Positions 1 through 64,000 of a stretch of 64,000 bases of DNA are shown piece after piece. The stretch lies in the NCBI RefSeq assembly GCF_017255185.1, contig NZ_JAFKCZ010000007.1, forward strand, positions 62,001 to 126,000, written 5' to 3'. Under the pieces are notes generated by a model, which worked only from the letters and a program-made list of their open reading frames with translations, had not been told where the DNA came from and made no database searches. The stretch's first letter is position 1. Each line of letters starts with the position of its first letter. Position numbers and translations under genes: made by a program. This stretch comes from Parahaliea mediterranea (GTDB taxonomy: Bacteria; Pseudomonadota; Gammaproteobacteria; Pseudomonadales; Halieaceae).

Positions 1-308
1 TCGTAGCTGTTGAGCTCATTGTCGCGGCGGCCCGCCAGCATTTCGTCGAGAACCTTGGCGGCGGTGGCCATGTCCTTGGCCTCGGCGGCGGTCTGGGCCT
101 CCGCCAGTTTTTCGTAGACCTTGTTGCGTAGCGCCGGGGTGCGGCGGGTTTCGCGCTGGTCGCCTTTGGGTTCTTCCTGGGCGACGGCGGATGACAGGGC
201 GCTGAATCCGAGGTCCGACTGGATCTGGGACACCGCGACCTGGACCGCGACCACGGGCACCGCCAGCAGGGCGGGCCTGAGCCAGGTTTGGGGCTTAAAC
301 ATTTTCAT
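1..308 (-). CDS. TPR-type protein of the TonB2 energiser operon (partial, C-terminus outside window)
   Basis: About 102 N-terminal residues are visible, beginning MKMFKPQTWL and running off the left edge. The N-terminus has a hydrophobic export segment, then an Ala-rich helical stretch with EAQTAAEAKDMATAAKVLDE, which resembles the first helices of a tetratricopeptide repeat. It is the last gene of the DUF3450/ExbB/ExbB/ExbD/TonB series, starting 14 bases after the TonB stop. In marine gammaproteobacteria this position is normally taken by a periplasmic TPR protein that supports TonB2-driven uptake. The TPR assignment rests on context plus a short visible stretch. Confidence 0.6.
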   Translation of the reverse strand, partial: MKMFKPQTWLRPALLAVPVVAVQVAVSQIQSDLGFSALSSAVAQEEPKGDQRETRRTPALRNKVYEKLAEAQTAAEAKDMATAAKVLDEMLAGRRDNELNSY

Positions 309-322
309 AGCACATCACCCGC

Positions 323-931
323 TTACTGTTCCAACTCGTAGGTGAACTTGTTCTGTACGCCCGCCACTTCGATGGCTTCGCCATCGACCACGCGGGGCTT
401 GTACTTGAACTTCTCGGCCGCCTTGACAGAGGCGCGTTCAAACACGCCGGAGGGCTGGCAGTCGACCGGCTGCGGGTCGCGGATCGAACCGGACTTGGTC
501 ACGGTGTACTCCACAATGCAGTAACCGGTGATGCCGCGGGTCTGGGCCCGACGCGGGTAGATGGGAGCCACCTTCACAATGGGCAGGTACTCGCCATCGG
601 TGGCCGCCATGCCGCTGGAGCTGATCTCGATGGCCACCTGCTGCTGGGGCGCGGTGTTGACCACCTCGGTGTTCATGTCCATGTCCATGTCCGGCGTGTC
701 GAGATCCGGCGGCGGTTCCTCGGGATCGTCGACCTTGTCGGGCTTTTGCTCCTTGACCTGGGTATCGATCTCGCGCTCCGGCATGTGGATATCAGCCAGC
801 TTGCGCTGTTTTTTGTCATCGATCTCAGGGTCGGCGGTGGCGATCAGGTACTGCATGATGAAGAACAGACCGCCAGCCACCGGGATGGCCAGTAGCGCAC
901 CGAGAATCAGTCTGATGGGATTACTATTCAT
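323..931 (-). CDS. tonB: Energy transducer TonB
   Basis: A 202-residue inner-membrane protein that links the ExbB-ExbD proton channel to outer-membrane receptors. One membrane anchor lies near residues 8-30. An acidic, proline-rich periplasmic spacer follows (EEPPPDLDTPDMDMDMN). The C-terminal TonB domain spans about residues 115-202, with the family's YP..A...G.. pattern in APIYPRRAQTRGITG. Two Cys flank the domain core and may form a disulphide. The spacer is short and acidic rather than the long Pro-Lys/Pro-Glu spacer of E. coli TonB, as is typical of TonB2-type proteins. It lies 6 bases after exbD. Confidence 0.92.
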   Translation of the reverse strand: MNSNPIRLILGALLAIPVAGGLFFIMQYLIATADPEIDDKKQRKLADIHMPEREIDTQVKEQKPDKVDDPEEPPPDLDTPDMDMDMNTEVVNTAPQQQVAIEISSSGMAATDGEYLPIVKVAPIYPRRAQTRGITGYCIVEYTVTKSGSIRDPQPVDCQPSGVFERASVKAAEKFKYKPRVVDGEAIEVAGVQNKFTYELEQ

Positions 932-937
932 AACGCA

Positions 938-1342
938 CTATTTATCTTCGGTTGCCAGGGACACGTCGTAGACACCGGCTTCGCGCGCGGCGTCGAGTAC
1001 CGCAGCCACCGTTTCGGTGTTGGACTTGTTGTCCGCCTGGATGACGACCGCGCCCTTGGGGTTCTCGGCGTGCAGGCGCTCGATGTTGGCGCGCACCGCG
1101 CGCACGTCGATGCGGCGATTGTCCATCCAGATTTCGTTATTGGCGTTCACCGCCACCAGGATGTTCACGTTTTCCACGGGATTGGACGTGGAAGCCTCGG
1201 GACGGTTCACCTCGACACCGGCTTCCTTGATGAAGGAGGCGGTCACGATGAAGAAGATCAGCATGATGAACACGACGTCCAGCATGGGCGTCAGGTCGAT
1301 CTGGGCTTCGTCTTCCGCAGCTGCTTGATTGTTCCTGCGCAT
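938..1342 (-). CDS. exbD: Biopolymer transport protein ExbD
   Basis: A 134-residue ExbD/TolR family protein with one membrane helix at about residues 20-43 and a periplasmic C-terminal domain. The channel-lining Asp lies in the motif LTPMLDVVFIMLIFFIVT, where it takes part in proton translocation. It pairs with the small ExbB encoded 13 bases upstream and with TonB just downstream. Length and motif are normal for the family. Confidence 0.95.
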   Translation of the reverse strand: MRRNNQAAAEDEAQIDLTPMLDVVFIMLIFFIVTASFIKEAGVEVNRPEASTSNPVENVNILVAVNANNEIWMDNRRIDVRAVRANIERLHAENPKGAVVIQADNKSNTETVAAVLDAAREAGVYDVSLATEDK

Positions 1343-1355
1343 TGCAATTGCTCTC

Positions 1356-1883
1356 TTAGTGATCGGTGGTCAGGTTGTCTTCCAGGAACTCGCTTTCGCG
1401 CTGGGCAACCCGGGTGACGTAGGTGTTGGCAAATACCCCGGACAGAGCCGCTACCATGCCGGCCATGGTCGGGATAGTGGCCCGCGAAACACCGCCAGCC
1501 ATGGATTTGGCGTCACCACCACCGGTAACCGCCATGATGTTGAACACCTCGATCATCCCGGTCACCGTTCCCAACAACCCGAGCAGGGGGCACAGCGCCA
1601 CCAGGGTTTTGATAACGGGCAGATATTGGTTGATCTGCATCCGTGCTTCGGAAATGAGCTTGTCGCGAATCTGGTGGGCTGCCCAGGACTTACGTTCCGG
1701 GCGCCCCTCCCAGGTGGAAATGGCCTTGGCCACGTCTTTCTTCCACCCGGCTTTAAAGTACCAGACCCGTTCGAAAATCAGTGCCCACATCACAAATAGC
1801 AGGATGGCGATCAGCCAGAGTACGTTCCCGCCCATGTCCATGAAGCGGGAGACGGCCTCGTAAGCACTATCGAACCAGTACAT
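1356..1883 (-). CDS. exbB: Proton channel protein ExbB (short form)
   Basis: A 175-residue MotA/TolQ/ExbB family integral membrane protein. A first helix lies at about residues 20-40. The conserved pair of helices includes the family signature CPLLGLLGTVTGMIEVF, followed by GGGDAKSMAGGVSRA. It should form the proton-conducting pentamer with ExbD. It starts one base after the stop of the long ExbB-like gene. Having a short ExbB beside a long, signal-peptide-bearing ExbB-like protein is the hallmark of TonB2-type systems. Confidence 0.93.
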   Translation of the reverse strand: MYWFDSAYEAVSRFMDMGGNVLWLIAILLFVMWALIFERVWYFKAGWKKDVAKAISTWEGRPERKSWAAHQIRDKLISEARMQINQYLPVIKTLVALCPLLGLLGTVTGMIEVFNIMAVTGGGDAKSMAGGVSRATIPTMAGMVAALSGVFANTYVTRVAQRESEFLEDNLTTDH

Positions 1884-1884
1884 A

Positions 1885-3279
1885 TTATTTCCCCTGGTTG
1901 CCCTCGGTGTGCTCGGCGATGATGCCGGTGCTCTGCTCGTTCAGCACGTGGATGATGCGCTGGGCGCGGCCATTCACGATGGTGTGCAGCAGCACGGTGG
2001 GGATCGCCACCAGCAGACCGAGAACGGTGGTCACCAGAGCGCCGGAGATACCGCCGGCCATCGCCTTGGGATCGCCCGCACCGAAGATGGTGATTGCCTG
2101 GAAGGTAATGATCATACCGGTCACCGTACCCAGCAGACCCATCAGCGGGGCCACCGCGGAAATGATCTTCAACAGGGTCAGACCGCTTTCCAGCTTGGGA
2201 GTTTCCTTGAGGATCTGCTCGGAGAGCTTCAGCTCCAGGGTTTCGGTATCCATGCTGGGATTGTCCTCGTGCACTTTCAGCACGCGGCCCAGCGGGTTGT
2301 TGGCGTTGGCCTTGTCGGACTTGAGCTGGCTGCTCACCTTCGCACCGACACCGGTGAGGACGATCAGGCGCCAGATGGCCAGCAGGAAGGCGAACACACC
2401 CACCGCGGTGATGGCGTAACCGATGTAGCCGCCCTGGTGCCAGCGCTCCTCGAGGTTGGGGCTGTTGATCAGCGCCGCCAGGAAGGAACCGCCGGTGGGA
2501 CCGGTCGGGTCAACACCGAACTTGTGGAAGCCCTCGCCACCGGTGGCGGCGACCAGCTCGCTGGCCCAGCCCTGGTAGGGGCCGGAAGGCTGGCGGGCCA
2601 GTTCTTCCAGGGTGCCTTTGGAGGGCACGTAGGTCAGGTACTTACCTTCCTCGGAAACCACGTTGAACGAGCCAATACGGGTAACCTGGGTGTCGACCTT
2701 GTCGCCGTTGGGCTTGGCGATTTCGGCGCTGAAGGTCACCACCTTGCCGGATTCGACCATTTCGCGCTGCAGCTCGTACCACACGCGCTCGATCTCTTCG
2801 ATGCTCGGCAGTTTGTCGCTGCCGCTCATTTTCTTGATCAGGCTGTCGAGGAACTCGGTGCGATCGCCGTACTGGGCGCTGGTGAGGGAGTTCTCCAGAT
2901 TGGAGGACAGGTCACCGGCGGTGGAAGTCAGGTGGCCGAACAGCTCCGCCAGGGTACCCAGGCGCTCTTTCAGCAATTTTTGCTTCTCGGCGACCAGCAG
3001 TTCGTTTTCCTCGAAGGTGTTCTCGAGTTCGCTGGACAGCTGCTCCTGGCGCGTGCGCTCGGCTTCCGCCTGCTTCAGCAGGTTGGCCTGCTCGGCCTTG
3101 GCCTGGTTGAAACGCTGCTCGCGCTGGCGGTTCTCACGGGCCTCGGTGACCTGGCCCTGCTTCACAAACTCCAGCAGCTGCTCCAGGGACTGCGGCTCCT
3201 GGGCGAGCGCGGAGCCCGCGGACATTGTCAGAACACCGCTCAGGGCAAGGGCGGCGGCTTTTACAAACTTGATGCTCAT
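1885..3279 (-). CDS. Long ExbB/TolQ-like protein of the TonB2 system (TtpC-like)
   Basis: A 464-residue protein with three parts. A cleavable signal peptide ends near AGSALA at residues 20-26. A periplasmic coiled-coil domain of about 250 residues is rich in Gln, Glu and Lys (for example RQREQRFNQAKAEQANLLKQ). The C-terminal MotA/TolQ/ExbB channel domain carries SAVAPLMGLLGTVTGMIITF. This architecture matches TtpC, which Vibrio TonB2 systems require in addition to ExbB2. The start overlaps the DUF3450 stop by one base, indicating translational coupling. The name TtpC is an analogy, not a proven orthology. Confidence 0.9.
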   Translation of the reverse strand: MSIKFVKAAALALSGVLTMSAGSALAQEPQSLEQLLEFVKQGQVTEARENRQREQRFNQAKAEQANLLKQAEAERTRQEQLSSELENTFEENELLVAEKQKLLKERLGTLAELFGHLTSTAGDLSSNLENSLTSAQYGDRTEFLDSLIKKMSGSDKLPSIEEIERVWYELQREMVESGKVVTFSAEIAKPNGDKVDTQVTRIGSFNVVSEEGKYLTYVPSKGTLEELARQPSGPYQGWASELVAATGGEGFHKFGVDPTGPTGGSFLAALINSPNLEERWHQGGYIGYAITAVGVFAFLLAIWRLIVLTGVGAKVSSQLKSDKANANNPLGRVLKVHEDNPSMDTETLELKLSEQILKETPKLESGLTLLKIISAVAPLMGLLGTVTGMIITFQAITIFGAGDPKAMAGGISGALVTTVLGLLVAIPTVLLHTIVNGRAQRIIHVLNEQSTGIIAEHTEGNQGK

Positions 3280-4064
3280 TATTCAGCCTCCGGCGCTTCG
3301 ATGGGCAGGTTCATCAGATCAATAGATGCTTCTTTACGGGCGATACGCAGGCCTTTCATGATGGCGTTGCGGTATTCCCCGCGGTCCAGGGACACCCAGC
3401 TGCGGGAGCCCTGGTCCCAGGCACCGGAGATTTCGGTATCGGTGGTCTGATACAGCAGCGCAATGCGGCCGACGCGGAAGAAGTTCACGTCGCGCTCCAC
3501 GCCGTCGATTTCCACGCTGCCCTTGTAGGCGTCGAGCTTGCGACCGTACTCGGCTTCGATCTTGTAGGCTTCAAGCACCTGGCGGAATTTCTCGGCCACA
3601 CTGACATCGGAACGATCCAGGTTGGCGCGCAGGAAGGCAATACGCTGTTGACGCTCTTCCATGTGGAAGGGGACATCCAGCTCAACGAACTTTTCCAGGC
3701 CGTCGATCATGCGGATGACCAGGGGGGTCATCTGGCGCTGGATCACGGTCACCTGGTCGATGGACTCATCGATGTCGCCGATGCGGGCGATCTGGTTGTC
3801 GATCTGCTTCTGCAAACGGGCGTTGTATACCTTCAGACCGTCGATCTGCTTGTTGACCGTTTTGTAGTCGTTCAGCAGGTCGCGGGTCTCGTCCGCGAGG
3901 CGATCAATTTTTTGCTGCGATTGGCGCGCAGCGTCGTTCTTGGCTTCGCCCACCTCGAGGATGGAGTCAAGTGTATTGGCTTGCACGGCAGCCACGGTGC
4001 CCACCAGGGCCCCAGCAGATACCAATGCAGCGATCAATACATTCTTCAATCGATGCATAGTCAT
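3279..4064 (-). CDS. DUF3450 family periplasmic coiled-coil protein
   Basis: A 261-residue exported protein and the first gene of the TonB2 operon. The signal peptide (NVLIAALVSAGALVGTVAAV) is followed by a long coiled coil with RLADETRDLLNDYKTVNKQ and a C-terminal globular part. DUF3450 proteins habitually precede the ExbB/ExbD/TonB genes in marine gammaproteobacteria; their molecular role is unsettled. The ATG at 4064 is preferred because AAGGAAG sits about ten bases upstream. A longer reading would need a TTG codon at 4085. Confidence 0.88.
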   Translation of the reverse strand: MTMHRLKNVLIAALVSAGALVGTVAAVQANTLDSILEVGEAKNDAARQSQQKIDRLADETRDLLNDYKTVNKQIDGLKVYNARLQKQIDNQIARIGDIDESIDQVTVIQRQMTPLVIRMIDGLEKFVELDVPFHMEERQQRIAFLRANLDRSDVSVAEKFRQVLEAYKIEAEYGRKLDAYKGSVEIDGVERDVNFFRVGRIALLYQTTDTEISGAWDQGSRSWVSLDRGEYRNAIMKGLRIARKEASIDLMNLPIEAPEAE

Positions 4065-4126
4065 GGGAGTTGTGCTTCCTTCCAACAGAGTGAATCAGAG
4101 CTGAATAAAATGTGACTCGGTACTTC

Positions 4127-4155
4127 TATATAGTGGAAAAGTGAGAGTCGGTAAA
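4127..4155 (-). promoter_or_regulatory. Predicted sigma-70 promoter of the TonB2 operon
   Basis: Read on the minus strand, TTTACC (4155-4150) and TATATA (4132-4127) are separated by exactly 17 bases and lie about 65 bases upstream of the DUF3450 start. This is the best promoter match in the 250-base gap between folA and the operon. An AAGGTAACAAA motif, shared with the 57.6-kb region, lies 120 bases further upstream. Confidence 0.5.
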
Positions 4156-4315
4156 CCGAGGGGCAGAATTTAAACCCAACGCCTAGTCATTTTCAATGAA
4201 AGCTGAAAGGCGCCTGAATTCTCAACAGCTTTTGAGTAGTTACGTTACACATTTGCCGGGAATGGTCAATCAAGGTAACAAAATAATCGGCAACCGCCAG
4301 TGAAACTAATAACTA

Positions 4316-4827
4316 CTAGTCCGTGTGGCGCCGGTATGTAACAAAACTGTAACCGTATGGATTTTGTCCACTCGCGGCGTGAAATTCCCGGGACACTTCC
4401 CGCCACGCCCGCCAGTCCACCGCCGGCAGCCAGGCATCTCCCGCCACTTCCGCGTGCACTTCGGTAACATAGAGATGGTCGGCCCGGGGGATCGCCGCGG
4501 CATAGATCTCGGCGCCGCCGATCACCATCAGCTCTTCCACGCCGTCGATCAGCGCCTGGTCGGCCGCCAGGGCCAGGGCGGCGTCGAGATCCGGCACCAC
4601 GTCGACACCCGGCGCGCGGTAGTGGGCGTTGCGCGAGATCACGATATTGCGGCGCCCCGGGAGCGGGCGACCGATCGACTCAAAGGTCTTGCGCCCCATG
4701 ACAATGGGCTTGCCCAGGGTCATGCGCTTGAAATATTTGAGGTCCTCCGGCAGGTGCCAGGGCAGCGCGTTGTCGCGGCCCACCACGCCGTTTTCCGCCG
4801 CCGCGACGATCACCCCGAGCTTCACCG

Positions 4828-4831
<4 letters not shown>
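4316..4831 (-). CDS. folA: Dihydrofolate reductase
   Basis: A 171-residue enzyme that reduces dihydrofolate with NADPH, regenerating the folate oxidised by thymidylate synthase next door. It shows the Met20-loop region [15 protein letters not shown] with the acidic active-site residue near position 30, GRKTFESIG for NADPH binding, and VIGGAEIYA. The ATG at 4831 overlaps the thyA stop as ATGA. An upstream in-frame extension into thyA is a reading artefact, because the canonical DHFR N-terminus begins at [11 protein letters not shown]. Confidence 0.97.
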
Positions 4832-5657
<826 letters not shown>

Positions 5658-5661
<4 letters not shown>

Positions 5662-6473
5662 GTGCTGGCGTCCTTCACGTGCTTGGCGCCGCCGGCGCGG
5701 CGGTGGGCGTCCCACATCAGGTAGATGCCGAGGGCGATCATCGGCAGGCAGAGTATCTGTCCGCGGGTCATCCAGCCGAAGGCCTGGAACCCGAGGTGGG
5801 CGTCCGGTTCGCGGAAAAATTCGGCGACGAAGCGCAGGCAACCGTAGCCGAGTGAAAACAGGCCGGCCACCGCCCAGGTGGGCCGCGGCCGCGAGGAATA
5901 CCAATACAGCAGCGCGAACAGCACCACGCCCTCCAGGGCGAACTGGTACAGCTGGGAGGGGTGGCGCGCCAACTGCAGCGGATCCCGCGGGAACACCATC
6001 GCCCAGGGCACGTCCGCCGCGCGGCCCCACAGCTCCTGGCCGATGAAATTACCCAGCCGGCCCAGCCCCAGGCCCACCGGCACCAGCGGCGCGACAAAGT
6101 CCATCAGCGCCCCGAAACGGATGCGGTGGCGTCGCGCATACAGGAACATGGCCAGCAGGACCCCGAGGAAACCGCCGTGGAAGGACATGCCGCCCTGCCA
6201 CACGCGCAGCAGCCAGGAGGGGTCGCTGGCCAGGTGCTCGCCGCCGTAGAAGATGGCGTAGCCGATGCGCCCGCCCAGGACCACGCCGAGGGCGCCGTAG
6301 AAAATCAGGTCGTCCACCTGCTCCCGGGAAACCGGGCTGTCGGGGCGCGCGCTGCGGCGCACCGCCAGCCACCAGGCAAAGGCGAGGCCCGCCAGATAGG
6401 CCAGGCCGTACCAGTGTACCTTGGCGGGGCCGATGGAAAAGGCGACGGGGTCTATCTCTGGATAGCTCAGCAT
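5658..6473 (-). CDS. lgt: Prolipoprotein diacylglyceryl transferase
   Basis: A 271-residue polytopic inner-membrane enzyme that transfers diacylglycerol from phosphatidylglycerol to the lipobox Cys of prolipoproteins. The signature [14 protein letters not shown] is intact, and the N-terminal WYGLAYLAG and the HGGF segment (MSFHGGFLG) fit the family. Its substrates would include the several lipoproteins in this window. It leads the lgt-thyA-folA operon, an arrangement also seen in Pseudomonas. Confidence 0.96.
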
Positions 6474-6622
6474 AGTTCTCGCGGATTGGCCTGGGTGATG
6501 TCGGGTGGCGGACGATCGGCGGCCGCCCGGCGGACTCGGCGGCTATTATCAGCCAGCAAGACGGGATTCACAAACGCGGCGGGCGGTGTCAGCATGGCGG
6601 CAACCACCGACACCGATTGACT

Positions 6623-7393
6623 ATGTGCCTGATTATCCTCGTCCATCGCGCGCACCGTGACTACCCCCTGCTACTGGCCGCCAACCGCGACGAATTCCAC
6701 GCCCGCCCCACCGCCGGCGCGGCGTTCTGGGACGCCCACCCGGACCTGCTCGCCGGCCGCGACCTGACGGCGGGCGGCACCTGGATGGGCGTTACCCGCC
6801 AGGGCCGGTTTGCCGCGGTCACCAACTTCCGCGATCCGGCGCGCACCGCCCCGGCCCCGCGCTCGCGGGGGGAACTGCCCCTGGCCTGGCTGACCGGCGA
6901 CGCGCGCGACCCGGCGGCCTGCCTGCGCGAGATCGCGGCACGCGGCGGACAGTACGCCGGTTTCAACCTGCTGCTGGGGGACGGCGAGGCGCTGTGGTAC
7001 TACAGCAACGCCGGGGCCGGCGACCCGGTACGGCTGGAGCCTGGAATTTACGGCCTGAGCAACGCCAGCCTGAACACCCCCTGGCCCAAGGTCACCCTGG
7101 GCAAGTCGCGCATGGCGGCGCTGCTGGGATCGCCGGTGGATCACGCCGGGCTATTGAGCACCATCACCGACCGCCGGCCGGCCCGGCCCGAGACGCTGCA
7201 CCCCCTGGGCCTGGACGCGGATATGGACCAGCTGCTGTCGGCCCAGTTTATCCTCACCGAACGCTACGGCACGCGCTCCAGCACCACCCTGATCCGGGAC
7301 GCAAGCGGCGGCCTGGGCTGGCGGGAACGACGCTACGACGCCACTGGCGAGCAGAGCGCGGTCATGGAGGAACAGTTCGAGGTGACTCGCTGA
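6623..7393 (+). CDS. NRDE family (TANGO2-like) protein
   Basis: A 256-residue protein beginning MCLIILVHRAH. It has the eponymous ANRDE motif near residue 20 and the adjacent FHARPT. The second residue is Cys, as usual in this Ntn-hydrolase-like family, which is why the ATG at 6623 is chosen over a TTG two codons upstream. Further conserved segments are GGTWMGVTRQGRFAAVTN and YGLSNASLNTPWPKV. Function is poorly defined; eukaryotic TANGO2 has been linked to heme and lipid homeostasis. It diverges from lgt and converges with ptsP. Confidence 0.85.
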   Translation: MCLIILVHRAHRDYPLLLAANRDEFHARPTAGAAFWDAHPDLLAGRDLTAGGTWMGVTRQGRFAAVTNFRDPARTAPAPRSRGELPLAWLTGDARDPAACLREIAARGGQYAGFNLLLGDGEALWYYSNAGAGDPVRLEPGIYGLSNASLNTPWPKVTLGKSRMAALLGSPVDHAGLLSTITDRRPARPETLHPLGLDADMDQLLSAQFILTERYGTRSSTTLIRDASGGLGWRERRYDATGEQSAVMEEQFEVTR

Positions 7394-7404
7394 GCGGCCG
7401 GAGC

Positions 7405-9681
7405 CTATTGCTCCAGCGGTGCGTGCAGGAATTTTTCCAGGCCCCGCTCGGCCATCAGGCGCTCGAGGCGCAGCACCACCTGGCCGGCGTCCTCCATCAG
7501 CATCACTTCGTCGAGCACCTCGCGGGTCTCGACCAGGGTGACGTTGCGCACCGCCTTCTTCACCTTGTGCAGGCTGGTGGCGTTCATCGACAGCATGTTG
7601 TAACCCATGCCCAGCAGTAACACCGCCCCCAGGGGGTCCCCGGCCAGCTCGCCGCAGATGCCCACCGACTTGCCCTCGCTGTGCCCGGCCCGGGCCACCG
7701 CGTACAGCGCCTGCAACACCGCCGGGTGGAAGGAGTGGTAGAGGTCCGCGACCCGGGAATTGTTGCGATCCACCGCCAGCAGGTACTGCGTCAGGTCGTT
7801 GCTGCCCACCGACAGGAAATCGACCCGCCGCGCCAGCGCGCGGGCCTGGTACACCGCCGAGGGCACCTCCACCATCACCCCGATGGGGGGCAATTCGCCA
7901 TCCAGGCCCTCCTGGCGGATTTCGTCGTGGCTGCGCTGGATCAGCGACAGCGCCTCCTCCAGCTCGGAGATATTGCTGACCATGGGCAGCATGATGCGCA
8001 GGTTGCCCAGGCCCGCGTTGGCCTTGAGCATGGCCCGCACCTGGGCCAGGAAAATCTCCGGGTGGTCCAGGGTGACGCGGATACCGCGCCAGCCCAGGAA
8101 GGGATTGTCCTCCTCGATGGGAAAATAGGGCAGGGCCTTGTCGCCGCCGATATCCAGGGTGCGCATGGTGACCGGCTTGGGGGCGAAGGCCTGCAGCTGC
8201 TCGCGGTAGATCTGGCGCTGCTCCTCCTCGCTGGGAAAGCGATCGCGCAGCAGGAAGGGCACCTCGGTGCGGTACAGGCCCACGCCCTCCGCGCCCTGCT
8301 CCAGGGACCGCACCACATCCACCATCAGGCCGGTATTCACCCACAGCGGCAGGCGGTGGCCATCCAGGGTCTGGCAGGGCTTGTCGCGCTGGGATTCCAG
8401 GTCGCGGCTGAGGGCGATATCCTCGTCGAGCATGGCCTGGAAACGCTGGCGCACCTCGGGAGGCGGATTGAGGTGCACGCTGCCGTGGTAGCCGTCGACG
8501 ATCAGTTCCCGGTCCTGCAGCCGGGTGAAGGGCAGATCGACCGCCCCCATCACCGTGGGCACGCCCATGGCGCGGGCGAGGATCGCCACGTGGGAGTTCC
8601 CCGAGCCGCGCACCGAGATCAGGCCAACCAGTTTCTCCCGCGGCACCTCCCCCAGGGCCGAGGCGCTGAGCTCCTCGCCCACCAGGATGCAGCGCTCCGG
8701 GTAGTCCTGCTGGCACTCCTTGTCGCGGGCCTGCAGGTAGGCCAGGACCCGGGTGCCCAAATCCCTCACATCCACCGCCCGCTCGCGCAGGTAGCTGTGC
8801 TCCATGCGCTCGAAGTGGCGGATGTGCTGGATCATCACCTGGCTCAGGGCGCCCTGGGCCCAGTGGCCGGCCTTGATCAGCGCCGCCACCTCGCCGCCGA
8901 TGGCCGAATCGTCGAGGATGCCGAGGTAGACGTCGAACAGGGCGTGGTCCTCGGCGCTCATCTGCCCGCGCAGGTTTTCCGACACCGCGCGGATATCCGC
9001 CTGCACCGCCGTCAGCGCCTCGCGGAAGGCGCGCATCTCGGCGCGGCGATTGCTGACCATGCGCCGCGGCACGGCGTAGAGATCGGCGCCGGGAGACACC
9101 ACCACCGCGGTGCCAATGGCGATACCCGGGGCGCCGGGAATGCCGTTGATCCGGGTGGGCGCCGCCGGCGCGCCCAGCAACTCCTCCGCCACCGCGCCGG
9201 TGACCTGGGCGTGGGCGATCACCCCCGCCAGCTGGGCCGACATGGTGACCAGGAAGGCCTCCTCGCTCTCGTCGAAGCGGCGGCGCTCGGCCTGCTGGAC
9301 CACCAGCACCCCCATCACCTCGCGCTGGTGGATGATGGGCACCCCGAGAAAGGCGTGGTAGTGCTCCTCGCCGATCCCCTGGAGGAACTGGAAGCTGGGG
9401 TGGGTCTCGGCGCTCTCGAGGTTGAGCGGCTCCTCCCGCGCGGCCACCAGCCCCACCAGGCCCTCGCCGGGAGCCAGGCTGGCGAGACCCACCTGGTCCT
9501 TGTTCAGGCCCTCGGTGGCGCGGAAGATGAAACGGTTGCTCGACGGGTCGCGCATGTACACGCTGCACACCTGGGTGCCCATGGCGTCGCGCACGCGCCC
9601 GACGATGATGTCCAGGGCCTGGCTCAGGCTCTCGGCGGCGTTGACCTCCTGGACGATGTGGCGCAGGGTCTCCAGCATCAT
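7405..9681 (-). CDS. ptsP: Phosphoenolpyruvate-protein phosphotransferase of the nitrogen PTS (enzyme I-Ntr)
   Basis: A 758-residue cytoplasmic kinase that takes phosphate from PEP and passes it to NPr, then EIIA-Ntr. An N-terminal GAF sensor domain covers about residues 1-165. The PEP-utilising domains follow, with the phospho-accepting His in GSGNSHVAILARAMG and the PEP-binding TIM barrel (LDIGGDKALPYF, GICGELAGDP). The GAF domain separates it from the sugar-PTS enzyme I PtsI. Two adjacent ATGs (9681, 9678) are possible starts. It lies 18 bases after rppH, a conserved pairing. Confidence 0.96.
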   Translation of the reverse strand: MMLETLRHIVQEVNAAESLSQALDIIVGRVRDAMGTQVCSVYMRDPSSNRFIFRATEGLNKDQVGLASLAPGEGLVGLVAAREEPLNLESAETHPSFQFLQGIGEEHYHAFLGVPIIHQREVMGVLVVQQAERRRFDESEEAFLVTMSAQLAGVIAHAQVTGAVAEELLGAPAAPTRINGIPGAPGIAIGTAVVVSPGADLYAVPRRMVSNRRAEMRAFREALTAVQADIRAVSENLRGQMSAEDHALFDVYLGILDDSAIGGEVAALIKAGHWAQGALSQVMIQHIRHFERMEHSYLRERAVDVRDLGTRVLAYLQARDKECQQDYPERCILVGEELSASALGEVPREKLVGLISVRGSGNSHVAILARAMGVPTVMGAVDLPFTRLQDRELIVDGYHGSVHLNPPPEVRQRFQAMLDEDIALSRDLESQRDKPCQTLDGHRLPLWVNTGLMVDVVRSLEQGAEGVGLYRTEVPFLLRDRFPSEEEQRQIYREQLQAFAPKPVTMRTLDIGGDKALPYFPIEEDNPFLGWRGIRVTLDHPEIFLAQVRAMLKANAGLGNLRIMLPMVSNISELEEALSLIQRSHDEIRQEGLDGELPPIGVMVEVPSAVYQARALARRVDFLSVGSNDLTQYLLAVDRNNSRVADLYHSFHPAVLQALYAVARAGHSEGKSVGICGELAGDPLGAVLLLGMGYNMLSMNATSLHKVKKAVRNVTLVETREVLDEVMLMEDAGQVVLRLERLMAERGLEKFLHAPLEQ

Positions 9682-9699
9682 CGCGAGCAGCCCCCCACC

Positions 9700-10200
9700 T
9701 TACAAGCCCGCCGGTAGCTGAACCCGCCGCCCCATCACCTGGGCCATCTCCTTCAGCGCCCGGCGATAGACCTCGCGCTTGAAGGAAACCACCTGGTCCA
9801 GGGGGTACCAGTAGCTCACCCACTGCCAGTGGTCGAACTCGGGCTTGTCGTTGAGATCCAGGCGCACCGCCTCGTCCGCGGCCAGCATGCGCAGCAGGAA
9901 CCAGCGCTGCTTCTGGCCGATGCACACCGGCTTGTGGCCGCGGCGGATGAAGCGCTTGGGCAAGCGGTAGCGCAGCCAGCCCCGGGTGGCGCCGAGGATT
10001 TGCACCGCCTCGGGATCCAGGCCCACTTCCTCGCGCAACTCCCGGTACAGGGCCTCTTCCGCGGATTCGCCGGGGTTGATTCCGCCCTGGGGAAACTGCC
10101 AGGCGTCCCGGCCACCGACCCGGCGGGCCCACAACAGCCTGCCCTCGCCATCGGCGAGCATGATGCCCACATTGGGCCGGAAGCCGTCAGAATCTATCAC
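9700..10200 (-). CDS. rppH: RNA pyrophosphohydrolase
   Basis: A 166-residue Nudix enzyme that removes pyrophosphate from 5'-triphosphate RNA and so triggers RNase E-dependent decay. The Nudix box is complete: [20 protein letters not shown]. The N-terminus [12 protein letters not shown] is characteristic of RppH. The start is GTG at 10200; no ATG lies nearby in frame. It is in an operon with ptsP, as in Pseudomonas. Confidence 0.95.
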
Positions 10201-10479
10201 CGGTTGCGCCACGTCATATTTTATTAGGGCCGGACATTGTTCCACACTTTGGCGGGCTGTTGAATAACGGCCTGCCATCGGCGCCAGCGGGCCAATGGCG
10301 AGACCGGGCGCGCGGGCGGCCGTTTTCCCGCGCCCGCGCGGCCGATGGCGGGCCCTGAATGCGGCCCGCGAAGGCCCCCGGGAAGCCTCCGCGACGGCGC
10401 GCGCCGGGCGGGCGCGAAATTTACAGCCGCGCTCCCCCGGGCTATCCTTCCCGGCCGTTTTTTTGCGACAGGGCATCCC

Positions 10480-11136
10480 GTGACACTGGCCATTTTCGAC
10501 CTCGACAACACCCTTATCGCCGGCGACAGCGACCACCTCTGGGGCTGCTATCTGTGCGAGCAGGGGCTGGTGGACAGCGAAAGTTTCGCCGCGCGCAACG
10601 AGCAGTTCTACCGCGACTACCAGGCCGGCGAGCTCGACGTGCTGGCCTACCTGCGCTTTGCCCTGGCGCCGCTGGCCGGCCGCCCCGCCGGGGAGCTGGC
10701 ACGCTGGCACCGCGACTTCATGCGCCAGGTGATCGAACCGATCATGCTGCCCGCGGCGCGCTCGCTGGTGGAGCGCCACCGGGACCAGGGCCACACCCTG
10801 CTGATCATCACCGCCACCAACGAGTTCATCACCGCCCCCATCGCCCGGGCCCTGGGTATCGACAACCTGCTGGCCTGCGAGGCCGAGCGAGTGGACGGCG
10901 TCTACACCGGGGAGCCCGTCGGCACCCCCTCCTTCGGCGCCGGCAAGGTGGCGCGGCTGGAAACCTGGCGCGCGCAGCGGGGCGAGAGCCTGGCGGGCGC
11001 CTGGTTCTACTCCGATTCCCACAACGACCTGCCGCTGCTGGAGCGGGTCGACAACCCGGTGGCGGTGGACCCCGACGAGCGCCTGCGCAGCCGCGCCGAG
11101 GCGGCGGGCTGGCCGATTATCTCGCTCAGGGACTGA
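10480..11136 (+). CDS. HAD-superfamily (IB) phosphatase, SerB-like
   Basis: A 218-residue cytosolic phosphatase. Motif I is [14 protein letters not shown] with the nucleophilic Asp, motif II is in LLIITATNE, and the acidic motif is [11 protein letters not shown]. It belongs to the HAD-IB group containing phosphoserine phosphatase-like enzymes, but the substrate is not evident. It begins with GTG at 10480. Its divergent position next to rppH is shared with Pseudomonas. The 279-base gap upstream holds no further gene that I can see. Confidence 0.88.
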
Positions 11137-11174
11137 TTGGCCCACGCCCTAGAATAGAAATTACGCTCCGCTGG

Positions 11175-11400
11175 TAGGCACGGGGCGCGGGAGGCCCCTG
11201 CGAACAATCAGGCCACCGCTTTCGTTTTCCATCATCGGAGGGAGCTTTACGGCGAGCAGAGCCTGCCCCTCTTTTCGGGCACTGGCCGAGTCCCAATTTT
11301 TGCGCAGCAAAAATGGTCGAGTTGCGCAGCCGCCCGGAGATGATGGAAAACGAGTGGCCGTTCGCAGGGGCCTCCCGCGCTCCGGGCCGGCAATTACCTA
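11175..11400. repeat. Large imperfect inverted-repeat element (MITE-like or structured RNA)
   Basis: Between the converging HAD and rlmI genes, the segments 11185-11236 and 11339-11380 are reverse complements of each other apart from about ten extra bases in the left arm. Shared blocks are GCGCGGGAGGCCCCTGCGAA, GGCCAC and CGTTTTCCATCATC. The roughly 100-base middle contains a smaller hairpin, TTTTTGC-GCA-GCAAAAA (11297-11313). The outermost bases are TAGG at 11175 and CCTA at 11397, and the right end supplies the rlmI stop codon. No protein-coding potential is apparent. Confidence 0.6.
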
Positions 11401-12588
11401 GACAGACCGACGGAAAAACGCCGACTTCAGGTACTCCGTCTCCGGGATCGCCGGATGGATGGGGTGGTCCGCCCCCTGGGCGCCCTGCTCGATCAGGCTG
11501 ACCCGGCACCCGGCGCGTACCGCCGCCGACTGCACCGCCGCCACCAGGTCGGCCCGCGCCAGGTGCATCGAACAGGAGGCCGACACCAGCACGCCGCCCG
11601 GCGCCAACAGGCGCAGGCCCAGTTCATTGATACGGCGGTAGGCCTTGATCCCCTTCTTGAGGTCCCGGCGCCGCTGGATAAAGGCCGGCGGGTCGAGAAT
11701 CACCAGCTCGAACTGGCGGCCCTGCTCGGCCAGGGCGGTCATGGTTTCGGCGGCGTTGCCGCGCAGGGTCGAGACCACCGCCTCCAGGTCGTTGTGCCGC
11801 GCGTTCGCCTCGACCCCCTCGAGGGCCGCGGCCGAGCTGTCCAGGCAACACACCTCGCGCGCGCCGAAGGCCGCCGCCTGCACGCCCCAGCCACCGATGT
11901 AGCTGTACACATCCAGCACGCTGCGACCGGGAGCGTAGGTGCGCAGGCGCTCGCGCGCCATGCGGTGGTCGTAGAACCAACCGGTTTTCTGGCCGGCGTG
12001 CACCGGCGCCAGGAAACGCACGCCGTTTTCGGCCAGGGGCAGCTGCGGCGGCACCTCGCCGTGCACCACCGCCACCCGCTCTTCCAGGTCCTGCTCCCGC
12101 CGGCTGCGACTGTCGGCGCGCAACAGGATGCCCGCGGGCCGCAGCAGGGCCACCAGGGCCGCGACGATGGCGCCCTCGTAGCGCTCGATGCCGGCGTTGT
12201 TGAGCTGTACCACCAGGTAGTCGCCGAAGCGGTCCACCACCAGCCCCGGCAACAGATCGCTGTCGCCGTACACCAGGCGGTAATGGGGCTCGGCAAAGGC
12301 GAGTTCGCGCCCGGCCAGGGCGTCCGCGAGGGCCGCCGGCAGGGCGTCCTCCAGCGCGCACTGCCGCCCCGGCGCGTAGAGCCGGGCGCAGATCAGGCTG
12401 TGGGGGTCCATATAGGCGCTGCCCAGCACCTCTCCGCCGGCGGCGCGCACCGTCACCGGATCGCCCGCCTGGAAGGCCGACAGGGGGGTACGCGCGGCAT
12501 CCACCTCGTTGGAGTAAACCCAGAGATGGCCGGCGCGCAACCGACGCTCGCCGCCGCGGCGCAGGAATAGATCGCTTGGGAGTGTCAT
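11398..12588 (-). CDS. rlmI: 23S rRNA (cytosine-1962-C5) methyltransferase RlmI-like
   Basis: A 396-residue class I SAM-dependent methyltransferase. An N-terminal PUA-like RNA-binding domain covers about residues 1-75 (LRRGGERRLRAGHLWVYSNE). A central EEHY-type domain follows, then the Rossmann domain with VLDVYSYIGGWG for SAM and the catalytic VILDPPAF. The C-terminal SASCSMH also fits RlmI. The ATG at 12588 gives the family N-terminus. The stop codon overlaps the outer end of the inverted-repeat element at 11175-11400. Confidence 0.9.
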   Translation of the reverse strand: MTLPSDLFLRRGGERRLRAGHLWVYSNEVDAARTPLSAFQAGDPVTVRAAGGEVLGSAYMDPHSLICARLYAPGRQCALEDALPAALADALAGRELAFAEPHYRLVYGDSDLLPGLVVDRFGDYLVVQLNNAGIERYEGAIVAALVALLRPAGILLRADSRSRREQDLEERVAVVHGEVPPQLPLAENGVRFLAPVHAGQKTGWFYDHRMARERLRTYAPGRSVLDVYSYIGGWGVQAAAFGAREVCCLDSSAAALEGVEANARHNDLEAVVSTLRGNAAETMTALAEQGRQFELVILDPPAFIQRRRDLKKGIKAYRRINELGLRLLAPGGVLVSASCSMHLARADLVAAVQSAAVRAGCRVSLIEQGAQGADHPIHPAIPETEYLKSAFFRRSV

Positions 12589-12625
12589 GGCTTGATCAGG
12601 GCGCCGGCGACGGCGCCCCGCGAAC

Positions 12626-13018
12626 TCAGTCCTCGTCGGCGCAGTGCTGCTCGTAGTCGCTGGCGCCGAGCAACTTGTCCAGCTCGCCGGCATCTTCCGG
12701 TTGCAGCTTGTAGAACCAGCCGTCGTTGTAGGGGTCGGCGTTAACCACCTCGGGCTCGTCCTCGAGGCGCGCGTTGACGGCGACCACCGTGCCGGCGACC
12801 GGCGCATAGATGTCAGAGGCGGCCTTGACCGATTCGACCACGCCGGCCTCGTCGCCCGCCGCCAGGGTATCGCCCTCCTGGGGCAGCTCCACGAAGACCA
12901 CGTCGCCCAGCGCCTCCTGGGCGTGATCGGTAATGCCCACGGTGACCGTGCCGTCCTCTTCAAGGCGCGCCCACTCGTGGCTGCTGGCGTACTTCAATTC
13001 ACTGGGGATCTGGCTCAT
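12626..13018 (-). CDS. gcvH: Glycine cleavage system H protein
   Basis: A 130-residue lipoyl carrier that shuttles the aminomethyl group between the P, T and L proteins. The lipoylated Lys is about residue 65 in [15 protein letters not shown]. The N-terminal [14 protein letters not shown] and C-terminal GWFYKL are typical. It stands without gcvT or gcvP here, directly upstream of rlmI, although gcvT usually accompanies it in gammaproteobacteria. Confidence 0.96.
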
Positions 13019-13136
13019 GGGGGCTCCTTGAACATGGGCTGGGGAGGCCGGTGCGGTGCCCGGCGCGATTGTCGGCGCCATTCTAACCGCGGGACCGGCA
13101 AATCCAAAGCTGTCGCGCCACCTTGTCCCTGCCGGG

Positions 13137-14354
13137 CTAGGGCTCCAGCCCCATGGCCCTGCGCATAATGCCCTGCTTCAGCGCGCCGGCGCGGCCGACA
13201 CGGGTCATCCCGGCGTTGCGCAGCCAGCGCAGCGCCGGGGCTTCCTGCTCGAACAGGTACTTGAACGTATCCATGGCGCCCATCATCAGCAGGTTTTCGC
13301 CCTTGCGGCGGCGCTGGTAGCGCCTGAGCACCGGCAACCGGCCGGGATCGGTCCCGCGCCGGTGCGCCGCCAGCACCTCCTGCGCGAGCACCGCCACGTC
13401 CTTGAACCCCAGATTGATGCCCTGGCCGGCCAGCGGGTGAATGGTATGGGCGGCATCGCCCACCAGTGCCACCCGCGGCTGCACGTAATCCACTGCGTGC
13501 CGCTGGCGCAGGGGAAAGGCCACCCGCCGGGAGCTGGCGAGCACACCGCCCAGGCGGTGCTCGAACGCCTCCCCCAGCGCGACGCAAAAAGCCGCGTCGT
13601 CCAGGGCCAGAACCTCCTCCGCCCGGGCGTCTTGCAGGGACCAGACGATGGAGCAAAAATGCCTGTCGCCCTCCCCGGGCAAGGGCAGGAAGGCCAGCGG
13701 CCCGGAGGGCATGAAACGCTGCCACGCGGTGGCCTCGTGCGGCCGCTCGATGGCCACCGTGGCCACCAGCGCGCGGTGGCCGTAATCCCACTCCCGGGTC
13801 GCGAAGCCCATCAGCTCGCGCACACTGGACAGGGCGCCGTCGGCGGCGACCAGCAGGCGCGCCTCGACCGGCGGCCCCTCTTCCATTTCCAGGGTCACCG
13901 CCGCCTCGTCCCGGGCGATGGCGCGCAGGCGCCGCGGCGCCAGCACCGAGATATCCGCGGCCGCGCCGATCCGACCCAGCAGCGCGCCAACCACCGCGCG
14001 GTTCTCCACGATATGCCCGAGCTCGGGGCAGTCCACCTCCGCGGCGTCGAAGGCGATGCGCCCGGTGCCATCGGCGTCCCACACCCGCATGTGCCGATAA
14101 GCGCAACTGCGGTAGCCGGCGATGGCGGGCCAGGCGCCGAGGTCTCGCAGCAGGGCGACCGACTGCCGGTTGAGGGCGCTCACCCGACTGTCGAAACTGT
14201 CGACTTCGCGCTCCGCCGGCAGCGCCGGCGGCGTCACCGGGCGGGCCTCGACCAGCGCCACCGACAGGCCGGCACCCGACAGCGCAACGGCCAGCGCGCT
14301 TCCGGCCATCCCCGCGCCGACAATGGCGACATCAAATCGCGAATACTCAGGCAC
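13137..14354 (-). CDS. ubiI: FAD-dependent ubiquinone biosynthesis hydroxylase UbiI-like
   Basis: A 405-residue flavoprotein monooxygenase of the UbiH/UbiF/VisC family, acting on a polyprenyl-phenol ring. It has an N-terminal GxGxxG ([14 protein letters not shown]), the ADG motif ([11 protein letters not shown]) and a C-terminal FAD motif ([19 protein letters not shown]). It is assigned as UbiI because it follows UbiH and PepP in the pepP-ubiH-ubiI order known from E. coli. UbiF or UbiM activity is a possible alternative. The GTG at 14354 overlaps the ubiH end by eight bases. Confidence 0.85.
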
Positions 14355-15588
14355 GGTAATCTCCCACTTCACCCAGCGCCGCCACCCCGGCCGCGTGGCG
14401 CACGAATTCACGCTTCAGCGGCGACGCCACATCCAGGCCCGACAGCGCGAGGTCCCGGGCCAGGCCCAGCAGCGGGTCGCGGCGCATGAACAGTTCCGGC
14501 AGGCGGTCGCTGGCGCCGATGGTGCGCCGCTGGTCCTGCCGCTGCGCGCGGTGGTAGCGCTGCAGCACGGCCAGGTCGCCGTAGCCGGCGGACCCGGCGT
14601 CGGCCAGGGTCGCGACGAGCCGCGCCACGTCCCGCAGCGCCAGGTTGAAGCCCTGTCCCGCCACCGGATGCAGGGTGTGGGCGGCGTTGCCCATCACCAC
14701 CACACCCCGGCGCAACTGCTCGCACGACTCCCGCAAGACCAGCGGGTAACAGTGCCGTTCGCCGGTTTGCAAAAAACGCCCCAGGCGGTAGCCAAAGCCC
14801 GCCTGCAGGGCCTCGAGAAACTCCTCCTGCGCGCACCCGGCCAGCGCCGCCGCCCGCTCCGGGGGCAGCGTCCAGACCAGGGCGCTGCGGCATTCACCGG
14901 GCCGGCTGGGCAGCAGCGGCAACAGCGCCAGCGGACCGCTGGCGGTGAAGCGCTCGTAGGCGCGACCGTCGTGGGGCCGGGCGAAGCTGACATTGGCGAT
15001 CAGCGCGCTCTGGCCGTAGACCTTTTCCCGCACCGTCACCCCGAGGGAGTCGCGCAGGGTCGACCCGGCGCCGTCGGCCACCACCAGCAGCCCGGCGCGC
15101 CAGTGCGGGTCGGCGGCGCCCTCCACTTCCAGCTCGGCCCCCGCGGCGGCCGGGACAACCCCGGTGACCCGGGCGGGACTGAGCACTTCCACCCGCCCCT
15201 GTCGGCGCAGCGCCCCCAGCAGGGCCTTGCCCAGCCAGGGATTTTCCACCACATAACCCAGGGCCGGCCAGTCGTAGTCCGCGGCCCGCATCAAGGTGCT
15301 GCCGAAATGGCCGCGGTGGGACACGTGGATGCTGTCGATGGGACAGGCCCACTGCTCGAGAGCCCGCCACACCCCCATCCGCCGGTAGATGTCACGCGAG
15401 CTGAAACTCAGGGCGGTGGAGCGGGCGTCGAAGGAGGGGTGGTACTGCGGCTCGGCGTCCGACGCCGGCAGGGCGAAACCCTCCACCAGGGTAATACGCG
15501 CCGCCGCCGGCAGGCTCGCCGCCAGCTGCAGCGCCAGGCTGACACCGACCATGCCGCCGCCCGCTATGACAATATCCCGCTCCTGCAT
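14347..15588 (-). CDS. ubiH: 2-octaprenyl-6-methoxyphenol hydroxylase UbiH
   Basis: A 413-residue flavin monooxygenase for aerobic C4 ring hydroxylation in ubiquinone synthesis. The motifs are IVIAGGGMVGVSLAL, VADGAGSTLR and GNAAHTLHPVAGQGFNLAL. GNAA in the last motif, HPSFDARSTALS and IHVSHRGHFG match UbiH rather than its paralogues. It lies 18 bases after pepP and is translationally coupled to ubiI. Confidence 0.92.
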   Translation of the reverse strand: MQERDIVIAGGGMVGVSLALQLAASLPAAARITLVEGFALPASDAEPQYHPSFDARSTALSFSSRDIYRRMGVWRALEQWACPIDSIHVSHRGHFGSTLMRAADYDWPALGYVVENPWLGKALLGALRRQGRVEVLSPARVTGVVPAAAGAELEVEGAADPHWRAGLLVVADGAGSTLRDSLGVTVREKVYGQSALIANVSFARPHDGRAYERFTASGPLALLPLLPSRPGECRSALVWTLPPERAAALAGCAQEEFLEALQAGFGYRLGRFLQTGERHCYPLVLRESCEQLRRGVVVMGNAAHTLHPVAGQGFNLALRDVARLVATLADAGSAGYGDLAVLQRYHRAQRQDQRRTIGASDRLPELFMRRDPLLGLARDLALSGLDVASPLKREFVRHAAGVAALGEVGDYRA

Positions 15589-15606
15589 GTCGCCCCCTGT
15601 GCGTCC

Positions 15607-16920
15607 TCAGGCCCCCATCAGGGCCTCGATCTCGTCCACCTCGCGCGGCACGTCGCCGGTGAGCAGCTCGCAGCCGTCCGCGGTCACCGCCACGTTGTCC
15701 TCGATGCGAATGCCAATGCCGCGCCAGCGCGGGTCCACCCGCCGGTTGTCCGGGGCCACGTAAATACCCGGCTCCACGGTCATTACCATACCCGGCTCCA
15801 GCAGGCGCCACTCCTCGCCCACCCGGTAGTCACCCACGTCGTGCACATCCAGCCCCAGCCAGTGGCCGGCGCGGTGCATGTAAAAATCGCGGTAGGCGCC
15901 CTTTTTGATCAGGGTATCGACCCTGCCCTTCAGCAGGCCCAGCGCCACCAGGCCCTCGGTAATCACCCGCACGGTGGCATCGTGGGGCTGGTCCCAGTGG
16001 TTGCCCGGGCGGATCGCGTCGATGGCCGCGCGCTGGGCCTCCAGCACGACCTCGTAGAGGGCCCGCTGCTGGCGGTTGAATTTGCCGCCCACGGGAAAGG
16101 TGCGGGTCACGTCCGCGGCATAGCCCTCCAGCTCGCAACCGGCGTCGATCAGCACCAGGTCGCCCCGGCGCAGCTTCGCGCTGTTGTCGATATAGTGCAG
16201 GACGCAGCCATTGTCGCCACCGCCGACGATGCAGGGGTAGGCCGGGTGGCGGGCACCGGCCATGGCGAACTCGTGCAGGATGTCCGCCTCGAGCTGGTAT
16301 TCGTAGAGCCCGGGCCGGCAATTGCGCATCGCCCGGCAGTGGGCGCGGGCGGTGATCTGCGCCGCCCGACGCATCACGCGCAGCTCACCGGCACTCTTGA
16401 TCAGGCGCAGGTCGTGGAGCAGGTGATCCAGGTCGGTGAGTTCCCCCGGCGGCACCGCGCCGGACGCCTCCATGGCGCGTATGCGATTGACCCAGGCCAT
16501 GACCTGGCGATCGAACTCGGCGCTGCGCCCCATGGAATAGTAAAGCCGTTCGCGGCCCTCGATCAGGCCCGGGAGGATCTCGTCGATGTCGCCGATGGGA
16601 AAGGCGTCGTCGGCCCCCAGTTGCTCGCAGACCCCCTCGGGCCCCAGGCGGCGCCCGTGCCACAGCTCCCCCTGGGCGTCGCGCTCGCGGCAGAACATCA
16701 CGAATTCACCGTGCTCCCGCCCCGGGACCAGCACCATCACCGACATCGGCTCGACAAAACCCGAAAGGTAGTAAAAGTCGGAGTCCTGGCGGAAGGGATA
16801 CTCGGTGTCGCGGCTGCGCACCAACTCCCGCGCGGAGGGGATGATGGCGATACTGTCGGGCTCCATCAGCGCCATCAGGCGCGCCCGGCGCCGGGCGAAT
16901 TCCTGCCTGCCTATCGTCAT
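15607..16920 (-). CDS. pepP: Xaa-Pro aminopeptidase P
   Basis: A 437-residue M24B metallopeptidase that removes N-terminal residues preceding proline. The N-terminal creatinase-like domain spans about residues 1-170. The C-terminal pita-bread domain shows the dinuclear metal ligands in LVLIDAGCELEGYAADVTRT, HWLGLDVHD, VMTVEPGIY and GIRIEDNV. The ATG at 16920 lies two bases after the UPF0149 stop. The order UPF0149-pepP-ubiH-ubiI is conserved across gammaproteobacteria. Confidence 0.95.
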   Translation of the reverse strand: MTIGRQEFARRRARLMALMEPDSIAIIPSARELVRSRDTEYPFRQDSDFYYLSGFVEPMSVMVLVPGREHGEFVMFCRERDAQGELWHGRRLGPEGVCEQLGADDAFPIGDIDEILPGLIEGRERLYYSMGRSAEFDRQVMAWVNRIRAMEASGAVPPGELTDLDHLLHDLRLIKSAGELRVMRRAAQITARAHCRAMRNCRPGLYEYQLEADILHEFAMAGARHPAYPCIVGGGDNGCVLHYIDNSAKLRRGDLVLIDAGCELEGYAADVTRTFPVGGKFNRQQRALYEVVLEAQRAAIDAIRPGNHWDQPHDATVRVITEGLVALGLLKGRVDTLIKKGAYRDFYMHRAGHWLGLDVHDVGDYRVGEEWRLLEPGMVMTVEPGIYVAPDNRRVDPRWRGIGIRIEDNVAVTADGCELLTGDVPREVDEIEALMGA

Positions 16921-16922
16921 GG

Positions 16923-17555
16923 TCAGTGCAGCGGCGGCTCGCCGGGAGCATCGTCCGCGCGCCCCTGGCTGTCCATGAACACGTTCAGCACGGCAAAGCG
17001 CAGGTACTCCACGAGCTCGGCGTAGTGGCCCTCGGACTCGTCCTCGGAGACTTCCGCGTCCTCGTCGGCGCCGGCCTGGGCCATCATGGCGATGTCCCGC
17101 AGGATCTCGGCGCTGTCGCCGGGCAGGCTGCGGTCGCCGCGCCCGGCCACCGCGGTGGCCCGGGCGAACCCGGCCATGAAGCCGCGGCACCAGAAGCCCA
17201 GGGCCATGATGCGCACATCCAGCTCGGTATCGTCGTCCGGCAACAGCGGGTGGAAATCGAACTCCTCGTCCTGCAGCGCGGCCTGGGTGACGCTGTACAA
17301 CTGCAACATCAGCTCCGCCAGTTCGCCGTGGAGGTCCAGCTCCAGGGTCTGGTTGAGGCCGGCGAGACCGGCGGCAGGTTCGCCCACCGCGCCGGCCGAC
17401 AGCAGGCCGCTCAGGCAGCCGTGCAATTCCGAGGGCGAAGTCTGCTCGCCCTGCTCCACCAGGTGGCCGGCGATCTCGTCAAAATCGAATACCGTGCCCG
17501 CGCCGGGCATATCGTCAAACATGGGGCTGAGTTCCACTGCGCTGGCCCGCGCCAT
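16923..17555 (-). CDS. UPF0149 family protein (YgfB-like)
   Basis: A 210-residue acidic, helical protein. The YgfB family core SPSELHGCLSGLL and the conserved C-terminal PPLH are present. A C-terminal acidic stretch (EDAEVSEDESEGHYAELVEYLR) also matches. In Pseudomonas, YgfB has been linked to regulation of beta-lactamase and stress genes; here the role is not evident. Starts at 17555 or at Met in MFDDMPG (17522) are both possible, because neither has a strong ribosome-binding site. Confidence 0.85.
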   Translation of the reverse strand: MARASAVELSPMFDDMPGAGTVFDFDEIAGHLVEQGEQTSPSELHGCLSGLLSAGAVGEPAAGLAGLNQTLELDLHGELAELMLQLYSVTQAALQDEEFDFHPLLPDDDTELDVRIMALGFWCRGFMAGFARATAVAGRGDRSLPGDSAEILRDIAMMAQAGADEDAEVSEDESEGHYAELVEYLRFAVLNVFMDSQGRADDAPGEPPLH

Positions 17556-17620
17556 CGGCAAGTTCCAGCAATAGCTGGAAAACCACGGGCAGGCTATTGA
17601 ATAGCTTACGTTTTGTCTCG

Positions 17621-17649
17621 TTGACCTCACCGGGGCGCACGCCTATAGT
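17621..17649 (+). promoter_or_regulatory. Sigma-70 promoter for the ZapB-like/zapA pair
   Basis: TTGACC (17621-17626) and TATAGT (17644-17649) are separated by exactly 17 bases, a near-consensus arrangement 31 bases upstream of the TIGR02449 start. It lies in the divergent gap facing the UPF0149-pepP operon. Confidence 0.65.
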
Positions 17650-17680
17650 GAGGGCACCAGACGGACGCTAGTATAACGCC

Positions 17681-17881
17681 ATGGCCGACAACCCGCTCAA
17701 GGCACTGGAGAGTAAAATCGACCAGTTGATTACCCTGTGCCAGGAACTCAACCACGAGAACCAGACTCTGAAAGCGGATGCCGCCCGCTGGCAGCGGGAG
17801 CGACAGGACCTGATCGACAAAAACGAACTTGCCCGCGGCAAGGTCGAGGCCATGCTCAACCGCCTGCGGGCCATGGAGTGA
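17681..17881 (+). CDS. TIGR02449 family small coiled-coil protein (ZapB-like)
   Basis: A 66-residue protein that is almost entirely a heptad-patterned coiled coil (LKALESKIDQLITLCQELNH, then ENQTLKADAARWQRERQDL). Size and sequence fit the TIGR02449 family encoded directly upstream of zapA in many gammaproteobacteria. By analogy with ZapB it may act in Z-ring organisation, which is inference. It ends five bases before the zapA start. Confidence 0.85.
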   Translation: MADNPLKALESKIDQLITLCQELNHENQTLKADAARWQRERQDLIDKNELARGKVEAMLNRLRAME

Positions 17882-17885
17882 TACC

Positions 17886-18203
17886 GTGAGCCACCCCAAT
17901 ACCGTGACCGTGAGAATCCTGGACAAGGACTACCAGGTGGCCTGCCCCGAGGAACAGCAGGCCGAGCTGATCGTGTCCGCCAAATACCTCGACAAGCAAA
18001 TGCGCGCCATCCGCGACACCGGCAAGGTCATCGGTGTCGAACGCATCGCGGTCATGGCCGCGCTCAATATCAGCTACGAGCTGCTGAAGGCCTCGGAGCA
18101 GGGCGGCGGTGACCTGGCGGACGCGGCGCCGGAAGACGTGCGCCAGCTCAACCAGAAGATCGATGACGCCCTTTACCACCTGCGCCAGCTGGAAATTGGC
18201 TGA
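17886..18203 (+). CDS. zapA: Cell division protein ZapA
   Basis: A 105-residue FtsZ-ring-associated protein that cross-links FtsZ filaments. The N-terminal domain has VTVRILDKDYQVACPEEQQ. The helical region has LDKQMRAIRDTGKVIGVERI and AALNISYELL, followed by a C-terminal dimerisation coiled coil. Translation begins with GTG at 17886. The 6S RNA gene follows, as in other gammaproteobacteria. Confidence 0.93.
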   Translation: MSHPNTVTVRILDKDYQVACPEEQQAELIVSAKYLDKQMRAIRDTGKVIGVERIAVMAALNISYELLKASEQGGGDLADAAPEDVRQLNQKIDDALYHLRQLEIG

Positions 18204-18242
18204 ATCGAAACGCGCGACGCAGAACTTCTCGGCGCACTGCGT

Positions 18243-18248
18243 TATAAT
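18243..18248 (+). promoter_or_regulatory. -10 element of the 6S RNA promoter
   Basis: A perfect TATAAT ends six bases before the inferred 6S RNA 5' end. No convincing -35 hexamer is visible at the right distance. Confidence 0.6.
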
Positions 18249-18254
18249 GGCCGC

Positions 18255-18434
18255 GGATCCCTGGTGTACTCGCCAGGCAGACAGTCCTCGAGCCGATAAG
18301 TGTACGACCGGGGGTTGCCAGCAACTGCTGTTGTGCAGGTCCGGTACAAACCGGAAAGCCTGATGCGGTACGGCAGCCACCACCTTGAACCATCGGGTTC
18401 AAGGGCAGCCCTGCCAGCGGTATACCGGGAATCC
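18255..18434 (+). ncRNA. ssrS: 6S RNA
   Basis: About 180 bases between zapA and fau, the conserved ssrS location. The 5' end GGATCCCTGGTGTAC pairs with the 3' end GTATACCGGGAATCC, closing the long hairpin. The 5' GAGCCGATA and the 3' CCTTGAACC-ATC-GGGTTCAAGG stem match hallmark segments of gammaproteobacterial 6S RNA. 6S RNA mimics an open promoter and sequesters sigma-70 RNA polymerase in stationary phase. The ends are inferred from the terminal pairing. Confidence 0.93.
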
Positions 18435-18445
18435 AACCTCCTTTC

Positions 18446-19024
18446 ATGACCTCTCCAGACCAGCTGAAGACACAACTGCGCCGGGAACTGCGCGAACGGC
18501 GTCGCGCCCTCGACCCCGCGCGGCAGCAAGGCGCCGCCCGCGCCGCCGCCCTGGCACTGCCCGCGCTCCCGGACTGGGACCGCATCGCGCGTATCGCCCT
18601 GTACCTGCCCGCCGACGGCGAAGTGGATACCCGCGACATCGCCCACCTGTGCCGCGCAACGGGGCGCACCCTCTATTTACCGCGGGTGGGCGCGCGCGGG
18701 GAACTGCACTTCGCGCTGTGGCGCGAGGGCGTGCCGCTGCACAGCAATCGCTACGGCATACCCGAGCCACCGCCATCGGCGCCGCGCGGCGACACCGCGA
18801 CCCTGGACCTGGTATTACTGCCCCTGGTGGGCTGGGATCGGCGGGGCAACCGCCTGGGCATGGGAGGGGGTTACTACGACCGGGCGCTGGCGGGGCCGCG
18901 CCCGGGTCTGCTGGTGGGACTGGCGCACGGGGTGCAGGAAGTCGAGCGCCTGCCGGCGCAAGCCTGGGACGTGCGCCTCGACTATGTACTAACGGAACAG
19001 GGCCTGCACCGCTGCGGCGATTAA
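18446..19024 (+). CDS. fau: 5-formyltetrahydrofolate cyclo-ligase
   Basis: A 192-residue ATP-dependent enzyme that converts 5-formyl-THF to 5,10-methenyl-THF. Conserved segments are LRRELRERRRAL at the N-terminus, LYLPADGEVDT, and the nucleotide-binding loop NRLGMGGGYYDRAL near the C-terminus. It begins 12 bases after 6S RNA and is probably co-transcribed with it, as for E. coli ssrS-ygfA. Confidence 0.94.
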   Translation: MTSPDQLKTQLRRELRERRRALDPARQQGAARAAALALPALPDWDRIARIALYLPADGEVDTRDIAHLCRATGRTLYLPRVGARGELHFALWREGVPLHSNRYGIPEPPPSAPRGDTATLDLVLLPLVGWDRRGNRLGMGGGYYDRALAGPRPGLLVGLAHGVQEVERLPAQAWDVRLDYVLTEQGLHRCGD

Positions 19025-19040
19025 TCCAGGTGGCGCGGGC

Positions 19041-19187
19041 CTAGTCCTGGACGATCACACCCGCTTGCAGCTCGGATGCCGGTGCCGCCACCGTGTCGTT
19101 GGCCGCCATGGGCATCACCAGGGTCACCAATACACCCACGCCAAAGGCCGCCATCAGGATCAGCAGAAAATCCGGTTTACGTTTCAC
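19041..19187 (-). CDS. Small single-span membrane protein, function unknown
   Basis: A 48-residue reading frame starting with GTG at 19187. The positive N-terminus KRKPDF precedes one hydrophobic helix (LLILMAAFGVGVLVTLVM) and a short polar tail ending VIVQD. The positive-inside N-terminus, the clean helix and the compact fit between fau and ilvA support a real small protein. I do not recognise a family, and the ribosome-binding site is weak. Confidence 0.5.
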   Translation of the reverse strand: MKRKPDFLLILMAAFGVGVLVTLVMPMAANDTVAAPASELQAGVIVQD

Positions 19188-19362
19188 GCTCGCTAACTCT
19201 CGCAATTAGTCAAATGCCCCAGCTCTCTCCGGAACCCTGGGCCTGTTTTCGTTGTGCCTGTGACCTGCCATTTGTTATCTGTGACCCCCGTCACAGCGAA
19301 GGCCGGCCTCATTGGCAATATTTCACAAACTGCAGCGAGTCTAGCCTAGCGATGACCAAAAT

Positions 19363-19406
19363 AAAACCCCGGAGCCCGCATGAAACCTGGCTTTCCGGGG
19401 TTTTTT
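19363..19406 (-). terminator. Rho-independent terminator downstream of ilvA
   Basis: AAAACCCCGG (19363-19372) and CCGGGGTTTTTT (19395-19406) form a 10-bp stem with a 22-base loop. It lies 50 bases past the ilvA stop. A and T runs on both flanks would let it act on either strand. Confidence 0.7.
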
Positions 19407-19457
19407 CCGACTTTTCCCGAGAAAGCCCCGGAAATTTGACCGCAATGGTGAATTCCG

Positions 19458-20984
19458 CTATTTGCCGGCGCGCCCGAGGTAGAGGCGGTAGGCGACGTTG
19501 TCGGTCTCCTCCCAGTAGCGATAGCCCACCCGGTCCAGCACCTCGCGGAACTGGCCGCGCTCGCCGCGGGGCACCTGCACGCCCACCAGGATACGGCCGT
19601 AGGCCGCGCCGTGATTGCGGTAGTGGAACATGGAGATGTTCCACTTCTGGCCCAGCCCCGAGAGGAATTTCAGCAGCGCCCCGGGGCGCTCGGGAAATTC
19701 CACCCGGAACACGGTCTCGTCGCCGACCTCCGCCGGGGCCCGGCCACCCACCATGTAGCGGATATGCAACTTGGCCATCTCGTTGTCGGTGAGATCCTCG
19801 CACTCGTAGCCGGAATCCCTCAGCTCCGCCAGCAATTCCGGGAAGTCGCCACCCGGGGTGATGCTCAGCCCCACGAACACCAGCGCCCGCTCCGGGTCGG
19901 TGTAGCGGTAATTGAACTCGGTGATATTGCGCCTGCCGAGCGCGCCGCAGAAGGCCCGGAAGCTGCCCGGGCGCTCGGGAATGGTGACGCTGATCACCGC
20001 CTCGCGCTGCTCGCCGATCTCGGTGCGCTCGGAAATATAGCGCAGGCGGTCGAAGTTGGTGTTGGCGCCGCTGACGATGGCCAGCAACTGCCGACCGCTC
20101 AGCCCCTCGCGCTCCACGTACTTCTTCATGCCCGCCAGGGCCAGGGCCCCGGCGGGCTCGGCGATGCCGCGGGTATCCTCGAAAATGTCCTTGATGGCGG
20201 CGCACATCTCGTCGGTGCTGGCGGTGATCACTTCGTCCACCGTGTCGCGGATCACCCGGAAGGGCTCCTTGCCGATCTGGGCCACGGCGCAACCCTCGGC
20301 GAACAGACCCACTTCCGGCAGCTTGTCCCGGCGCCCGCGCTCGAGGGCCAGCTTGAGGCAGGCCGCGTCCTCGGGCTCCACGCCGATAATGCGGGTGTCG
20401 GGCCAGACATAGCGGATATAGGCCGCCACCCCGGCCAGCAACCCGCCGCCGCCCACCGGCACGAACACCGCGTCCAGCGGCGCCTGGTGCTGGCGCACGA
20501 TCTCCATGCCCACGGTGCCCTGCCCGGCGATCACGTCGGGATCGTCGAAGGGGTGGACATAGACCATGCCCTGCTTGTCCACCAGTTCCTGGGCGCGGGC
20601 CGCGGCCTCCTCGAAAGCGTCGCCGTGCAGCACCACCTTCGCCCCCCAACCGCGCACGGCGTCCACCTTGATGGTCGGCGTGGTGCGCGGCATCACGATC
20701 GTGGCCTTCACCTTCATGCGCTGGGCGGCCATGGCGAGGCCCTGGGCGTGGTTGCCCGCGGAAGCCGCCACCACGCCGCGCTGGCGCTCGGCATCGCTGA
20801 GGCGCTGCATCTTGTTGTAGGCGCCGCGCAGCTTGAAGGAAAATACCGGCTGCAAGTCCTCGCGCTTGAGCCACACGGTGTTACCCAGCCTGGCCGACAT
20901 CAGCGCGGCCTCCTGCACCGGGGTTTCCCGCGCCACGTCGTAGACGCGGGCATCGAGAATGCGTTTGATATAGGTCTGCGGCAT
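19458..20984 (-). CDS. ilvA: Threonine ammonia-lyase, biosynthetic
   Basis: A 508-residue PLP enzyme that deaminates threonine to 2-oxobutyrate, the first step of isoleucine synthesis. The PLP Lys is in FSFKLRGAYNKM. ASAGNHAQG binds the cofactor phosphate region and VPVGGGGLLAG is the glycine loop. Two C-terminal ACT-like regulatory domains (from about residue 330) mark the isoleucine-inhibited biosynthetic form. The ATG at 20984 is preferred over a GTG five codons upstream. It diverges from rpiA, as in Pseudomonas. Confidence 0.95.
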   Translation of the reverse strand: MPQTYIKRILDARVYDVARETPVQEAALMSARLGNTVWLKREDLQPVFSFKLRGAYNKMQRLSDAERQRGVVAASAGNHAQGLAMAAQRMKVKATIVMPRTTPTIKVDAVRGWGAKVVLHGDAFEEAAARAQELVDKQGMVYVHPFDDPDVIAGQGTVGMEIVRQHQAPLDAVFVPVGGGGLLAGVAAYIRYVWPDTRIIGVEPEDAACLKLALERGRRDKLPEVGLFAEGCAVAQIGKEPFRVIRDTVDEVITASTDEMCAAIKDIFEDTRGIAEPAGALALAGMKKYVEREGLSGRQLLAIVSGANTNFDRLRYISERTEIGEQREAVISVTIPERPGSFRAFCGALGRRNITEFNYRYTDPERALVFVGLSITPGGDFPELLAELRDSGYECEDLTDNEMAKLHIRYMVGGRAPAEVGDETVFRVEFPERPGALLKFLSGLGQKWNISMFHYRNHGAAYGRILVGVQVPRGERGQFREVLDRVGYRYWEETDNVAYRLYLGRAGK

Positions 20985-21101
20985 GGCGTTGTCGGGCACT
21001 GTCAGTGGACGGAACCGGGCATGTTAATGGAGCTTCGCCGCATTTTCAGCCCCGCGACCATTCTCAGCGGTAATTTTGCTGAATCACCCGCGCCCCTTTC
21101 C

Positions 21102-21107
21102 TATAAT
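21102..21107 (+). promoter_or_regulatory. -10 element of the rpiA promoter
   Basis: A perfect TATAAT lies 36 bases upstream of the rpiA start. TTGCTG at 21076-21081 is 20 bases away, too far for an ideal -35, so only the -10 is proposed. Confidence 0.45.
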
Positions 21108-21142
21108 GACGGCCCAGCCGACCACACCCGCGGGAACAAGCC

Positions 21143-21817
21143 ATGACCCAGGACGAACTGAAACAGGCGGTGGCGCAAGCCGCCCTGGCCTACATCGAAA
21201 CGAAACTGGAGGACGACACGGTGCTGGGCATCGGCACCGGCTCCACCGCCAATCTGTTCATCGACGCCCTCGCTCCGCACAAGGGACGTATCGAGGCCAC
21301 GGTGGCCAGCTCGGAGGCCTCCGCCGAGCGCCTGCGATCCCACGGCATTCCGGTGTTCGATCTCAACGCGGTGGACCGGGTGGACTTCTACATTGACGGC
21401 GCCGACGAGGCCAACCGCGCCCTGCAGCTGATCAAGGGCGGCGGCGCGGCCCTCACCCGGGAAAAAATCGTGGCCGCGGTCGCCAGGGAATTCATCTGTA
21501 TCGCCGACGACAGCAAACTGGTGCACACCCTGGGCGCCTTTCCGCTGCCGGTGGAAGTGATTCCGATGGCCCGCAGCCACGTGGCCCGGGAACTGGTCAA
21601 GCTGGGGGGCGACCCGGTCTACCGCGAAGGTGTGGTGACCGACAACGGCAACATCATTCTCGACGTGCACAACTTCGCCATCGCCCAACCCCTGGGCACC
21701 GAGGAAAAAATCAATAACATCACCGGGGTGGTGACCAATGGCATCTTCGCGCTGCGCCCGGCGGACGTGTTGCTGCTGGGCACGGCCTCCGGCGTGAAAA
21801 CCCTGTACGCGGAATAA
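21143..21817 (+). CDS. rpiA: Ribose-5-phosphate isomerase A
   Basis: A 224-residue enzyme that interconverts ribose-5-phosphate and ribulose-5-phosphate in the pentose phosphate pathway. The phosphate-binding [15 protein letters not shown] and the catalytic [17 protein letters not shown] are intact, as is ALTREKIVA. Length is normal. It is monocistronic, followed by a hairpin. Confidence 0.97.
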
Positions 21818-21819
21818 CG

Positions 21820-21845
21820 ACACCGCGCCGCTGGCGGCGCGGTGT
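21820..21845 (+). terminator. Hairpin terminator after rpiA
   Basis: ACACCGCGCC and GGCGCGGTGT form a perfect 10-bp stem around GCTGGC, followed by a short T run, immediately after the rpiA stop. Confidence 0.6.
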
Positions 21846-21885
21846 TTGAGCCATCTCCTCTAACTTTAGGAGAGCCGCGAACCGG

Positions 21886-22989
21886 CTAGCGGATGTGGCG
21901 GGTCAGGAAGGACACCAGGCCCTCTCCCGAGGGGTCTTCGAGGGCGAAGGCCGGCTCCTCCACGTAGGCCACGCTCTCCAGGCCCACCGCCATCGCCCGC
22001 TCGTGCACCGCCAGCGCGTGCAGGCCGTGGTGCAGAAACAAATTGAGCAAATCGTCGGGGCTCACGGCGTAGTTGTGCACGTAGATCGGCGCGTCCCCCG
22101 CGTCCATTAGCTCCAGCATGTCCACGTCGGCCCGATAGGCGCGGTTTTCCTCGCTGTCCAGGTCCGCCACGGCCGGCACCCCGAGGAAGGTCAACAGGAA
22201 GTTGGAGGCGCCGATGGCCTCGCTGACGGTCACGATATCCGTGCCGCCCAATACCGCCGCGAAGGGCTCGATCACCGGCGCCAGGACCCGCTCCCAGTCG
22301 ACGAGGTCGTAGGTGGACTGGGTGGCCAGGGCGCCCACCGCGCGAACCCGGGTGGACTCGCGCAGCACCGGATCGTCGCTGCTAGGGTCCGCCAGGTCGT
22401 CGTGGGTACCGAGCCACAGGCTGGTGCCCGCGCCCGCGGAACCGCCGTAGAGGGCGACGTTGTCCGGGTCTAGATTGAGGCTCTCGAAGTGGTAGCGCAT
22501 GAACTGCAGCGCCCGGGCGCTGTCCAGCATCGAGACCCGCACTCCGCCCTGGGCCGCGGCCGCGGCGATGTCACCGTCGTCATCCGGCACCTCCAGCAGG
22601 CTGTAGTTGATGGCGGCATAAGCCACGCAGGCCTGCAGGAACTCGCGGATATGATCGCCGAAGCGCTCGTGCGCGCTGCTCTTGTCGCCGCCGGTGAAAC
22701 CGCCGCCGTGGATATAGATCACCAGCGGAGTCCGGTCGTCGCAATCGCTGGGGAGATAGATATCGAAGACATTGCGCTCACCCTCGCCGTAGGCCACGTT
22801 CGCCACATAGTCGGCATTGGCCCCCTCCAGCGCGATGGGGGGCTCGGAGTAGGTCAGCTCCAGGGCGGGCCGCGGCGGCTCCTGGGGTTCCGGCGGAGTG
22901 GCCGGGTCGTTGCGGCTGTCTCCGCTGTCGCTGCACGCAAACAGCGCGCCGCAGGCCAGTGCCAGGGCGAATCGGGGAAGGGGGATCAC
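21886..22989 (-). CDS. Alpha/beta hydrolase (carboxylesterase-like) lipoprotein
   Basis: A 367-residue predicted lipoprotein. The signal peptide [15 protein letters not shown] ends in a lipobox-type Cys, followed by a Pro/Glu-rich linker. The catalytic domain has the oxyanion-hole motif [14 protein letters not shown] and the nucleophile elbow [12 protein letters not shown], as in the hormone-sensitive lipase/BD-FAE type. GTG at 22989 is chosen because AAGGAAAG lies just upstream. The substrate is unknown; an ester or acylated sugar is plausible. Confidence 0.75.
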
Positions 22990-23156
22990 GGTCTTTCCTT
23001 GTTGCCATGTTGTCGGCGCGTACATTAAACCCTGCGGCGTTGCATGGCCAGCGCCGGGGTAATCCGTGGTCATTTCTGCGACGCCCGCTTTTTTGCTATT
23101 CTTTCTGCCCTTTCGCTGACGACTATCGCCCGACCTGCGGGCGTACAGGTGTACCC

Positions 23157-25001
23157 ATGCCAGACTACCGTTCCAAGACCTCCACCGCCGGCCGCAACAT
23201 GGCCGGCGCCCGCGCGCTCTGGCGGGCCACCGGCATGAAGGACGAGGACTTCCAGAAGCCCATCATCGCCGTGGTCAACTCCTTTACCCAGTTCGTGCCC
23301 GGCCACGTACACCTGAAGGACCTGGGCCAACTGGTGGCGCGGGAGATCGAGGCGGCCGGCGGGGTGGCCAAGGAATTCAACACCATCGCCGTGGACGACG
23401 GCATCGCCATGGGCCACGACGGCATGCTCTACAGCCTGCCCTCCCGGGACCTGATCGCCGACTCGGTGGAGTATATGGTCAACGCCCACTGCGCCGACGC
23501 CATGGTGTGCATCTCCAACTGCGACAAGATCACCCCCGGTATGCTGAACGCCGCCATGCGCATCAACATCCCGGTGGTGTTCGTCTCCGGCGGCCCCATG
23601 GAAGCCGGCAAGACCAAGTTGTCGGAGCACAAATTGGACCTGGTGGACGCCATGGTGATCGCAGCGGATTCCGACGCCGACGACGCCAAAGTCGAGGAGT
23701 ACGAGCGCTCCGCCTGCCCCACCTGCGGTTCCTGCTCGGGCATGTTCACCGCCAACTCGATGAACTGCCTCACCGAGGCCCTGGGCCTGTCACTGCCCGG
23801 CAACGGCTCCACCCTGGCCACCCACGCCGACCGCGAGCAACTGTTCCACCGCGCGGGCCAGTTGGTGGTGGAACTGTGCCGGCGCTACTACGGCGAGGGC
23901 GACGACTCGGTGCTGCCGCGCAACATCGGCAGCCGGGCGGCCTTCGAGAACGCCATGGCACTGGACATTGCCATGGGCGGCTCCACCAATACCATTCTGC
24001 ACCTGCTGGCCGCGGCCCAGGAGGCGGAGCTGGACTTCACCATGGCCGACATCGACCGCCTGTCGCGCCAGGTGCCGCAGCTGTGCAAGGTGGCCCCCAA
24101 CACGCCCCTGTACCACATGGAGGACGTGCACCGCGCCGGCGGCGTGATGGGCATCCTCGGCGAACTGGGCCGCGCGGGATTGCTGCACACCGACGTGCCC
24201 ACCGTGCATGCGCGCAGCATGGGCGAGGCCTTGGAGCAGTGGGACGTGGCCAGCACCGCCGACGAGGCCGTGCACCGCTTTTTCAGCGCGGGCCCGGGCG
24301 GCATCCCCACCCAGACCGCCTTCAGCCAGGACACCCGCTGGCCCAGCCTCGACCTGGACCGCGAGAACGGCTGCATCCGCCGCCTGGAACACGCCTACTC
24401 CCGCGAGGGCGGCCTGGCGGTGCTGTTCGGCAACATCGCCGAAAACGGCTGCGTGGTGAAAACCTCGGGGGTGGACGAGAGTATCCTCACCTTCTCCGGC
24501 CCGGCCTACATCTGCGAAAGCCAGGACGCCGCGGTGGAGGATATTCTCGCCGGCAAGGTGAAAGAGGGCGACGTGGTGATTATCCGCTACGAGGGCCCCC
24601 GCGGCGGGCCCGGCATGCAGGAGATGCTCTACCCCACCAGCTACCTGAAATCCAAGGGCCTGGGCAAGGCCTGCGCCCTGCTGACCGACGGCCGCTTCTC
24701 CGGCGGCACCTCGGGCCTGTCCATCGGCCACGTATCGCCCGAGGCGGCGGCCGGCGGCGCCATCGGCCTGGTGGAAGCGGGAGACATCATCGAGATCGAC
24801 ATCCCCGGCCGCGGCATCAACGTCAAACTGTCGGACGAAGAGCTGGCCGCCCGGCGCGCGGCGATGGAGGCCAAGGGCGGCGCCGCCTGGCAGCCCGCCG
24901 AGCCGCGGCAGCGCAAGGTCAGCGCGGCCCTCAAGGTCTACGCCAAGATGGCCACCAGCGCCGACAAGGGCGCGGTGCGGGATTTGTCCCAGCTGGATTG
25001 A
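23157..25001 (+). CDS. ilvD: Dihydroxy-acid dehydratase
   Basis: A 614-residue iron-sulfur enzyme that dehydrates dihydroxy-acids in valine and isoleucine synthesis. Cluster and active-site segments are [32 protein letters not shown] and [14 protein letters not shown]. It begins [20 protein letters not shown], essentially the E. coli N-terminus, and is full length. Its unlinked neighbour ilvA supplies the isoleucine branch. Confidence 0.97.
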
Positions 25002-25009
25002 CGAAAGCC

Positions 25010-25037
25010 CGCCCGCCGGGCCAGGGCCCGGCGGGCG
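25010..25037 (+). terminator. GC-rich hairpin after ilvD
   Basis: CGCCCGCCGGGCC and GGCCCGGCGGGCG are perfect 13-base complements around AG, nine bases after the ilvD stop. There is no T tract on the plus strand, so its strength as an intrinsic terminator is uncertain. It also lies just past the stop of the convergent lipoprotein gene. Confidence 0.5.
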
Positions 25038-25049
25038 CGACTCGCCGCG

Positions 25050-25499
25050 CTATTCGGCGCGGCAGTTCAGCGAAAACTCAAGCCTGAGACCGTCGGGATG
25101 CAGGGCCCGGGCGGCTTCGTTTTCCGCCCGCAACAGGGCCGAGCCCGAAACCCCACGCTTATCGCCTTTGGTTCGCGGCGCCTCGCTCCGGTCTAGCAGG
25201 TAGTACGCATCGCCTTCCTTTGCCAACGCCACGTTGACGTTCCGGGGCTGGCTGAAGTTAAACGCCGCCTCACCGGGCAAACGCTCGAAGCGCAGCTTCA
25301 GGAATTCGTCCCCGTTGCTTTGCATGATGTACTCTTCGCCATCGAAAATTTCGCCGCATTTCGCATCGGCGAGCGCGATCCGCTGGTCGTTGAGGCTCAT
25401 CCAGCTATCGCCAGAGGTTTCGGCACAGGCGACAAGCGCCATCGGACATAGCAGCGCCAGAAAGCCGCTGCAGGCCACACGGGTTAATGAATCAGACAT
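25050..25499 (-). CDS. Predicted lipoprotein, family not recognised
   Basis: A 149-residue exported protein. The signal peptide CSGFLALLCPMALVAC ends in a lipobox (LVAC), predicting a lipoprotein processed by Lgt. The mature part has CGEIFDGEEYIMQSNGDEFL and ends FSLNCRAE, with two Cys that may pair. The start at 25499 gives the best signal peptide. It is the most downstream of four consecutive minus-strand genes for exported proteins. Confidence 0.65.
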   Translation of the reverse strand: MSDSLTRVACSGFLALLCPMALVACAETSGDSWMSLNDQRIALADAKCGEIFDGEEYIMQSNGDEFLKLRFERLPGEAAFNFSQPRNVNVALAKEGDAYYLLDRSEAPRTKGDKRGVSGSALLRAENEAARALHPDGLRLEFSLNCRAE

Positions 25500-25561
25500 G
25501 GGTTTGGCGACTCCTTGGAAAACCTGCCCGGGGAACACCCGGATTGTGGTAGCAGCTTCGA

Positions 25562-26107
25562 TTACTGCTCAAAGCGCACCAAGCCGGTGTCAAAGCTGCC
25601 TTTTAACGGTCGGCAATTACCCAGATCCGGCTCTGAATAAAAGCCCGCTTGATAGCATACCGAGCCGGCGAAGGTCCCTTTCGCCCGCCCGGAATCCCCC
25701 AACTCCAGAGTGTCCAACTCCAGCTCAACCCGGGCGCCGCTCTGCGCGCTATCGTAGAACGGGCCGGACATACCTTCCGGCCAGAAAGAGAGGGAAGCCT
25801 CAAAAAACGCCGACGAACCCGCTTCGCCCATCAGACTGAACGAAAGGGAAAGTACATTATCCATGAGGCCGCCAGTCTCGAGGTCATGCGCCTGGATATT
25901 GACCATGGTCAAGCCGCCCATCTTCGTGTACGAGGCGGAGCCCTCTCGCTCGCCGGCGGGAGCCAGCGTCACTCCCGTGTAACTATCACCACCGAGAGTC
26001 GCGGTCACTGTTCCCAGGGTATCCTCCGAGTTGCCGCACGCAGCAACCAGGCCCGCACCAAGCACTGCAATAAGCCCGGCGCCCTTCTGTATCAACTTGC
26101 TTGTCAT
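25562..26107 (-). CDS. Predicted lipoprotein, family not recognised
   Basis: A 181-residue exported protein. The signal sequence IQKGAGLIAVLGAGLVAAC ends in VAAC. The mature region is rich in Gly, Ser and Thr with alternating hydrophobic strands (TVTATLGGDSYTGVTL, then VELELDTLELGD), suggesting an all-beta fold. Two C-terminal Cys lie in VCYQAGFYSEPDLGNC. It precedes the 25050 lipoprotein gene and may be co-expressed with it. Confidence 0.65.
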   Translation of the reverse strand: MTSKLIQKGAGLIAVLGAGLVAACGNSEDTLGTVTATLGGDSYTGVTLAPAGEREGSASYTKMGGLTMVNIQAHDLETGGLMDNVLSLSFSLMGEAGSSAFFEASLSFWPEGMSGPFYDSAQSGARVELELDTLELGDSGRAKGTFAGSVCYQAGFYSEPDLGNCRPLKGSFDTGLVRFEQ

Positions 26108-26191
26108 GTTGTATCCATCCTATTCCGAGCCTGTCCCCCGACGACTCACACCGGCGGCGACGCGCGACCAGGGCGATCCCGCCTGCGCGCC

Positions 26192-27055
26192 TTAGAAAAG
26201 CCTGTCCAGAACACTGTCAACGACGTTGTCCACAGCCTTGTCTGTCGCACGGTCAACCGCACGATCGGCTTTGCCCTCGGCCCGGTCCTGCTGGCGTTCC
26301 GTTTTGCGCTTGAAGAAATCGGCCAGCCCACCTCCCCCGGTTTCATCGTCCGCCTCTGCCTCGCCGCGCCCTTGCCTACCGCCCGTGAAGTCGCCCAGCG
26401 ACGGTAGCTGCATCGGCTCGGCCGGCAATGCAAACCTCGCCGCGTCTGGCTTGACTGACTTCACCTGGGTAATGCTGTACTCATCCCCCTGGCGCAGCAC
26501 ACCCCAGCCGCCGTCATTCACAAAGGCTTCCGCCTCGCCCAAGGCTCCCGCCTGCTGCTCGCCGAGCGCGGAGAGCAAGATTCCGGTCATGCCGAACATG
26601 GCGCGGGTGAACGCCGCCACGTCCTCGTGTCGGGTGAGCACCATGGTCGACGTCGTCGTCCGACCGCTGTTGTCCACCGCCCGCATCTCATAGACCTCCC
26701 CCTTTATACCCGCAACCGTTTCCGATTTGCCGGTGGATTCAATAGATGCTATCTCTTGAATATCCGTATCCCAAAAGGCGCCCTGCTGCCACGCGTCGCC
26801 CATGGTGGAAATGGCCTGGGCAATATCAATCACCATGATGTTGCCCCCATCGCTTACCACGGAGTAGAGGCTGCCCTCGCGCATTAACATGTAGCCCTGC
26901 CCGGAAGGGTCCTCCATTCGCATCATGCCGCCATCGGTGAATTCGACGCGCATTGATTCGCCGCCCGATGCCACGGTGACGACACCATCGGCCCACGCCT
27001 GGAAAGTCGCCGACAGTGTGAATACGGCGCCGATCAGTATGCTTTTAACTCTCAT
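26192..27055 (-). CDS. Exported DUF4412-like protein with charged amphipathic tail
   Basis: A 287-residue protein with a cleavable signal peptide (KSILIGAVFTLSATFQAWA, cleaved before DG). The central region resembles DUF4412-type beta-rich proteins, with YMLMREGSLYSVVSDGG and VAGIKGEVYEMRAVD; this is a weak resemblance. The last 40 residues form a highly charged helix in which D-R/K-A-V steps recur (DRAVDRATDKAVDNVVDSVL). The start at 27055 places GGGAAAG just upstream. In-frame Met codons at 27067 and 27073 are alternatives. Confidence 0.6.
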   Translation of the reverse strand: MRVKSILIGAVFTLSATFQAWADGVVTVASGGESMRVEFTDGGMMRMEDPSGQGYMLMREGSLYSVVSDGGNIMVIDIAQAISTMGDAWQQGAFWDTDIQEIASIESTGKSETVAGIKGEVYEMRAVDNSGRTTTSTMVLTRHEDVAAFTRAMFGMTGILLSALGEQQAGALGEAEAFVNDGGWGVLRQGDEYSITQVKSVKPDAARFALPAEPMQLPSLGDFTGGRQGRGEAEADDETGGGGLADFFKRKTERQQDRAEGKADRAVDRATDKAVDNVVDSVLDRLF

Positions 27056-27183
27056 GGCTTTCCCCATTTTCATGTACAGGTTTAGAAGCCCACGACATCG
27101 ACAATACACATTCCGCTCGACCATCAGATCGGAATTGCGTCGTTGGTGGGTTGTATCGTAGGTAGTCGCTGCAAAATAGCCGT

Positions 27184-27879
27184 TCAGTGACGACCGGTCT
27201 GCAACCACCGCCCCCGGCCAAAACGGCGCAGCCCGAGCAGGACTATCAGCCCCGAGAGAAGCGCCGTCGCCCCCCCTGACAGGACGGGGACAGGCCGGGC
27301 GTCAAGGCCCGACGACACCGTCAGCGAAAAGGGCGCGGGAGTCGCGGTTCCCGCCAAACTGGAGTCACTTAGGAACACAATGTCAGTGCACTTCTGCGCA
27401 TTGATGTTGGTACAGGATGCGCGGGAAAAAGCGCGACCAACACCGGAGCCCGTTCCGCCAGCAAGCGCCGCCTCGAACATGAAGCCATGCAACAGGTCAC
27501 TCACATTGTGCGGGGGGAGCGGGGAACTAAGCCCCACGCCTACCTCCGTCAGGTTACCCGCGGAATCAGTGGTGACAATGAATTGCCGACTGAGGCCGGG
27601 AAGCTCCACGCTATTGGCCGAAGTGAAGCTGTTGACGCCATCACTGAACGACCAGGCGGTAACCAGGTCCGCCCCCAGAGGACCAATTTCCGCGGACGAC
27701 ATGTTGGCAGGCAGTGCGCCGGCCAGGGTAAAGAACCCTTCAATACGCATGCCTGTGTTGTACAGAGGGCCAGTAATATCCCCCGACGAATAGTTGTCGC
27801 TGCTAAATTGGTATGTGATCTGTTGCGCATGGCTGGCGCCCGCTGCAAACAACAGCAGTAGTCCTAGAAGTGTCTTCAC
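27184..27879 (-). CDS. Exported protein with a VPVL/IPTL-CTERM-like sorting tail
   Basis: A 231-residue protein with a signal peptide (KTLLGLLLLFAAGASHA) and an extracellular beta-rich body of PEP-CTERM type (ITYQFSSDNYSSGDITG). The tripartite tail starts RPVPVLSGG, continues with a hydrophobic helix (ATALLSGLIVLLGL) and ends with basic RRFGRGR. This matches the layout of PEP-CTERM and IPTL-CTERM sorting signals, though the short motif deviates from both. No exosortase or archaeosortase gene is in the window. Confidence 0.65.
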   Translation of the reverse strand: MKTLLGLLLLFAAGASHAQQITYQFSSDNYSSGDITGPLYNTGMRIEGFFTLAGALPANMSSAEIGPLGADLVTAWSFSDGVNSFTSANSVELPGLSRQFIVTTDSAGNLTEVGVGLSSPLPPHNVSDLLHGFMFEAALAGGTGSGVGRAFSRASCTNINAQKCTDIVFLSDSSLAGTATPAPFSLTVSSGLDARPVPVLSGGATALLSGLIVLLGLRRFGRGRWLQTGRH

Positions 27880-28186
27880 ATTTGCCCCTTGCTGTCTCGC
27901 TTCCCTGGATGATTTCTAAGGCTGCCCCTGAAAGCCGTCCTGGCACGCCCGGCACGACAACCGGGGCCTATGGTAGGCAAAAATCGCGCGGATATTTGTC
28001 CTGCATTTGTACTACAGCGCATTGCATTGCCGACGTGACGCGGACTTGTCTTGCTGGCGTTCGCCAGGCTGCCAGGACACCTGCTCAAACGCCGCCAAAC
28101 TGGCGGGCATTGCCGATGACTTTATCCTGCCGTTTATTCTAGTATTGCCAAACCGACAACGAGGCCAAGAAACCCCTGGCATCACT
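27880..28186. other. Divergent intergenic region, island proteins versus LuxR regulator
   Basis: This 307-base gap separates the minus-strand sorting-tail protein from the plus-strand LuxR-type regulator and must carry both promoters. No clear consensus promoter, ncRNA or credible small gene was found. Short open frames here lack family-like content. Base composition is less GC-rich than in the housekeeping blocks. Confidence 0.4.
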
Positions 28187-29128
28187 ATGCATTCCAAACG
28201 TACTGCCGATTTTCTGCTAAACCTGCACGACGCCAGCATGTTCCTGTCACCAGCCGCGTTCCAGGAGTGGGCCCTGAACGAGATTCAGCGGCTGATTGAC
28301 TTCGATTTCGCCATTTGGGGAGCTGGCGACGGCAAACGCCGGCAGCTCCATACCGCGACCATCCTGCACCAGGCGGACTCGCTATTTGAAACCTGGGAAA
28401 CCGTCAAACACGAGGATCCGTTCGCCAACCTGGTAATTGACAACACCGGCAAGACATGGAGCTCATGCCACCTGGATGGTTTCCACGACAGCCGGGCCTA
28501 CCGGGAACACTGGGGCCGCTATGAGGCGAAGCAGCTTCTCTCTACGATGGAGGTGGACCCGCGCACGGAACTGCATATCTTCGTAACGCTGGCTCGCGAC
28601 GCGCTGCAACAGCGGTTTTCGGCATCCGATACGCAGCTGAAAAACCTTATTAGCGGCCATCTCTTTCTCGCCGCCCGCCACAACGACATGCATAACCTGC
28701 GCTCGCTACAGGCGCCAGCCGCCTTCATCGACAGTCGCGGACTACTCAACGCCGCGTTGCCGGAGTTCATCGCACTGGTCGTCGACGAGTGGGGGCGCAA
28801 GGCCAAACAGCAGCTGCCAGAGGCGGTAAATCGCAGCCTTTGGGAGAGCGGCAACTATCGTAACCACCGCATCGCGCTCAACGCTGAGCGCATCAACCAT
28901 CGGCTACTGGTCCGCGCTGGAATATTCCCCGAAGTGCGGCTGAGCGCGCGCGAGCTGGAAGTCGCCTGGGCCTACGTGAAAGGCAATACGCACAAGGAGG
29001 TGGCGCGTATGCTCGCGATCTCGCCAACCACGGTGAGAACCCATGTGTCGCGCATCTACCAGAAGCTCGATATTTCCGACAAGGCCGAATTGGCCCTGTG
29101 GCTAAACGGCAGCGGCGGGCTTATGTAA
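28187..29128 (+). CDS. LuxR-type transcriptional regulator with unknown N-terminal sensor domain
   Basis: A 313-residue protein. The C-terminal LuxR-type helix-turn-helix is clear (LSARELEVAWAYVKGNTHKE, then SPTTVRTHVSRIYQKL, about residues 245-305). The N-terminal 230 residues resemble GAF/autoinducer-type folds only loosely (IQRLIDFDFAIWGAGDGK) and have no receiver domain. No luxI-like synthase is nearby. It diverges from the exported-protein genes at 25.0-27.9 kb and may control them, which is inference. Confidence 0.8.
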   Translation: MHSKRTADFLLNLHDASMFLSPAAFQEWALNEIQRLIDFDFAIWGAGDGKRRQLHTATILHQADSLFETWETVKHEDPFANLVIDNTGKTWSSCHLDGFHDSRAYREHWGRYEAKQLLSTMEVDPRTELHIFVTLARDALQQRFSASDTQLKNLISGHLFLAARHNDMHNLRSLQAPAAFIDSRGLLNAALPEFIALVVDEWGRKAKQQLPEAVNRSLWESGNYRNHRIALNAERINHRLLVRAGIFPEVRLSARELEVAWAYVKGNTHKEVARMLAISPTTVRTHVSRIYQKLDISDKAELALWLNGSGGLM

Positions 29129-29162
29129 ACCCCGTCGCGCAGGCACCCGGGGCAGGCAAGGC

Positions 29163-30077
29163 TCAGCGGGCACCGACAACCTCCGCCGCGCCCCGCTCCC
29201 CCTGCCGCTGTTCGCGGCTCAAGGCCAGGAAATCCTCCCGCAGATTGCCGAGCTTGCGCCGCAGGCGACGGTCCTGGCGCTCGCTGCGCATGTCGATCAC
29301 CGCCACCAGGGCCCCCTGAATGGTGCCCAGGTTGTGTTGGTACATTTCCCGGTAGTCCTCGCTGCTGGACTGCCAGCGGCTGGCCACTGCCTCGCGCACC
29401 GCCTGCTGCCAACCGGGCTCGCGCTGCAACAGCCCCTCCAGGCGCCCGGTCCAGCGCGAGCGCTCCTCCAGCCAGAGATGATCAAAACGCCGCAACTCGG
29501 CCACCGCCACCCTCAGGATATCGCGCTGCGCGGGATCCAGCCGCCCCAGGTAATCCTGGCAGTTATCCAGCAGGCGATCGTAGGTGTCCTCGCGGTACTC
29601 GGCGAGGTCCCGCTCCAGGTACTCCTCTTCGAGCTCTTCCTGCTGCTCTCGCAGGTTGTCGATAAACTCCGCCACCTGCTGGTCGCTGAGCCGGTCGCCC
29701 AGGGGCAGCAGCCAGTCCAGGGAGCGGGTCTGCAGGCGGTCACTGGCAATCTCCACTTCACGCGCCAGCACCTCGGCTTCCGCCAGGGTCAGGGGCTCGT
29801 CGAGCATGCCTTCCGCCCGCGCGAGCAGGTCGGCGTAGCGGGGCAGCTCCTGGTAGCGGTGCCATTGCAGAAAAGGCGCCAGCAGGCGCTCCAGCTCCCG
29901 GTCCTGTTCCGCACTGAGCGCCACGTAGTCATCCACATACCACGGCACCAGGAATTCCAGCCGATTGTAGAGAAAGGAGGTGGTGCTGCAGGCCGCCAGC
30001 AGGGCGAGGCAGGCCAGCAGCGGCAGCAGGCGCAGCCGCCGAAACCGGCGCCGGATGTCAGGGGTAGTCCAGTCCAT
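29163..30077 (-). CDS. DUF6279-like lipoprotein
   Basis: A 304-residue predicted lipoprotein. The signal peptide LRLLPLLACLALLAAC ends in the lipobox LAAC, followed by STTSFLYNRLEFLVPWYVDD, a segment I associate with the DUF6279 family. The rest is long, highly charged helices (EEYLERDLAEYREDTYDRLL). It probably sits on the periplasmic face of a membrane. The start overlaps the upstream VOC gene by about 20 bases, suggesting coupling. Function unknown. Confidence 0.75.
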   Translation of the reverse strand: MDWTTPDIRRRFRRLRLLPLLACLALLAACSTTSFLYNRLEFLVPWYVDDYVALSAEQDRELERLLAPFLQWHRYQELPRYADLLARAEGMLDEPLTLAEAEVLAREVEIASDRLQTRSLDWLLPLGDRLSDQQVAEFIDNLREQQEELEEEYLERDLAEYREDTYDRLLDNCQDYLGRLDPAQRDILRVAVAELRRFDHLWLEERSRWTGRLEGLLQREPGWQQAVREAVASRWQSSSEDYREMYQHNLGTIQGALVAVIDMRSERQDRRLRRKLGNLREDFLALSREQRQGERGAAEVVGAR

Positions 30078-30510
30078 CGCTGGCGAACAGCATGTCGATA
30101 TTGCGAAAAGCCTTGAATTCCAGGTAGTTGCCCGCGGGGTCGCGGATGAACAGGGTGCGCTGTTCCCCGCGCCGGCCGGCAAAGCGCGTCACCGGTTCAA
30201 TCACGAATGGCACCTCCCGTTCCCGCAGGCGCTCGACGAGCGCCTGCAACTGGTCCCAGGACAGGATAGCGCCAAAATGCGATGCCGGCACGTCTTCGCC
30301 GTCCACCGGGTTAGTGGCCACTGTTTGCATCACCTCCTGCGGCACTTGATGGGTGACCAGCTGGTGGCCCCAGAAGTCGAAGTCGATCCACCGTGATGAC
30401 GACCGGCCGCGGCGACAGCCCAGCACTTCGCCGTAGAAGTGCGCTGCCGCCTTGAGGTCGTCCACCGGCAGGGCCAGGTGAAACAGGGCTGTACCTCCGC
30501 CGCTCACCAC
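30058..30510 (-). CDS. VOC family (glyoxalase/dioxygenase fold) protein
   Basis: A 150-residue vicinal-oxygen-chelate protein. A His in ALFHLALPVDD, a second in ASHFGAILS and a Glu in GNYLEFKAF occupy the usual metal-ligand positions, so metal binding is likely. The activity (glyoxalase, isomerase or resistance protein) cannot be told. Its start region overlaps the end of the dehydratase gene by seven bases in a three-gene compact set. Confidence 0.8.
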   Translation of the reverse strand: MVSGGGTALFHLALPVDDLKAAAHFYGEVLGCRRGRSSSRWIDFDFWGHQLVTHQVPQEVMQTVATNPVDGEDVPASHFGAILSWDQLQALVERLREREVPFVIEPVTRFAGRRGEQRTLFIRDPAGNYLEFKAFRNIDMLFASDGLDYP

Positions 30511-31460
30511 GGGAGCTGGTCCAGGTCCAGGTTGCCGCCGCTGATCACGATACCCGCGCGGCGGCCGCGAAAGCGCTCGGGGTGTTCGAGCACGCCGGCG
30601 AAACTGACTGCCCCGGACGGTTCAACCAGGGTTTTCAACCGCGTCCACTGCAAGCGCATGGCGCGCACGATGGCCTCGTCGGGGACGGTAACGATGGTAT
30701 CCACGTGCTGGCGGATAATGCGGTAGTTGAGTTCGCCGAGGCTGGTGCGCAGCCCGTCGGCGATGGTATCCGGCGCGGTCTGCTCCACCAGCCGGCCGAG
30801 TCCGAAGGAGCGAAAGGCATCGTCGGCGCCCGCGGGCTCCACCGCCAGCACCTCGATCGCCGGATTGATGGCCTTGGCGGCGATGGCCACCCCGGCCAGC
30901 AGCCCGCCGCCGCCCACCGGCACCGCGATCACCTCGAGGTCCGCCACCTGCCGCAGCAACTCCAGGGCGGTGGTGCCCTGACCGGCGATTACCCGGGGAT
31001 CGTTATAGGGGTGCACCAGATGCGCGCCGGTCTCGGCGATCACCCGCTCCAGGGTTGCCTGCCGGGCCGCCAGGGTCGGTTCACACTCCACGATAAAGGC
31101 GCCGTAACCCGCCACCGCCGCCTTCTTTACCGCCGGGGCGTTGGCGGGCATCACAATATGGGCGGGGATGCCCCGGCGGCGCGCCGCCATCGCCAGCGCG
31201 GCGCCGTGGTTGCCCGAGGAGTGAGTAGCCACCCCCCGGGCGGCCTCGGCCTCCGGCAGGCTGAGCACCGCGTTGCTGGCGCCCCGGGCCTTGAAGGCGC
31301 CGACCTTTTGCAGATTCTCGCATTTGAAAAACAGCCGGGCCCCGCAGAGCTCGTCCAGTTGCGCGCTGGTGTACACCGGCGTGTGGTGGATATAGTCGGC
31401 AATGCGCGCCGCGGCCTGTTCCACCTGCGCCAGTTCGGGGGCCTGCGCTGCCTGCGTCAT
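30504..31460 (-). CDS. PLP-dependent threonine/serine dehydratase-like enzyme
   Basis: A 318-residue fold-type II PLP enzyme. The PLP Lys is in VGAFKARGASNAV, followed by HSSGNHGAALA and the glycine loop VPVGGGGLLAG. It lacks the C-terminal ACT regulatory domains of the ilvA product at 19.5 kb, so it is of catabolic or serine-racemase/hydroxyaspartate-dehydratase type. HSSGNHG rather than ASAGNHA is frequent in serine racemase-like members. The stop and the start of its neighbours overlap, indicating coupling. Confidence 0.85.
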   Translation of the reverse strand: MTQAAQAPELAQVEQAAARIADYIHHTPVYTSAQLDELCGARLFFKCENLQKVGAFKARGASNAVLSLPEAEAARGVATHSSGNHGAALAMAARRRGIPAHIVMPANAPAVKKAAVAGYGAFIVECEPTLAARQATLERVIAETGAHLVHPYNDPRVIAGQGTTALELLRQVADLEVIAVPVGGGGLLAGVAIAAKAINPAIEVLAVEPAGADDAFRSFGLGRLVEQTAPDTIADGLRTSLGELNYRIIRQHVDTIVTVPDEAIVRAMRLQWTRLKTLVEPSGAVSFAGVLEHPERFRGRRAGIVISGGNLDLDQLPW

Positions 31461-32230
31461 AGTCTACTCCGGGAATCGCCGGCCGCTTGCGGGCCGGCCT
31501 TGGGTGAATGGCATCGGGAATTATCCGCGCCATCGCCGGACCCTGTAAAGCCAGCGCCCGGCACCACCGACAGCCGCCAATCCGCCCGGCGCCAGAGCAG
31601 GTAGCCGAGCAGGTAATTGACCTGCAGCAACAGCGCCAACACCCACTCAAAAGCGTGCTCCACCGCGTCGTAGCCGTGATCGTCGACCAACTGCCAAATC
31701 ACCGTGGCGAGCCCCAGGCACAACAGCACCGCGCAGTTGCCGAGCATCACCCGCGCATAGGGTCCCGCGGCCTCGATCAAAGCCGCCCTTGCCCGCAGTT
31801 GCCCGGCGAACAGCAACTGGGCGAGAAAACTCAGCGAAAAGTACAGCACGATACCGACGCGGCGCTGCCGCTGCCAGCGCTCCCCGGCCTCGCCCAGCAC
31901 CACGGTGTAGGCGACCAGTCCGCAGCAGGCCAGCACCCCCAGCCACAGCATCCAGTCAAGGGCGCGGCCGCGCACGGCCGGCGCCACCGCCCGCAACCAG
32001 GCGCGATTCAGCCACCAGTAGGCGACAAAGATCACCGCCGCCGGCAGCATGGTGGCGCGAAACAGGTAACTGGCGGGCGGCTGGCGCCCGGTGGCGCTGA
32101 TCGAGGTGCAGCTGTCGATGTAGGGGAAGCACCAGTCGACCAGCTGGTGGCTGGCGGCCACGAGATAGGTCAGATGGACCGCGAGAAAAGGCAGCAGCGC
32201 GGCCCACAGCGCGACGGGACGGGGGTTCAT
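31457..32230 (-). CDS. Multi-spanning membrane protein, Frag1/DRAM/Sfk1-like
   Basis: A 257-residue protein with about six hydrophobic segments. The segment SISATGRQPPASYLFR, after a first loop containing WCFPYIDSCT, recalls the Frag1/DRAM/Sfk1 family, whose bacterial members are uncharacterised. The C-terminal 30 residues are polar and likely cytoplasmic. ATGA overlap couples it to the dehydratase gene. The family call is tentative; a membrane protein is certain. Confidence 0.6.
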   Translation of the reverse strand: MNPRPVALWAALLPFLAVHLTYLVAASHQLVDWCFPYIDSCTSISATGRQPPASYLFRATMLPAAVIFVAYWWLNRAWLRAVAPAVRGRALDWMLWLGVLACCGLVAYTVVLGEAGERWQRQRRVGIVLYFSLSFLAQLLFAGQLRARAALIEAAGPYARVMLGNCAVLLCLGLATVIWQLVDDHGYDAVEHAFEWVLALLLQVNYLLGYLLWRRADWRLSVVPGAGFTGSGDGADNSRCHSPKAGPQAAGDSRSRL

Positions 32231-32286
32231 GGCCTGAGTGTAGCACCGCCCCTGTGCTATGCTCGGCCATTTCGCCAGGGGTCTTC

Positions 32287-33633
32287 ATGGAATTACTGCA
32301 GCAGCTGTCCGCCACCTTTGCCGACGCCGTCTGGGGTACCCCGCTGGTGATGCTGCTGCTTGGGGGAGGCATTTTTTTCGCCCTCTACTCCCGCTTCCTG
32401 CCCTACCGCCACTTCGGCCACGCCCTGGGCATCATGCTGGGACGCCACGACACCCCCGATGAGCCCGGCGAGTTGAGCCACGCCCAGGCGCTGGCCGCGG
32501 CACTGTCGGGCACCATGGGACTGGGCAATATTTCCGGCGTCGCCCTGGCGATCGCCGCGGGCGGTCCCGGGGCGGTATTCTGGATGTGGATGTCCGCCCT
32601 GGTGGGCATCGCCACCAAGTTCTTCACCTGTACCCTGGGGGTCATGTACCGGGGACGGGACAACCTCGGGCACCTGCAGGGGGGCCCGATGTACATTATC
32701 CGCGAGGGCCTGCCGCGCGCGTTCTACCCCCTGGCCATCCTGTTCTCGGTGGCGGGCCTGATCGGCACCCTGCCCATCTTCCAGGCCAACCAGCTCACCG
32801 CCCTGGTCCGCGAGCAGGTGTTTCCGCAGCAGGACCCCACGCTGACCGGCTTCGGTATCGGCTGCGTGATGGCACTGCTGGTGGGCGTGGTCATTTTCGG
32901 CGGCCTGCCCCGGGTGGCGAGGGTCGCGGTGACCCTGCTGCCGATCATGGTGGTGACCTACCTCGCCATGACCGTGGCGCTGCTGCTGTTGCACTTTGAC
33001 GAGGTACCGGCCCTGCTTGGCTCGATTGTCAGCGACGCCTTCAATCCCCAGGCCGCGGGCGGCGGGCTGCTGGGCATCATCCTGGTGGGCGTCAGCCGCG
33101 GCGCCTTCTCCAACGAGGCGGGTGTCGGCACCGAGGTGATGGCCCACGGCGCGGCGCGCACCAGCGAGCCGGTGCGCGAGGGCCTGGTGGCGATGATGGG
33201 CCCGGTGGCGGACACCCTCATTGTGTGCACCTGCACCGCCCTGGTGATCCTCCTCGCCGGCACCTGGCAGGACCCGGGCGGGTTGTCCGGAATCAACCTG
33301 ACCACCAACGCCATCCGCCAGGATTTCGGCCTGACCGGCGTCGTGCTGATGTTCATCGTCACCCTGATCCTGTCCAGCACCACCATGTTCACCATGTGGT
33401 ACTACGGCGCCAAGTGCTTCGGCTTCCTGTTCGGGGCCGACATCCAGCACCACTACCGCTGGTTCTTCGTGGGCACCGTGATCTTCGGCGCCACGGTGAG
33501 CATCGACGTGGTGTTCAACCTGATCTCGGGCTCCTACGGCCTGATGGCCATTCCCACCATGATCGCCACACTGATGCTGTCCGGGCGGGTGATGGCGGCG
33601 GCGCGGGATTACTTCCGGCGGCACCCGTACTGA
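32287..33633 (+). CDS. Alanine/glycine:cation symporter (AGCS family)
   Basis: A 448-residue inner-membrane transporter with about ten to eleven helices, importing alanine or glycine with sodium or protons. AGCS signatures include LSGTMGLGNISGVALAIAAG, PGAVFWMWMSALVG and RGAFSNEAGVGTE. The ATG at 32287 follows a short divergent gap. It faces the amino-acid dehydratase cluster, so amino-acid use may be a shared theme. Confidence 0.93.
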   Translation: MELLQQLSATFADAVWGTPLVMLLLGGGIFFALYSRFLPYRHFGHALGIMLGRHDTPDEPGELSHAQALAAALSGTMGLGNISGVALAIAAGGPGAVFWMWMSALVGIATKFFTCTLGVMYRGRDNLGHLQGGPMYIIREGLPRAFYPLAILFSVAGLIGTLPIFQANQLTALVREQVFPQQDPTLTGFGIGCVMALLVGVVIFGGLPRVARVAVTLLPIMVVTYLAMTVALLLLHFDEVPALLGSIVSDAFNPQAAGGGLLGIILVGVSRGAFSNEAGVGTEVMAHGAARTSEPVREGLVAMMGPVADTLIVCTCTALVILLAGTWQDPGGLSGINLTTNAIRQDFGLTGVVLMFIVTLILSSTTMFTMWYYGAKCFGFLFGADIQHHYRWFFVGTVIFGATVSIDVVFNLISGSYGLMAIPTMIATLMLSGRVMAAARDYFRRHPY

Positions 33634-33760
33634 CAGGCCTGGCGCAACGCCCCCACGACTTCGCCGCCATCGGGAAACACACTGTCCGTCAACGCACGCT
33701 AACCCCCGCGCTCTTTCATGCCACCATGATCCCAAACCAAAACCGGTCGGGGGGACGGAC

Positions 33761-34549
33761 ATGGTGTGGTCGACACAGGCCTTTGGCGAACGCTACGGCC
33801 CCTGGGCAGTGGTCACCGGCGCCTCCGCCGGCATCGGTCGCGAGTTTGCGCGGCAACTGGCGGACCTGGGCCTCAATCTTTTACTGGTGGCCCGCCGCGA
33901 GCCCGAGCTGGCCGCCCTCGCCCGCGACCTGCAACAGGGCCACGGCATTCTGGCGCGAGTGCTGGCGACGGACCTATCGCAGGCGGAGGGACTGGCCAAA
34001 CTGCTGCGGACCATCGACACGCTGGAGGTCGGCCTGCTGGTCAATAACGCCGGCGCCCCCAGCTTTCACGGCCACTTCGCCTCGCGGACCTGGTCCGCGG
34101 TGGCGGACACCCTGTACTTCAACACCCAGGTGCAGTTGCGCCTGATTCACCACCTGCTGCCCTCACTGCTGGAGCGGGGGCGCGGCGGAATTATCCAGGT
34201 CAGCTCCATCACCGGGCACACGCCGGTGCCCTACATGGCCGAGTACGCCGCCTGTAAGGCCTACCAGCTGGCGCTGGGCGAATCCCTGCACGTCGAATTG
34301 CGCGACCGGGGCGTGGATGTGCTGGTGCTGAGTCCGGGCGCCACCCGCTCCGAACGGGTCGATTTCGGCATGCACCCGCGGCCGGTGGCACGTGCCGCCA
34401 TCAATGGGTTGGGCAAGCTACCGAGCGTGGTGCCCGGCCGCCTCAATCGCTGGAGCGCGTTTCGCTTTCGACACCTCGATTCACGCCGCCGGGCGCTGTG
34501 GCGCATGGGCCGCTTCCAGTCCCGCCGACTGGAACCGGCGGGAGAGTAA
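33761..34549 (+). CDS. Short-chain dehydrogenase/reductase
   Basis: A 262-residue NAD(P)-dependent oxidoreductase of the classical SDR type. The cofactor motif is VVTGASAGIGREFA, the structural motif is NNAGAP, and the catalytic triad is Ser in VSSITGH with Tyr-Lys in YAACKAY. The arginine-rich C-terminus (WRMGRFQSRRLEP) is unusual. It lies 107 bases ahead of the five-gene catabolic operon on the same strand and may belong to it. Confidence 0.88.
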   Translation: MVWSTQAFGERYGPWAVVTGASAGIGREFARQLADLGLNLLLVARREPELAALARDLQQGHGILARVLATDLSQAEGLAKLLRTIDTLEVGLLVNNAGAPSFHGHFASRTWSAVADTLYFNTQVQLRLIHHLLPSLLERGRGGIIQVSSITGHTPVPYMAEYAACKAYQLALGESLHVELRDRGVDVLVLSPGATRSERVDFGMHPRPVARAAINGLGKLPSVVPGRLNRWSAFRFRHLDSRRRALWRMGRFQSRRLEPAGE

Positions 34550-34656
34550 ACACCATTGTTTCCGGTGCAAGAACAATCTAACCACCGCCAGCGGTTTATC
34601 CCCCCGAAGCGCCGGGAGTAGTCTCACAGCATCCGTACCGATACTGGAGAAACACC

Positions 34657-35850
34657 ATGGACCGCTACCTTATTGTTTCCACCGATGGCCACGCGGGCCT
34701 GCCGATGGAGGGCTATCGGGACTTCGTCGAAGCGCGTTTCCACGAGGCCTTCGACAAGGCCCTGCCCGTGCAGCGGGAGATGACCCGCAAGGCCGAGGAA
34801 AAATTCCTCATTTCCGACTTCAACGATAACTGGCGCCGGGGCATCGAGGACGACCTGGCCGGCGCCTGGGACGGCGCCGTGCGCAACCGTGTCATCGACG
34901 CGGACGGCGTGGCGGCGGAAGTCCTGTTTCCCGACGGAATCACGGAAATGAATGCGCCGCCCTTCGGCGCCGGCCTCGGCCTGCGCCCCTGGGGGGTGGA
35001 CCCGCAGTTGCAGTGGGCCGGCGCCCGCGCCCACAACCGCTGGATCGCCGAGTTCTGCCGCGAGGACCCGGACCGTCGTATTGGCTTGGCTATCGTGCTG
35101 ATGCTCTACGATGTGGACCAGGCGCTGAAGGAAGTGCAATGGGCCTATGACAATGGCCTGAAGGGTATCCTGATCCCCGCGCTGATGGGCGACCACGACC
35201 CCTACAACCACCCCAAGTACGACCCCATCTGGGCCTTCTGCCAGGACCACGGCATGGTCGTCCACACCCACTCCGGCCCCTCCCCGGACTACAACTTCGA
35301 CCTGCCCGGCGCGGTGGGCGTCTACCTCACCGAGTTCGCCTGGTGGGCCAGCCGCCCCCTGTGGCACATGATCTTCGGCGGCGTGTTCGAGCGCTTCCCC
35401 CGCCTGCATTTCGTCATCACCGAAGTCAGCGAATTCTGGATTCCCCACCTGCTGGAACTGATGGACGTGCGCGCCTCGGTCAAGCACACCAGCGGCAAAC
35501 TGGGTGATTTCCGCAGCAACCTGACCCTGAAACCGAGCGAATACTTCCGCCGCAACTGCTGGGTGGGCGCCTCGGCCCTGTTCGACGAAAGTTCCACCGC
35601 GGTGCGCCACGACATCGGCATCAACAACGTCATGTGGGGCACCGACTATCCCCATCCGGAGGGGTCCTGGCCCCACACCCGGCAAAAACTGCGCGAGTTT
35701 TTCACCGGCATGCCGCCGGCGGAAATCGAGGCGATCCTGGGCGGCAACGCGGTGGACTGCTACCACCTTGACCGCGCCCGGCTCGACCCGATCGCCGCCC
35801 GGGTCGGCCCCCTGCGCAGCGACTACGCAACCACCGCGGGAGCAGCCTGA
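34657..35850 (+). CDS. Amidohydrolase-2 family metal-dependent hydrolase
   Basis: A 397-residue TIM-barrel enzyme of the group that includes ACMSD, LigW and LigY, which carry out decarboxylation or C-C/C-N hydrolysis of ring-cleavage products. Metal-site segments are VSTDGHAGLP near the N-terminus, VVHTHSGPSPD, HFVITEVSE and the terminal MWGTDYPHPEGSW. The N-terminal motif is D-G-H rather than H-x-H. It is the first gene of a tight operon; its stop overlaps the Rieske start by one base (TGATG). Confidence 0.85.
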   Translation: MDRYLIVSTDGHAGLPMEGYRDFVEARFHEAFDKALPVQREMTRKAEEKFLISDFNDNWRRGIEDDLAGAWDGAVRNRVIDADGVAAEVLFPDGITEMNAPPFGAGLGLRPWGVDPQLQWAGARAHNRWIAEFCREDPDRRIGLAIVLMLYDVDQALKEVQWAYDNGLKGILIPALMGDHDPYNHPKYDPIWAFCQDHGMVVHTHSGPSPDYNFDLPGAVGVYLTEFAWWASRPLWHMIFGGVFERFPRLHFVITEVSEFWIPHLLELMDVRASVKHTSGKLGDFRSNLTLKPSEYFRRNCWVGASALFDESSTAVRHDIGINNVMWGTDYPHPEGSWPHTRQKLREFFTGMPPAEIEAILGGNAVDCYHLDRARLDPIAARVGPLRSDYATTAGAA

Positions 35851-36848
35851 TGAATGCCAGATTTCCAATGCCAATCCCCGTGGGCTGGTACTGCGTGGGC
35901 TTCGCCGACGAACTCGCCGTGGGCGAAGTGCGCAACATCCACTACTTCGATCGCGACATGGTGCTGTTTCGCACCGAAAGCGGCGCCGTCGGCCTGGTCG
36001 ATCCCGCCTGCCCCCATCTCGGCGCGCACCTGGGCCACGGCGGGGTTGTGGTGGGCGAATCGATCCGCTGCCCCTTTCACCACTGGCAGTACGACCGCCG
36101 GGGCATGGTGACCGATATCCCCTACGCCAAGGCCATTCCCCCCCGGGCGCGGGACCAGGCCTGCCTGCGCACCTACCCGGTGACCGAAGCCAACGAGGTC
36201 ATCTGGGCCTGGTACCACCCCGACAACGCGCCGCCGCCCTACGAGGTGATCGAACTCGACGAGCTACGGGACCCCGAATGGGTGGAACAGGAGCGCTACT
36301 TCTGGAGCTTCAGCTCCCACCCCCAGGAAATCGCCGAGAACGGCGTGGACGTGGCCCACTTCAAGTACGTGCACCGCATGGAAGCGGTGCCAGAGGGGGA
36401 GACCCGCTACGACGGCCACATCCGCCGCAGCCGGGTCAGCGGCCGGCGCAAGGTCACCGACGCCAGCGGCCGTGAAATCGAGATCGATTCCTCGGTGGAA
36501 GTGGTGCAGAACGGCGCCGGCCAGAAGTGGACCCGCTTCAAGGGGCTGGTGGACTACCTGCTGCAGGTGCTGGTGACGCCGGTGAACGGCGAACAGGTCG
36601 AGGTCCGCTTCGCCTATACCCACCGGCGCTATCCCGAGGACTCCTTCGAGTACCAGGCACTGCGCCAGGCCATCGCCAATACCAATGGCCAGAGCGGCCT
36701 CGAGGGCGATATCCCGATCTGGCACAACAAGTTCCACCTGACCGAGCCCCTGCTGTGTGACGGCGACGGCCCGGTGATGCGCTTTCGGCGTTATTTTTCG
36801 CAGTTTTACCCCGCGCCGGAACCGGCGCCCGTTGTCCGAGGAGAATAA
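35850..36848 (+). CDS. Rieske non-heme iron oxygenase, KshA-like
   Basis: A 332-residue terminal oxygenase. The [2Fe-2S] Rieske centre has the exact CxH-x17-CxxH spacing at residues 54-77 (CPHLGAH, then CPFHHW). The mononuclear iron site shows Asp167, His170 and His175 in GVDVAHFKYVH. The stretch IPYAKAIPPRARD and NAPPPYEV resembles 3-ketosteroid 9-alpha-hydroxylase KshA as I recall it. No ferredoxin reductase partner is encoded nearby. The substrate is unknown; a steroid- or terpenoid-like ring is an inference. Confidence 0.9.
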   Translation: MNARFPMPIPVGWYCVGFADELAVGEVRNIHYFDRDMVLFRTESGAVGLVDPACPHLGAHLGHGGVVVGESIRCPFHHWQYDRRGMVTDIPYAKAIPPRARDQACLRTYPVTEANEVIWAWYHPDNAPPPYEVIELDELRDPEWVEQERYFWSFSSHPQEIAENGVDVAHFKYVHRMEAVPEGETRYDGHIRRSRVSGRRKVTDASGREIEIDSSVEVVQNGAGQKWTRFKGLVDYLLQVLVTPVNGEQVEVRFAYTHRRYPEDSFEYQALRQAIANTNGQSGLEGDIPIWHNKFHLTEPLLCDGDGPVMRFRRYFSQFYPAPEPAPVVRGE

Positions 36849-36852
36849 GACC

Positions 36853-37677
36853 ATGGCTCAATTACGTTACGTTCGCGACCCATCCCGCACCGCGCCCCCC
36901 CGCCCCGGCCTCGACTGCACCGTGACCTCCCTGCGCTGCGTCTACGAAACCGACCCGGCGATACACGCGGCGCTGTTGCCGGCGCCACTGGAGCCCAGTG
37001 CCGAACCCCGGATCTTCATCCAGCACGCCAATGTCGCCATGCATGTCAGCGACGACAAGACGGTGGAAATCGGCGCCGCGACTGTGGGCGTGAAGTGCCG
37101 CTACGGCGACACCGAGGGCCACTACGTGCTGGCCATGCCGATGCACGGCGAGTTCGTGGTGATCGGCGGTCGCGAGCGTTTCGGCGAGCCCAAGAAAATC
37201 GCCGAAGTCGCAACGATGGAGCGCAACGGGGACACGGTGCGCACCCGCATCGCACGCCACGGCATTACCTTCCTGGAGATGGCCGGGGAAGTGGGCGAGC
37301 CACTGCCGACACCGGAACCCTTCACCGAGTACTTCTTCTGCCACAAGGCGCTGCCGCGCATCGATGGCGAACCGGGATTCGATGGCAGCGTGTTCCTGAC
37401 CCGGCTCAACTGGGAGCGCAATTACGAGAGCGTGCACCAGGTCAACAATGCCGAAGTGATCCTGCGCGACAGCCCCTACGACCCGCTGGTGGACGTCCCG
37501 GTCAAGCGCATCGTCACCATGCAGCTGGCTCGCGGCGCCACCCGCACCAGTGGCCAGGTCCTGGCGGAAATTCCCGGCGACAACCTGGTGAATTTCATCC
37601 ATCAACGCTACGACGACATCGACATACCGGCGCTGGAGATCGACGGGGCTGCGCGGGGTCTCGCGGCCAATGGATGA
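36853..37677 (+). CDS. Acetoacetate decarboxylase family protein
   Basis: A 274-residue ADC-fold protein. The catalytic Lys pair appears as FGEPKKIAEV (Lys114-Lys115), at the same position as in clostridial acetoacetate decarboxylase, so Schiff-base chemistry on a beta-keto acid or related aldol reaction is likely. The ATG at 36853 follows GAGGAG closely. The gene starts four bases after the Rieske stop and overlaps the next SDR by eight bases, so it is part of the operon. Confidence 0.85.
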   Translation: MAQLRYVRDPSRTAPPRPGLDCTVTSLRCVYETDPAIHAALLPAPLEPSAEPRIFIQHANVAMHVSDDKTVEIGAATVGVKCRYGDTEGHYVLAMPMHGEFVVIGGRERFGEPKKIAEVATMERNGDTVRTRIARHGITFLEMAGEVGEPLPTPEPFTEYFFCHKALPRIDGEPGFDGSVFLTRLNWERNYESVHQVNNAEVILRDSPYDPLVDVPVKRIVTMQLARGATRTSGQVLAEIPGDNLVNFIHQRYDDIDIPALEIDGAARGLAANG

Positions 37678-38533
37678 TTTGCGTGGCAAGACCGCCGTGG
37701 TCACCGGCGGCGCCTCCGGCGTCGGCCACTGCCTGTGCCGGCTATTTGCCGAGCAGGGCATGCGGGTGGCGATGGTGGACGTGGAGGCCGGACGCCTAGC
37801 CGGCGCGGCACAGACACTGCGCGAAGCGGGCCTGGCGGTGGTCGACATGCAGGCCGATGTCACCGACCCGGACGCCATGGACGCCCTGGCGCAACGCGTG
37901 GCCGCGGAGCTGGGCCCGGTTCATGTACTGTGCAATAACGCCGGCGTCGGTATCAAGGAGGCCCAGCGCCGCATGTGGACACTCACCCCCAATGACTGGA
38001 CCTGGGGCTTCAATGTCAACGTACACGGCATCGCCAACGGCATTCGCGCTTTTGTGCCCGGCATGCTGGCCCACGGCGAGGCCGGGCATGTGGTCAATAC
38101 CTCCTCCGGCAACGGCGGCCTGACCTCCCTGCCGACCACCCCGATCTACGCCGCCACCAAGGCGGCGGTGACCAGCATGAGCGAGGTGCTGCACTACCAG
38201 TTCCTGATGGAGGGAGCCGCGCTGCAGGCCCATGTCCTGTTCCCCGGCCCCCACGTGGTAAACACCAATATCCTCAACTCGATGCGCAATCGGCCGGCGG
38301 CGCTGCGCGACGACGAGGAGACGCCGGCCTATGTCAGCATGCGCGACCTGCTCCAGGCCTCGGGCATTGCCGACCCACAGCTCACCGAACCCGAAGAGGT
38401 GGCGGCAACCTGCCTGGAGGGCATGCGGGCGGGCCGGTTCTGGATACTGCCAGGGCATTCCGCCCAGGACGACAAAATACAAAAGCGCACCGGGGACATC
38501 CTCGCGCGCCGCAACCCGACACTGCCGGAGTAA
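37670..38533 (+). CDS. Short-chain dehydrogenase/reductase of the catabolic operon
   Basis: A 287-residue SDR with VVTGGASGVGHCLC (cofactor), VLCNNAGVG, Ser in NTSSGNGG and YAATK for catalysis. Asp in VAMVDVEAGRL after beta-2 predicts NAD preference. It probably oxidises an alcohol intermediate of the pathway. It is translationally coupled to the decarboxylase gene by an 8-base overlap. Confidence 0.88.
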   Translation: MDDLRGKTAVVTGGASGVGHCLCRLFAEQGMRVAMVDVEAGRLAGAAQTLREAGLAVVDMQADVTDPDAMDALAQRVAAELGPVHVLCNNAGVGIKEAQRRMWTLTPNDWTWGFNVNVHGIANGIRAFVPGMLAHGEAGHVVNTSSGNGGLTSLPTTPIYAATKAAVTSMSEVLHYQFLMEGAALQAHVLFPGPHVVNTNILNSMRNRPAALRDDEETPAYVSMRDLLQASGIADPQLTEPEEVAATCLEGMRAGRFWILPGHSAQDDKIQKRTGDILARRNPTLPE

Positions 38534-38538
38534 AGCCC

Positions 38539-38925
38539 ATGGCCAGCAAACTGGGACAGTACTGCATTACCGTATCCGACCTCGAGCGCTCGGTGGCCTT
38601 CTACCGGGACATACTGGGGCTGCAGGACCTGCAGCGCATCTCCATCCCCGGCGCCGAGGAAGCGATCCTCGGCTCGCCGGGCTCGGACGGCCGCATCCAG
38701 CTCGCCCAGCGGGAATCGGTAACCGGCCCCATCGATCATGGCAACGCGCTGTGGAAGCTGTATCTCTACTGCGACGACGCCCGCGCGGTGCACAACGCCG
38801 CGGTCGCCGCCGGGGCGCCCTCGGACATGGCACCCGCACGCCTGGAGGGCTGGCCGGTGATCGCCGCCTTCATTCGCGACCCGGACGGTTACGCCATAGA
38901 GATCCTGCAACGGCTGGAAGCCTAA
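38539..38925 (+). CDS. VOC family protein with degenerate metal site
   Basis: A 128-residue glyoxalase-fold protein: ITVSDLERSVAFYRDILGL at the N-terminus and IRDPDGYAIEILQ at the C-terminus. The Glu ligand of the last strand is present. The first strand reads LGQYCITVSD where His is usual, and the third-module His is replaced in LWKLYLYCDD, so classical metal chelation looks impaired. It is the last gene of the operon, five bases after the SDR, and may be an isomerase or binding protein. Confidence 0.8.
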   Translation: MASKLGQYCITVSDLERSVAFYRDILGLQDLQRISIPGAEEAILGSPGSDGRIQLAQRESVTGPIDHGNALWKLYLYCDDARAVHNAAVAAGAPSDMAPARLEGWPVIAAFIRDPDGYAIEILQRLEA

Positions 38926-38948
38926 CAGGCTGTTGACAAGCAGTCCGC

Positions 38949-38975
38949 GTCATCGGCCACGCAGTGGCCGATGAC
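38949..38975. terminator. Bidirectional hairpin between the catabolic operon and the LysR gene
   Basis: GTCATCGGCCAC and GTGGCCGATGAC are perfect 12-base complements around GCA, 24 bases after the VOC stop and between converging genes. There is no T run, so it may be an RNA-stabilising or factor-dependent terminator hairpin. Confidence 0.5.
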
Positions 38976-39043
38976 CACATCAAACCCGTGAGCAAGTGAT
39001 TTTCAGTGCCCTCTCTACGCACATGCGCGGCACAGAGGGTCGC

Positions 39044-39973
39044 TCAACGGGCGCGGGGCCGCTCGAGGAATTTTTCCGAATGCGGGCTCAGGTTGCGCCC
39101 GATGTACAGGGTGAGAAACTCGATAAAATAACGCACCTTGGCGGACAAATGCCGGCTGTGCGGGTACACCGCCCAGGTCTCCCGCTCGTAGTGGCTCCAG
39201 TCCTGGTGCTGCAATTTGACCAGCTCTCCCCTGTCCACCGCCTCCTGCACGTAGAAATCCGGCAGCTGCGCCACGCCGATACCGGCCTTGGCCGCCGCCA
39301 GCAGGGTGGCGCCGTCCTCGCTCAACCAGTTGCCCCCGACCTTGACCTTCAGGGTGTCGCGGCCGTCGGGGGTGTTGAACAACCAGAAACGGTCCGAGGT
39401 GGTAAGGCAGTTGTGCTGTTTCAGATCCTCGGGGCAAGCCGGTTTGCCGCGGCTCTGCCAGTAGCCCGGCGCGGCGCACAGGCAGAGGGAGTAGGAGCCC
39501 AGCTTGCGGGCGATCAGGCTGGAATCCTCCAGCTTGCCGTAGCGCACCGTGAGGTCAAAGCCCTCTTCCAGCAGGTCGACATCCTTGAAACTGGAGTGCA
39601 CCTCCACCGAGAGGTCCGGGTATTCCCGGGAAAAGGCCGCCACCACGCTGGCCATGTACTGCACCCCGTAGCGGCTGTTGATCGATAGCTTGAGGGTGCC
39701 CCGGGGAGCCAGCTGCAAATCCGACAGGGTCGATTCCGCCTGGTCGAACTGCTCCGCCATGGCCTTGCAATGACCATAGAACACCTCGCCAATCTCGGTG
39801 AGCGTGAGCCGCCGGGTCGTGCGCTGGAGCAGGCGCACCCGCAAGCGGTCCTCCAGCTGGCTGACCTGCTTGCTGACATAGGATTTGGACACCCCGAGCC
39901 GGTCGGCGGCGGCAGTGAAGCTGCCCGCCTCCACCACACAGATATATTCCTCGATGCCTTCCCAGCGTCCCAT
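39044..39973 (-). CDS. LysR family transcriptional regulator
   Basis: A 309-residue regulator. The N-terminal winged helix spans about residues 1-65 (AGSFTAAADRLGVSKSYVSK) and the periplasmic-binding-like effector domain follows from about residue 90. The ATG at 39973 yields the usual LysR N-terminus MGRWEGIEEYI. It sits between the catabolic operon (convergent) and the TonB-dependent receptor (upstream, same strand), so it is the likely local regulator. The inducer is unknown. Confidence 0.88.
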   Translation of the reverse strand: MGRWEGIEEYICVVEAGSFTAAADRLGVSKSYVSKQVSQLEDRLRVRLLQRTTRRLTLTEIGEVFYGHCKAMAEQFDQAESTLSDLQLAPRGTLKLSINSRYGVQYMASVVAAFSREYPDLSVEVHSSFKDVDLLEEGFDLTVRYGKLEDSSLIARKLGSYSLCLCAAPGYWQSRGKPACPEDLKQHNCLTTSDRFWLFNTPDGRDTLKVKVGGNWLSEDGATLLAAAKAGIGVAQLPDFYVQEAVDRGELVKLQHQDWSHYERETWAVYPHSRHLSAKVRYFIEFLTLYIGRNLSPHSEKFLERPRAR

Positions 39974-40131
39974 AAGCCTTCCACCCGATGACGGCGGATT
40001 CAGCATACGCGCGGCTCCGGTCCAGGCAAAGCCCATTTCCCTCGGGTTTGGTGAGTCATGTTGTCCCATGGCGATGTGTTACGTGAGGCCGGCATCGACC
40101 TCCGCCCCCGCGGAGTTCGTTGCGCCGCGTG

Positions 40132-40159
40132 GCGCGGCGGCTCAAGACGACCGCCGCGC
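40132..40159 (-). terminator. GC-rich hairpin after the TonB-dependent receptor gene
   Basis: GCGCGGCGG and CCGCCGCGC flank a 10-base loop about 25 bases past the receptor stop. No T run follows, so confidence is low. Confidence 0.35.
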
Positions 40160-40184
40160 GCCCGGCACCGGGCGGAGTGCCCTG

Positions 40185-42470
40185 TCAGAAGTCGTAGTTC
40201 ACCTCGATTCCGTAACTGCGCGGGTCGGCCCACTGGTTCACGGTGAACACGGACAGGTTGATCGCGCTGTTCCAGTACTCCTCATCCGTCAGGTTACGGC
40301 CCCAGGCCGCCACGCGCAGGCGACCGTCGCCAACCGGGATCTGGTCGAGCTGCACCCGCGCGCCCAGCAGGCCGTAAGCATCCACGTTGGTGCTCGGGTC
40401 ATCGACGATATTGACGTAGAAATCGTCCTTCCAGGCATAATCGACCCGCGCCGACAGCTCGCCAAACGGGAGCGGGTCGAAGGTGTACTTGGCCGAGGCG
40501 AACACCGTGTTGCGCGGCGAGTAGGAGAAGTAGCGGTCGTCGGAGACATCGCTGCCGTCGTCGCCGGTAAAGTTGTCGTAAGCCGTGTCCAGGAAGGCGT
40601 AGTTCAGCACCAGGTCGAGGTTTTGGGTGGGGCGCGCGGTCAGCTCCATCTCCACCCCCTGCATGGTGGCGTCACCGGCATTGACGATAACGATAGTGAT
40701 CGCGTCTTCGCCCAGGCGGCCCGCCTGAAAGTCGGTGTAATCGTTGTAGAAGGCCGACACGTTGAACTGCACCCGCTGATCGAACAAGCGGCTTTTCAGG
40801 CCCAGCTCGTAGGTGGTCATGGTCTCCGGGTCGAAGGGTGTTTCAAAGGCGAGGTTGGTACTGGCCACGCCGTTGAAACCACCGCTCTTGAAGCCCGTGG
40901 CGACTTTCGCGTAACCATTGATGTCCTCGCTGAAACGCCAGGCCGCCACCACCATGGGGGTGATCTCGCTCCAGCTGTCGTCGACTTCGACGGGGATCAG
41001 GTCACCGCCCGCAGAAAACACCGGATTGCCCTGCGAATCGCGTACATAGACACCGCCATTGGGGTCTGCCGCATTGACGTCATAGACGCTGCGATCCACC
41101 CACACCGAATGCACATCCTTGGTTTCCCGTGTCCAGCGGGCGCCGACGGTCAGATCGAGCCGCTGCTCAAAGGCATCCGGCGTCCAGGTCAACTGGCCGA
41201 ACGCCGCCACCGACTCGTCCTTGGCGCCGCGGTTGCTGACGTCAAAATTGTCGCCGCCGAGCTGGAAAATCCAGCGCGGGTTGTCGGTGCTCCACTCATC
41301 CTCGTAGTAGAACAGGCCGAGCACATATTCCAGCCGGTCGGTGCTGCCGAGCAGCTGCACTTCCTGGGTGAACTGCTCGAAGTCGTTCTCGATGCGAAAG
41401 CGGAACATGTCCAGGCTGGTGCCGTCGAAATCCGAGAGGCTCAGGGTGTGCAGATCGCGGTAAGCGGTGATCGATTTCAGGGTGAGATCGCCCAGCGCCG
41501 TGCCGGGCATATCGTAGGTCACCGTCAGTGAGTGGCCCTCGATGTCCACCTCGCTCGTCTGGGCGCTGTCGTTGGCGATGGCATCGGGCCGGTCCTCGCT
41601 GGTCGCCGCGGCCACCAGCGGGTACAGCGGCGGAATCACATAGGCGAAGGTATCGGATTGGGTCAGCGCCAGCATGGTGGGGCGCTGCTGGGCGTCAAAG
41701 CGGTCGTAGCCGTACTCCAATAGCAGCCTGTCGCTCGGCTCGAGCCTCAGGTCCACCCGGCCGCCCCACTGGTCGCGGTTGTCGAAGTCCGGTTCGGAGG
41801 GGTCGGTATTGTCGTAGAAACCATCGCGCTCGCGGAAAAAACCCGACACCCGGGCGCTGAACTCACCCAGTCCACTACCCACCTGCCCCACCGCGGGCAG
41901 GTCCAGGGCGCCGCGGGCTTCGACCAGGTTCTCGTTGCCCGCTCCCACTTGCAGGTAGCCCTCCAGTTCGCCACTGGGCTTGCGCGTGACCAGGTTGATG
42001 GCGCCGCCGATGGTGTTCTTGCCGTAGAGCGTACCCTGCGGACCACGCAATACTTCCATCCGCTGCAGGTCAACGGCATCAAAAATGGCGCCGGAGGTCT
42101 TGGCGATGGGCACGCCATCCAGGTACAGGCCCACCGCGTTGTCGCGGCTCAGGTTGTTGGTGCTGTTCAACGCGCCGCGGATGCTGATAGTCGCGTTCAC
42201 CGAACCGCCCACCGTGGGCGCCACCATCAGGCCAGGGGTATAGTCGGAGATGCCCTCGATGTCCCGCGCGCGCAGTTCGCCGAGGGTTTCGGTGTTGAGC
42301 GCGGTAATGGCGATGGGCGTCTCCTGCAGGTTCTCCTCCCTGCGCTGGGCGGTGACGATCACCTCTTCCAGCGCCGCCTGCTGCGCCAGGGCCGGCGCGA
42401 CGTAGGCCGGCAACAGCGCGCCAACGGACAACAGGGACAGGGTGCGGGCAATATTATGTGGCTTGTACAT
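40185..42470 (-). CDS. TonB-dependent outer-membrane receptor
   Basis: A 761-residue outer-membrane protein. The signal peptide ends at APALA (about residue 29). A TonB-box-like LEEVIVTAQRREENL follows, then a plug domain (about residues 45-165, with VLRGPQGTLYGKNTIGGAIN) and a beta-barrel ending in the typical aromatic VNYDF. It resembles the large marine/sphingomonad receptor groups that take up varied organic substrates as well as siderophores. Its coding end overlaps the MFS gene by 17 bases, so the two are probably one uptake unit. Confidence 0.92.
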   Translation of the reverse strand: MYKPHNIARTLSLLSVGALLPAYVAPALAQQAALEEVIVTAQRREENLQETPIAITALNTETLGELRARDIEGISDYTPGLMVAPTVGGSVNATISIRGALNSTNNLSRDNAVGLYLDGVPIAKTSGAIFDAVDLQRMEVLRGPQGTLYGKNTIGGAINLVTRKPSGELEGYLQVGAGNENLVEARGALDLPAVGQVGSGLGEFSARVSGFFRERDGFYDNTDPSEPDFDNRDQWGGRVDLRLEPSDRLLLEYGYDRFDAQQRPTMLALTQSDTFAYVIPPLYPLVAAATSEDRPDAIANDSAQTSEVDIEGHSLTVTYDMPGTALGDLTLKSITAYRDLHTLSLSDFDGTSLDMFRFRIENDFEQFTQEVQLLGSTDRLEYVLGLFYYEDEWSTDNPRWIFQLGGDNFDVSNRGAKDESVAAFGQLTWTPDAFEQRLDLTVGARWTRETKDVHSVWVDRSVYDVNAADPNGGVYVRDSQGNPVFSAGGDLIPVEVDDSWSEITPMVVAAWRFSEDINGYAKVATGFKSGGFNGVASTNLAFETPFDPETMTTYELGLKSRLFDQRVQFNVSAFYNDYTDFQAGRLGEDAITIVIVNAGDATMQGVEMELTARPTQNLDLVLNYAFLDTAYDNFTGDDGSDVSDDRYFSYSPRNTVFASAKYTFDPLPFGELSARVDYAWKDDFYVNIVDDPSTNVDAYGLLGARVQLDQIPVGDGRLRVAAWGRNLTDEEYWNSAINLSVFTVNQWADPRSYGIEVNYDF

Positions 42471-43860
42471 AGTCGACTCCTTTGTCCCCGGAGGGAGTAG
42501 TGTTCGAGTGAGAAAGCGCTTGCAGGTCGCGCGTCCGCTGCATGGCGTGTACCTGCTCCACGCAGCGGCGGTAATGCGGCAGGCCGAGCCAGAGGATCAC
42601 CACGATGGTGGGCGCGATCACGGCCGAGGCCAGCGCGATCGAATAGCGCAGGGCCGCGTCGTCGGCAAACACGAAATCGGTGAGCGCGGCGATCAGGCTG
42701 GCGCCGAAACCAATACCCAGGATGTTGACCAGGAACAGCATCACGGCCAGCATCTGCGCGCGCATCTCGTTGGGGGTAATTTCCATCAACGCGGCGGTGG
42801 TCACCCCCACCGAGACCTGCCCCAGGTAGGTGGCCACGGCCATGCACAGCAGCGCCAGTTCAGCGCTCGGCATCAGCGGCCCCACCACCAGTGGCAGGGT
42901 CTTGCACACCGCGGCGATCAGCATAACCCGCATATTGGCGTCGGCGTGGCCGCGGCGCATCAGGTGGCCGCTCAGCCAGCCGCCGCTGAGAATGCCGGCG
43001 GCGCCGCACAAGCCCATCACCAGTCCATAGGAATAGCCGGCACCACTGGCGCTCATGCCATAGGTGCGCATCAGAAAAGTCGGGTACCAGATGGCCGTGC
43101 CCACCGCCAGCATGCCGAGGAAGGCCACCGCCGAGAGATGCGCGCCGTAGGCCTGCCAGCGCTCGCGCATGTAGCCGCCGATCACGGCCAGCGGAATCCG
43201 CTCGCCCTCGGTGTCGTACATACGCTCCTGCCGTACCGGTTCGCGGAAGCTGAACATCAGTGCCGCAATCAACAGGCCCGGGAGACCGACGATAATAAAG
43301 GCCAGTTGCCAGGTGCGAAACGTACCCAGCCAGCCGAGTTGCACTTCGTCCACCCCGGCCAGCAATTCGAGCACCAGACCGCCGATGATCAACGCCAGCC
43401 CCCCGCCCACCGGATAGCCCAGGTGATACACGCTAAAGGCCATGGCGCGCCGCTCCGGCTTGAAACTGTCCGATATCAGCGAGGCCGCGGCGGGACTCAG
43501 GGCCGCCTCGCCGACGCCGACACCCATGCGCGCGACGAATAGCTGCCCGAAGGTCTTGGCCATGCCGCACAGGGCGGTCATCAGGCACCAGAAGACAATG
43601 CCGACGGCGATGATGCCGCGCCGGCTGCGGCGGTCGGCCACCCGCGCCAGCGGGATGCCGACCACCACGAACAGCAGGGAAAAGGCAAAGCCCTGGAGCA
43701 GGCTCACCTCGAAATCGGTCAGGCCGAGATCGGCGCGAACCGGCCCGACCAGCAGGGTCAATATCTGCCGGTCGATGGCGGAAAAGGTGTAGGCCAGAAA
43801 CAATACGGCTACGGTATACCAGGCCGCCGACACCGGCGGGTAGGCGTCGCGTTCGGACAT
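42454..43860 (-). CDS. MFS transporter (spinster-like)
   Basis: A 468-residue permease with 12 predicted helices. The family loop motif appears as GIPLARVADRRSRRGII, and ARMGVGVGEAALSPAAASLI with FSAIDRQILTLL at the N-terminus match the spinster-type MFS proteins commonly linked to TonB receptors in aromatic and terpenoid catabolism loci. It is the first gene of the MFS/receptor unit and overlaps the receptor start by 17 bases. Confidence 0.88.
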   Translation of the reverse strand: MSERDAYPPVSAAWYTVAVLFLAYTFSAIDRQILTLLVGPVRADLGLTDFEVSLLQGFAFSLLFVVVGIPLARVADRRSRRGIIAVGIVFWCLMTALCGMAKTFGQLFVARMGVGVGEAALSPAAASLISDSFKPERRAMAFSVYHLGYPVGGGLALIIGGLVLELLAGVDEVQLGWLGTFRTWQLAFIIVGLPGLLIAALMFSFREPVRQERMYDTEGERIPLAVIGGYMRERWQAYGAHLSAVAFLGMLAVGTAIWYPTFLMRTYGMSASGAGYSYGLVMGLCGAAGILSGGWLSGHLMRRGHADANMRVMLIAAVCKTLPLVVGPLMPSAELALLCMAVATYLGQVSVGVTTAALMEITPNEMRAQMLAVMLFLVNILGIGFGASLIAALTDFVFADDAALRYSIALASAVIAPTIVVILWLGLPHYRRCVEQVHAMQRTRDLQALSHSNTTPSGDKGVDYVQAT

Positions 43861-44472
43861 AGGCTCACTTAACTATTTTTATCGCATTGCCCGGCAATTT
43901 ATCCTACCGCCTCGCCGGCAATAAACGGCTGGCCAAGCAATGATTGTTTCCAGATGGGCGGCAATAACCTCATGCAAGCCCGGGGGAGGTTCCCGACCGG
44001 CCCCGGAATCGTAAAGGGGTCCGCGTCCGTTTACCAGGTTCGATCGGCCGCCGACATCCGCCGGTCGACCCCGCCATCGGCACCGGTATCGGCACCGGTA
44101 TCGGCATCGGCATCGGCATCGGCATCGGCATCGGCATCGGCATCGGCATCGGCATCGGCATCGGCATCGGCATCGGCGACCAGGTAGCCCCTGTCGGGTG
44201 GCCCGGCACAACCCGGAAGGAAATATTCATCAACGCCGGCGCCGAAACCGTGTACGCTGCGGTGGACGGCGACCCGGGGATAAACCGCCGACGGCCGAAT
44301 TATTCCCGCGACTCGGCAAAAAGCCCAAGGGGGCGCCTTCAGCCGGCGGGCATCGCGCCTGCCGGAACCGCAACCTGGTCTAGCGCCCCGGCAAAAGGTC
44401 TTGAAAGCCTGTCTCGGGCACGGCGGCGGAGCCGATACGGCGAACTGATACGCAATACAACAGGAGCGCGGC
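43861..44472. other. 612-base intergenic region holding a hexanucleotide repeat
   Basis: This divergent gap between the MFS transporter and the pentapeptide-repeat gene contains the tandem ATCGGC array at 44076-44177. Open frames across it are low-complexity (Pro-Met, Ala-Asp or Ser-Ala dipeptides) with no supported start or family match. No promoter with both consensus boxes was found. The downstream gene has a good AGGAG ribosome-binding site just before 44473. Confidence 0.5.
44076..44177. repeat. Hexanucleotide tandem repeat (ATCGGC)n
   Basis: Seventeen consecutive 6-base units. Units 1-5 alternate ATCGGC and ACCGGT, and the stretch from 44100 to 44177 is 13 perfect ATCGGC copies. Such long perfect arrays are prone to slippage. 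It is intergenic, about 295 bases upstream of the pentapeptide-repeat gene and 215 bases upstream of the MFS gene. Confidence 0.95.
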
Positions 44473-45069
44473 ATGGAGCTGCCCGACAAGTCGGAATTCT
44501 GGTCGCAAAACTTCGACTCGCTGGAGCTCTCGGGAGAGATTCTCGATGGCCTGGAGTTCGACGGCTGCACCTTTCACAACTGCAACTTCAGCGAAACCAC
44601 CTTGAAAAGGTGCAATTTCGTGGACTGCGAATTCAGCCAGTGCAACCTGAGCGTCGCCAGCATCGAGTATTCGCGGTTTGCCGATGTGGTGTTTCGCGAG
44701 TCGAAATTGGTCGGCATCAACTGGACCAAGGTCGACTGGCCGCGATTGCTGCTGGGCGCCCCCTTCGCGTTCTACAAGTGCATCCTGCACGACAGCTCTT
44801 TCTACGGCCTCTCGCTGGCGGAACTCGTGCTGGAAGACTGCGGCGCGCATCGCGTCGACTTCCGCGAGGGAAATTTCAGCAAGGCGAACTTCATCTATAC
44901 CGACTTCAGCGAAAGCCACTTCGACAAAACCGACCTGAGCGGGGCGGACTTCGCCGAGGCCAGCAACTACGATATCGACATCTACCGGAACACGATCAAG
45001 GGAGCCCGCTTTACGCGCTTCGATGCGGTGCGCCTGCTGGACAGCCTGGATATCAAACTGGTGGATTGA
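44473..45069 (+). CDS. Pentapeptide-repeat protein
   Basis: A 198-residue protein built of A(D/N)LxX-type pentapeptides forming a right-handed quadrilateral beta-helix, for example FDGCTFHNCNFSETTLKRC and KANFIYTDFSESHFDKTDLS. Size and layout are like McbG/Qnr-type gyrase-protecting proteins, but such proteins have many roles and nothing here proves gyrase binding. A middle segment (about residues 75-100) departs from the repeat and may form a loop. It stands alone, followed by a strong palindrome. Confidence 0.85.
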   Translation: MELPDKSEFWSQNFDSLELSGEILDGLEFDGCTFHNCNFSETTLKRCNFVDCEFSQCNLSVASIEYSRFADVVFRESKLVGINWTKVDWPRLLLGAPFAFYKCILHDSSFYGLSLAELVLEDCGAHRVDFREGNFSKANFIYTDFSESHFDKTDLSGADFAEASNYDIDIYRNTIKGARFTRFDAVRLLDSLDIKLVD

Positions 45070-45082
45070 TAAGGCAGGTGAA

Positions 45083-45122
45083 AAAGGGCTCTGACCCCTT
45101 TTAAAAGGGGTCAGAGCCCTTT
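45083..45122. repeat. Perfect 40-bp palindrome (bidirectional terminator or REP-like element)
   Basis: AAAGGGCTCTGACCCCTTTT is followed directly by its exact reverse complement, giving 20-base arms without a spacer. It sits between the convergent pentapeptide-repeat and leuA genes, and each flank ends in A/T runs, so it can terminate transcription both ways. The GGGGTCAGAG core resembles motifs that I associate with REP sequences near Y1 (RAYT) transposases. Confidence 0.8.
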
Positions 45123-45161
45123 AACGGACTTCGAGGCCGATTGAAGGGGTCGCCCCCTTCG

Positions 45162-46835
45162 TCAGGCCGCGGCGTGCGCGGACTGCCGCACGGCGCGGTT
45201 GATGGCGCCGAGAATTCCATCCAGCGAGGCCTGGATGATGTCGCTGCTGCGGCCCACGCCGCAGTGGCGGTCGCCGTCGATGTTGAGCTGGATATAGCAC
45301 ACGGCCTCGGCGTCGGCGCTGTGGGACAAGGCGTGCTCGCTGTACTCCACCAGCACGATCTGCTTGCCGGTGAAACGGCTCATCGCGTCCACGAAAGAGG
45401 CCACCACACCGTTACCCGAGCCCTTCAGGGTATGGCTGGCCGCGCCCTGCACCAGTTCGGCCTGCAGCTGGTCGACGTTGTCGGCGCGGCTGACCTGGTA
45501 GTCGCCCAGGCGGTACTCGCCCCCTTCCGCCAGGTAGGTCTGCTGGAAGAGGCTGAAGATCTCCTCGCCCGACACCTCGCTCTCGCGGTCCTCGGCGAAG
45601 GCCTGGACCGTGCCGCTGAAGTCGATCTGCAGCCAGCGCGGCAATTCGTAGCCGTAGTCCCGCTCCAGCACATAGGCAATGCCGCCCTTGCCGGACTGGC
45701 TGTTGATGCGGATCACCTCCTGGTAGGAGCGGCCGATATCCCGCGGATCGATGGGCAGGTAGGCCACCTCCCAGGGAGCGTCCTCGTCGCGCCTGGCCAG
45801 GCATTTCTTGATCGCGTCCTGGTGGCTGCCGGAGAAGGCGGTGAACACCAGGTCACCGGCCCAGGGGTGGCGCGGGTGCACCGGCAGCTGGGTGCACTCC
45901 TTCACGGTCTGGATGATCTCGTCCATGTGCCCGAGTTGCAGCTGGGGATCCACGCCCTGGCTGTACAGGTTCATCGCCATGGTCACCACGTCCATGTTGC
46001 CGGTGCGCTCGCCGTTGCCCATCAGGGTGCCCTCCACCCGGTCGGCGCCGGCCAGTACGCCCAGCTCCGCGGCGGCCACCGCGCAGCCGCGGTCGTTGTG
46101 GGTGTGCAGGGAGATCAGCAGGCTGTCGCGGCGCGCCACCCGGTCGCAGAACCACTCGATCTGGTCGGCGTAGACATTGGGCGTGCTCATCTCCACCGTC
46201 GCCGGCAGGTTGATGATCACCGGCTTGTCGGGGGTCGGCTGCCACACCGCGGTCACCGCGTCGCAGATCTCCACCGCGAAATCCAGCTCGGTGCCGGTGA
46301 AACTCTCCGGCGAATACTCGAACACCCACTCGGTCTCCGGGTATCTGGCGGCGCACTCCTGCACCAGCTTGGCCCCGCGCACCGCGATGTCGACGATACC
46401 CTGGCGATCGAGGCCGAAGACCTGCTCGCGCTGCACCGTCGAGGTGGAGTTGTACACGTGCACGATGGCGCGGCGGGCGCCCTTGAGGGCCTCGAAGGTC
46501 TTTTCAATCAGATCGGGCCGGGCCTGGGTCAGCACCTGTATGGTGACGTCATCCGGGATGCGACCGTTGTCGATCAGCTCGCGCACGAAGTTGTAGTCGT
46601 GGCCGGAGGCGGAGGGGAAACCCACTTCGATCTCCTTGAAGCCGACCTTGACCAACTGGTCCCAGAGCTTCGACTTCTGGCGGCCGGTCATGGGCTCGAT
46701 AAGGGCCTGATTGCCGTCCCGCAGGTCCACGCTGCACCATAGCGGCGCCTTCTCCAGCTGGCGATCGGGCCACCGGCGCGAGGTCATGCGCACGGGCTGG
46801 AAGGGCTGGTACTTGCGATGGTCGAACTGGCTCAT
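45162..46835 (-). CDS. leuA: 2-isopropylmalate synthase
   Basis: A 557-residue enzyme that condenses acetyl-CoA with 2-oxoisovalerate, the committed step of leucine synthesis. The DRE-TIM/HMGL barrel shows WCSVDLRDGNQALIEPM with the catalytic Arg-Asp, EVGFPSAS, and the metal-binding SLHTHNDRGCAVAA. A C-terminal LeuA regulatory domain follows from about residue 420. Length and N-terminus are of the longer LeuA type of Pseudomonas and actinobacteria. It diverges from an Lrp/AsnC regulator, a plausible leucine-responsive control. Confidence 0.95.
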   Translation of the reverse strand: MSQFDHRKYQPFQPVRMTSRRWPDRQLEKAPLWCSVDLRDGNQALIEPMTGRQKSKLWDQLVKVGFKEIEVGFPSASGHDYNFVRELIDNGRIPDDVTIQVLTQARPDLIEKTFEALKGARRAIVHVYNSTSTVQREQVFGLDRQGIVDIAVRGAKLVQECAARYPETEWVFEYSPESFTGTELDFAVEICDAVTAVWQPTPDKPVIINLPATVEMSTPNVYADQIEWFCDRVARRDSLLISLHTHNDRGCAVAAAELGVLAGADRVEGTLMGNGERTGNMDVVTMAMNLYSQGVDPQLQLGHMDEIIQTVKECTQLPVHPRHPWAGDLVFTAFSGSHQDAIKKCLARRDEDAPWEVAYLPIDPRDIGRSYQEVIRINSQSGKGGIAYVLERDYGYELPRWLQIDFSGTVQAFAEDRESEVSGEEIFSLFQQTYLAEGGEYRLGDYQVSRADNVDQLQAELVQGAASHTLKGSGNGVVASFVDAMSRFTGKQIVLVEYSEHALSHSADAEAVCYIQLNIDGDRHCGVGRSSDIIQASLDGILGAINRAVRQSAHAAA

Positions 46836-47241
46836 GGTGACAAACTTCCCTTGTGGAAAAAGCGGATTTACCCCTGTGTATCAGTATGGCTCATTTCGGA
46901 AAATACCGGCGGACTCGCGCGCCCGCATGTTCCGAACGGCCAACCGAACCGATCGGGAAGACCGGTTTGATGGCTCATAAAACGAACTGGCTGCCCACCC
47001 GGCGGACCCGAGCCTGCCCTCGTGAGGCATTGCACCGGCGGCCGGCCGCGGCGGTAACCGCGGGGCCTGGCAACGGCGGGTGAGAAATCAGCCGAGCGAA
47101 AAGTATACAACGACCGCTTGAGGGAATTTCTGCAAACACCGCACTCATTTGGCCCATTTCCGCAATATTTAACCAAAATAACAAAATTTTTGGGTTATAT
47201 TCACTACCCTCAAGCCAAAGGACAATGAAAGCGAGCCACTC
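46836..47241. other. Divergent leuA / Lrp-family regulatory region
   Basis: A 406-base gap. No leucine-rich leader peptide or attenuator could be found on the leuA strand. The half nearest the regulator is AT-rich and carries the imperfect dyad at 47170-47197. Otherwise I see no gene or RNA. Confidence 0.4.
47170..47197. promoter_or_regulatory. Imperfect dyad upstream of the Lrp/AsnC gene
   Basis: TAACCAAAATA (47170-47180) and TTTTTGGGTTA (47187-47197) are near reverse complements in an AT-rich stretch 45 bases upstream of the regulator gene. Position and AT-rich dyad fit an Lrp/AsnC autoregulatory site, which is inference. Confidence 0.4.
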
Positions 47242-47727
47242 ATGAAATTCGACCGCACCGATCGCCGCATCCTGGAGATCATGCAGCGCGACGCCCGAAT
47301 CAGCAATCTCGAACTGGCGGAACTGGTGGGCCTGTCGCCAACCCCCTGCTCCCGCCGGGTCAAGCGCCTGGAGGAATCGGGGCTGGTGCGCGGCCACGTG
47401 ACCCTGCTCGACCAGTCCCGTCTCGGGCTCAAACTGACCGCCTATATCGGCATCACCATGGACCGGCATACCCCGGACCGTTTCGAGGCCTTCGAAAAGG
47501 AGGTCTGCAGCTACCCGGAGGTCGTGGAGTGCTCGGTGGTGACCGGCCAGAGCGCCGACTACCTGCTCAAGGCCGTGGTCGCGGACATGGAGTACTACGA
47601 ACGCTTTCTGCTGGGCAAGCTGACCCGGATTCCCGGCGTGACCGGGGTGCACTCCAGCTTCGAGCTGCGCCGCGTCCTGCAGCGCACGGCGTTTCCCCTG
47701 GATCACCTCAATGACGGCCAGAGCTGA
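47242..47727 (+). CDS. Lrp/AsnC family transcriptional regulator
   Basis: A 161-residue regulator with an N-terminal helix-turn-helix (LAELVGLSPTPCSRRVKRLE, about residues 20-45) and a C-terminal RAM effector domain (VVECSVVTGQSADYLLKAVV, PGVTGVHSSFELRRV). It is probably an amino-acid sensor. Divergent placement from leuA makes branched-chain amino acid control plausible. Confidence 0.92.
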   Translation: MKFDRTDRRILEIMQRDARISNLELAELVGLSPTPCSRRVKRLEESGLVRGHVTLLDQSRLGLKLTAYIGITMDRHTPDRFEAFEKEVCSYPEVVECSVVTGQSADYLLKAVVADMEYYERFLLGKLTRIPGVTGVHSSFELRRVLQRTAFPLDHLNDGQS

Positions 47728-47842
47728 GGCCCGGCCCGGTTATCACTATCGGTCACTTTGGGTGGCCGAATCGGGTCTGTGACCGGCCGCGCCATCACCG
47801 GACAATAGGTAAAAATGGCCGCGAAAATAACAGGAGGGGCGG

Positions 47843-48619
47843 ATGCACGACGTCAGGGACCAGGTCGCGATTGTCACCGGCGGCGCCAGTGGCATGGGGC
47901 GCATCATCGCCGGACGACTCGCCGCGCGCGGCGCCAGGGTGGCGATTTTCGACATCAATGAGGACAACCTGGCGACCGCCGCCGGGGCCGGCGGTTTCAC
48001 CCCCCTGCGCTGCGACATCGGCGACCGCGCCGAGGTCGAGGCCGCCGTCGCCAGGGTACAGGCGGAGCTGGGCCCGGTGGACCTGCTGGTGCACGCCGCG
48101 GCGCTGATGCCCAGCCACCAGCTCATCGACCACACCCACGAGGACATGGAGCGCCTGTTCCGCATCAATTATTTTGGCACGACCTACGCCGTGCGCGCGG
48201 TGCTGCCACAGATGATGGCGCGCGGACGCGGGCGCATCATTGCCTTCGGCTCCATCGCCGGCCACGCACTGGTGCCGCACATGGGCGCCTACTGCGCGAC
48301 CAAGTCGGCGGTGAACAGCTACATCGAAGTGCTGCAGAACGAGATTCGCGACAGCGGAGTCAAAGTCCACCTGGTCTGCCCCCCCGCGGTGAACACGCCG
48401 TTGATCGACCAGAGCCTGGATACCGACAGCCCCGGCAGCCTGCGCAACGCCAAACAGTCGGGGCGGCTGGCGGACCCGGAGAAAATCGTCGACGCCATCG
48501 ACAAGGGCGTGGCCAAGGGGCGCGACATCATCTACCCCGGGGAGGCCCGACTGCTGATGCTGTGGCACACGCTGGCGCCCCGGCTGTGGTGGAAAACCGT
48601 ACTCGGCTTCGAGAAATAA
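47843..48619 (+). CDS. Short-chain dehydrogenase/reductase
   Basis: A 258-residue classical SDR: VTGGASGMGRIIAG, catalytic Ser in FGSIAGHALVP and YCATKSAV. The structural NNAG is replaced by VHAAALM. Asp in VAIFDINEDN predicts NAD. The C-terminus (LWHTLAPRLWWKTVLGFEK) is aromatic and may touch the membrane, as in lipid-acting SDRs. A good AGGAGG ribosome-binding site precedes 47843. Substrate unknown. Confidence 0.87.
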   Translation: MHDVRDQVAIVTGGASGMGRIIAGRLAARGARVAIFDINEDNLATAAGAGGFTPLRCDIGDRAEVEAAVARVQAELGPVDLLVHAAALMPSHQLIDHTHEDMERLFRINYFGTTYAVRAVLPQMMARGRGRIIAFGSIAGHALVPHMGAYCATKSAVNSYIEVLQNEIRDSGVKVHLVCPPAVNTPLIDQSLDTDSPGSLRNAKQSGRLADPEKIVDAIDKGVAKGRDIIYPGEARLLMLWHTLAPRLWWKTVLGFEK

Positions 48620-48678
48620 ACCAGCGGGACGCCAGTCTCGGGGACAGGTGATCGCGGTCGTGATAGCATCGCCGGCCC

Positions 48679-49887
48679 ATGGCCGCGCATTCACAACGAT
48701 TCCTGCACCCCGATTCCGGCTGGATACTGCTCCTGCTGGCGGCCCTGGTATCGCTCGGGCCACTGAGTATCGACATGTACCTGCCGGCGATGCCGGTAAT
48801 GCGCGAGTCCCTCGACACCTCGACGGCCAACGTGCAACTCACCCTGAGTGCCTACCTGGCCGGCTTCGCCGTGTTTCACCTGGTGTGCGGCCCCCTGGCG
48901 GACCGCTTCGGCCGCAAGCCCGTGCTGCTCGGCGGCGCGATCATCTTTGTGGTGGCTTGCATCGGCTGCAGCCTGTCGACCACGGTGGAGCAACTGATCG
49001 CCTTTCGCCTGCTGCAGGGCGTCGGCGCCTGCACCGGCCCCACCCTCGGCCGGGCCATTACCCGGGACCTGTTCGGGCCGCGCCGCGCCGCCCGCGCACT
49101 GTCGCTGATCGCCATGTTGATGGCCCTGGCGCCGGCGGTAGCGCCGACCCTGGGCAGCGCCATGCTGCTGGTGCTGCCCTGGCCCAGTATTTTCGTGTTC
49201 CTGGCCGCCTACGGCCTGCTGATCGCATTGCTGGTACAGCGTCTGCTGCCCGAATCCCTGCCCCAGCGCCAGAGCCTCCACCCGGCCGTCATCGGCCGCA
49301 ACTTCGCCATGCTGCTGCGCTCCGGCCCGTTCATGACCGTGGCCCTGGGTAGTTCGCTGCTGTACGCCGGACTGATGGCCTACCTGGCCTCCTCGGGCTT
49401 TGTGTACATCGACATGCTGGGCGTGCCCCTGCAGTATTTCGGCCTGATTTTCCTCACCACCGTCATGGGCTACATCATCGGCAGCGCGACCAGCGCGCGC
49501 CTGGCCGGCCGGCTCGAATCCCACCAGGTGGTGATACTGGGGGCCCTCCTCGCCACCGCGGGCTGCCTGTTGATGCTGGGCGGTTCCAGCCTGTGGCCCG
49601 AGAGCGTGCTGGCCTTGATGCTGCCGATGATGGTGTTTAGCGCCTCGCTGGGACTGATCCTGCCCCACGCCATGACGCTCGCGCTGCAGCCCTACCCGCA
49701 CATGGCGGCCACCGCCTCCGCCCTGCTCGGCTTTATTCAGATGGGCGTTTCCGCCACCGCCAGCGCCGCGGTCGGCGGGATACTGGGCAACTCGCCGGCG
49801 CCCATGGTGTGGTCGATGACCGCGCTGTCGCTGCTCGGCCTGCTGCTGTTGCTGCGGGTGCGCCGCGGCGCGGACGCGGCCACCTGA
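48679..49887 (+). CDS. Bcr/CflA family multidrug efflux MFS transporter
   Basis: A 402-residue drug/proton antiporter-type MFS protein with about 12 helices. The first helix and loop LSIDMYLPAMPVM, then FGRKPVLLGGAIIF (motif A) and LLQGVGACTGPTLGRAI (motif C region), are typical of Bcr/CflA proteins. It lies 60 bases after the SDR on the same strand. Exported compounds cannot be predicted. Confidence 0.9.
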   Translation: MAAHSQRFLHPDSGWILLLLAALVSLGPLSIDMYLPAMPVMRESLDTSTANVQLTLSAYLAGFAVFHLVCGPLADRFGRKPVLLGGAIIFVVACIGCSLSTTVEQLIAFRLLQGVGACTGPTLGRAITRDLFGPRRAARALSLIAMLMALAPAVAPTLGSAMLLVLPWPSIFVFLAAYGLLIALLVQRLLPESLPQRQSLHPAVIGRNFAMLLRSGPFMTVALGSSLLYAGLMAYLASSGFVYIDMLGVPLQYFGLIFLTTVMGYIIGSATSARLAGRLESHQVVILGALLATAGCLLMLGGSSLWPESVLALMLPMMVFSASLGLILPHAMTLALQPYPHMAATASALLGFIQMGVSATASAAVGGILGNSPAPMVWSMTALSLLGLLLLLRVRRGADAAT

Positions 49888-49945
49888 CCGGCGGCCCGCG
49901 CCTGTGGCATACTGGCGCGTCCCTGTAACTCGCGGAGTCAGCCCC

Positions 49946-50953
49946 TTGCAAACCGCCGCCGACGTCACCCAACTGATTGGCAATACCCCCCTGCTTCACC
50001 TGAGGCAGGTCTCCGAACGCACCGGGTGCACCATCCTGGGCAAGGCGGAATTCCTCAACCCGGGCCAGTCGGTCAAGGACCGCACGGCGCTGGGCATTAT
50101 CCGCGCCGCCGAGCGGGCGGGGGAGCTCGAACCCGGCGGGCGCATCGTGGAGGGCACCGCGGGCAATACCGGCATCGGCCTGACACTGCTGGCCAACGCC
50201 CTGGGCTACTCCAGCACGGTGGTCATGCCGATCACCCAGAGCAAGGAAAAGATCGACACCCTGGAATTGCTCGGCGCCGACCTGCACCTGGTGGGCGCCA
50301 CGTCCTACACCGACCCCAACCACTATATCCATACCGCCGAGCGCCTGGCCAACGACTATGCGGCCCGGGAGCCCCACGGCGCCATCTGGGCGCGCCAGTT
50401 CGACAACCTGGCGAATATGGAAATCCACCGCGACACCACCGGCGAGGAAATCTGGCGACAGACCGACGGCAAGGTGGACGGCTTTGTCTGCGCGGTGGGT
50501 ACCGGTGGCACCCTGGCCGGGGTCTCCACCGCGCTCAAGGCCCACAATCCCGCCGTGCAAATCGGCATCGCCGATCCCGCCGGCGCCTCCCTTTCCAGTT
50601 ATTTCGGCACCGGCGAACTCTCCCCCAGCGAAGGCAATTCGATCATGGAGGGTATCGGCATCAACCACGTGACCGGCAATGTGGCCCAGGCCCGGGTCGA
50701 CCACGCCTGGTCGATCAGCGACGCCGAGGCCCTGCCCTACCTGTTCGACTTGCTGCAGCACGAGGGGCTGTGCCTGGGGGGCTCCTCGGCGATCAATATC
50801 GCCGGCGCGGTCAAGCTGGCCGCGGAGCTGGGGCCCGGCCACACCATCGTCACCATCCTCTGTGACTACGGCAACCGCTACCAGAGCAAACTGTTCAATC
50901 CGGTCTTCCTGCGCAACAAGGATCTTCCGGTACCCACCTGGCTGGATATCTGA
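49946..50953 (+). CDS. cysK: Cysteine synthase family PLP enzyme
   Basis: A 335-residue fold-type II enzyme that makes cysteine from O-acetylserine and sulfide, or a close relative. The PLP Lys is about residue 44 in NPGQSVKDRTALG, followed by EGTAGNTGIGL and GTGGTLAG. TTG at 49946 is preferred because GGAG lies eight bases upstream and QTAADVTQLIGNTPLL is the usual N-terminus; a GTG at 49904 is possible. Ser-phosphate-loop details differ from E. coli CysK (EGTAGNTG rather than EPTSGNTG), so a variant specificity is possible. Confidence 0.85.
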   Translation: MQTAADVTQLIGNTPLLHLRQVSERTGCTILGKAEFLNPGQSVKDRTALGIIRAAERAGELEPGGRIVEGTAGNTGIGLTLLANALGYSSTVVMPITQSKEKIDTLELLGADLHLVGATSYTDPNHYIHTAERLANDYAAREPHGAIWARQFDNLANMEIHRDTTGEEIWRQTDGKVDGFVCAVGTGGTLAGVSTALKAHNPAVQIGIADPAGASLSSYFGTGELSPSEGNSIMEGIGINHVTGNVAQARVDHAWSISDAEALPYLFDLLQHEGLCLGGSSAINIAGAVKLAAELGPGHTIVTILCDYGNRYQSKLFNPVFLRNKDLPVPTWLDI

Positions 50954-50995
50954 GCGCGGACCGACGACAAGCTATCACGAGAATAAGGAAAAGCC

Positions 50996-51616
50996 ATGAA
51001 ACTCGGCATCATTTGCGGCAGCCACCGCCCCGATTCACAGAGCGGCAAGGTCGCACGCTACATCGAACGCGCACTGCGCGAACAGGAAATCTGCGACGAG
51101 ACCTGGCTCTTCGACCTGGCCGGCAATCCCCTGCCACTGTGGGAAGAGGGTGTCTGGGACAGCGAGGACGCCCGCTGGCAGGAGCACCTCAAACCGCTCA
51201 GCGAACAACTGCACAGCTGCGACGGCTTCGTGGTGGTATCACCGGAGTGGCACGGCATGGCACCGGCCGGCCTGAAGAATTTCTTCCTGATGTGGACCGC
51301 GGGCGAGGAGATCGCCCACAAACCGGCGCTGATCGTCACCGTGTCGGTGGCCGACGGCGGCTCCTACCCCGTCGCGGAACTGCGCATGAGCAGCTACAAG
51401 AACAGCCGCATCTGCTACCTGCCGGAGCACCTGATCATCCGCTACGTGGACACCGTGTTCAACGACAAGCCCGAGGACAACAAGCCCAGCGCCCAGGAAT
51501 ACTTCGAGGCGCGGCTGACCTATTGCATGGAGCTGCTGCGGGAGTACGCCCTGGCCTTCCGCCAGATTCGCGCCAGCGGCAAGGCCAGCCTGGGCACCTA
51601 CAGCAGCGGGATGTGA
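50996..51616 (+). CDS. NADPH-dependent FMN reductase family protein
   Basis: A 206-residue flavodoxin-fold oxidoreductase. The phosphate-binding loop appears as ICGSHRPDSQSGKVA and the flavin/NADPH loop as VVVSPEWHGMAPAGLKNFF. It may reduce FMN, quinones or azo compounds. It is 42 bases downstream of the cysteine synthase gene on the same strand and is probably co-transcribed. Confidence 0.85.
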   Translation: MKLGIICGSHRPDSQSGKVARYIERALREQEICDETWLFDLAGNPLPLWEEGVWDSEDARWQEHLKPLSEQLHSCDGFVVVSPEWHGMAPAGLKNFFLMWTAGEEIAHKPALIVTVSVADGGSYPVAELRMSSYKNSRICYLPEHLIIRYVDTVFNDKPEDNKPSAQEYFEARLTYCMELLREYALAFRQIRASGKASLGTYSSGM

Positions 51617-51629
51617 GGCGAACCCAGTT

Positions 51630-51667
51630 GGCCGAATGAATTCGGCCCTACAGGGGGTGCTGTAGGG
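51630..51667. repeat. Twin-hairpin intergenic repeat (REP-like)
   Basis: GGCCGAAT-GA-ATTCGGCC (51630-51647) runs directly into CCCTACAG-GGGGTG-CTGTAGGG (51646-51667). The GGCCGAATTC and CTGTAGGG pieces resemble short extragenic repeats that I associate with proteobacterial genomes. It lies between the converging FMN reductase and dsbA genes and may also serve as a transcript end. Confidence 0.6.
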
Positions 51668-51687
51668 CCGCGCAGCGGGCCCCGCGC

Positions 51688-52320
51688 CTATTCCGCGCCG
51701 GCGGCGCGCTCCTGGGCGATCAGGTATTCGGCGATCTTCAGCATATTGGCCTGGCTGCCCGCCTTGCGGGTGCTGATGCGGTACTTGCCGTTGACCATCA
51801 TCTCCGGCGTGCCGGTGATCTTGGCGGCGCGGGCGCGGCTGTTGGCCTGGCGCACCTGGCTGCCGACACCGAAGGAGCTATAGGCCTTGTCGAAATCCTC
51901 GGCGGCTACGCCATTGGCGGTAAACAGGGCCTTGATTTCCTTGTCCGACTGCAGGCGCTTGCGGTCGACATTCATGGCCTGAAACAACACCGTGTGCATG
52001 GTATCGAGCACACCCAGCACTTCCGCAGTGTAGTATGCCTTGGCATGCAGCTCCATGGGCTTGTTCCACACCGCCGGCGAACCGACAAAGGCCACGTCGT
52101 CTGCGAGGGACTTTTTCCACTGGGTGACCATGGGTTCGAAATTGTAGCAGTGGCCGCAGCCGTACCAGAAAAACTCGGTCACCTCGACCTTGTCGCCATC
52201 GACGGTGCGCAAGGGCGGGGTGATAAGGTCATAGTGTTTACCTTCCTGCCAGTCCTCCGCCCATGCGGCCACGGGGGCCAGGGCCAGGAGGGAAAGCGCC
52301 AATATCCAGTTTTTTAGCAT
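51688..52320 (-). CDS. dsbA: Periplasmic thiol:disulfide oxidoreductase DsbA
   Basis: A 210-residue periplasmic oxidase that introduces disulphides into exported proteins. The signal peptide ends AAWA (residue 21). The active site is Cys55-Gly-His-Cys58 (WYGCGHCYNFEP), with the cis-Pro in ITGTPEMMVNG. CGHC rather than the E. coli CPHC is common in Pseudomonas-type DsbA. It lies downstream of the cytochrome c4 terminator. Confidence 0.93.
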   Translation of the reverse strand: MLKNWILALSLLALAPVAAWAEDWQEGKHYDLITPPLRTVDGDKVEVTEFFWYGCGHCYNFEPMVTQWKKSLADDVAFVGSPAVWNKPMELHAKAYYTAEVLGVLDTMHTVLFQAMNVDRKRLQSDKEIKALFTANGVAAEDFDKAYSSFGVGSQVRQANSRARAAKITGTPEMMVNGKYRISTRKAGSQANMLKIAEYLIAQERAAGAE

Positions 52321-52383
52321 GGTAGTACTCCAAGTTGTCGCATCGGCTTTGACCGCGAGTAACCCAGCGGGTTCTGGCGGTGC

Positions 52384-52409
52384 AAAAAAAAGGTGGCCCG
52401 AGCCACCTT
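52384..52409 (-). terminator. Rho-independent terminator after the cytochrome c4 gene
   Basis: On the minus strand, AAGGTGGC and GCCACCTT form an 8-bp stem with a 4-base loop followed by a run of eight T residues. It lies 27 bases past the cytochrome c4 stop and upstream of dsbA. Confidence 0.85.
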
Positions 52410-52435
52410 CATTGATATCGGTGTAGCGCCGCCGC

Positions 52436-53068
52436 TTATTTCAAGCCGGCGGCGTAGCTGGCGACGGCCTCGATTTCCTTGTCGCTGAGACCAAAGGCCG
52501 TCGAACGCATAATGCGGGTATCACCGTCGTTGGTGCGACCGCTTTCGTCCTCGTGACCCTTGCGGTACATCTTCAGCTGGCTGGCGATGTATTCGGCGTG
52601 TTGCCCGGCCAGCGAGGGGAAGCCCGCGGGTGCGTTGCCCTTGCCATTGGGGGAGTGGCAAGCGGTGCAGGCCGGCACGCCGCGCTCGGCCACGCCTGCG
52701 CGGTAGACCTTCTCACCCAGGGCCAGCAGGTCCGGGTTGGTCTGGCTTCCGCTGCGGGGCAGGACCGCGTAGTAGGCGGCGATGTCCGCCAGCTGCTGGT
52801 CGCTTTTGCCATCCAGCTGGCCCGCCATGGTGGGTACCGGACGGGCGCCGTCGCGAATGTCCTGCAACTGCTTGAACAGGTAGCGGGCGTTCTGGCCCGC
52901 CAGTTTGGGGAAGGTCGGCGCGGGGCTGTTGCCGTCGGCACCGTGGCAGGCGGCGCAGACCGCGGTTTGCGCCTCGCCAGCCTTCGCGTCCCCTTCCGGG
53001 GTCTTGGCCGCAAGTGCGGCCTGGCTAAGCCCGAACAGCAAGCCACAGGCAATTACTATCTTTTTCAT
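52436..53068 (-). CDS. Diheme cytochrome c4
   Basis: A 210-residue periplasmic diheme electron carrier to terminal oxidases. The signal peptide ends near AALA. Heme sites are CAACH at residues 38-42 and CTACH at residues 134-138, each with a later Met ligand candidate (VPTMAGQL, RIMRSTAF). Internal duplication is evident. It follows the cytochrome c5 gene by 32 bases. Confidence 0.93.
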   Translation of the reverse strand: MKKIVIACGLLFGLSQAALAAKTPEGDAKAGEAQTAVCAACHGADGNSPAPTFPKLAGQNARYLFKQLQDIRDGARPVPTMAGQLDGKSDQQLADIAAYYAVLPRSGSQTNPDLLALGEKVYRAGVAERGVPACTACHSPNGKGNAPAGFPSLAGQHAEYIASQLKMYRKGHEDESGRTNDGDTRIMRSTAFGLSDKEIEAVASYAAGLK

Positions 53069-53100
53069 TTCACTTCCGGGTCTGGTTGTTGTGTGCCCGC

Positions 53101-53406
53101 CTACTCCGCCGGAGAGGACATGAATTCAATCAGGGCTTTGTATTCGTCGTCGCTGCAGTCGAAGCACATACCCTTTGGCGGCATGGCATTCAGCCCCGAA
53201 TTCACCGACTGAACCAGAGCGTCCACCCCCTTGTCCAGGCGCGGCTTCCAGGCTTCGACGTCGTGTGTTTTGGGCGCGTTTGCAGCCCCGGTATTGTGGC
53301 AGACAGCGCAGCTTTTGTTGTACTTCTCCATCGGCGGCTGAGCCATGCCGGGTTGTGCCAATACGGCCAGGGTCGAAATAGCGGCCAGGAGTGTCAACTT
53401 TTTCAT
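53101..53406 (-). CDS. Monoheme cytochrome c5
   Basis: A 101-residue periplasmic cytochrome. The signal peptide [19 protein letters not shown] is followed by heme motif CAVCH (residues 33-37) and a Met ligand in [10 protein letters not shown]. The extra Cys pair in [10 protein letters not shown] is characteristic of c5. The ATG at 53406 has GAGG six bases upstream. Together with c4 it forms the electron-carrier pair conserved beside engB. Confidence 0.92.
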
Positions 53407-53621
53407 TGCTAACCTCATATCAGGGTTGGGGGCTCTTCCTTCGGCCAATCACCGCCGACGAAAAAAAGCTGTGGCATTATATACGACTTGCCGCGCTGTT
53501 GAAAAACTGCCCGCGCCATCCTTTTCCCGGAAGGGCGGCGAAGTGCTCGAGGCGGCGCGCACCACCAACAAACCCGATTTACCGGCCTGCGCCACAGGCC
53601 CGGACAAGGCACCATGCAACC

Positions 53622-54284
53622 ATGACAGAACCCGAAGTCGACAAGGCCCCGCCCCGCCCCGAATACCGGCGCGCGGAATTTCTCACCAGCGCCGGCAAGT
53701 TCGCCCAGTGCCCACCCGACGAGGGCTGGGAAGTGGCTTTCGCCGGCCGCTCCAACGCAGGAAAATCGAGTGCAATCAATAGCTTGACCGGCAACCGCAA
53801 GCTTGCCCGAACCTCCAAGACCCCGGGTAGGACCCAGCTGATCAACTTTTTCGTGGTGGGCGAGCAACAGCGCCTGGTGGACCTGCCAGGCTACGGCTTC
53901 GCCAAGGTCCCCGAGGCGGTCAAGCGGGAGTGGACCCGGCAGCTGGAAAGCTACCTGCAACAGCGGCAAAGCCTGCGCGGCCTGGTGCTGCTGATGGATG
54001 TGCGCCATCCCCTGCAAGCCTTCGACCAGCAAATGCTGGGCTGGGCGATCGCCGCCGACATGCCTGTGCACATCCTGCTGACCAAGGCCGACAAGCTCAA
54101 GAACGGCCCCGCCAGCAATACGCTGCTGCAGGTCCGCCGCCAGTTACAGGACCGGTCCGACATGATCAGCGTACAGCTGTTCTCCGCACTGAAGCATACC
54201 GGGCACAAAGAGCTGCGGAAGGTCCTGGACGCCTGGTTGACCGATGCCAGTGTGTATGACGATGAAGAGGGATTGGCCGAGTAA
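53622..54284 (+). CDS. engB: Ribosome biogenesis GTPase EngB (YihA/YsxC)
   Basis: A 220-residue TrmE-Era-type GTPase needed for 50S assembly. G1 is GRSNAGKSS (residues 42-50), G2 [12 protein letters not shown]3 [11 protein letters not shown]4 LTKADKL. The ATG at 53622 gives the usual short N-terminal extension before RRAEFLTSA. It diverges from the cytochrome genes and converges with polA, as in Pseudomonas. Confidence 0.95.
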
Positions 54285-54322
54285 AAGGACGGAGAAACGC
54301 GGCCCGGCACATCCTGTGCATA

Positions 54323-54362
54323 AAAAAGCCCGGTTGCCTATAGGGGGGTAGACAACCGGGCC
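54323..54362 (-). terminator. Rho-independent terminator downstream of polA
   Basis: GGCCCGGTTG and CAACCGGGC flank a 14-16 base loop and are followed on the minus strand by six T residues. It ends polA-strand transcription, or a separate sRNA, about 220 bases past the polA stop. Confidence 0.85.
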
Positions 54363-54520
54363 ACCTTGGGTCTCTGGGGAAGAGACGTTGCTCGAAAACG
54401 GCCCATGGAGAATGACCGCCAGAGCATGTAGCAGCAAGCTACGATTAATGAGACTGGCGTCCGCGCCCAGAGTTCCCCCCGGGCGAAAAATTATCGGCGG
54501 CCCCGGGAGCCAGCCTGCCG

Positions 54521-54575
54521 CGGCCCGACCGAGCGCGGCCCGACCGAGCGCGGCCCGACCGAACGCGGCCCGACC
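54521..54575. repeat. 15-bp tandem repeat after polA
   Basis: CGGCCCGACCGAGCG is repeated at 54521, 54536 and 54551 (third copy with one change), plus ten bases of a fourth copy to 54575. It sits ten bases beyond the polA stop and outside any supported gene. Confidence 0.9.
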
Positions 54576-54584
54576 CACACCGGC

Positions 54585-57299
54585 TCAGTGGGCCTCGTCC
54601 CAGTTGTCCCCCACCCCGGCCTCCACCAGCAGCGGCACGTCCAGGCTGGCGGCCCCGGACATCAGTTCGCAGACCTGCCCGCTGATCGCATCCACCTCGC
54701 CGGCGGCCACCTCCAGCACCAGTTCGTCGTGCACCTGCATGATGATGCGCGCATCCACCCGCTCCGCCTGCAACCAGCCGTACACCGCCAACATCGCCAT
54801 TTTGATGATGTCGGCGGCGCTGCCCTGCATCGGCGCGTTGATGGCGGTGCGCTCGGCGGCCTGCACCCGCATCTTGTTGCGGGCATTGATTTCCGGCAGG
54901 TAGAGTCGGCGGCCGAACAGGGTTTCCACGTAGCCGCGCTCGTGGGCCAGCCCCCGGGTCCGGTCCATGTAATCCTGCACCCCGGGATAGCGCTCGAAAT
55001 AGCGGTCGATATAGGCCTGGGCCTCGTTGCGCCCCAGGTGCAGCTGCCGCGCCAGGCCGAAGGCGGACATGCCGTAGATCAGGCCGAAATTGATGGCCTT
55101 GGCCTTGCGTCGCTGCTCGGCGGTCACCGCGTCCAGGGCGATGTCGAACACCTCGGAGGCGGTGGCGCGGTGCACGTCCTGCCCCTCCTTGAAGGCCTGC
55201 AGCAGGCCCTTGTCGCCGGACAGGTGCGCCATGATGCGCAGCTCGATCTGGGAATAGTCAGCGGCGACGATGCGGTAGCCCTTTGGCGCGATAAAGGCCT
55301 GGCGGACCCGCCTGCCCTCCTCGGTGCGTATGGGAATGTTCTGCAGGTTGGGGTCCGAAGAGGACAGCCGCCCCGTGGCCGCCACCGCCTGGTGGTAGGA
55401 GGTGTGCACGCGCCCGGTTTTCGGATTGATCATTTCCGGCAACTTGTCGGTATAGGTCGACTTGAGCTTGCTCAGGCTGCGGTACTCCAAGAGCACTTTC
55501 GGCAGGGGGTAGTCCAGCGCCAGCTCCACCAGTACCTCCTCGGAGGTGGAGGGCGCTCCCTTGGGCGTCTTGCGGATCACCGGCAGCTCGAGCTTGTCGA
55601 ACAGGATTTCCCCCAGCTGCTTGGGCGAACCCAGGTTGAAGGGCTGGCCGGCCAGGTCGTGGGCCTCGGCCTCCAGCGCCTGGAGGCGCTTGCCCAGATC
55701 CGCGCTCTGCCGCTGGAGCAGCTCGCGGGACAGCAGCGCGCCCTGGCGCTCGATCCGCGACAACACCGGCACCAGGGGCAGCTCGATGTCGCGGAATACG
55801 TCCGCCAGCCGCCCCTCCGCCTCGAGCTGCGGCCACAAGACCTGGTGCAGGCGCAGGGTGACATCCGCATCCTCCGCGGCGTAGGGACCGGCCTGCTCCA
55901 GCGGAATCTGGTTGAAGGTCAGCTGCTTGGCGCCCTTGCCGGCGATGTCCTCGAAATGGATGGTCTTGTGACCGAGATACTTGAGGGCCAGGCTGTCCAT
56001 GTCGTGGCGGGTGGCCACCGAGTCCAGTACGTATGACTCCAGCATGGTGTCGAAGCGGATGCCGCGCAGGGTGATGCCGTGGTTGGCCAGGACGCTGGCG
56101 TCATACTTCAGGTTCTGGCCCACCTTGGCCGCGGACTCGTCCTCCAGCAACGGGCGCAACTGCGCCAGCACCGCGTCCCGCTCAAGCTGCTCCGGCGCGC
56201 CCGGGTAGTCGTGGGCCAGGGGCACGTAGGCCGCCTCCCCCGCCTGGACCGCGAACGACAGGCCCACGATCTGCGCCTCCATGTAGTTGAGGCTGGTGGT
56301 CTCGGTGTCGAAGGCGAACACCTCGGCCTGCTCAAGGCGCGCCACCCAGGCGTCGAGAGCCTCCTGGGTGAAGACAATGTCGTAGTCGCCCTGTACCGCC
56401 TCGGGCTGGGCCACCTCGCCCTCCCCCAACAGCTCTTCCAGCCAGGCCTTGAACTCCAGCCGCGTGTACCATTCCAGCAGGGCCTCCCTGTCCGGCTCGC
56501 CGTTGCGCAGCTCCTGCGGCGTCAATTCGAGCTCGACGTCGGTCTTGATGGTGGCCAGTTCGTAGGACAGGAGGGCCTTGTCCCGCTCTTTTTCCAGCTT
56601 GGCGCCCATGCTCTTGGCGCCGCGAAACTCCAACTCCGCCACCTTGTCGAGATTGCCGTAGATATCCTCCAGGCCACCCAGCCCCTGCAACAGCGCCAGG
56701 GCGGTCTTCTCGCCGACACCGGGGACACCGGGAATGTTGTCCACCTTGTCGCCCATCAGGGCCAGGAAGTCGATCATCAGGTCCGGGGTAAATCCGTACT
56801 TCTCCCGCACCCCGGCCTCGTCCAGCACGCTGCCGGTCATGGTATTGACCAGGGTGGTATGGCTGTTCACCAGCTGCGCCATGTCCTTGTCGCCGGTGGA
56901 AATCACCACGGCCCTGCCCTGCTCGCTGGCCTGCCTGGCCAGGGTGCCGATGACATCGTCGGCCTCCACCCCGGGGACACAGAGCAGCGGCAGGCCGAGT
57001 GCCCGCACCAGGCTGTGGATAGGCTCCACCTGCGCCCTCAGGTCGTCGGGCATCGGCGGCCGCTGGGCCTTGTACTGATCGAACAGCTCGTCGCGAAAAG
57101 TCTTGCCCTTGGCGTCGAACACCACCGCCACCGGGCTGTCCGGGTAGTCCTTGATAAGGCGTTTCACCATGCTGATAACGCCCTTGATCGCCCCCGTAGG
57201 TTCTCCTTTAGAACTAATAAGTGGCGGCAATGCGTGAAAGGCGCGGTATAGATAAGAGGATCCATCCACCAGGACGATTGGCAGGGTGTTGTCGGCCAT
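54585..57299 (-). CDS. polA: DNA polymerase I
   Basis: A 904-residue repair and Okazaki-fragment polymerase with all three domains. The 5'-3' exonuclease has [17 protein letters not shown] and [11 protein letters not shown]. The 3'-5' proofreading exonuclease keeps [13 protein letters not shown]. The polymerase has [32 protein letters not shown] and the terminal [11 protein letters not shown]. The ATG at 57299 gives [15 protein letters not shown]. Full length with no missing catalytic residue seen. Confidence 0.97.
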
Positions 57300-57698
57300 G
57301 GGCGCTCTCTCGCATCGGTTGCGGGTTGCTGGCACGCCTTTGGCGCCGGTGCAGTCGCGGCCGGCGGCGTGAAGAATCGAGCATTAAAGCCCAACAGCGG
57401 GCAAATTGCCACGCCGCGCGGCGCCGACCCGCGCGGTACCCGGCGAAATCCGGGTACGGCCGCGGCTTGTTACCCGCGAATCACACCCCGGCAAGCTCGC
57501 GGCAATCCGAAACGCAAAAATCCAATTTGGAACTAAATAGAGTTATTTTCAATAAAATCAGTAACATAATAAAAATGTGCATTATTCACGCAGAGAAACA
57601 GAGGACTTGAACTGTCACAAGCCGTCCACATACTTTCAGGCAAGGTAACAAATGTGTTACCTTACGCACATCAAGGTAACAAACTGGAGAGTCGTAAT
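57300..57698. other. Divergent region between polA and the small exported protein gene
   Basis: A 399-base gap. The polA-proximal half is GC-rich without features. Bases 57520-57600 are strikingly AT-rich. The rest carries TTGAAC (57607-57612) with a weak -10 about 17-18 bases later, and the palindromic operator at 57642-57663 over the likely transcription start. No gene is supported here. Confidence 0.5.
57642..57680. promoter_or_regulatory. Palindromic operator plus half-site
   Basis: AAGGTAAC-AAATGT-GTTACCTT (57642-57663) is a perfect 8-bp dyad with a 6-base spacer. A second AAGGTAAC half-site at 57673-57680 lies 31 bases downstream, about three helical turns, so both face the same side of DNA. 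The same AAGGTAACAAA string occurs at 4272-4282 upstream of the TonB operon. The dyad architecture resembles TyrR-type boxes, but the regulator is unknown. Confidence 0.6.
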
Positions 57699-58001
57699 AT
57701 GAAACTGCGTTCTATATTGAGCTCCATGTTGCTGGCCACGGCGCCATTTGCCGGGGCCCAGGACGTGGATTACGTGATTGTCCGCGCCGCCACCCAGGCG
57801 GAGGCGGGCGCAATGATTCAGCCAGCGGTGGCAACCCGGGAAACCCCCGCGGTAAAACCCGCGGCCGAGGTAGATAGTGGTCGCGCCAGCACCGAGTCAG
57901 TGACCAGGGAGCTGGACGCCATGCTGGAACAGCGCTTCGAGCACGAACACGCCGCCCCGGAACGCCCTGCCGCCAGGGCGCTGTTGGTAAGCGCCAGCTA
58001 A
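57699..58001 (+). CDS. Small exported protein, function unknown
   Basis: A 100-residue protein with a signal peptide (LRSILSSMLLATAPFAGA, cleaved before QD) and a mature Ala/Glu-rich chain including VTRELDAMLEQRFEHEHAA. No Cys and no family that I recognise. The ATG at 57699 has GGAGA upstream. The palindromic operator directly before it suggests tight regulation. It is followed by a strong hairpin, so it is monocistronic. Confidence 0.65.
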   Translation: MKLRSILSSMLLATAPFAGAQDVDYVIVRAATQAEAGAMIQPAVATRETPAVKPAAEVDSGRASTESVTRELDAMLEQRFEHEHAAPERPAARALLVSAS

Positions 58002-58006
58002 CCCTA

Positions 58007-58046
58007 TAGACCCGCCGGTGCGATGACGCACTCGGCGGGCGGTCTA
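58007..58046 (+). terminator. Hairpin between the small exported protein and Sco genes
   Basis: TAGACCCGCCG and CGGCGGGCGGTCTA pair with one bulge, extended by TGCG/CGCA near the loop. It lies between converging genes; no T run follows. Confidence 0.55.
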
Positions 58047-58080
58047 CGGTGGGCGAGGGTGGTTGGTGACGCGTCGGCGT

Positions 58081-58740
58081 CTAGCGCTCCCAGCGGTAGC
58101 GCGCGGCGCGGTAGGTAACCTTCATTTTCGCCAGATCCAGCGGCGCCTTGAAGAAGCCGTGATAATCACCCCGCGGGTTAATCAATACCACGTTGGCGCT
58201 GTGATCGACGAGGTAGTCCTCGCCCTGGCCCGGCACCTTGCGAAAGGGTGTATTCAGGGCGGTGGCAAAACGGAACAGATCCAGGAATTCACCGGTGACA
58301 CCGACGAATTCCGGGTTGAAGTAGGGCACATACTCGGCCAGTTGCTCGGGCGTGTCCCGCGCCGGATCGACGCTAACCATCACTACCCGGGTGTCCTCCG
58401 CCTCGGTGCCCTCAAGCTGCCCCACGAACTCATTGAGGAAACTCATGGTGGTGGGGCAGATATCCGGGCAGTAGGTAAAACCGAAAAACAGCAGGGTCCA
58501 GCGCCCCTCGAGGCGCGCCGGCGTAAAAGCCTCGCCGCGGTGATCCAGCAAGGAAAAATCCCCGATATCCCTAGGCGTTTCCAGAATATAGGTGCCATTG
58601 GCCTTCATTTCCGCATCGCTCATCGCCCGCGGCAGGCCGATGCGGTGCACAAAGCCCGCCACCACCACACACATGAAAACCACCACGCCGGCAATGGTCA
58701 GCTGAACTCCGCGGCGCTGGCGACGGCTCCGGTCTGTCAT
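58081..58740 (-). CDS. SCO1/SenC family copper chaperone
   Basis: A 219-residue membrane-anchored thioredoxin-fold protein that delivers copper to the CuA site of cytochrome oxidase. An N-terminal helix (IAGVVVFMCVVVAGF) anchors it. The copper ligands are Cys91 and Cys95 in FTYCPDICPTTM and His180 in YLVDHSANVV. The ATG at 58740 is chosen as it directly precedes the basic TDRSRRQRR segment. It is the last gene of the oxidase assembly series. Confidence 0.93.
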   Translation of the reverse strand: MTDRSRRQRRGVQLTIAGVVVFMCVVVAGFVHRIGLPRAMSDAEMKANGTYILETPRDIGDFSLLDHRGEAFTPARLEGRWTLLFFGFTYCPDICPTTMSFLNEFVGQLEGTEAEDTRVVMVSVDPARDTPEQLAEYVPYFNPEFVGVTGEFLDLFRFATALNTPFRKVPGQGEDYLVDHSANVVLINPRGDYHGFFKAPLDLAKMKVTYRAARYRWER

Positions 58741-58835
58741 CAAACACTCTCCGCTCTTATCAATCATTGTCATCCATCGATCGCTGTCCCCTGCCGCTGC
58801 GCGGCCGGTGACACTGACCGCTTTTCAGTTGCCCG

Positions 58836-59735
58836 CTACAGAGTAGCGACGGGAAACAGGTAGTGGTCCACCAGCATCACCACGAACAGGGCCATCAGGT
58901 AAATAATGGAGTACTTGAAGGTTTCCATCGGCGCCCGCGGGTTGCGGTTGCGCAGCAGCTCGATGGCCCAGTAGAGAAAGCCGCCACCCAAGACCACCGC
59001 ACCGAGCAGGTACAGGGGGCCGCTCATCCGGGTGACAAAGGGGAGCAGGGTGATGGCGAACATGATCAGCGTATACAGCAGGATGTGCAGCTTGGTAAAC
59101 ATCACCCCGTGGGTCACCGGCAGCATGGGGATATCCACCGCCGCGTACTCCTCCCGGCGATGAATCGCCAGCGCCCAGAAATGCGGCGGCGTCCAGGCGA
59201 AAATGATCAAAACCAGCAGCAGGGCATGGCCGTGAATCTCGCCGGTCACGGCGGTCCAGCCGAGCAGGGGAGGGGCCGCGCCCGCCAGGCCGCCAATGAC
59301 GATATTTTGCGGCGTGGCACGCTTGAGAAACATGGTGTACACAAAAGCGTAGCCCACCAGGGACGCCAGGGTCAGCCAGGCCGTGAGTGCATTGACCCAG
59401 ATAATCAGTATCGCCATGCCCGCGACGCCCAACAGCGTGGCAAAGAGCGCCGCCTGCGGCGCCGCCACCCGGCCCCGGGCCACCGGCCGATTGCGGGTCC
59501 GCGCCATGCGCTGGTCCACCCGCTGGTCCACCAGGTGGTTGACCGTGGCGGCGGCCCCGGCGCACAGGGCGATGCCCAGATTGCCCAGAAGCAATACATC
59601 CAGCGGCACCATGCCCGGCACCGCCATGAACATACCGATGGCCGAGGTGAGGATCATCAACGCCACCACATTGGGCTTGGTCAGCTCCTTGTAGTCGCGC
59701 CAGGAGGCTTTGGCGGGGAGGGTGGTCTCGCTCAT
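58836..59735 (-). CDS. cyoE: Protoheme IX farnesyltransferase (heme O synthase)
   Basis: A 299-residue UbiA-superfamily membrane enzyme that adds the farnesyl group to heme B. The prenyl-diphosphate-binding motif is [19 protein letters not shown], with the second motif region around [17 protein letters not shown]. About eight to nine helices are visible. It lies 95 bases upstream of the Sco gene. The heme A synthase that would use its product is not in the window. Confidence 0.95.
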
Positions 59736-59744
59736 GATATCGGA

Positions 59745-60404
59745 TCAGGCACTGGAGTTTTTCAACAGGAATTTCAGGTCGGCGATGACATCCTTGTACG
59801 ACACCGAGCTGTCGTAGGACATCATAATCCAACCCGCGGGGTCCACCAGGTACCAGGTATCCGGGGCGGACAGGTGCTCGGCGAACAGCCGCGCCATTGT
59901 CGCGCCGTCGACTTCCAGCGCGCGCATCTGCTCGTGCTCCCGCTCGAGATAGGCGGGAAAACCGGGCGGCAGCGGGTGATCGTCGCTCAGGGCGCCCACT
60001 TCGAGGCGGGTCCCCGCCACCGGCGTGTCGCTAATGTAAAAGCGGCGAATGCGATTGTACTCCTTGCCCATCGCCAGGTGTATCTGTCGCGTGAGATATA
60101 GCAGCTGCTCGCACTGCGCGGCGCAGGTTTCGCCGCTGTTTGGCACGGCGAAGGTCCACTGCGCCTCCAGGGCGTCAAAATCCAGTGCTCCGCCGCCACT
60201 GTCCCGCAAGCCGGCCTCCGCCAGTTGTCGCGGCGGCTCCACCAGCCGGCCATTGTTGGCGGTGCCCAGGGCGCCGACGATATCCAGGTCGCCGCGGACC
60301 ACAAAGAACCACAGCCAGGTGGCGGCCAGGATCATGGTCAGGGGAATGCCGGCGATCAGTAACAGCACCAGGCGGCTGCTGTTGGCGGTTTGGGTGTTGT
60401 CCAC
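59745..60404 (-). CDS. Membrane-anchored protein of the oxidase assembly cluster, function unknown
   Basis: A 219-residue protein with one N-terminal helix (LVLLLIAGIPLTMILAATWL) and a periplasmic domain. Segments such as FAVPNSGETCAAQCEQLLYL and YLVDPAGWIMMSYD suggest a thioredoxin-like fold related to Sco proteins. Its CAAQC pair could be redox or copper active. The position between SURF1 and cyoE matches an uncharacterised protein in Pseudomonas clusters. It starts three bases after the SURF1 stop. Confidence 0.75.
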   Translation of the reverse strand: MDNTQTANSSRLVLLLIAGIPLTMILAATWLWFFVVRGDLDIVGALGTANNGRLVEPPRQLAEAGLRDSGGGALDFDALEAQWTFAVPNSGETCAAQCEQLLYLTRQIHLAMGKEYNRIRRFYISDTPVAGTRLEVGALSDDHPLPPGFPAYLEREHEQMRALEVDGATMARLFAEHLSAPDTWYLVDPAGWIMMSYDSSVSYKDVIADLKFLLKNSSA

Positions 60405-60407
60405 GTT

Positions 60408-61172
60408 TCAGTTTTCTCCGGTTCGACGGCGCAACAGTTGCCAGAGGTTACTGCTGCGCAGCAGGAATACAAGCAGTAACACAGCGGCCATGCAGAACCA
60501 CTGCACCGCGTAGCCGGTGTGCTTGGCCGGACTCACGTTCACCGGCGACCAGCCGGCGCGCAGCGCCGCTGGATCCACGGCGGACAAACGCAGGGATCGG
60601 GGAAACAGTTCCCGCTCCAGGCGGCGCCCGAGCACCGGCGCCAGCTTGTCCATCTCCAGCGCCTGCAGCACGATCGGCCAGCCGCCATCCAGCGCCTGCT
60701 CGCCCAGCAGATAGGCCTCCCCCGGCGCCACATAGATGCTGGCCGACAGGGTGTGCAAACCGCGCGGTTGCTCGATCCGGGGCAGGCTGCGACGGGCGGA
60801 ATCCCCGGCAACCCAGCCGCGATTGACCAGCACCGCGCGATTGCTGTCCGCGATCTCCAGTACCGCGACCACCTCGTAGCCGAATTGACCCTCGCGGATA
60901 CGGTTGTCCAGCAGCAGGTAGCGCTCGGGGTCAAAACGCCCCGTGACCGTTACCCGGCGAAAGGCCAGCTCGTCCGCCGGCGCCTCCCACAGCGCATCCA
61001 GCTCCACCGGCCCGGCGGCCCGGCGCTGCTCATGGACCGCGGCGATAGCGCGCTTGTCCTCGGCGCGCTCCAGCTGCCAGAAGCCCAGGCTCACCAACAC
61101 CGGCAGCAGGACCAGGGTCAGCGCGGTGGTCCGCCACTCGAGGTCCAGCCGCAGCCGCGGCCCGGCGCTCAC
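60408..61172 (-). CDS. SURF1 family cytochrome oxidase assembly protein
   Basis: A 254-residue protein with a helix at each end (LTLVLLPVLVSLGFWQLERA; WFCMAAVLLLVFLL) around a periplasmic domain, the typical SURF1 layout. Conserved NRGWVAGD and GFWQLERAEDKRA are present. It promotes heme A insertion into subunit I. It diverges from the DUF2909 gene. Confidence 0.9.
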   Translation of the reverse strand: MSAGPRLRLDLEWRTTALTLVLLPVLVSLGFWQLERAEDKRAIAAVHEQRRAAGPVELDALWEAPADELAFRRVTVTGRFDPERYLLLDNRIREGQFGYEVVAVLEIADSNRAVLVNRGWVAGDSARRSLPRIEQPRGLHTLSASIYVAPGEAYLLGEQALDGGWPIVLQALEMDKLAPVLGRRLERELFPRSLRLSAVDPAALRAGWSPVNVSPAKHTGYAVQWFCMAAVLLLVFLLRSSNLWQLLRRRTGEN

Positions 61173-61254
61173 CCGCGCGGCCCCGGACTGCGCCCGCCAG
61201 CAGGCGTTACGCCAAGTGGTTTATACTGCACGGCCAATTGAGAGGAGCTGAACA

Positions 61255-61512
61255 TTGCTGAAAATTGCGATCGTCGTATTGATGGTGGCGCTGGTCGCCA
61301 GCCTGGGAAGCGGATTTTACTTTCTGATGGCGGACCAGGGAAATCGCCACAAACGCCGGCTGTTCCACTCCCTGGGGGTCCGGCTGGGCCTGGCCGTCAG
61401 CCTGGCGGCGGTCATCGTCTACGGAGTGGCCACCGGGCAGCTGGGGCACCGCAACCCCTGGGATGCCGGGCCGCGACCCGCGGCGGCATCCCAGGATGAG
61501 AAGGGCGACTGA
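61255..61512 (+). CDS. DUF2909 family two-helix membrane protein
   Basis: An 85-residue protein with two hydrophobic helices (IAIVVLMVALVASLGSGFYF; LGLAVSLAAVIVYGVA) joined by the basic loop NRHKRRLFHSLGVR. This is the DUF2909/twin-transmembrane type commonly encoded inside the oxidase cluster on the opposite strand. TTG at 61255 is supported by AGGAG seven bases upstream. Role unknown. Confidence 0.8.
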   Translation: MLKIAIVVLMVALVASLGSGFYFLMADQGNRHKRRLFHSLGVRLGLAVSLAAVIVYGVATGQLGHRNPWDAGPRPAAASQDEKGD

Positions 61513-61513
61513 C

Positions 61514-62479
61514 TTACAGGATGTAAACGAACAGGAACAGGAACACCCAGACCACGTCGACGAAGTGCCAGTACCAGCTGGATGCCTCGAAACCAAAATG
61601 GTCGTCGGCGGTGAAGTGGCCGAACTTCACCGAGCGGATCCATTGGATCAGCAGCATGGTCATGCCCATCATCACGTGGAAACCGTGGAAACCGGTCAAC
61701 ATGAAGAAGGTGGAGCCATAAATGCCCGAATTCAGGGTCAGGCCGAAGTGTTCATAGGCCTCGTAGTATTCGTATGCCTGCACGAATACGAAGATGATGC
61801 CCAGCAGCACGGTCAGGCCCAGCCACAGGTTGAATTTCTTCTTGTTGCCATCCAGCAGACCCAGGTGGGCGATGTGCACGGTAACGCTGGAGGACAGCAG
61901 GATAAGGGTGTTCCACAACGGCAGCCAGGCATACCACGCGGAGGCGTCGCCAAAGGCCATGCTCTTGTCATAGCTTTCGAAGGTGCCGTTATTGGCAATC
62001 AACTGATTGCCGGCGCCGCCGATCGACTCCTGCGGCGTACTGGCCATCGGCCAGCTGTACTGGAAACCTTCCCACAGCAAGCCGTTCATGCGCCCGCCAT
62101 CACCCTCGCCGGCCAGCCAGGGACCCGCCAGGTTGCGCACATAGAACAGGGCGCCGAAGAACGCGAAGAAGAACATCACCTCGGAAAAGATGAACCAGAA
62201 CATGCCCAGCACATAGGACTTCTTCAGCTGGGCGCTGTTCATGCCGGCGATGTTCTCGCGGATGGTGGTGCGGAACCACACAAACAGGGTGCCGGCGAAT
62301 ATCGCCAGGCCCACCCAGAGAATGCCCCAGGAACCGCTGCCGTCGCCGAAGGTCATTTCGTTCAGGCCATAGGAGGCGCCGAAAATACTGAGGATCAGGC
62401 CGATGGTGGCGCACACCGCCAGCTTGCTTTTCTCAGGGACGTAGTACTTTTCGTACTCTGTGGATGTTTCGGTAGTCAT
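61514..62479 (-). CDS. ctaE: Cytochrome c oxidase subunit III
   Basis: A 321-residue subunit of the aa3-type oxidase with seven predicted helices. Typical segments are FWFIFSEVMFFFAFFGALFY, the conserved Glu in FVQAYEYYEA, TGFHGFHVMMGM and YWHFVDVVWVFLFLFVYIL at the C-terminus. A loop of about 40 residues between helices (around GGAGNQLIANNGTFESYDKS) makes it longer than minimal CoxC. It converges tip-to-tip with the DUF2909 gene. Confidence 0.95.
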   Translation of the reverse strand: MTTETSTEYEKYYVPEKSKLAVCATIGLILSIFGASYGLNEMTFGDGSGSWGILWVGLAIFAGTLFVWFRTTIRENIAGMNSAQLKKSYVLGMFWFIFSEVMFFFAFFGALFYVRNLAGPWLAGEGDGGRMNGLLWEGFQYSWPMASTPQESIGGAGNQLIANNGTFESYDKSMAFGDASAWYAWLPLWNTLILLSSSVTVHIAHLGLLDGNKKKFNLWLGLTVLLGIIFVFVQAYEYYEAYEHFGLTLNSGIYGSTFFMLTGFHGFHVMMGMTMLLIQWIRSVKFGHFTADDHFGFEASSWYWHFVDVVWVFLFLFVYIL

Positions 62480-62526
62480 TCTATTAATTCTCCATTTTTG
62501 TCACACCGGCCCCCGACCAGCGTGCG

Positions 62527-63087
62527 CTAGCGGGCGGCGACGGCGCCGCCCGCCATATCGGTCACATCAAATATTGTGTACGACAGAGTAATCGTGTGGA
62601 TATCCCGCGGCAGGTCCCGGTCGATGATGAACTGCAGCGGCATCTCCGCCCGCGCCTGCCCGTCGAGCGGCTGCTGGTTGAAACAGAAGCACTCGGTCTT
62701 GTGGAAGTACTCCGCGGCACGCGAGGGCGACACGCTGGGAATCGCCTGCGCGACCATGGCCTCTGGCAGCGGGTTGTAGGCGAGGAACACGGTATCGTTG
62801 GACGCGCCCGGATGCACCTTCATCGCAGTCACGCTGGGACTGAACTCCCAGGGCATGCCCTCGTTGTTGGTGGCCACGAACTGGATGGTCACCACCCGGT
62901 CCTCGTCGACACCGGCCTGCACCGCGGTGTAGGCCTGGCCGGAGGTCTTGCCATTGATGCCCAGGGCGTCGCACAGCACGTTGTACAGGGGCACCATCAC
63001 CACGAAGACAAAGGCAAACATGGCCACCGCCACCGCCACCAGCTTGATGGCGGTATCGATGGCGGGATTGTTGCTCAGCCGTATCAT
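62527..63087 (-). CDS. ctaG: Cytochrome c oxidase copper chaperone CtaG (Cox11)
   Basis: A 186-residue protein with one N-terminal helix (AVAMFAFVFVVMVPLYNVLC) and a periplasmic immunoglobulin-like domain. The copper ligands are Cys133 and Cys135 in the hallmark CFCFNQQPL. It delivers copper to the CuB site of subunit I, encoded 14 bases upstream. Confidence 0.95.
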   Translation of the reverse strand: MIRLSNNPAIDTAIKLVAVAVAMFAFVFVVMVPLYNVLCDALGINGKTSGQAYTAVQAGVDEDRVVTIQFVATNNEGMPWEFSPSVTAMKVHPGASNDTVFLAYNPLPEAMVAQAIPSVSPSRAAEYFHKTECFCFNQQPLDGQARAEMPLQFIIDRDLPRDIHTITLSYTIFDVTDMAGGAVAAR

Positions 63088-63101
63088 GGTTCAGGCCCCG
63101 T

Positions 63102-64000
63102 TTACGAGTGCGCGTGCGAAGCGTCGACCTTCGGCGGCGTCTCGAAGGTGTGGTAGGGCGCCGGCGTGGGCACGGTCCACTCCAGACCTTCCGCGCCGTC
63201 CCAGACCTTGTCGTCGGACACCGGCTTGCCGGACACGATGGTGGCGATCACGTTGTACAGGAACAGGATCTGCGACGAGCCGTAAATGAAGGCGCCGATA
63301 CTGGACATCATGTTGAAGTCCGCGAACTGCAGGGCGTAGTCCGGAATCCGTCGCGGCATGCCCGCCAGGCCCACAAAGTGCTGCGGGAAGAAGGTCAGGT
63401 TGAAGCCGATGAAGGAGATCCAGAAATGGGTCTTACCCATGGTCTCGCTGTACATCTTGCCGCACCACTTGGGCAGCCAGTAGTACACCGCCGCGGTCAT
63501 GGAGAACACCGCGCCGGCCACCATCACGTAGTGGAAGTGGGCGACCACGAAGTAGCTGTCGTGGTACTGGAAGTCCGCCGGGGCGATGGACAGCATCAGG
63601 CCGGTGAAGCCGCCGATGGTGAACAGCACCAAAAAGCCCAGGCAGAACAGCATCGGCGTCTCGAAGGTGAGGGCGCCGCGCCACATGGTGGAAATCCAGT
63701 TGAACACTTTCACCCCGGTGGGCACCGCGATCAACATGGTGGCGTACATGAAGAACAGCTCACCGGCAACCGGCATGCCCACGGTGTACATGTGGTGGGC
63801 CCACACGATGAACGACAGGAAGGCGATGGACGCGGTGGCGTAGACCATGGAGTCGTAGCCGAACAGCGGCTTGCGCGCGAAGGCCGGGATGATCTGGGAC
63901 ACCACGCCAAAGGCCGGCAGGATGATGATGTATACCTCGGGGTGGCCGAAGAACCAGAACACGTGCTGGAACAGCACCGGGTCGCCACCGCCGGCGGCGG
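63102..64000 (-). CDS. ctaD: Cytochrome c oxidase subunit I (partial, N-terminus outside window)
   Basis: The C-terminal 299 residues of the aa3-type catalytic subunit, running off the right edge. The CuB His and cross-linked Tyr are in [14 protein letters not shown], the CuB His pair in WAHHMYTVG, and the heme a3 and heme a ligands in [11 protein letters not shown]. The PRRIPDY segment near the C-terminus is typical. It precedes ctaG, the normal ctaD-ctaG-ctaE order. Confidence 0.96.

Follow-up and report, generated by a model that had tools for sequence, protein, structure and literature searches.

Gene content and organization of the locus

The analyzed window, a 64,000-nucleotide stretch of the Parahaliea mediterranea genome, contains five co-directional open reading frames on the plus strand at positions 34657-38925. 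They encode an amidohydrolase-fold protein (AHY), a Rieske oxygenase (RIE), an acetoacetate-decarboxylase-like protein (ADC), a short-chain dehydrogenase (SDR) and a VOC protein. AHY and RIE overlap by 1 base, RIE and ADC are separated by 4 bases, ADC and SDR overlap by 8 bases, and 5 bases lie between SDR and VOC. The coordinates of the reading frames and their Pfam domains bear out the genes and spacing given in a preliminary description of the locus. Its five-gene limit was slightly too narrow: the genes are real, but an upstream SDR and LysR/TonB/MFS neighbors are conserved as well. The features are as follows.

33761..34549, plus strand: upstream SDR, co-directional, 107 bases 5' of AHY, probable extra member of the unit (orthologues)
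34657..35850, plus strand: AHY, PF04909 protein with dinuclear-metal signature, probable PtmU3/AibH2-type (ARO) monooxygenase (Pfam Amidohydro_2 6.6e-30, alignment, fold)
35850..36848, plus strand: RIE, Rieske oxygenase with KshA_C domain (Pfam Rieske 4.9e-19, KshA_C 1.6e-32, alignment, tree)
36853..37677, plus strand: ADC, acetoacetate-decarboxylase-like, putative Schiff-base lysine K114 (Pfam ADC 3e-34, alignment, fold)
37670..38533, plus strand: SDR, probable alcohol/ketone dehydrogenase (Pfam adh_short 1.6e-40, orthologues)
38539..38925, plus strand: VOC (glyoxalase-fold) protein, accessory (Pfam Glyoxalase 4.2e-17)
39044..39973, minus strand: LysR-type regulator, convergent with the operon (orthologues)
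40185..42470, minus strand: TonB-dependent receptor, probable substrate uptake (Pfam, conservation)
42454..43860, minus strand: MFS transporter with weak OATP similarity, probable uptake (Pfam, conservation)

A promoter scan found no promoter. As described previously, no CoA ligase, thiolase or reductase was recognized among the genes called beside the operon.

The amidohydrolase-fold protein resembles dinuclear monooxygenases

In the PDB, the best match of AHY was PtmU3 (E 9e-30), a PF04909 diiron monooxygenase of platensimycin biosynthesis, followed by DitZ (1.5e-18) and 5-carboxyvanillate decarboxylase (1.5e-15). PtmU3, at about 25% identity, is the nearest solved relative, with the same fold and the same dinuclear residues where the two are aligned. 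The predicted model of AHY (pLDDT 84.3) likewise matched PtmU3 best (Z 35.0, 3.0 Å, 342 residues), ahead of DitZ (33.5), the uncharacterized protein 4dzi (33.0), a chain of AibH1H2 (32.1), SfbO (32.1) and ACMSD (30.9). The Z gap between PtmU3 and the decarboxylases is modest, which counts against the best reading.

The dinuclear ligands of the amidohydrolase-related dinuclear oxygenases (ARO) are, in AibH2, D25, H27, H211, E265, D337 and H340, and a further acidic position (AibH2 D342, PtmU3 E313) is kept only in binuclear members, according to the accessible text of PMC7782822. AHY contains the whole ligand set and the final acidic residue: D10, H12, H205, E256, D330, H333 and E335 were invariant in 22 of 22 alignment rows. 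The alignment first held 28 rows, in which D10, H205 and D330 were invariant and the other four signature residues reached at least 90%; six plasmid rows were then dropped, among them an unrelated amidohydrolase (L056:15586) and a protein without the final acidic residue (L055:4315). By manual count on the sequence alignment, E335 aligns with PtmU3 E313. The printed alignment with PtmU3 starts at residue 69 and covers H205 to E335, while D10 and H12 were placed by motif only, also in their equivalence to AibH2 D25 and H27.

The mononuclear ACMSD/LigY motif consists of HxH or ExH at the N-terminus, with no acidic residue after DxxH. AHY has DxH and DxxHxE and departs from this pattern, and 5-carboxyvanillate decarboxylase has no DxxHx[DE] motif in its alignment with AHY. 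Within the genome, this motif occurred in three of the six plus-strand PF04909 regions judged (C5, C7 and C2:195202; seven further regions lie outside this count). On the basis of sequence and the predicted model, AHY is probably a PtmU3/AibH2-type (ARO) dinuclear monooxygenase and not an ACMSD/LigY-type C-C enzyme. The ACMSD/LigY-type C-C cleavage proposed earlier for the amidohydrolase is thus unsupported, because sequence, fold and residues all point to PtmU3/AibH2, and we ruled it out as the first choice.

A Rieske oxygenase outside the KshA clade

RIE (332 aa) retains, in the alignment, both the cluster residues C54/H56/C74/H77 and an intact mononuclear site D167/H170/H175/D287, with ligand roles that we assume from the motifs. 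The Rieske CxH/CxxH and mono-iron D-x2-H-x4-H motifs thus occur together in a KshA_C-domain protein, and the same motif is seen in KshA alignments. Seventeen of the 18 alignment rows count (L053:8949 is not a Rieske protein), and the RIE of G031 lies outside both alignment and tree. A role of RIE as mere electron donor was rejected because the mono-iron site is intact; RIE may still have a double role, as oxygenase and electron donor.

The preliminary description called the protein KshA-like, which holds for the domain family and fails for the clade. RIE shares the Rieske plus KshA_C architecture and 27-30% identity with the 3-ketosteroid 9alpha-hydroxylase KshA (4qdc, 4qdf, 2zyl), yet a branch with 98/99 support separates it from these three solved proteins, although some branches elsewhere in the tree are long. 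The characterized KshA group instead joins another Rieske protein of the same genome, C4:291300, at 100/98 support. The tree therefore rules out RIE as a canonical KshA. Its top NCBIfam match, SdmA, reached 59.5 of the 600 bits that the cut-off demands, and its paralogues in the genome matched SdmA about as weakly.

The pairing of AHY and RIE recalls AibH1H2-AibG-AibF and SfbO, where a PF04909 oxygenase is likewise encoded beside a Rieske protein (available portions of PMC10811679 and PMC7782822). There, however, the partner is a small Rieske protein, whereas the window encodes a full Rieske oxygenase with a mono-iron site, plus ADC and SDR. For AibH2-like proteins a small Rieske ferredoxin is the usual neighbor (excerpts of PMC10401708 and PMC10811679), and the 90% co-occurrence given in the former excerpt means that it is not universal. 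Beside AHY there is none: the adjacent Rieske gene is the one encoding the 332-aa oxygenase, and no reductase was recognized beside the operon.

The decarboxylase-like protein

K114 of ADC, located in a PKK motif, was invariant in 19 of 19 rows and, by manual count, aligns with K115 of PDB 3bh2. We take K115 of acetoacetate decarboxylase to be the Schiff-base lysine. The best fold matches were four entries titled acetoacetate decarboxylase (Z 26.9-25.6), followed by the aldolase-dehydratases 6eej (24.5) and 5upb (24.3). A profile of the 19 rows retrieved only three sequences at E <=0.001, all named ADC. The second lysine of PKK is kept in the window protein (P0003) and its closest relatives and is missing from another ADC type described below. 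ADC thus has an acetoacetate-decarboxylase fold with a candidate Schiff-base lysine, and it is predicted to decarboxylate a beta-keto acid.

Conservation of the module

Orthologues of AHY (at least 76% identity) were found in 15 of 145 related genomes, own genome included, and those of RIE (at least 67%) in the identical 15; tblastn of the fetched neighborhoods placed the two genes side by side in all of them. This shared distribution and adjacency indicate that the five-gene grouping is not due to chance. Among named species, P. aestuarii also has the operon. The gene caller mis-strands some genes, and the counts given here rest on tblastn where possible; absences hold for the fetched stretches of 9-23 kb each.

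SDR orthologues (67-81% identity) were present in all 14 other module genomes, one of them cut by a contig end, and orthologues of the upstream SDR (50-72%) lie 5' of AHY in seven of the 14. VOC was present in eight of the 15 genomes, own genome included, and was not found in the fetched stretches of the other seven; the contig of G031 ends inside SDR. Twelve of the 14 have a LysR orthologue (65-90%) within the stretch fetched. The TonB receptor (68-88%) and the MFS gene (69-91%) are kept in the same four other genomes, those with the same ADC type, and there the LysR/TonB/MFS block (39044-43860, minus strand) also adjoins the operon. Two ADC types, only 21-23% identical, occupy the ADC slot in five and ten of the 15 genomes, respectively, as if the activity in this slot were needed.

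Outside this set, a Deltaproteobacteria MAG carries the Rieske, amidohydrolase, ADC and SDR genes together at 35-51% identity. ADC (P0003, E 1e-25) had no match in a draw of 368 further genomes of the class, and P0001 (E 1e-80) none in 397 further genomes sampled from the phylum. On plasmids, ADC homologues appeared in 14 records, and none of the four stretches examined had a gene annotated amidohydrolase or Rieske. PF04909 relatives appeared in 202 plasmid records, of which five stretches were examined: a Rhodococcus gordoniae copy adjoins an HsaA-annotated gene, a haloarchaeal one has a small Rieske protein as neighbor, and the other three show neither.

Parallel cassettes in the same genome and family

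The genome of P. mediterranea holds three cassettes composed of a first oxygenase, a KshA-domain protein, ADC and SDR. The first oxygenase is AHY in the window, a second type (AHYb) in C5 and a P450 in C1, and the three cassettes account for all three PF06314 genes found in the genome. Among PDB entries, EpoK is the nearest to the C1 P450, which could be linked to no single steroid P450. Among the 145 genomes, an ADC gene lies within 4 kb of at least 67 of the 76 near-full-length AHY genes (at least 48% identity); the other nine have none within 4 kb among the matches listed. Five partial AHY matches (two in G043, two in G082, one in G019) are excluded from this count. At least 16 places have Rieske and ADC genes and no listed AHY; one is the C1 cassette itself, and 12 of the 15 others were fetched. 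A P450 (68-84% identity) adjoins RIE and ADC in 11 of these 12. In the twelfth (G120), whose contig reaches 2.3 kb beyond, the Rieske-ADC pair stands without P450 or AHY; the pair can thus do without a first oxygenase. Rieske and ADC matches comprised the best 150 each, and the co-occurrence counts are lower bounds.

These loci suggest a bolder reading, which we consider rather improbable as a whole: Halieaceae would possess a family of parallel "carbon-removal cassettes" with an interchangeable first oxygenase (two dinuclear amidohydrolase-fold types or a P450) and a constant non-KshA Rieske protein, Schiff-base decarboxylase and usually SDR. The AHY type would work in tandem with the Rieske oxygenase, possibly receiving electrons through it, as part of a new catabolic route for removing methyl or carboxyl groups from marine sterols or terpenoids.

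Possible links to steroid degradation

HsaA-, HsaD- and HsaC-like genes lie near AHY in 7, 6 and 3 of the 15 module genomes, respectively. G045 and G081 have a nine-gene co-directional run HsaA-HsaD-HsaC-SDR-ADC-AHY-RIE-SDR-VOC, with the ADC gene between the upstream SDR orthologue and AHY. In G045, HsaA, HsaD and HsaC were the best-scoring NCBIfam families, all below their cut-offs (347.7/450, 170.7/400 and 305.2/450 bits). With such scores, the ring may belong to a compound other than a steroid. At E 1e-40, 89 of the 145 relatives carry HsaA-like genes; their mere presence therefore says little, and only adjacency is informative. No hsa-like gene was found in 27-50 kb of the window, and no KstD or KshB was recognized beside its operon. 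The HsaA-like gene of the own genome, located elsewhere, scores 384/450 bits. The HsaC-like gene of this genome scores higher against a biphenyl-diol dioxygenase (268.6 bits) than against HsaC (251.3 bits). Ring-cleavage-type genes beside the module in several relatives fit the earlier suggestion of a front-end module.

Six of the 15 genomes have arylsulfatase-like genes (best model 126.4/481 bits) close to the module, and nine have DUF3604 genes there. In the accessible literature text, growth on cholesterol is reported for one isolate of the Halieaceae (PMC5790920). Steroid transcriptomes mention amidohydrolases (PMC4881515, PMC9782250, PMC12882949), one of them overexpressed about 21-fold on cholate (PMC12882949); the available passages name no protein family for them and give no tie to AHY.

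Proposed function and alternatives

The locus is, as first described, a real catabolic-looking module combining a KshA-domain Rieske oxygenase with a Schiff-base ADC-like enzyme. In the open-licence papers searched, this exact gene set is not linked to any pathway, in line with the earlier statement. Enzyme families, catalytic residues, gene linkage and conservation come directly from computation. From them we infer reactions, their order and a substrate class: the operon would remove carbon oxidatively from a growth substrate resembling a steroid (a polycyclic terpenoid), by means of two oxygenases, SDR and a beta-keto-acid decarboxylase, a reading to which we give close to an even chance. 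AHY would be a monooxygenase, not a hydrolase, attacking C-H bonds with O2 at a dinuclear metal site (Fe2 or Mn/Fe) in the manner of PtmU3/AibH2, and RIE would act as a mono-iron oxygenase on the same skeleton. SDR would oxidize an alcohol, newly formed or already present, to a ketone, with which ADC would form a Schiff base, and the adjacent carboxylate would be lost as CO2. A substrate of the 4-methyl-sterol type would, for example, be demethylated at C-4 in this way: methyl becomes carboxyl, 3-OH becomes 3-keto and CO2 is lost. In the relatives the product may enter HsaA/HsaC/HsaD-type ring cleavage encoded next door; in P. mediterranea it would have to enter HsaA-/HsaC-like genes located elsewhere. 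LysR would provide control, and the TonB receptor and MFS transporter uptake.

Parts of this scheme have precedents. SdmA/SdmB sterol C-4 demethylation also employs a Rieske oxygenase and an SDR, and the carboxyl group is likewise lost adjacent to a C-3 ketone, but the route is biosynthetic and the accessible text of PMC10202945 describes no ARO or ADC with it. PtmU3 is biosynthetic as well and accepts CoA-linked diterpenoids (available part of PMC7782822), unlike the catabolic-looking module of AHY. HsaA/HsaC/HsaD homologues adjoin the module in several relatives, but they score under their family cut-offs and none lies beside the operon of the window. We know of no Rieske-ADC-SDR operon for PtmU3.

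RIE could instead be the sole oxygenase. AHY would then have a mononuclear metal site and serve, once the ring is cleaved, as a C-C hydrolase or decarboxylase of the LigY/ACMSD/LigW type. AHY does belong to the same Pfam family, PF04909, counts 5-carboxyvanillate decarboxylase and ACMSD among its sequence and fold matches, and has homologues adjoining HsaA/HsaC-like genes, also on the Rhodococcus plasmid. We nevertheless consider this unlikely: the top matches are PtmU3 and DitZ, the 22 AHY rows all keep the dinuclear signature while 5-carboxyvanillate decarboxylase is without DxxHx[DE], the clusters of G045 and G081 already hold an HsaD-like hydrolase, and a P450 replaces AHY in a parallel cassette. 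Similarly small is the chance that ADC acts as a Swit_4259-like retro-aldolase or aldolase-dehydratase and that the module cleaves a side chain or ring by aldol chemistry. The aldolase-dehydratases 6eej and 5upb share its fold and Schiff-base lysine, but they score below the acetoacetate decarboxylase entries; the profile retrieves ADC-named sequences only, and the second PKK lysine is shared by the window protein and its nearest relatives but not by the other ADC type.

A non-steroid substrate (diterpenoid, meroterpenoid or sulfated aromatic), with the steroid-like genes reflecting shared enzyme families only, is a substantial possibility that we still consider doubtful. The arylsulfatase-like and DUF3604 genes near the module, the diterpenoid biosynthesis in which PtmU3 acts (PMC7782822, accessible text), the Hsa-like scores below cut-offs and the position of RIE outside the characterized KshA clade would all agree with it. 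Against this, HsaA, HsaC and HsaD are still the top NCBIfam families for the G045 neighbors, and RIE carries a KshA_C domain.

The amidohydrolase-fold dinuclear oxygenases are a young family with few substrates known, and the conserved gene neighborhood of AHY, with its Rieske oxygenase, decarboxylase and genes for ring degradation of the steroid type, points to a substrate class that can be tested. If the carbon-removal reading is true, many marine genes annotated as amidohydrolases would be oxygenases of sterol or terpenoid breakdown, and the removal of methyl or carboxyl carbon from the nucleus in marine sterol degradation would become testable in cultured Parahaliea.

Organization and conservation of the operon

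Five co-directional genes are packed at 34657-38925 (+), as the preliminary description stated, and from first to last the neighbouring genes overlap by 1 base, stand 4 bases apart, overlap by 8 and stand 5 apart. Their Pfam domains are, in order, Amidohydro_2 (protein AHY), Rieske plus KshA_C (RIE), ADC (the acetoacetate-decarboxylase-like protein, here ADC), adh_short (the short-chain dehydrogenase SDR) and Glyoxalase (the glyoxalase-fold protein VOC).

We searched 145 related genomes and found AHY orthologues (76-92% identity) in 14 genomes besides the source genome; the same 15 carry RIE orthologues (67-84% identity). By tblastn of fetched stretches, AHY, RIE and SDR occur together in 15/15 of these module genomes, counting G031, where SDR is interrupted by the contig end. 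By the same method, and with the source genome included, VOC was detected in 8/15 and a LysR gene in 13/15; a further SDR upstream of AHY (33761-34549 in the window) was detected in 8/15. Every module genome has an ADC-like gene of one of two types, either that of the window (P0003; 69-84% identical; 5/15) or another that is 21-23% identical to P0003 (10/15). The window's TonB and MFS genes are kept in all four other genomes with the P0003 type. Directly upstream of the MFS gene lies a CATCGG hexanucleotide tandem repeat of ~17 copies (44075-44177).

The module is real and conserved. More distant homologues stand side by side on the Deltaproteobacteria MAG contig UBA12015 (L034; RIE 35%, AHY 51%, ADC 42%, SDR 43-45%). 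At strict limits, P0003 had no match among 368 other genomes sampled from the class, and AHY (P0001) had none among 397 others sampled from the phylum; at these limits, the set is rare outside the family. A search of open-licence papers on the combination of an amidohydrolase with Rieske or KshA and ADC or HsaC, on steroid degradation in Halieaceae and on PtmU3 and amidohydrolase-related dinuclear oxygenases turned up no description of the set, in line with the earlier remark that it was not recognised as a described pathway.

AHY as a probable oxygenase

AHY had been read as a C-C bond enzyme of the ACMSD/LigY type. This assignment is probably mistaken, with PtmU3 the best match in both sequence and fold and the dinuclear signature invariant. 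Among solved proteins, the best sequence matches were PtmU3 (9e-30), DitZ (1.5e-18) and a 5-carboxyvanillate decarboxylase (1.5e-15). The AHY model, for which 22 relatives were used (pLDDT 84.3, pTM 0.88), matched PtmU3 (Z 35.0), DitZ (33.5), the uncharacterised protein 4dzi (33.0), an AibH1H2 chain and SfbO (both 32.1) and ACMSD (30.9).

The signature residues D10, H12, H205, E256, D330, H333 and E335 are invariant in 22/22 alignment rows. By manual count, H205 through E335 correspond to like residues of PtmU3 in the pairwise alignment, E335 falling on E313, a position that excerpts of PMC7782822 describe as acidic in binuclear members only. D10 and H12 lie outside this alignment and were paired by motif with AibH2, whose metal ligands are listed in the same excerpts. 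Such enzymes have been named amidohydrolase-related dinuclear oxygenases, and new ones were found via Rieske neighbours (PMC10811679, in excerpt). On sequence and model, AHY is probably an oxygenase.

Separately, on a plasmid of the haloarchaeon Haloterrigena sp. KLK7 (L094:6971-8442), a PF04909 gene overlaps that of a small Rieske protein, an arrangement like that described for AibG.

Parallel cassettes in the source genome

The source genome has three PF06314 genes, each near a KshA-domain Rieske gene.

Cassettes of the source genome, named by contig
C7, in the window: AHY-RIE-ADC-SDR-VOC
C5, L035:10193-14285: AHYb-RIEb-SDR-ADC
C1, L060:6712-13358: P450-RIE-ADC-TonB-SDR

The oxygenase role of AHY gains independent support from the C1 cassette, because a P450 occupies the place of AHY there; by analogy, the two may be functionally equivalent. 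This cassette is conserved in its turn: the P450 (68-84% identity) adjoins RIE and ADC in 11/12 other fetched loci, and AHY was found in 0/12. At the twelfth (G120:C282, L105:243-2036), RIE and ADC are present but neither a P450 nor AHY was found in the 2.3 kb upstream to which the contig extends. Across the 145 genomes, at least 67 of 76 AHY genes (near-full-length, at least 48% identity) lie no more than 4 kb from an ADC gene. Many related Halieaceae genomes carry AHY genes that are 48-54% identical to P0001.

RIE and ADC

RIE keeps the residues of both its cluster (C54, H56, C74, H77) and its mono-iron site (D167, H170, H175 and D287); its sequence is that of a full Rieske oxygenase. The label 'KshA-like' holds for the family and the KshA_C domain and fails for KshA itself. 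The Rieske proteins of the module form one clade in a 30-row tree (support 100/99), and three solved KshA proteins group with C4:291300, another protein of the source genome (100/98). Since a 98/99 branch parts the two sets, with a long-branch warning that concerns other rows, identity with KshA was rejected and RIE is classed by sequence as a KshA-family paralogue.

Elsewhere in the source genome, a KstD-like gene (594.6/789 bits) adjoins a further KshA-like gene on C6 (L061:13786-16529), and a protein that groups with solved KshA is encoded at L072:6523-7572; these are likely steroid-degradation genes.

K114 of ADC is invariant in 19/19 alignment rows and, by manual count, corresponds to K115 of PDB 3bh2, which we take to be the Schiff-base-forming lysine of acetoacetate decarboxylase. 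Against the ADC model (pLDDT 77.5), Z was 26.9-25.6 for four entries titled ADC and no higher than 24.5 for aldolase-dehydratases.

Proposed mechanism and substrate class

In the mechanism we propose, AHY and RIE would each insert oxygen, SDR would form a ketone neighbouring a carboxyl, or neighbouring a methyl that has been oxidised to one, and the carboxyl beside that ketone would leave as CO2 through the action of ADC. SdmA, SdmB and SdmC, which carry out sterol C-4 demethylation in bacteria, offer the closest chemical precedent, as far as excerpts of PMC10202945 describe it. RIE is not SdmA (59.5/600 bits), a candidate identity that was rejected.

In the fetched stretches, module genomes carry HsaA-like (7/15), HsaD-like (6/15), HsaC-like (3/15), arylsulfatase-like (6/15) and DUF3604 (9/15) genes, with family assignments verified on representatives from G045 and G069. 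The G045 stretch L042:4010-12284 reads HsaA, HsaD, HsaC, SDR, ADC, AHY, RIE, SDR and VOC in one direction, and G081 has the same co-directional run; the steroid ring-degradation families HsaA, HsaC and HsaD are the top NCBIfam matches of the G045 neighbours, yet below cut-offs. Because HsaA-like genes are common (89/145 related genomes at E 1e-40), the evidence is their linkage, not their presence. Parahaliea aestuarii has a separate cluster (L067:8283-18999) with HsaC-, HsaA-, LysR-, DUF3604-, sulfatase- and P450-type genes, and its LysR shares 75% identity with the window's LysR. The source genome has HsaA-like (C4:477270, 384/450 bits) and HsaC-like (C12:142695, fitted more closely by a biphenyl-diol dioxygenase model) genes away from the module.

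An association like that of the module is also seen in an actinobacterium, Rhodococcus gordoniae, where an AHY homologue, a VOC protein and an SDR are encoded next to a gene annotated as HsaA on plasmid pDND3A (L055:8818-15500).

Excerpts of two papers report growth on cholesterol for one isolate of the Halieaceae (PMC5790920) and, in Comamonas testosteroni, a 100-kb testosterone-induced steroid cluster with kshA and a gene that the paper names an amidohydrolase (PMC10637631). On these observations together, a steroid-like compound is the favoured candidate substrate of the module.
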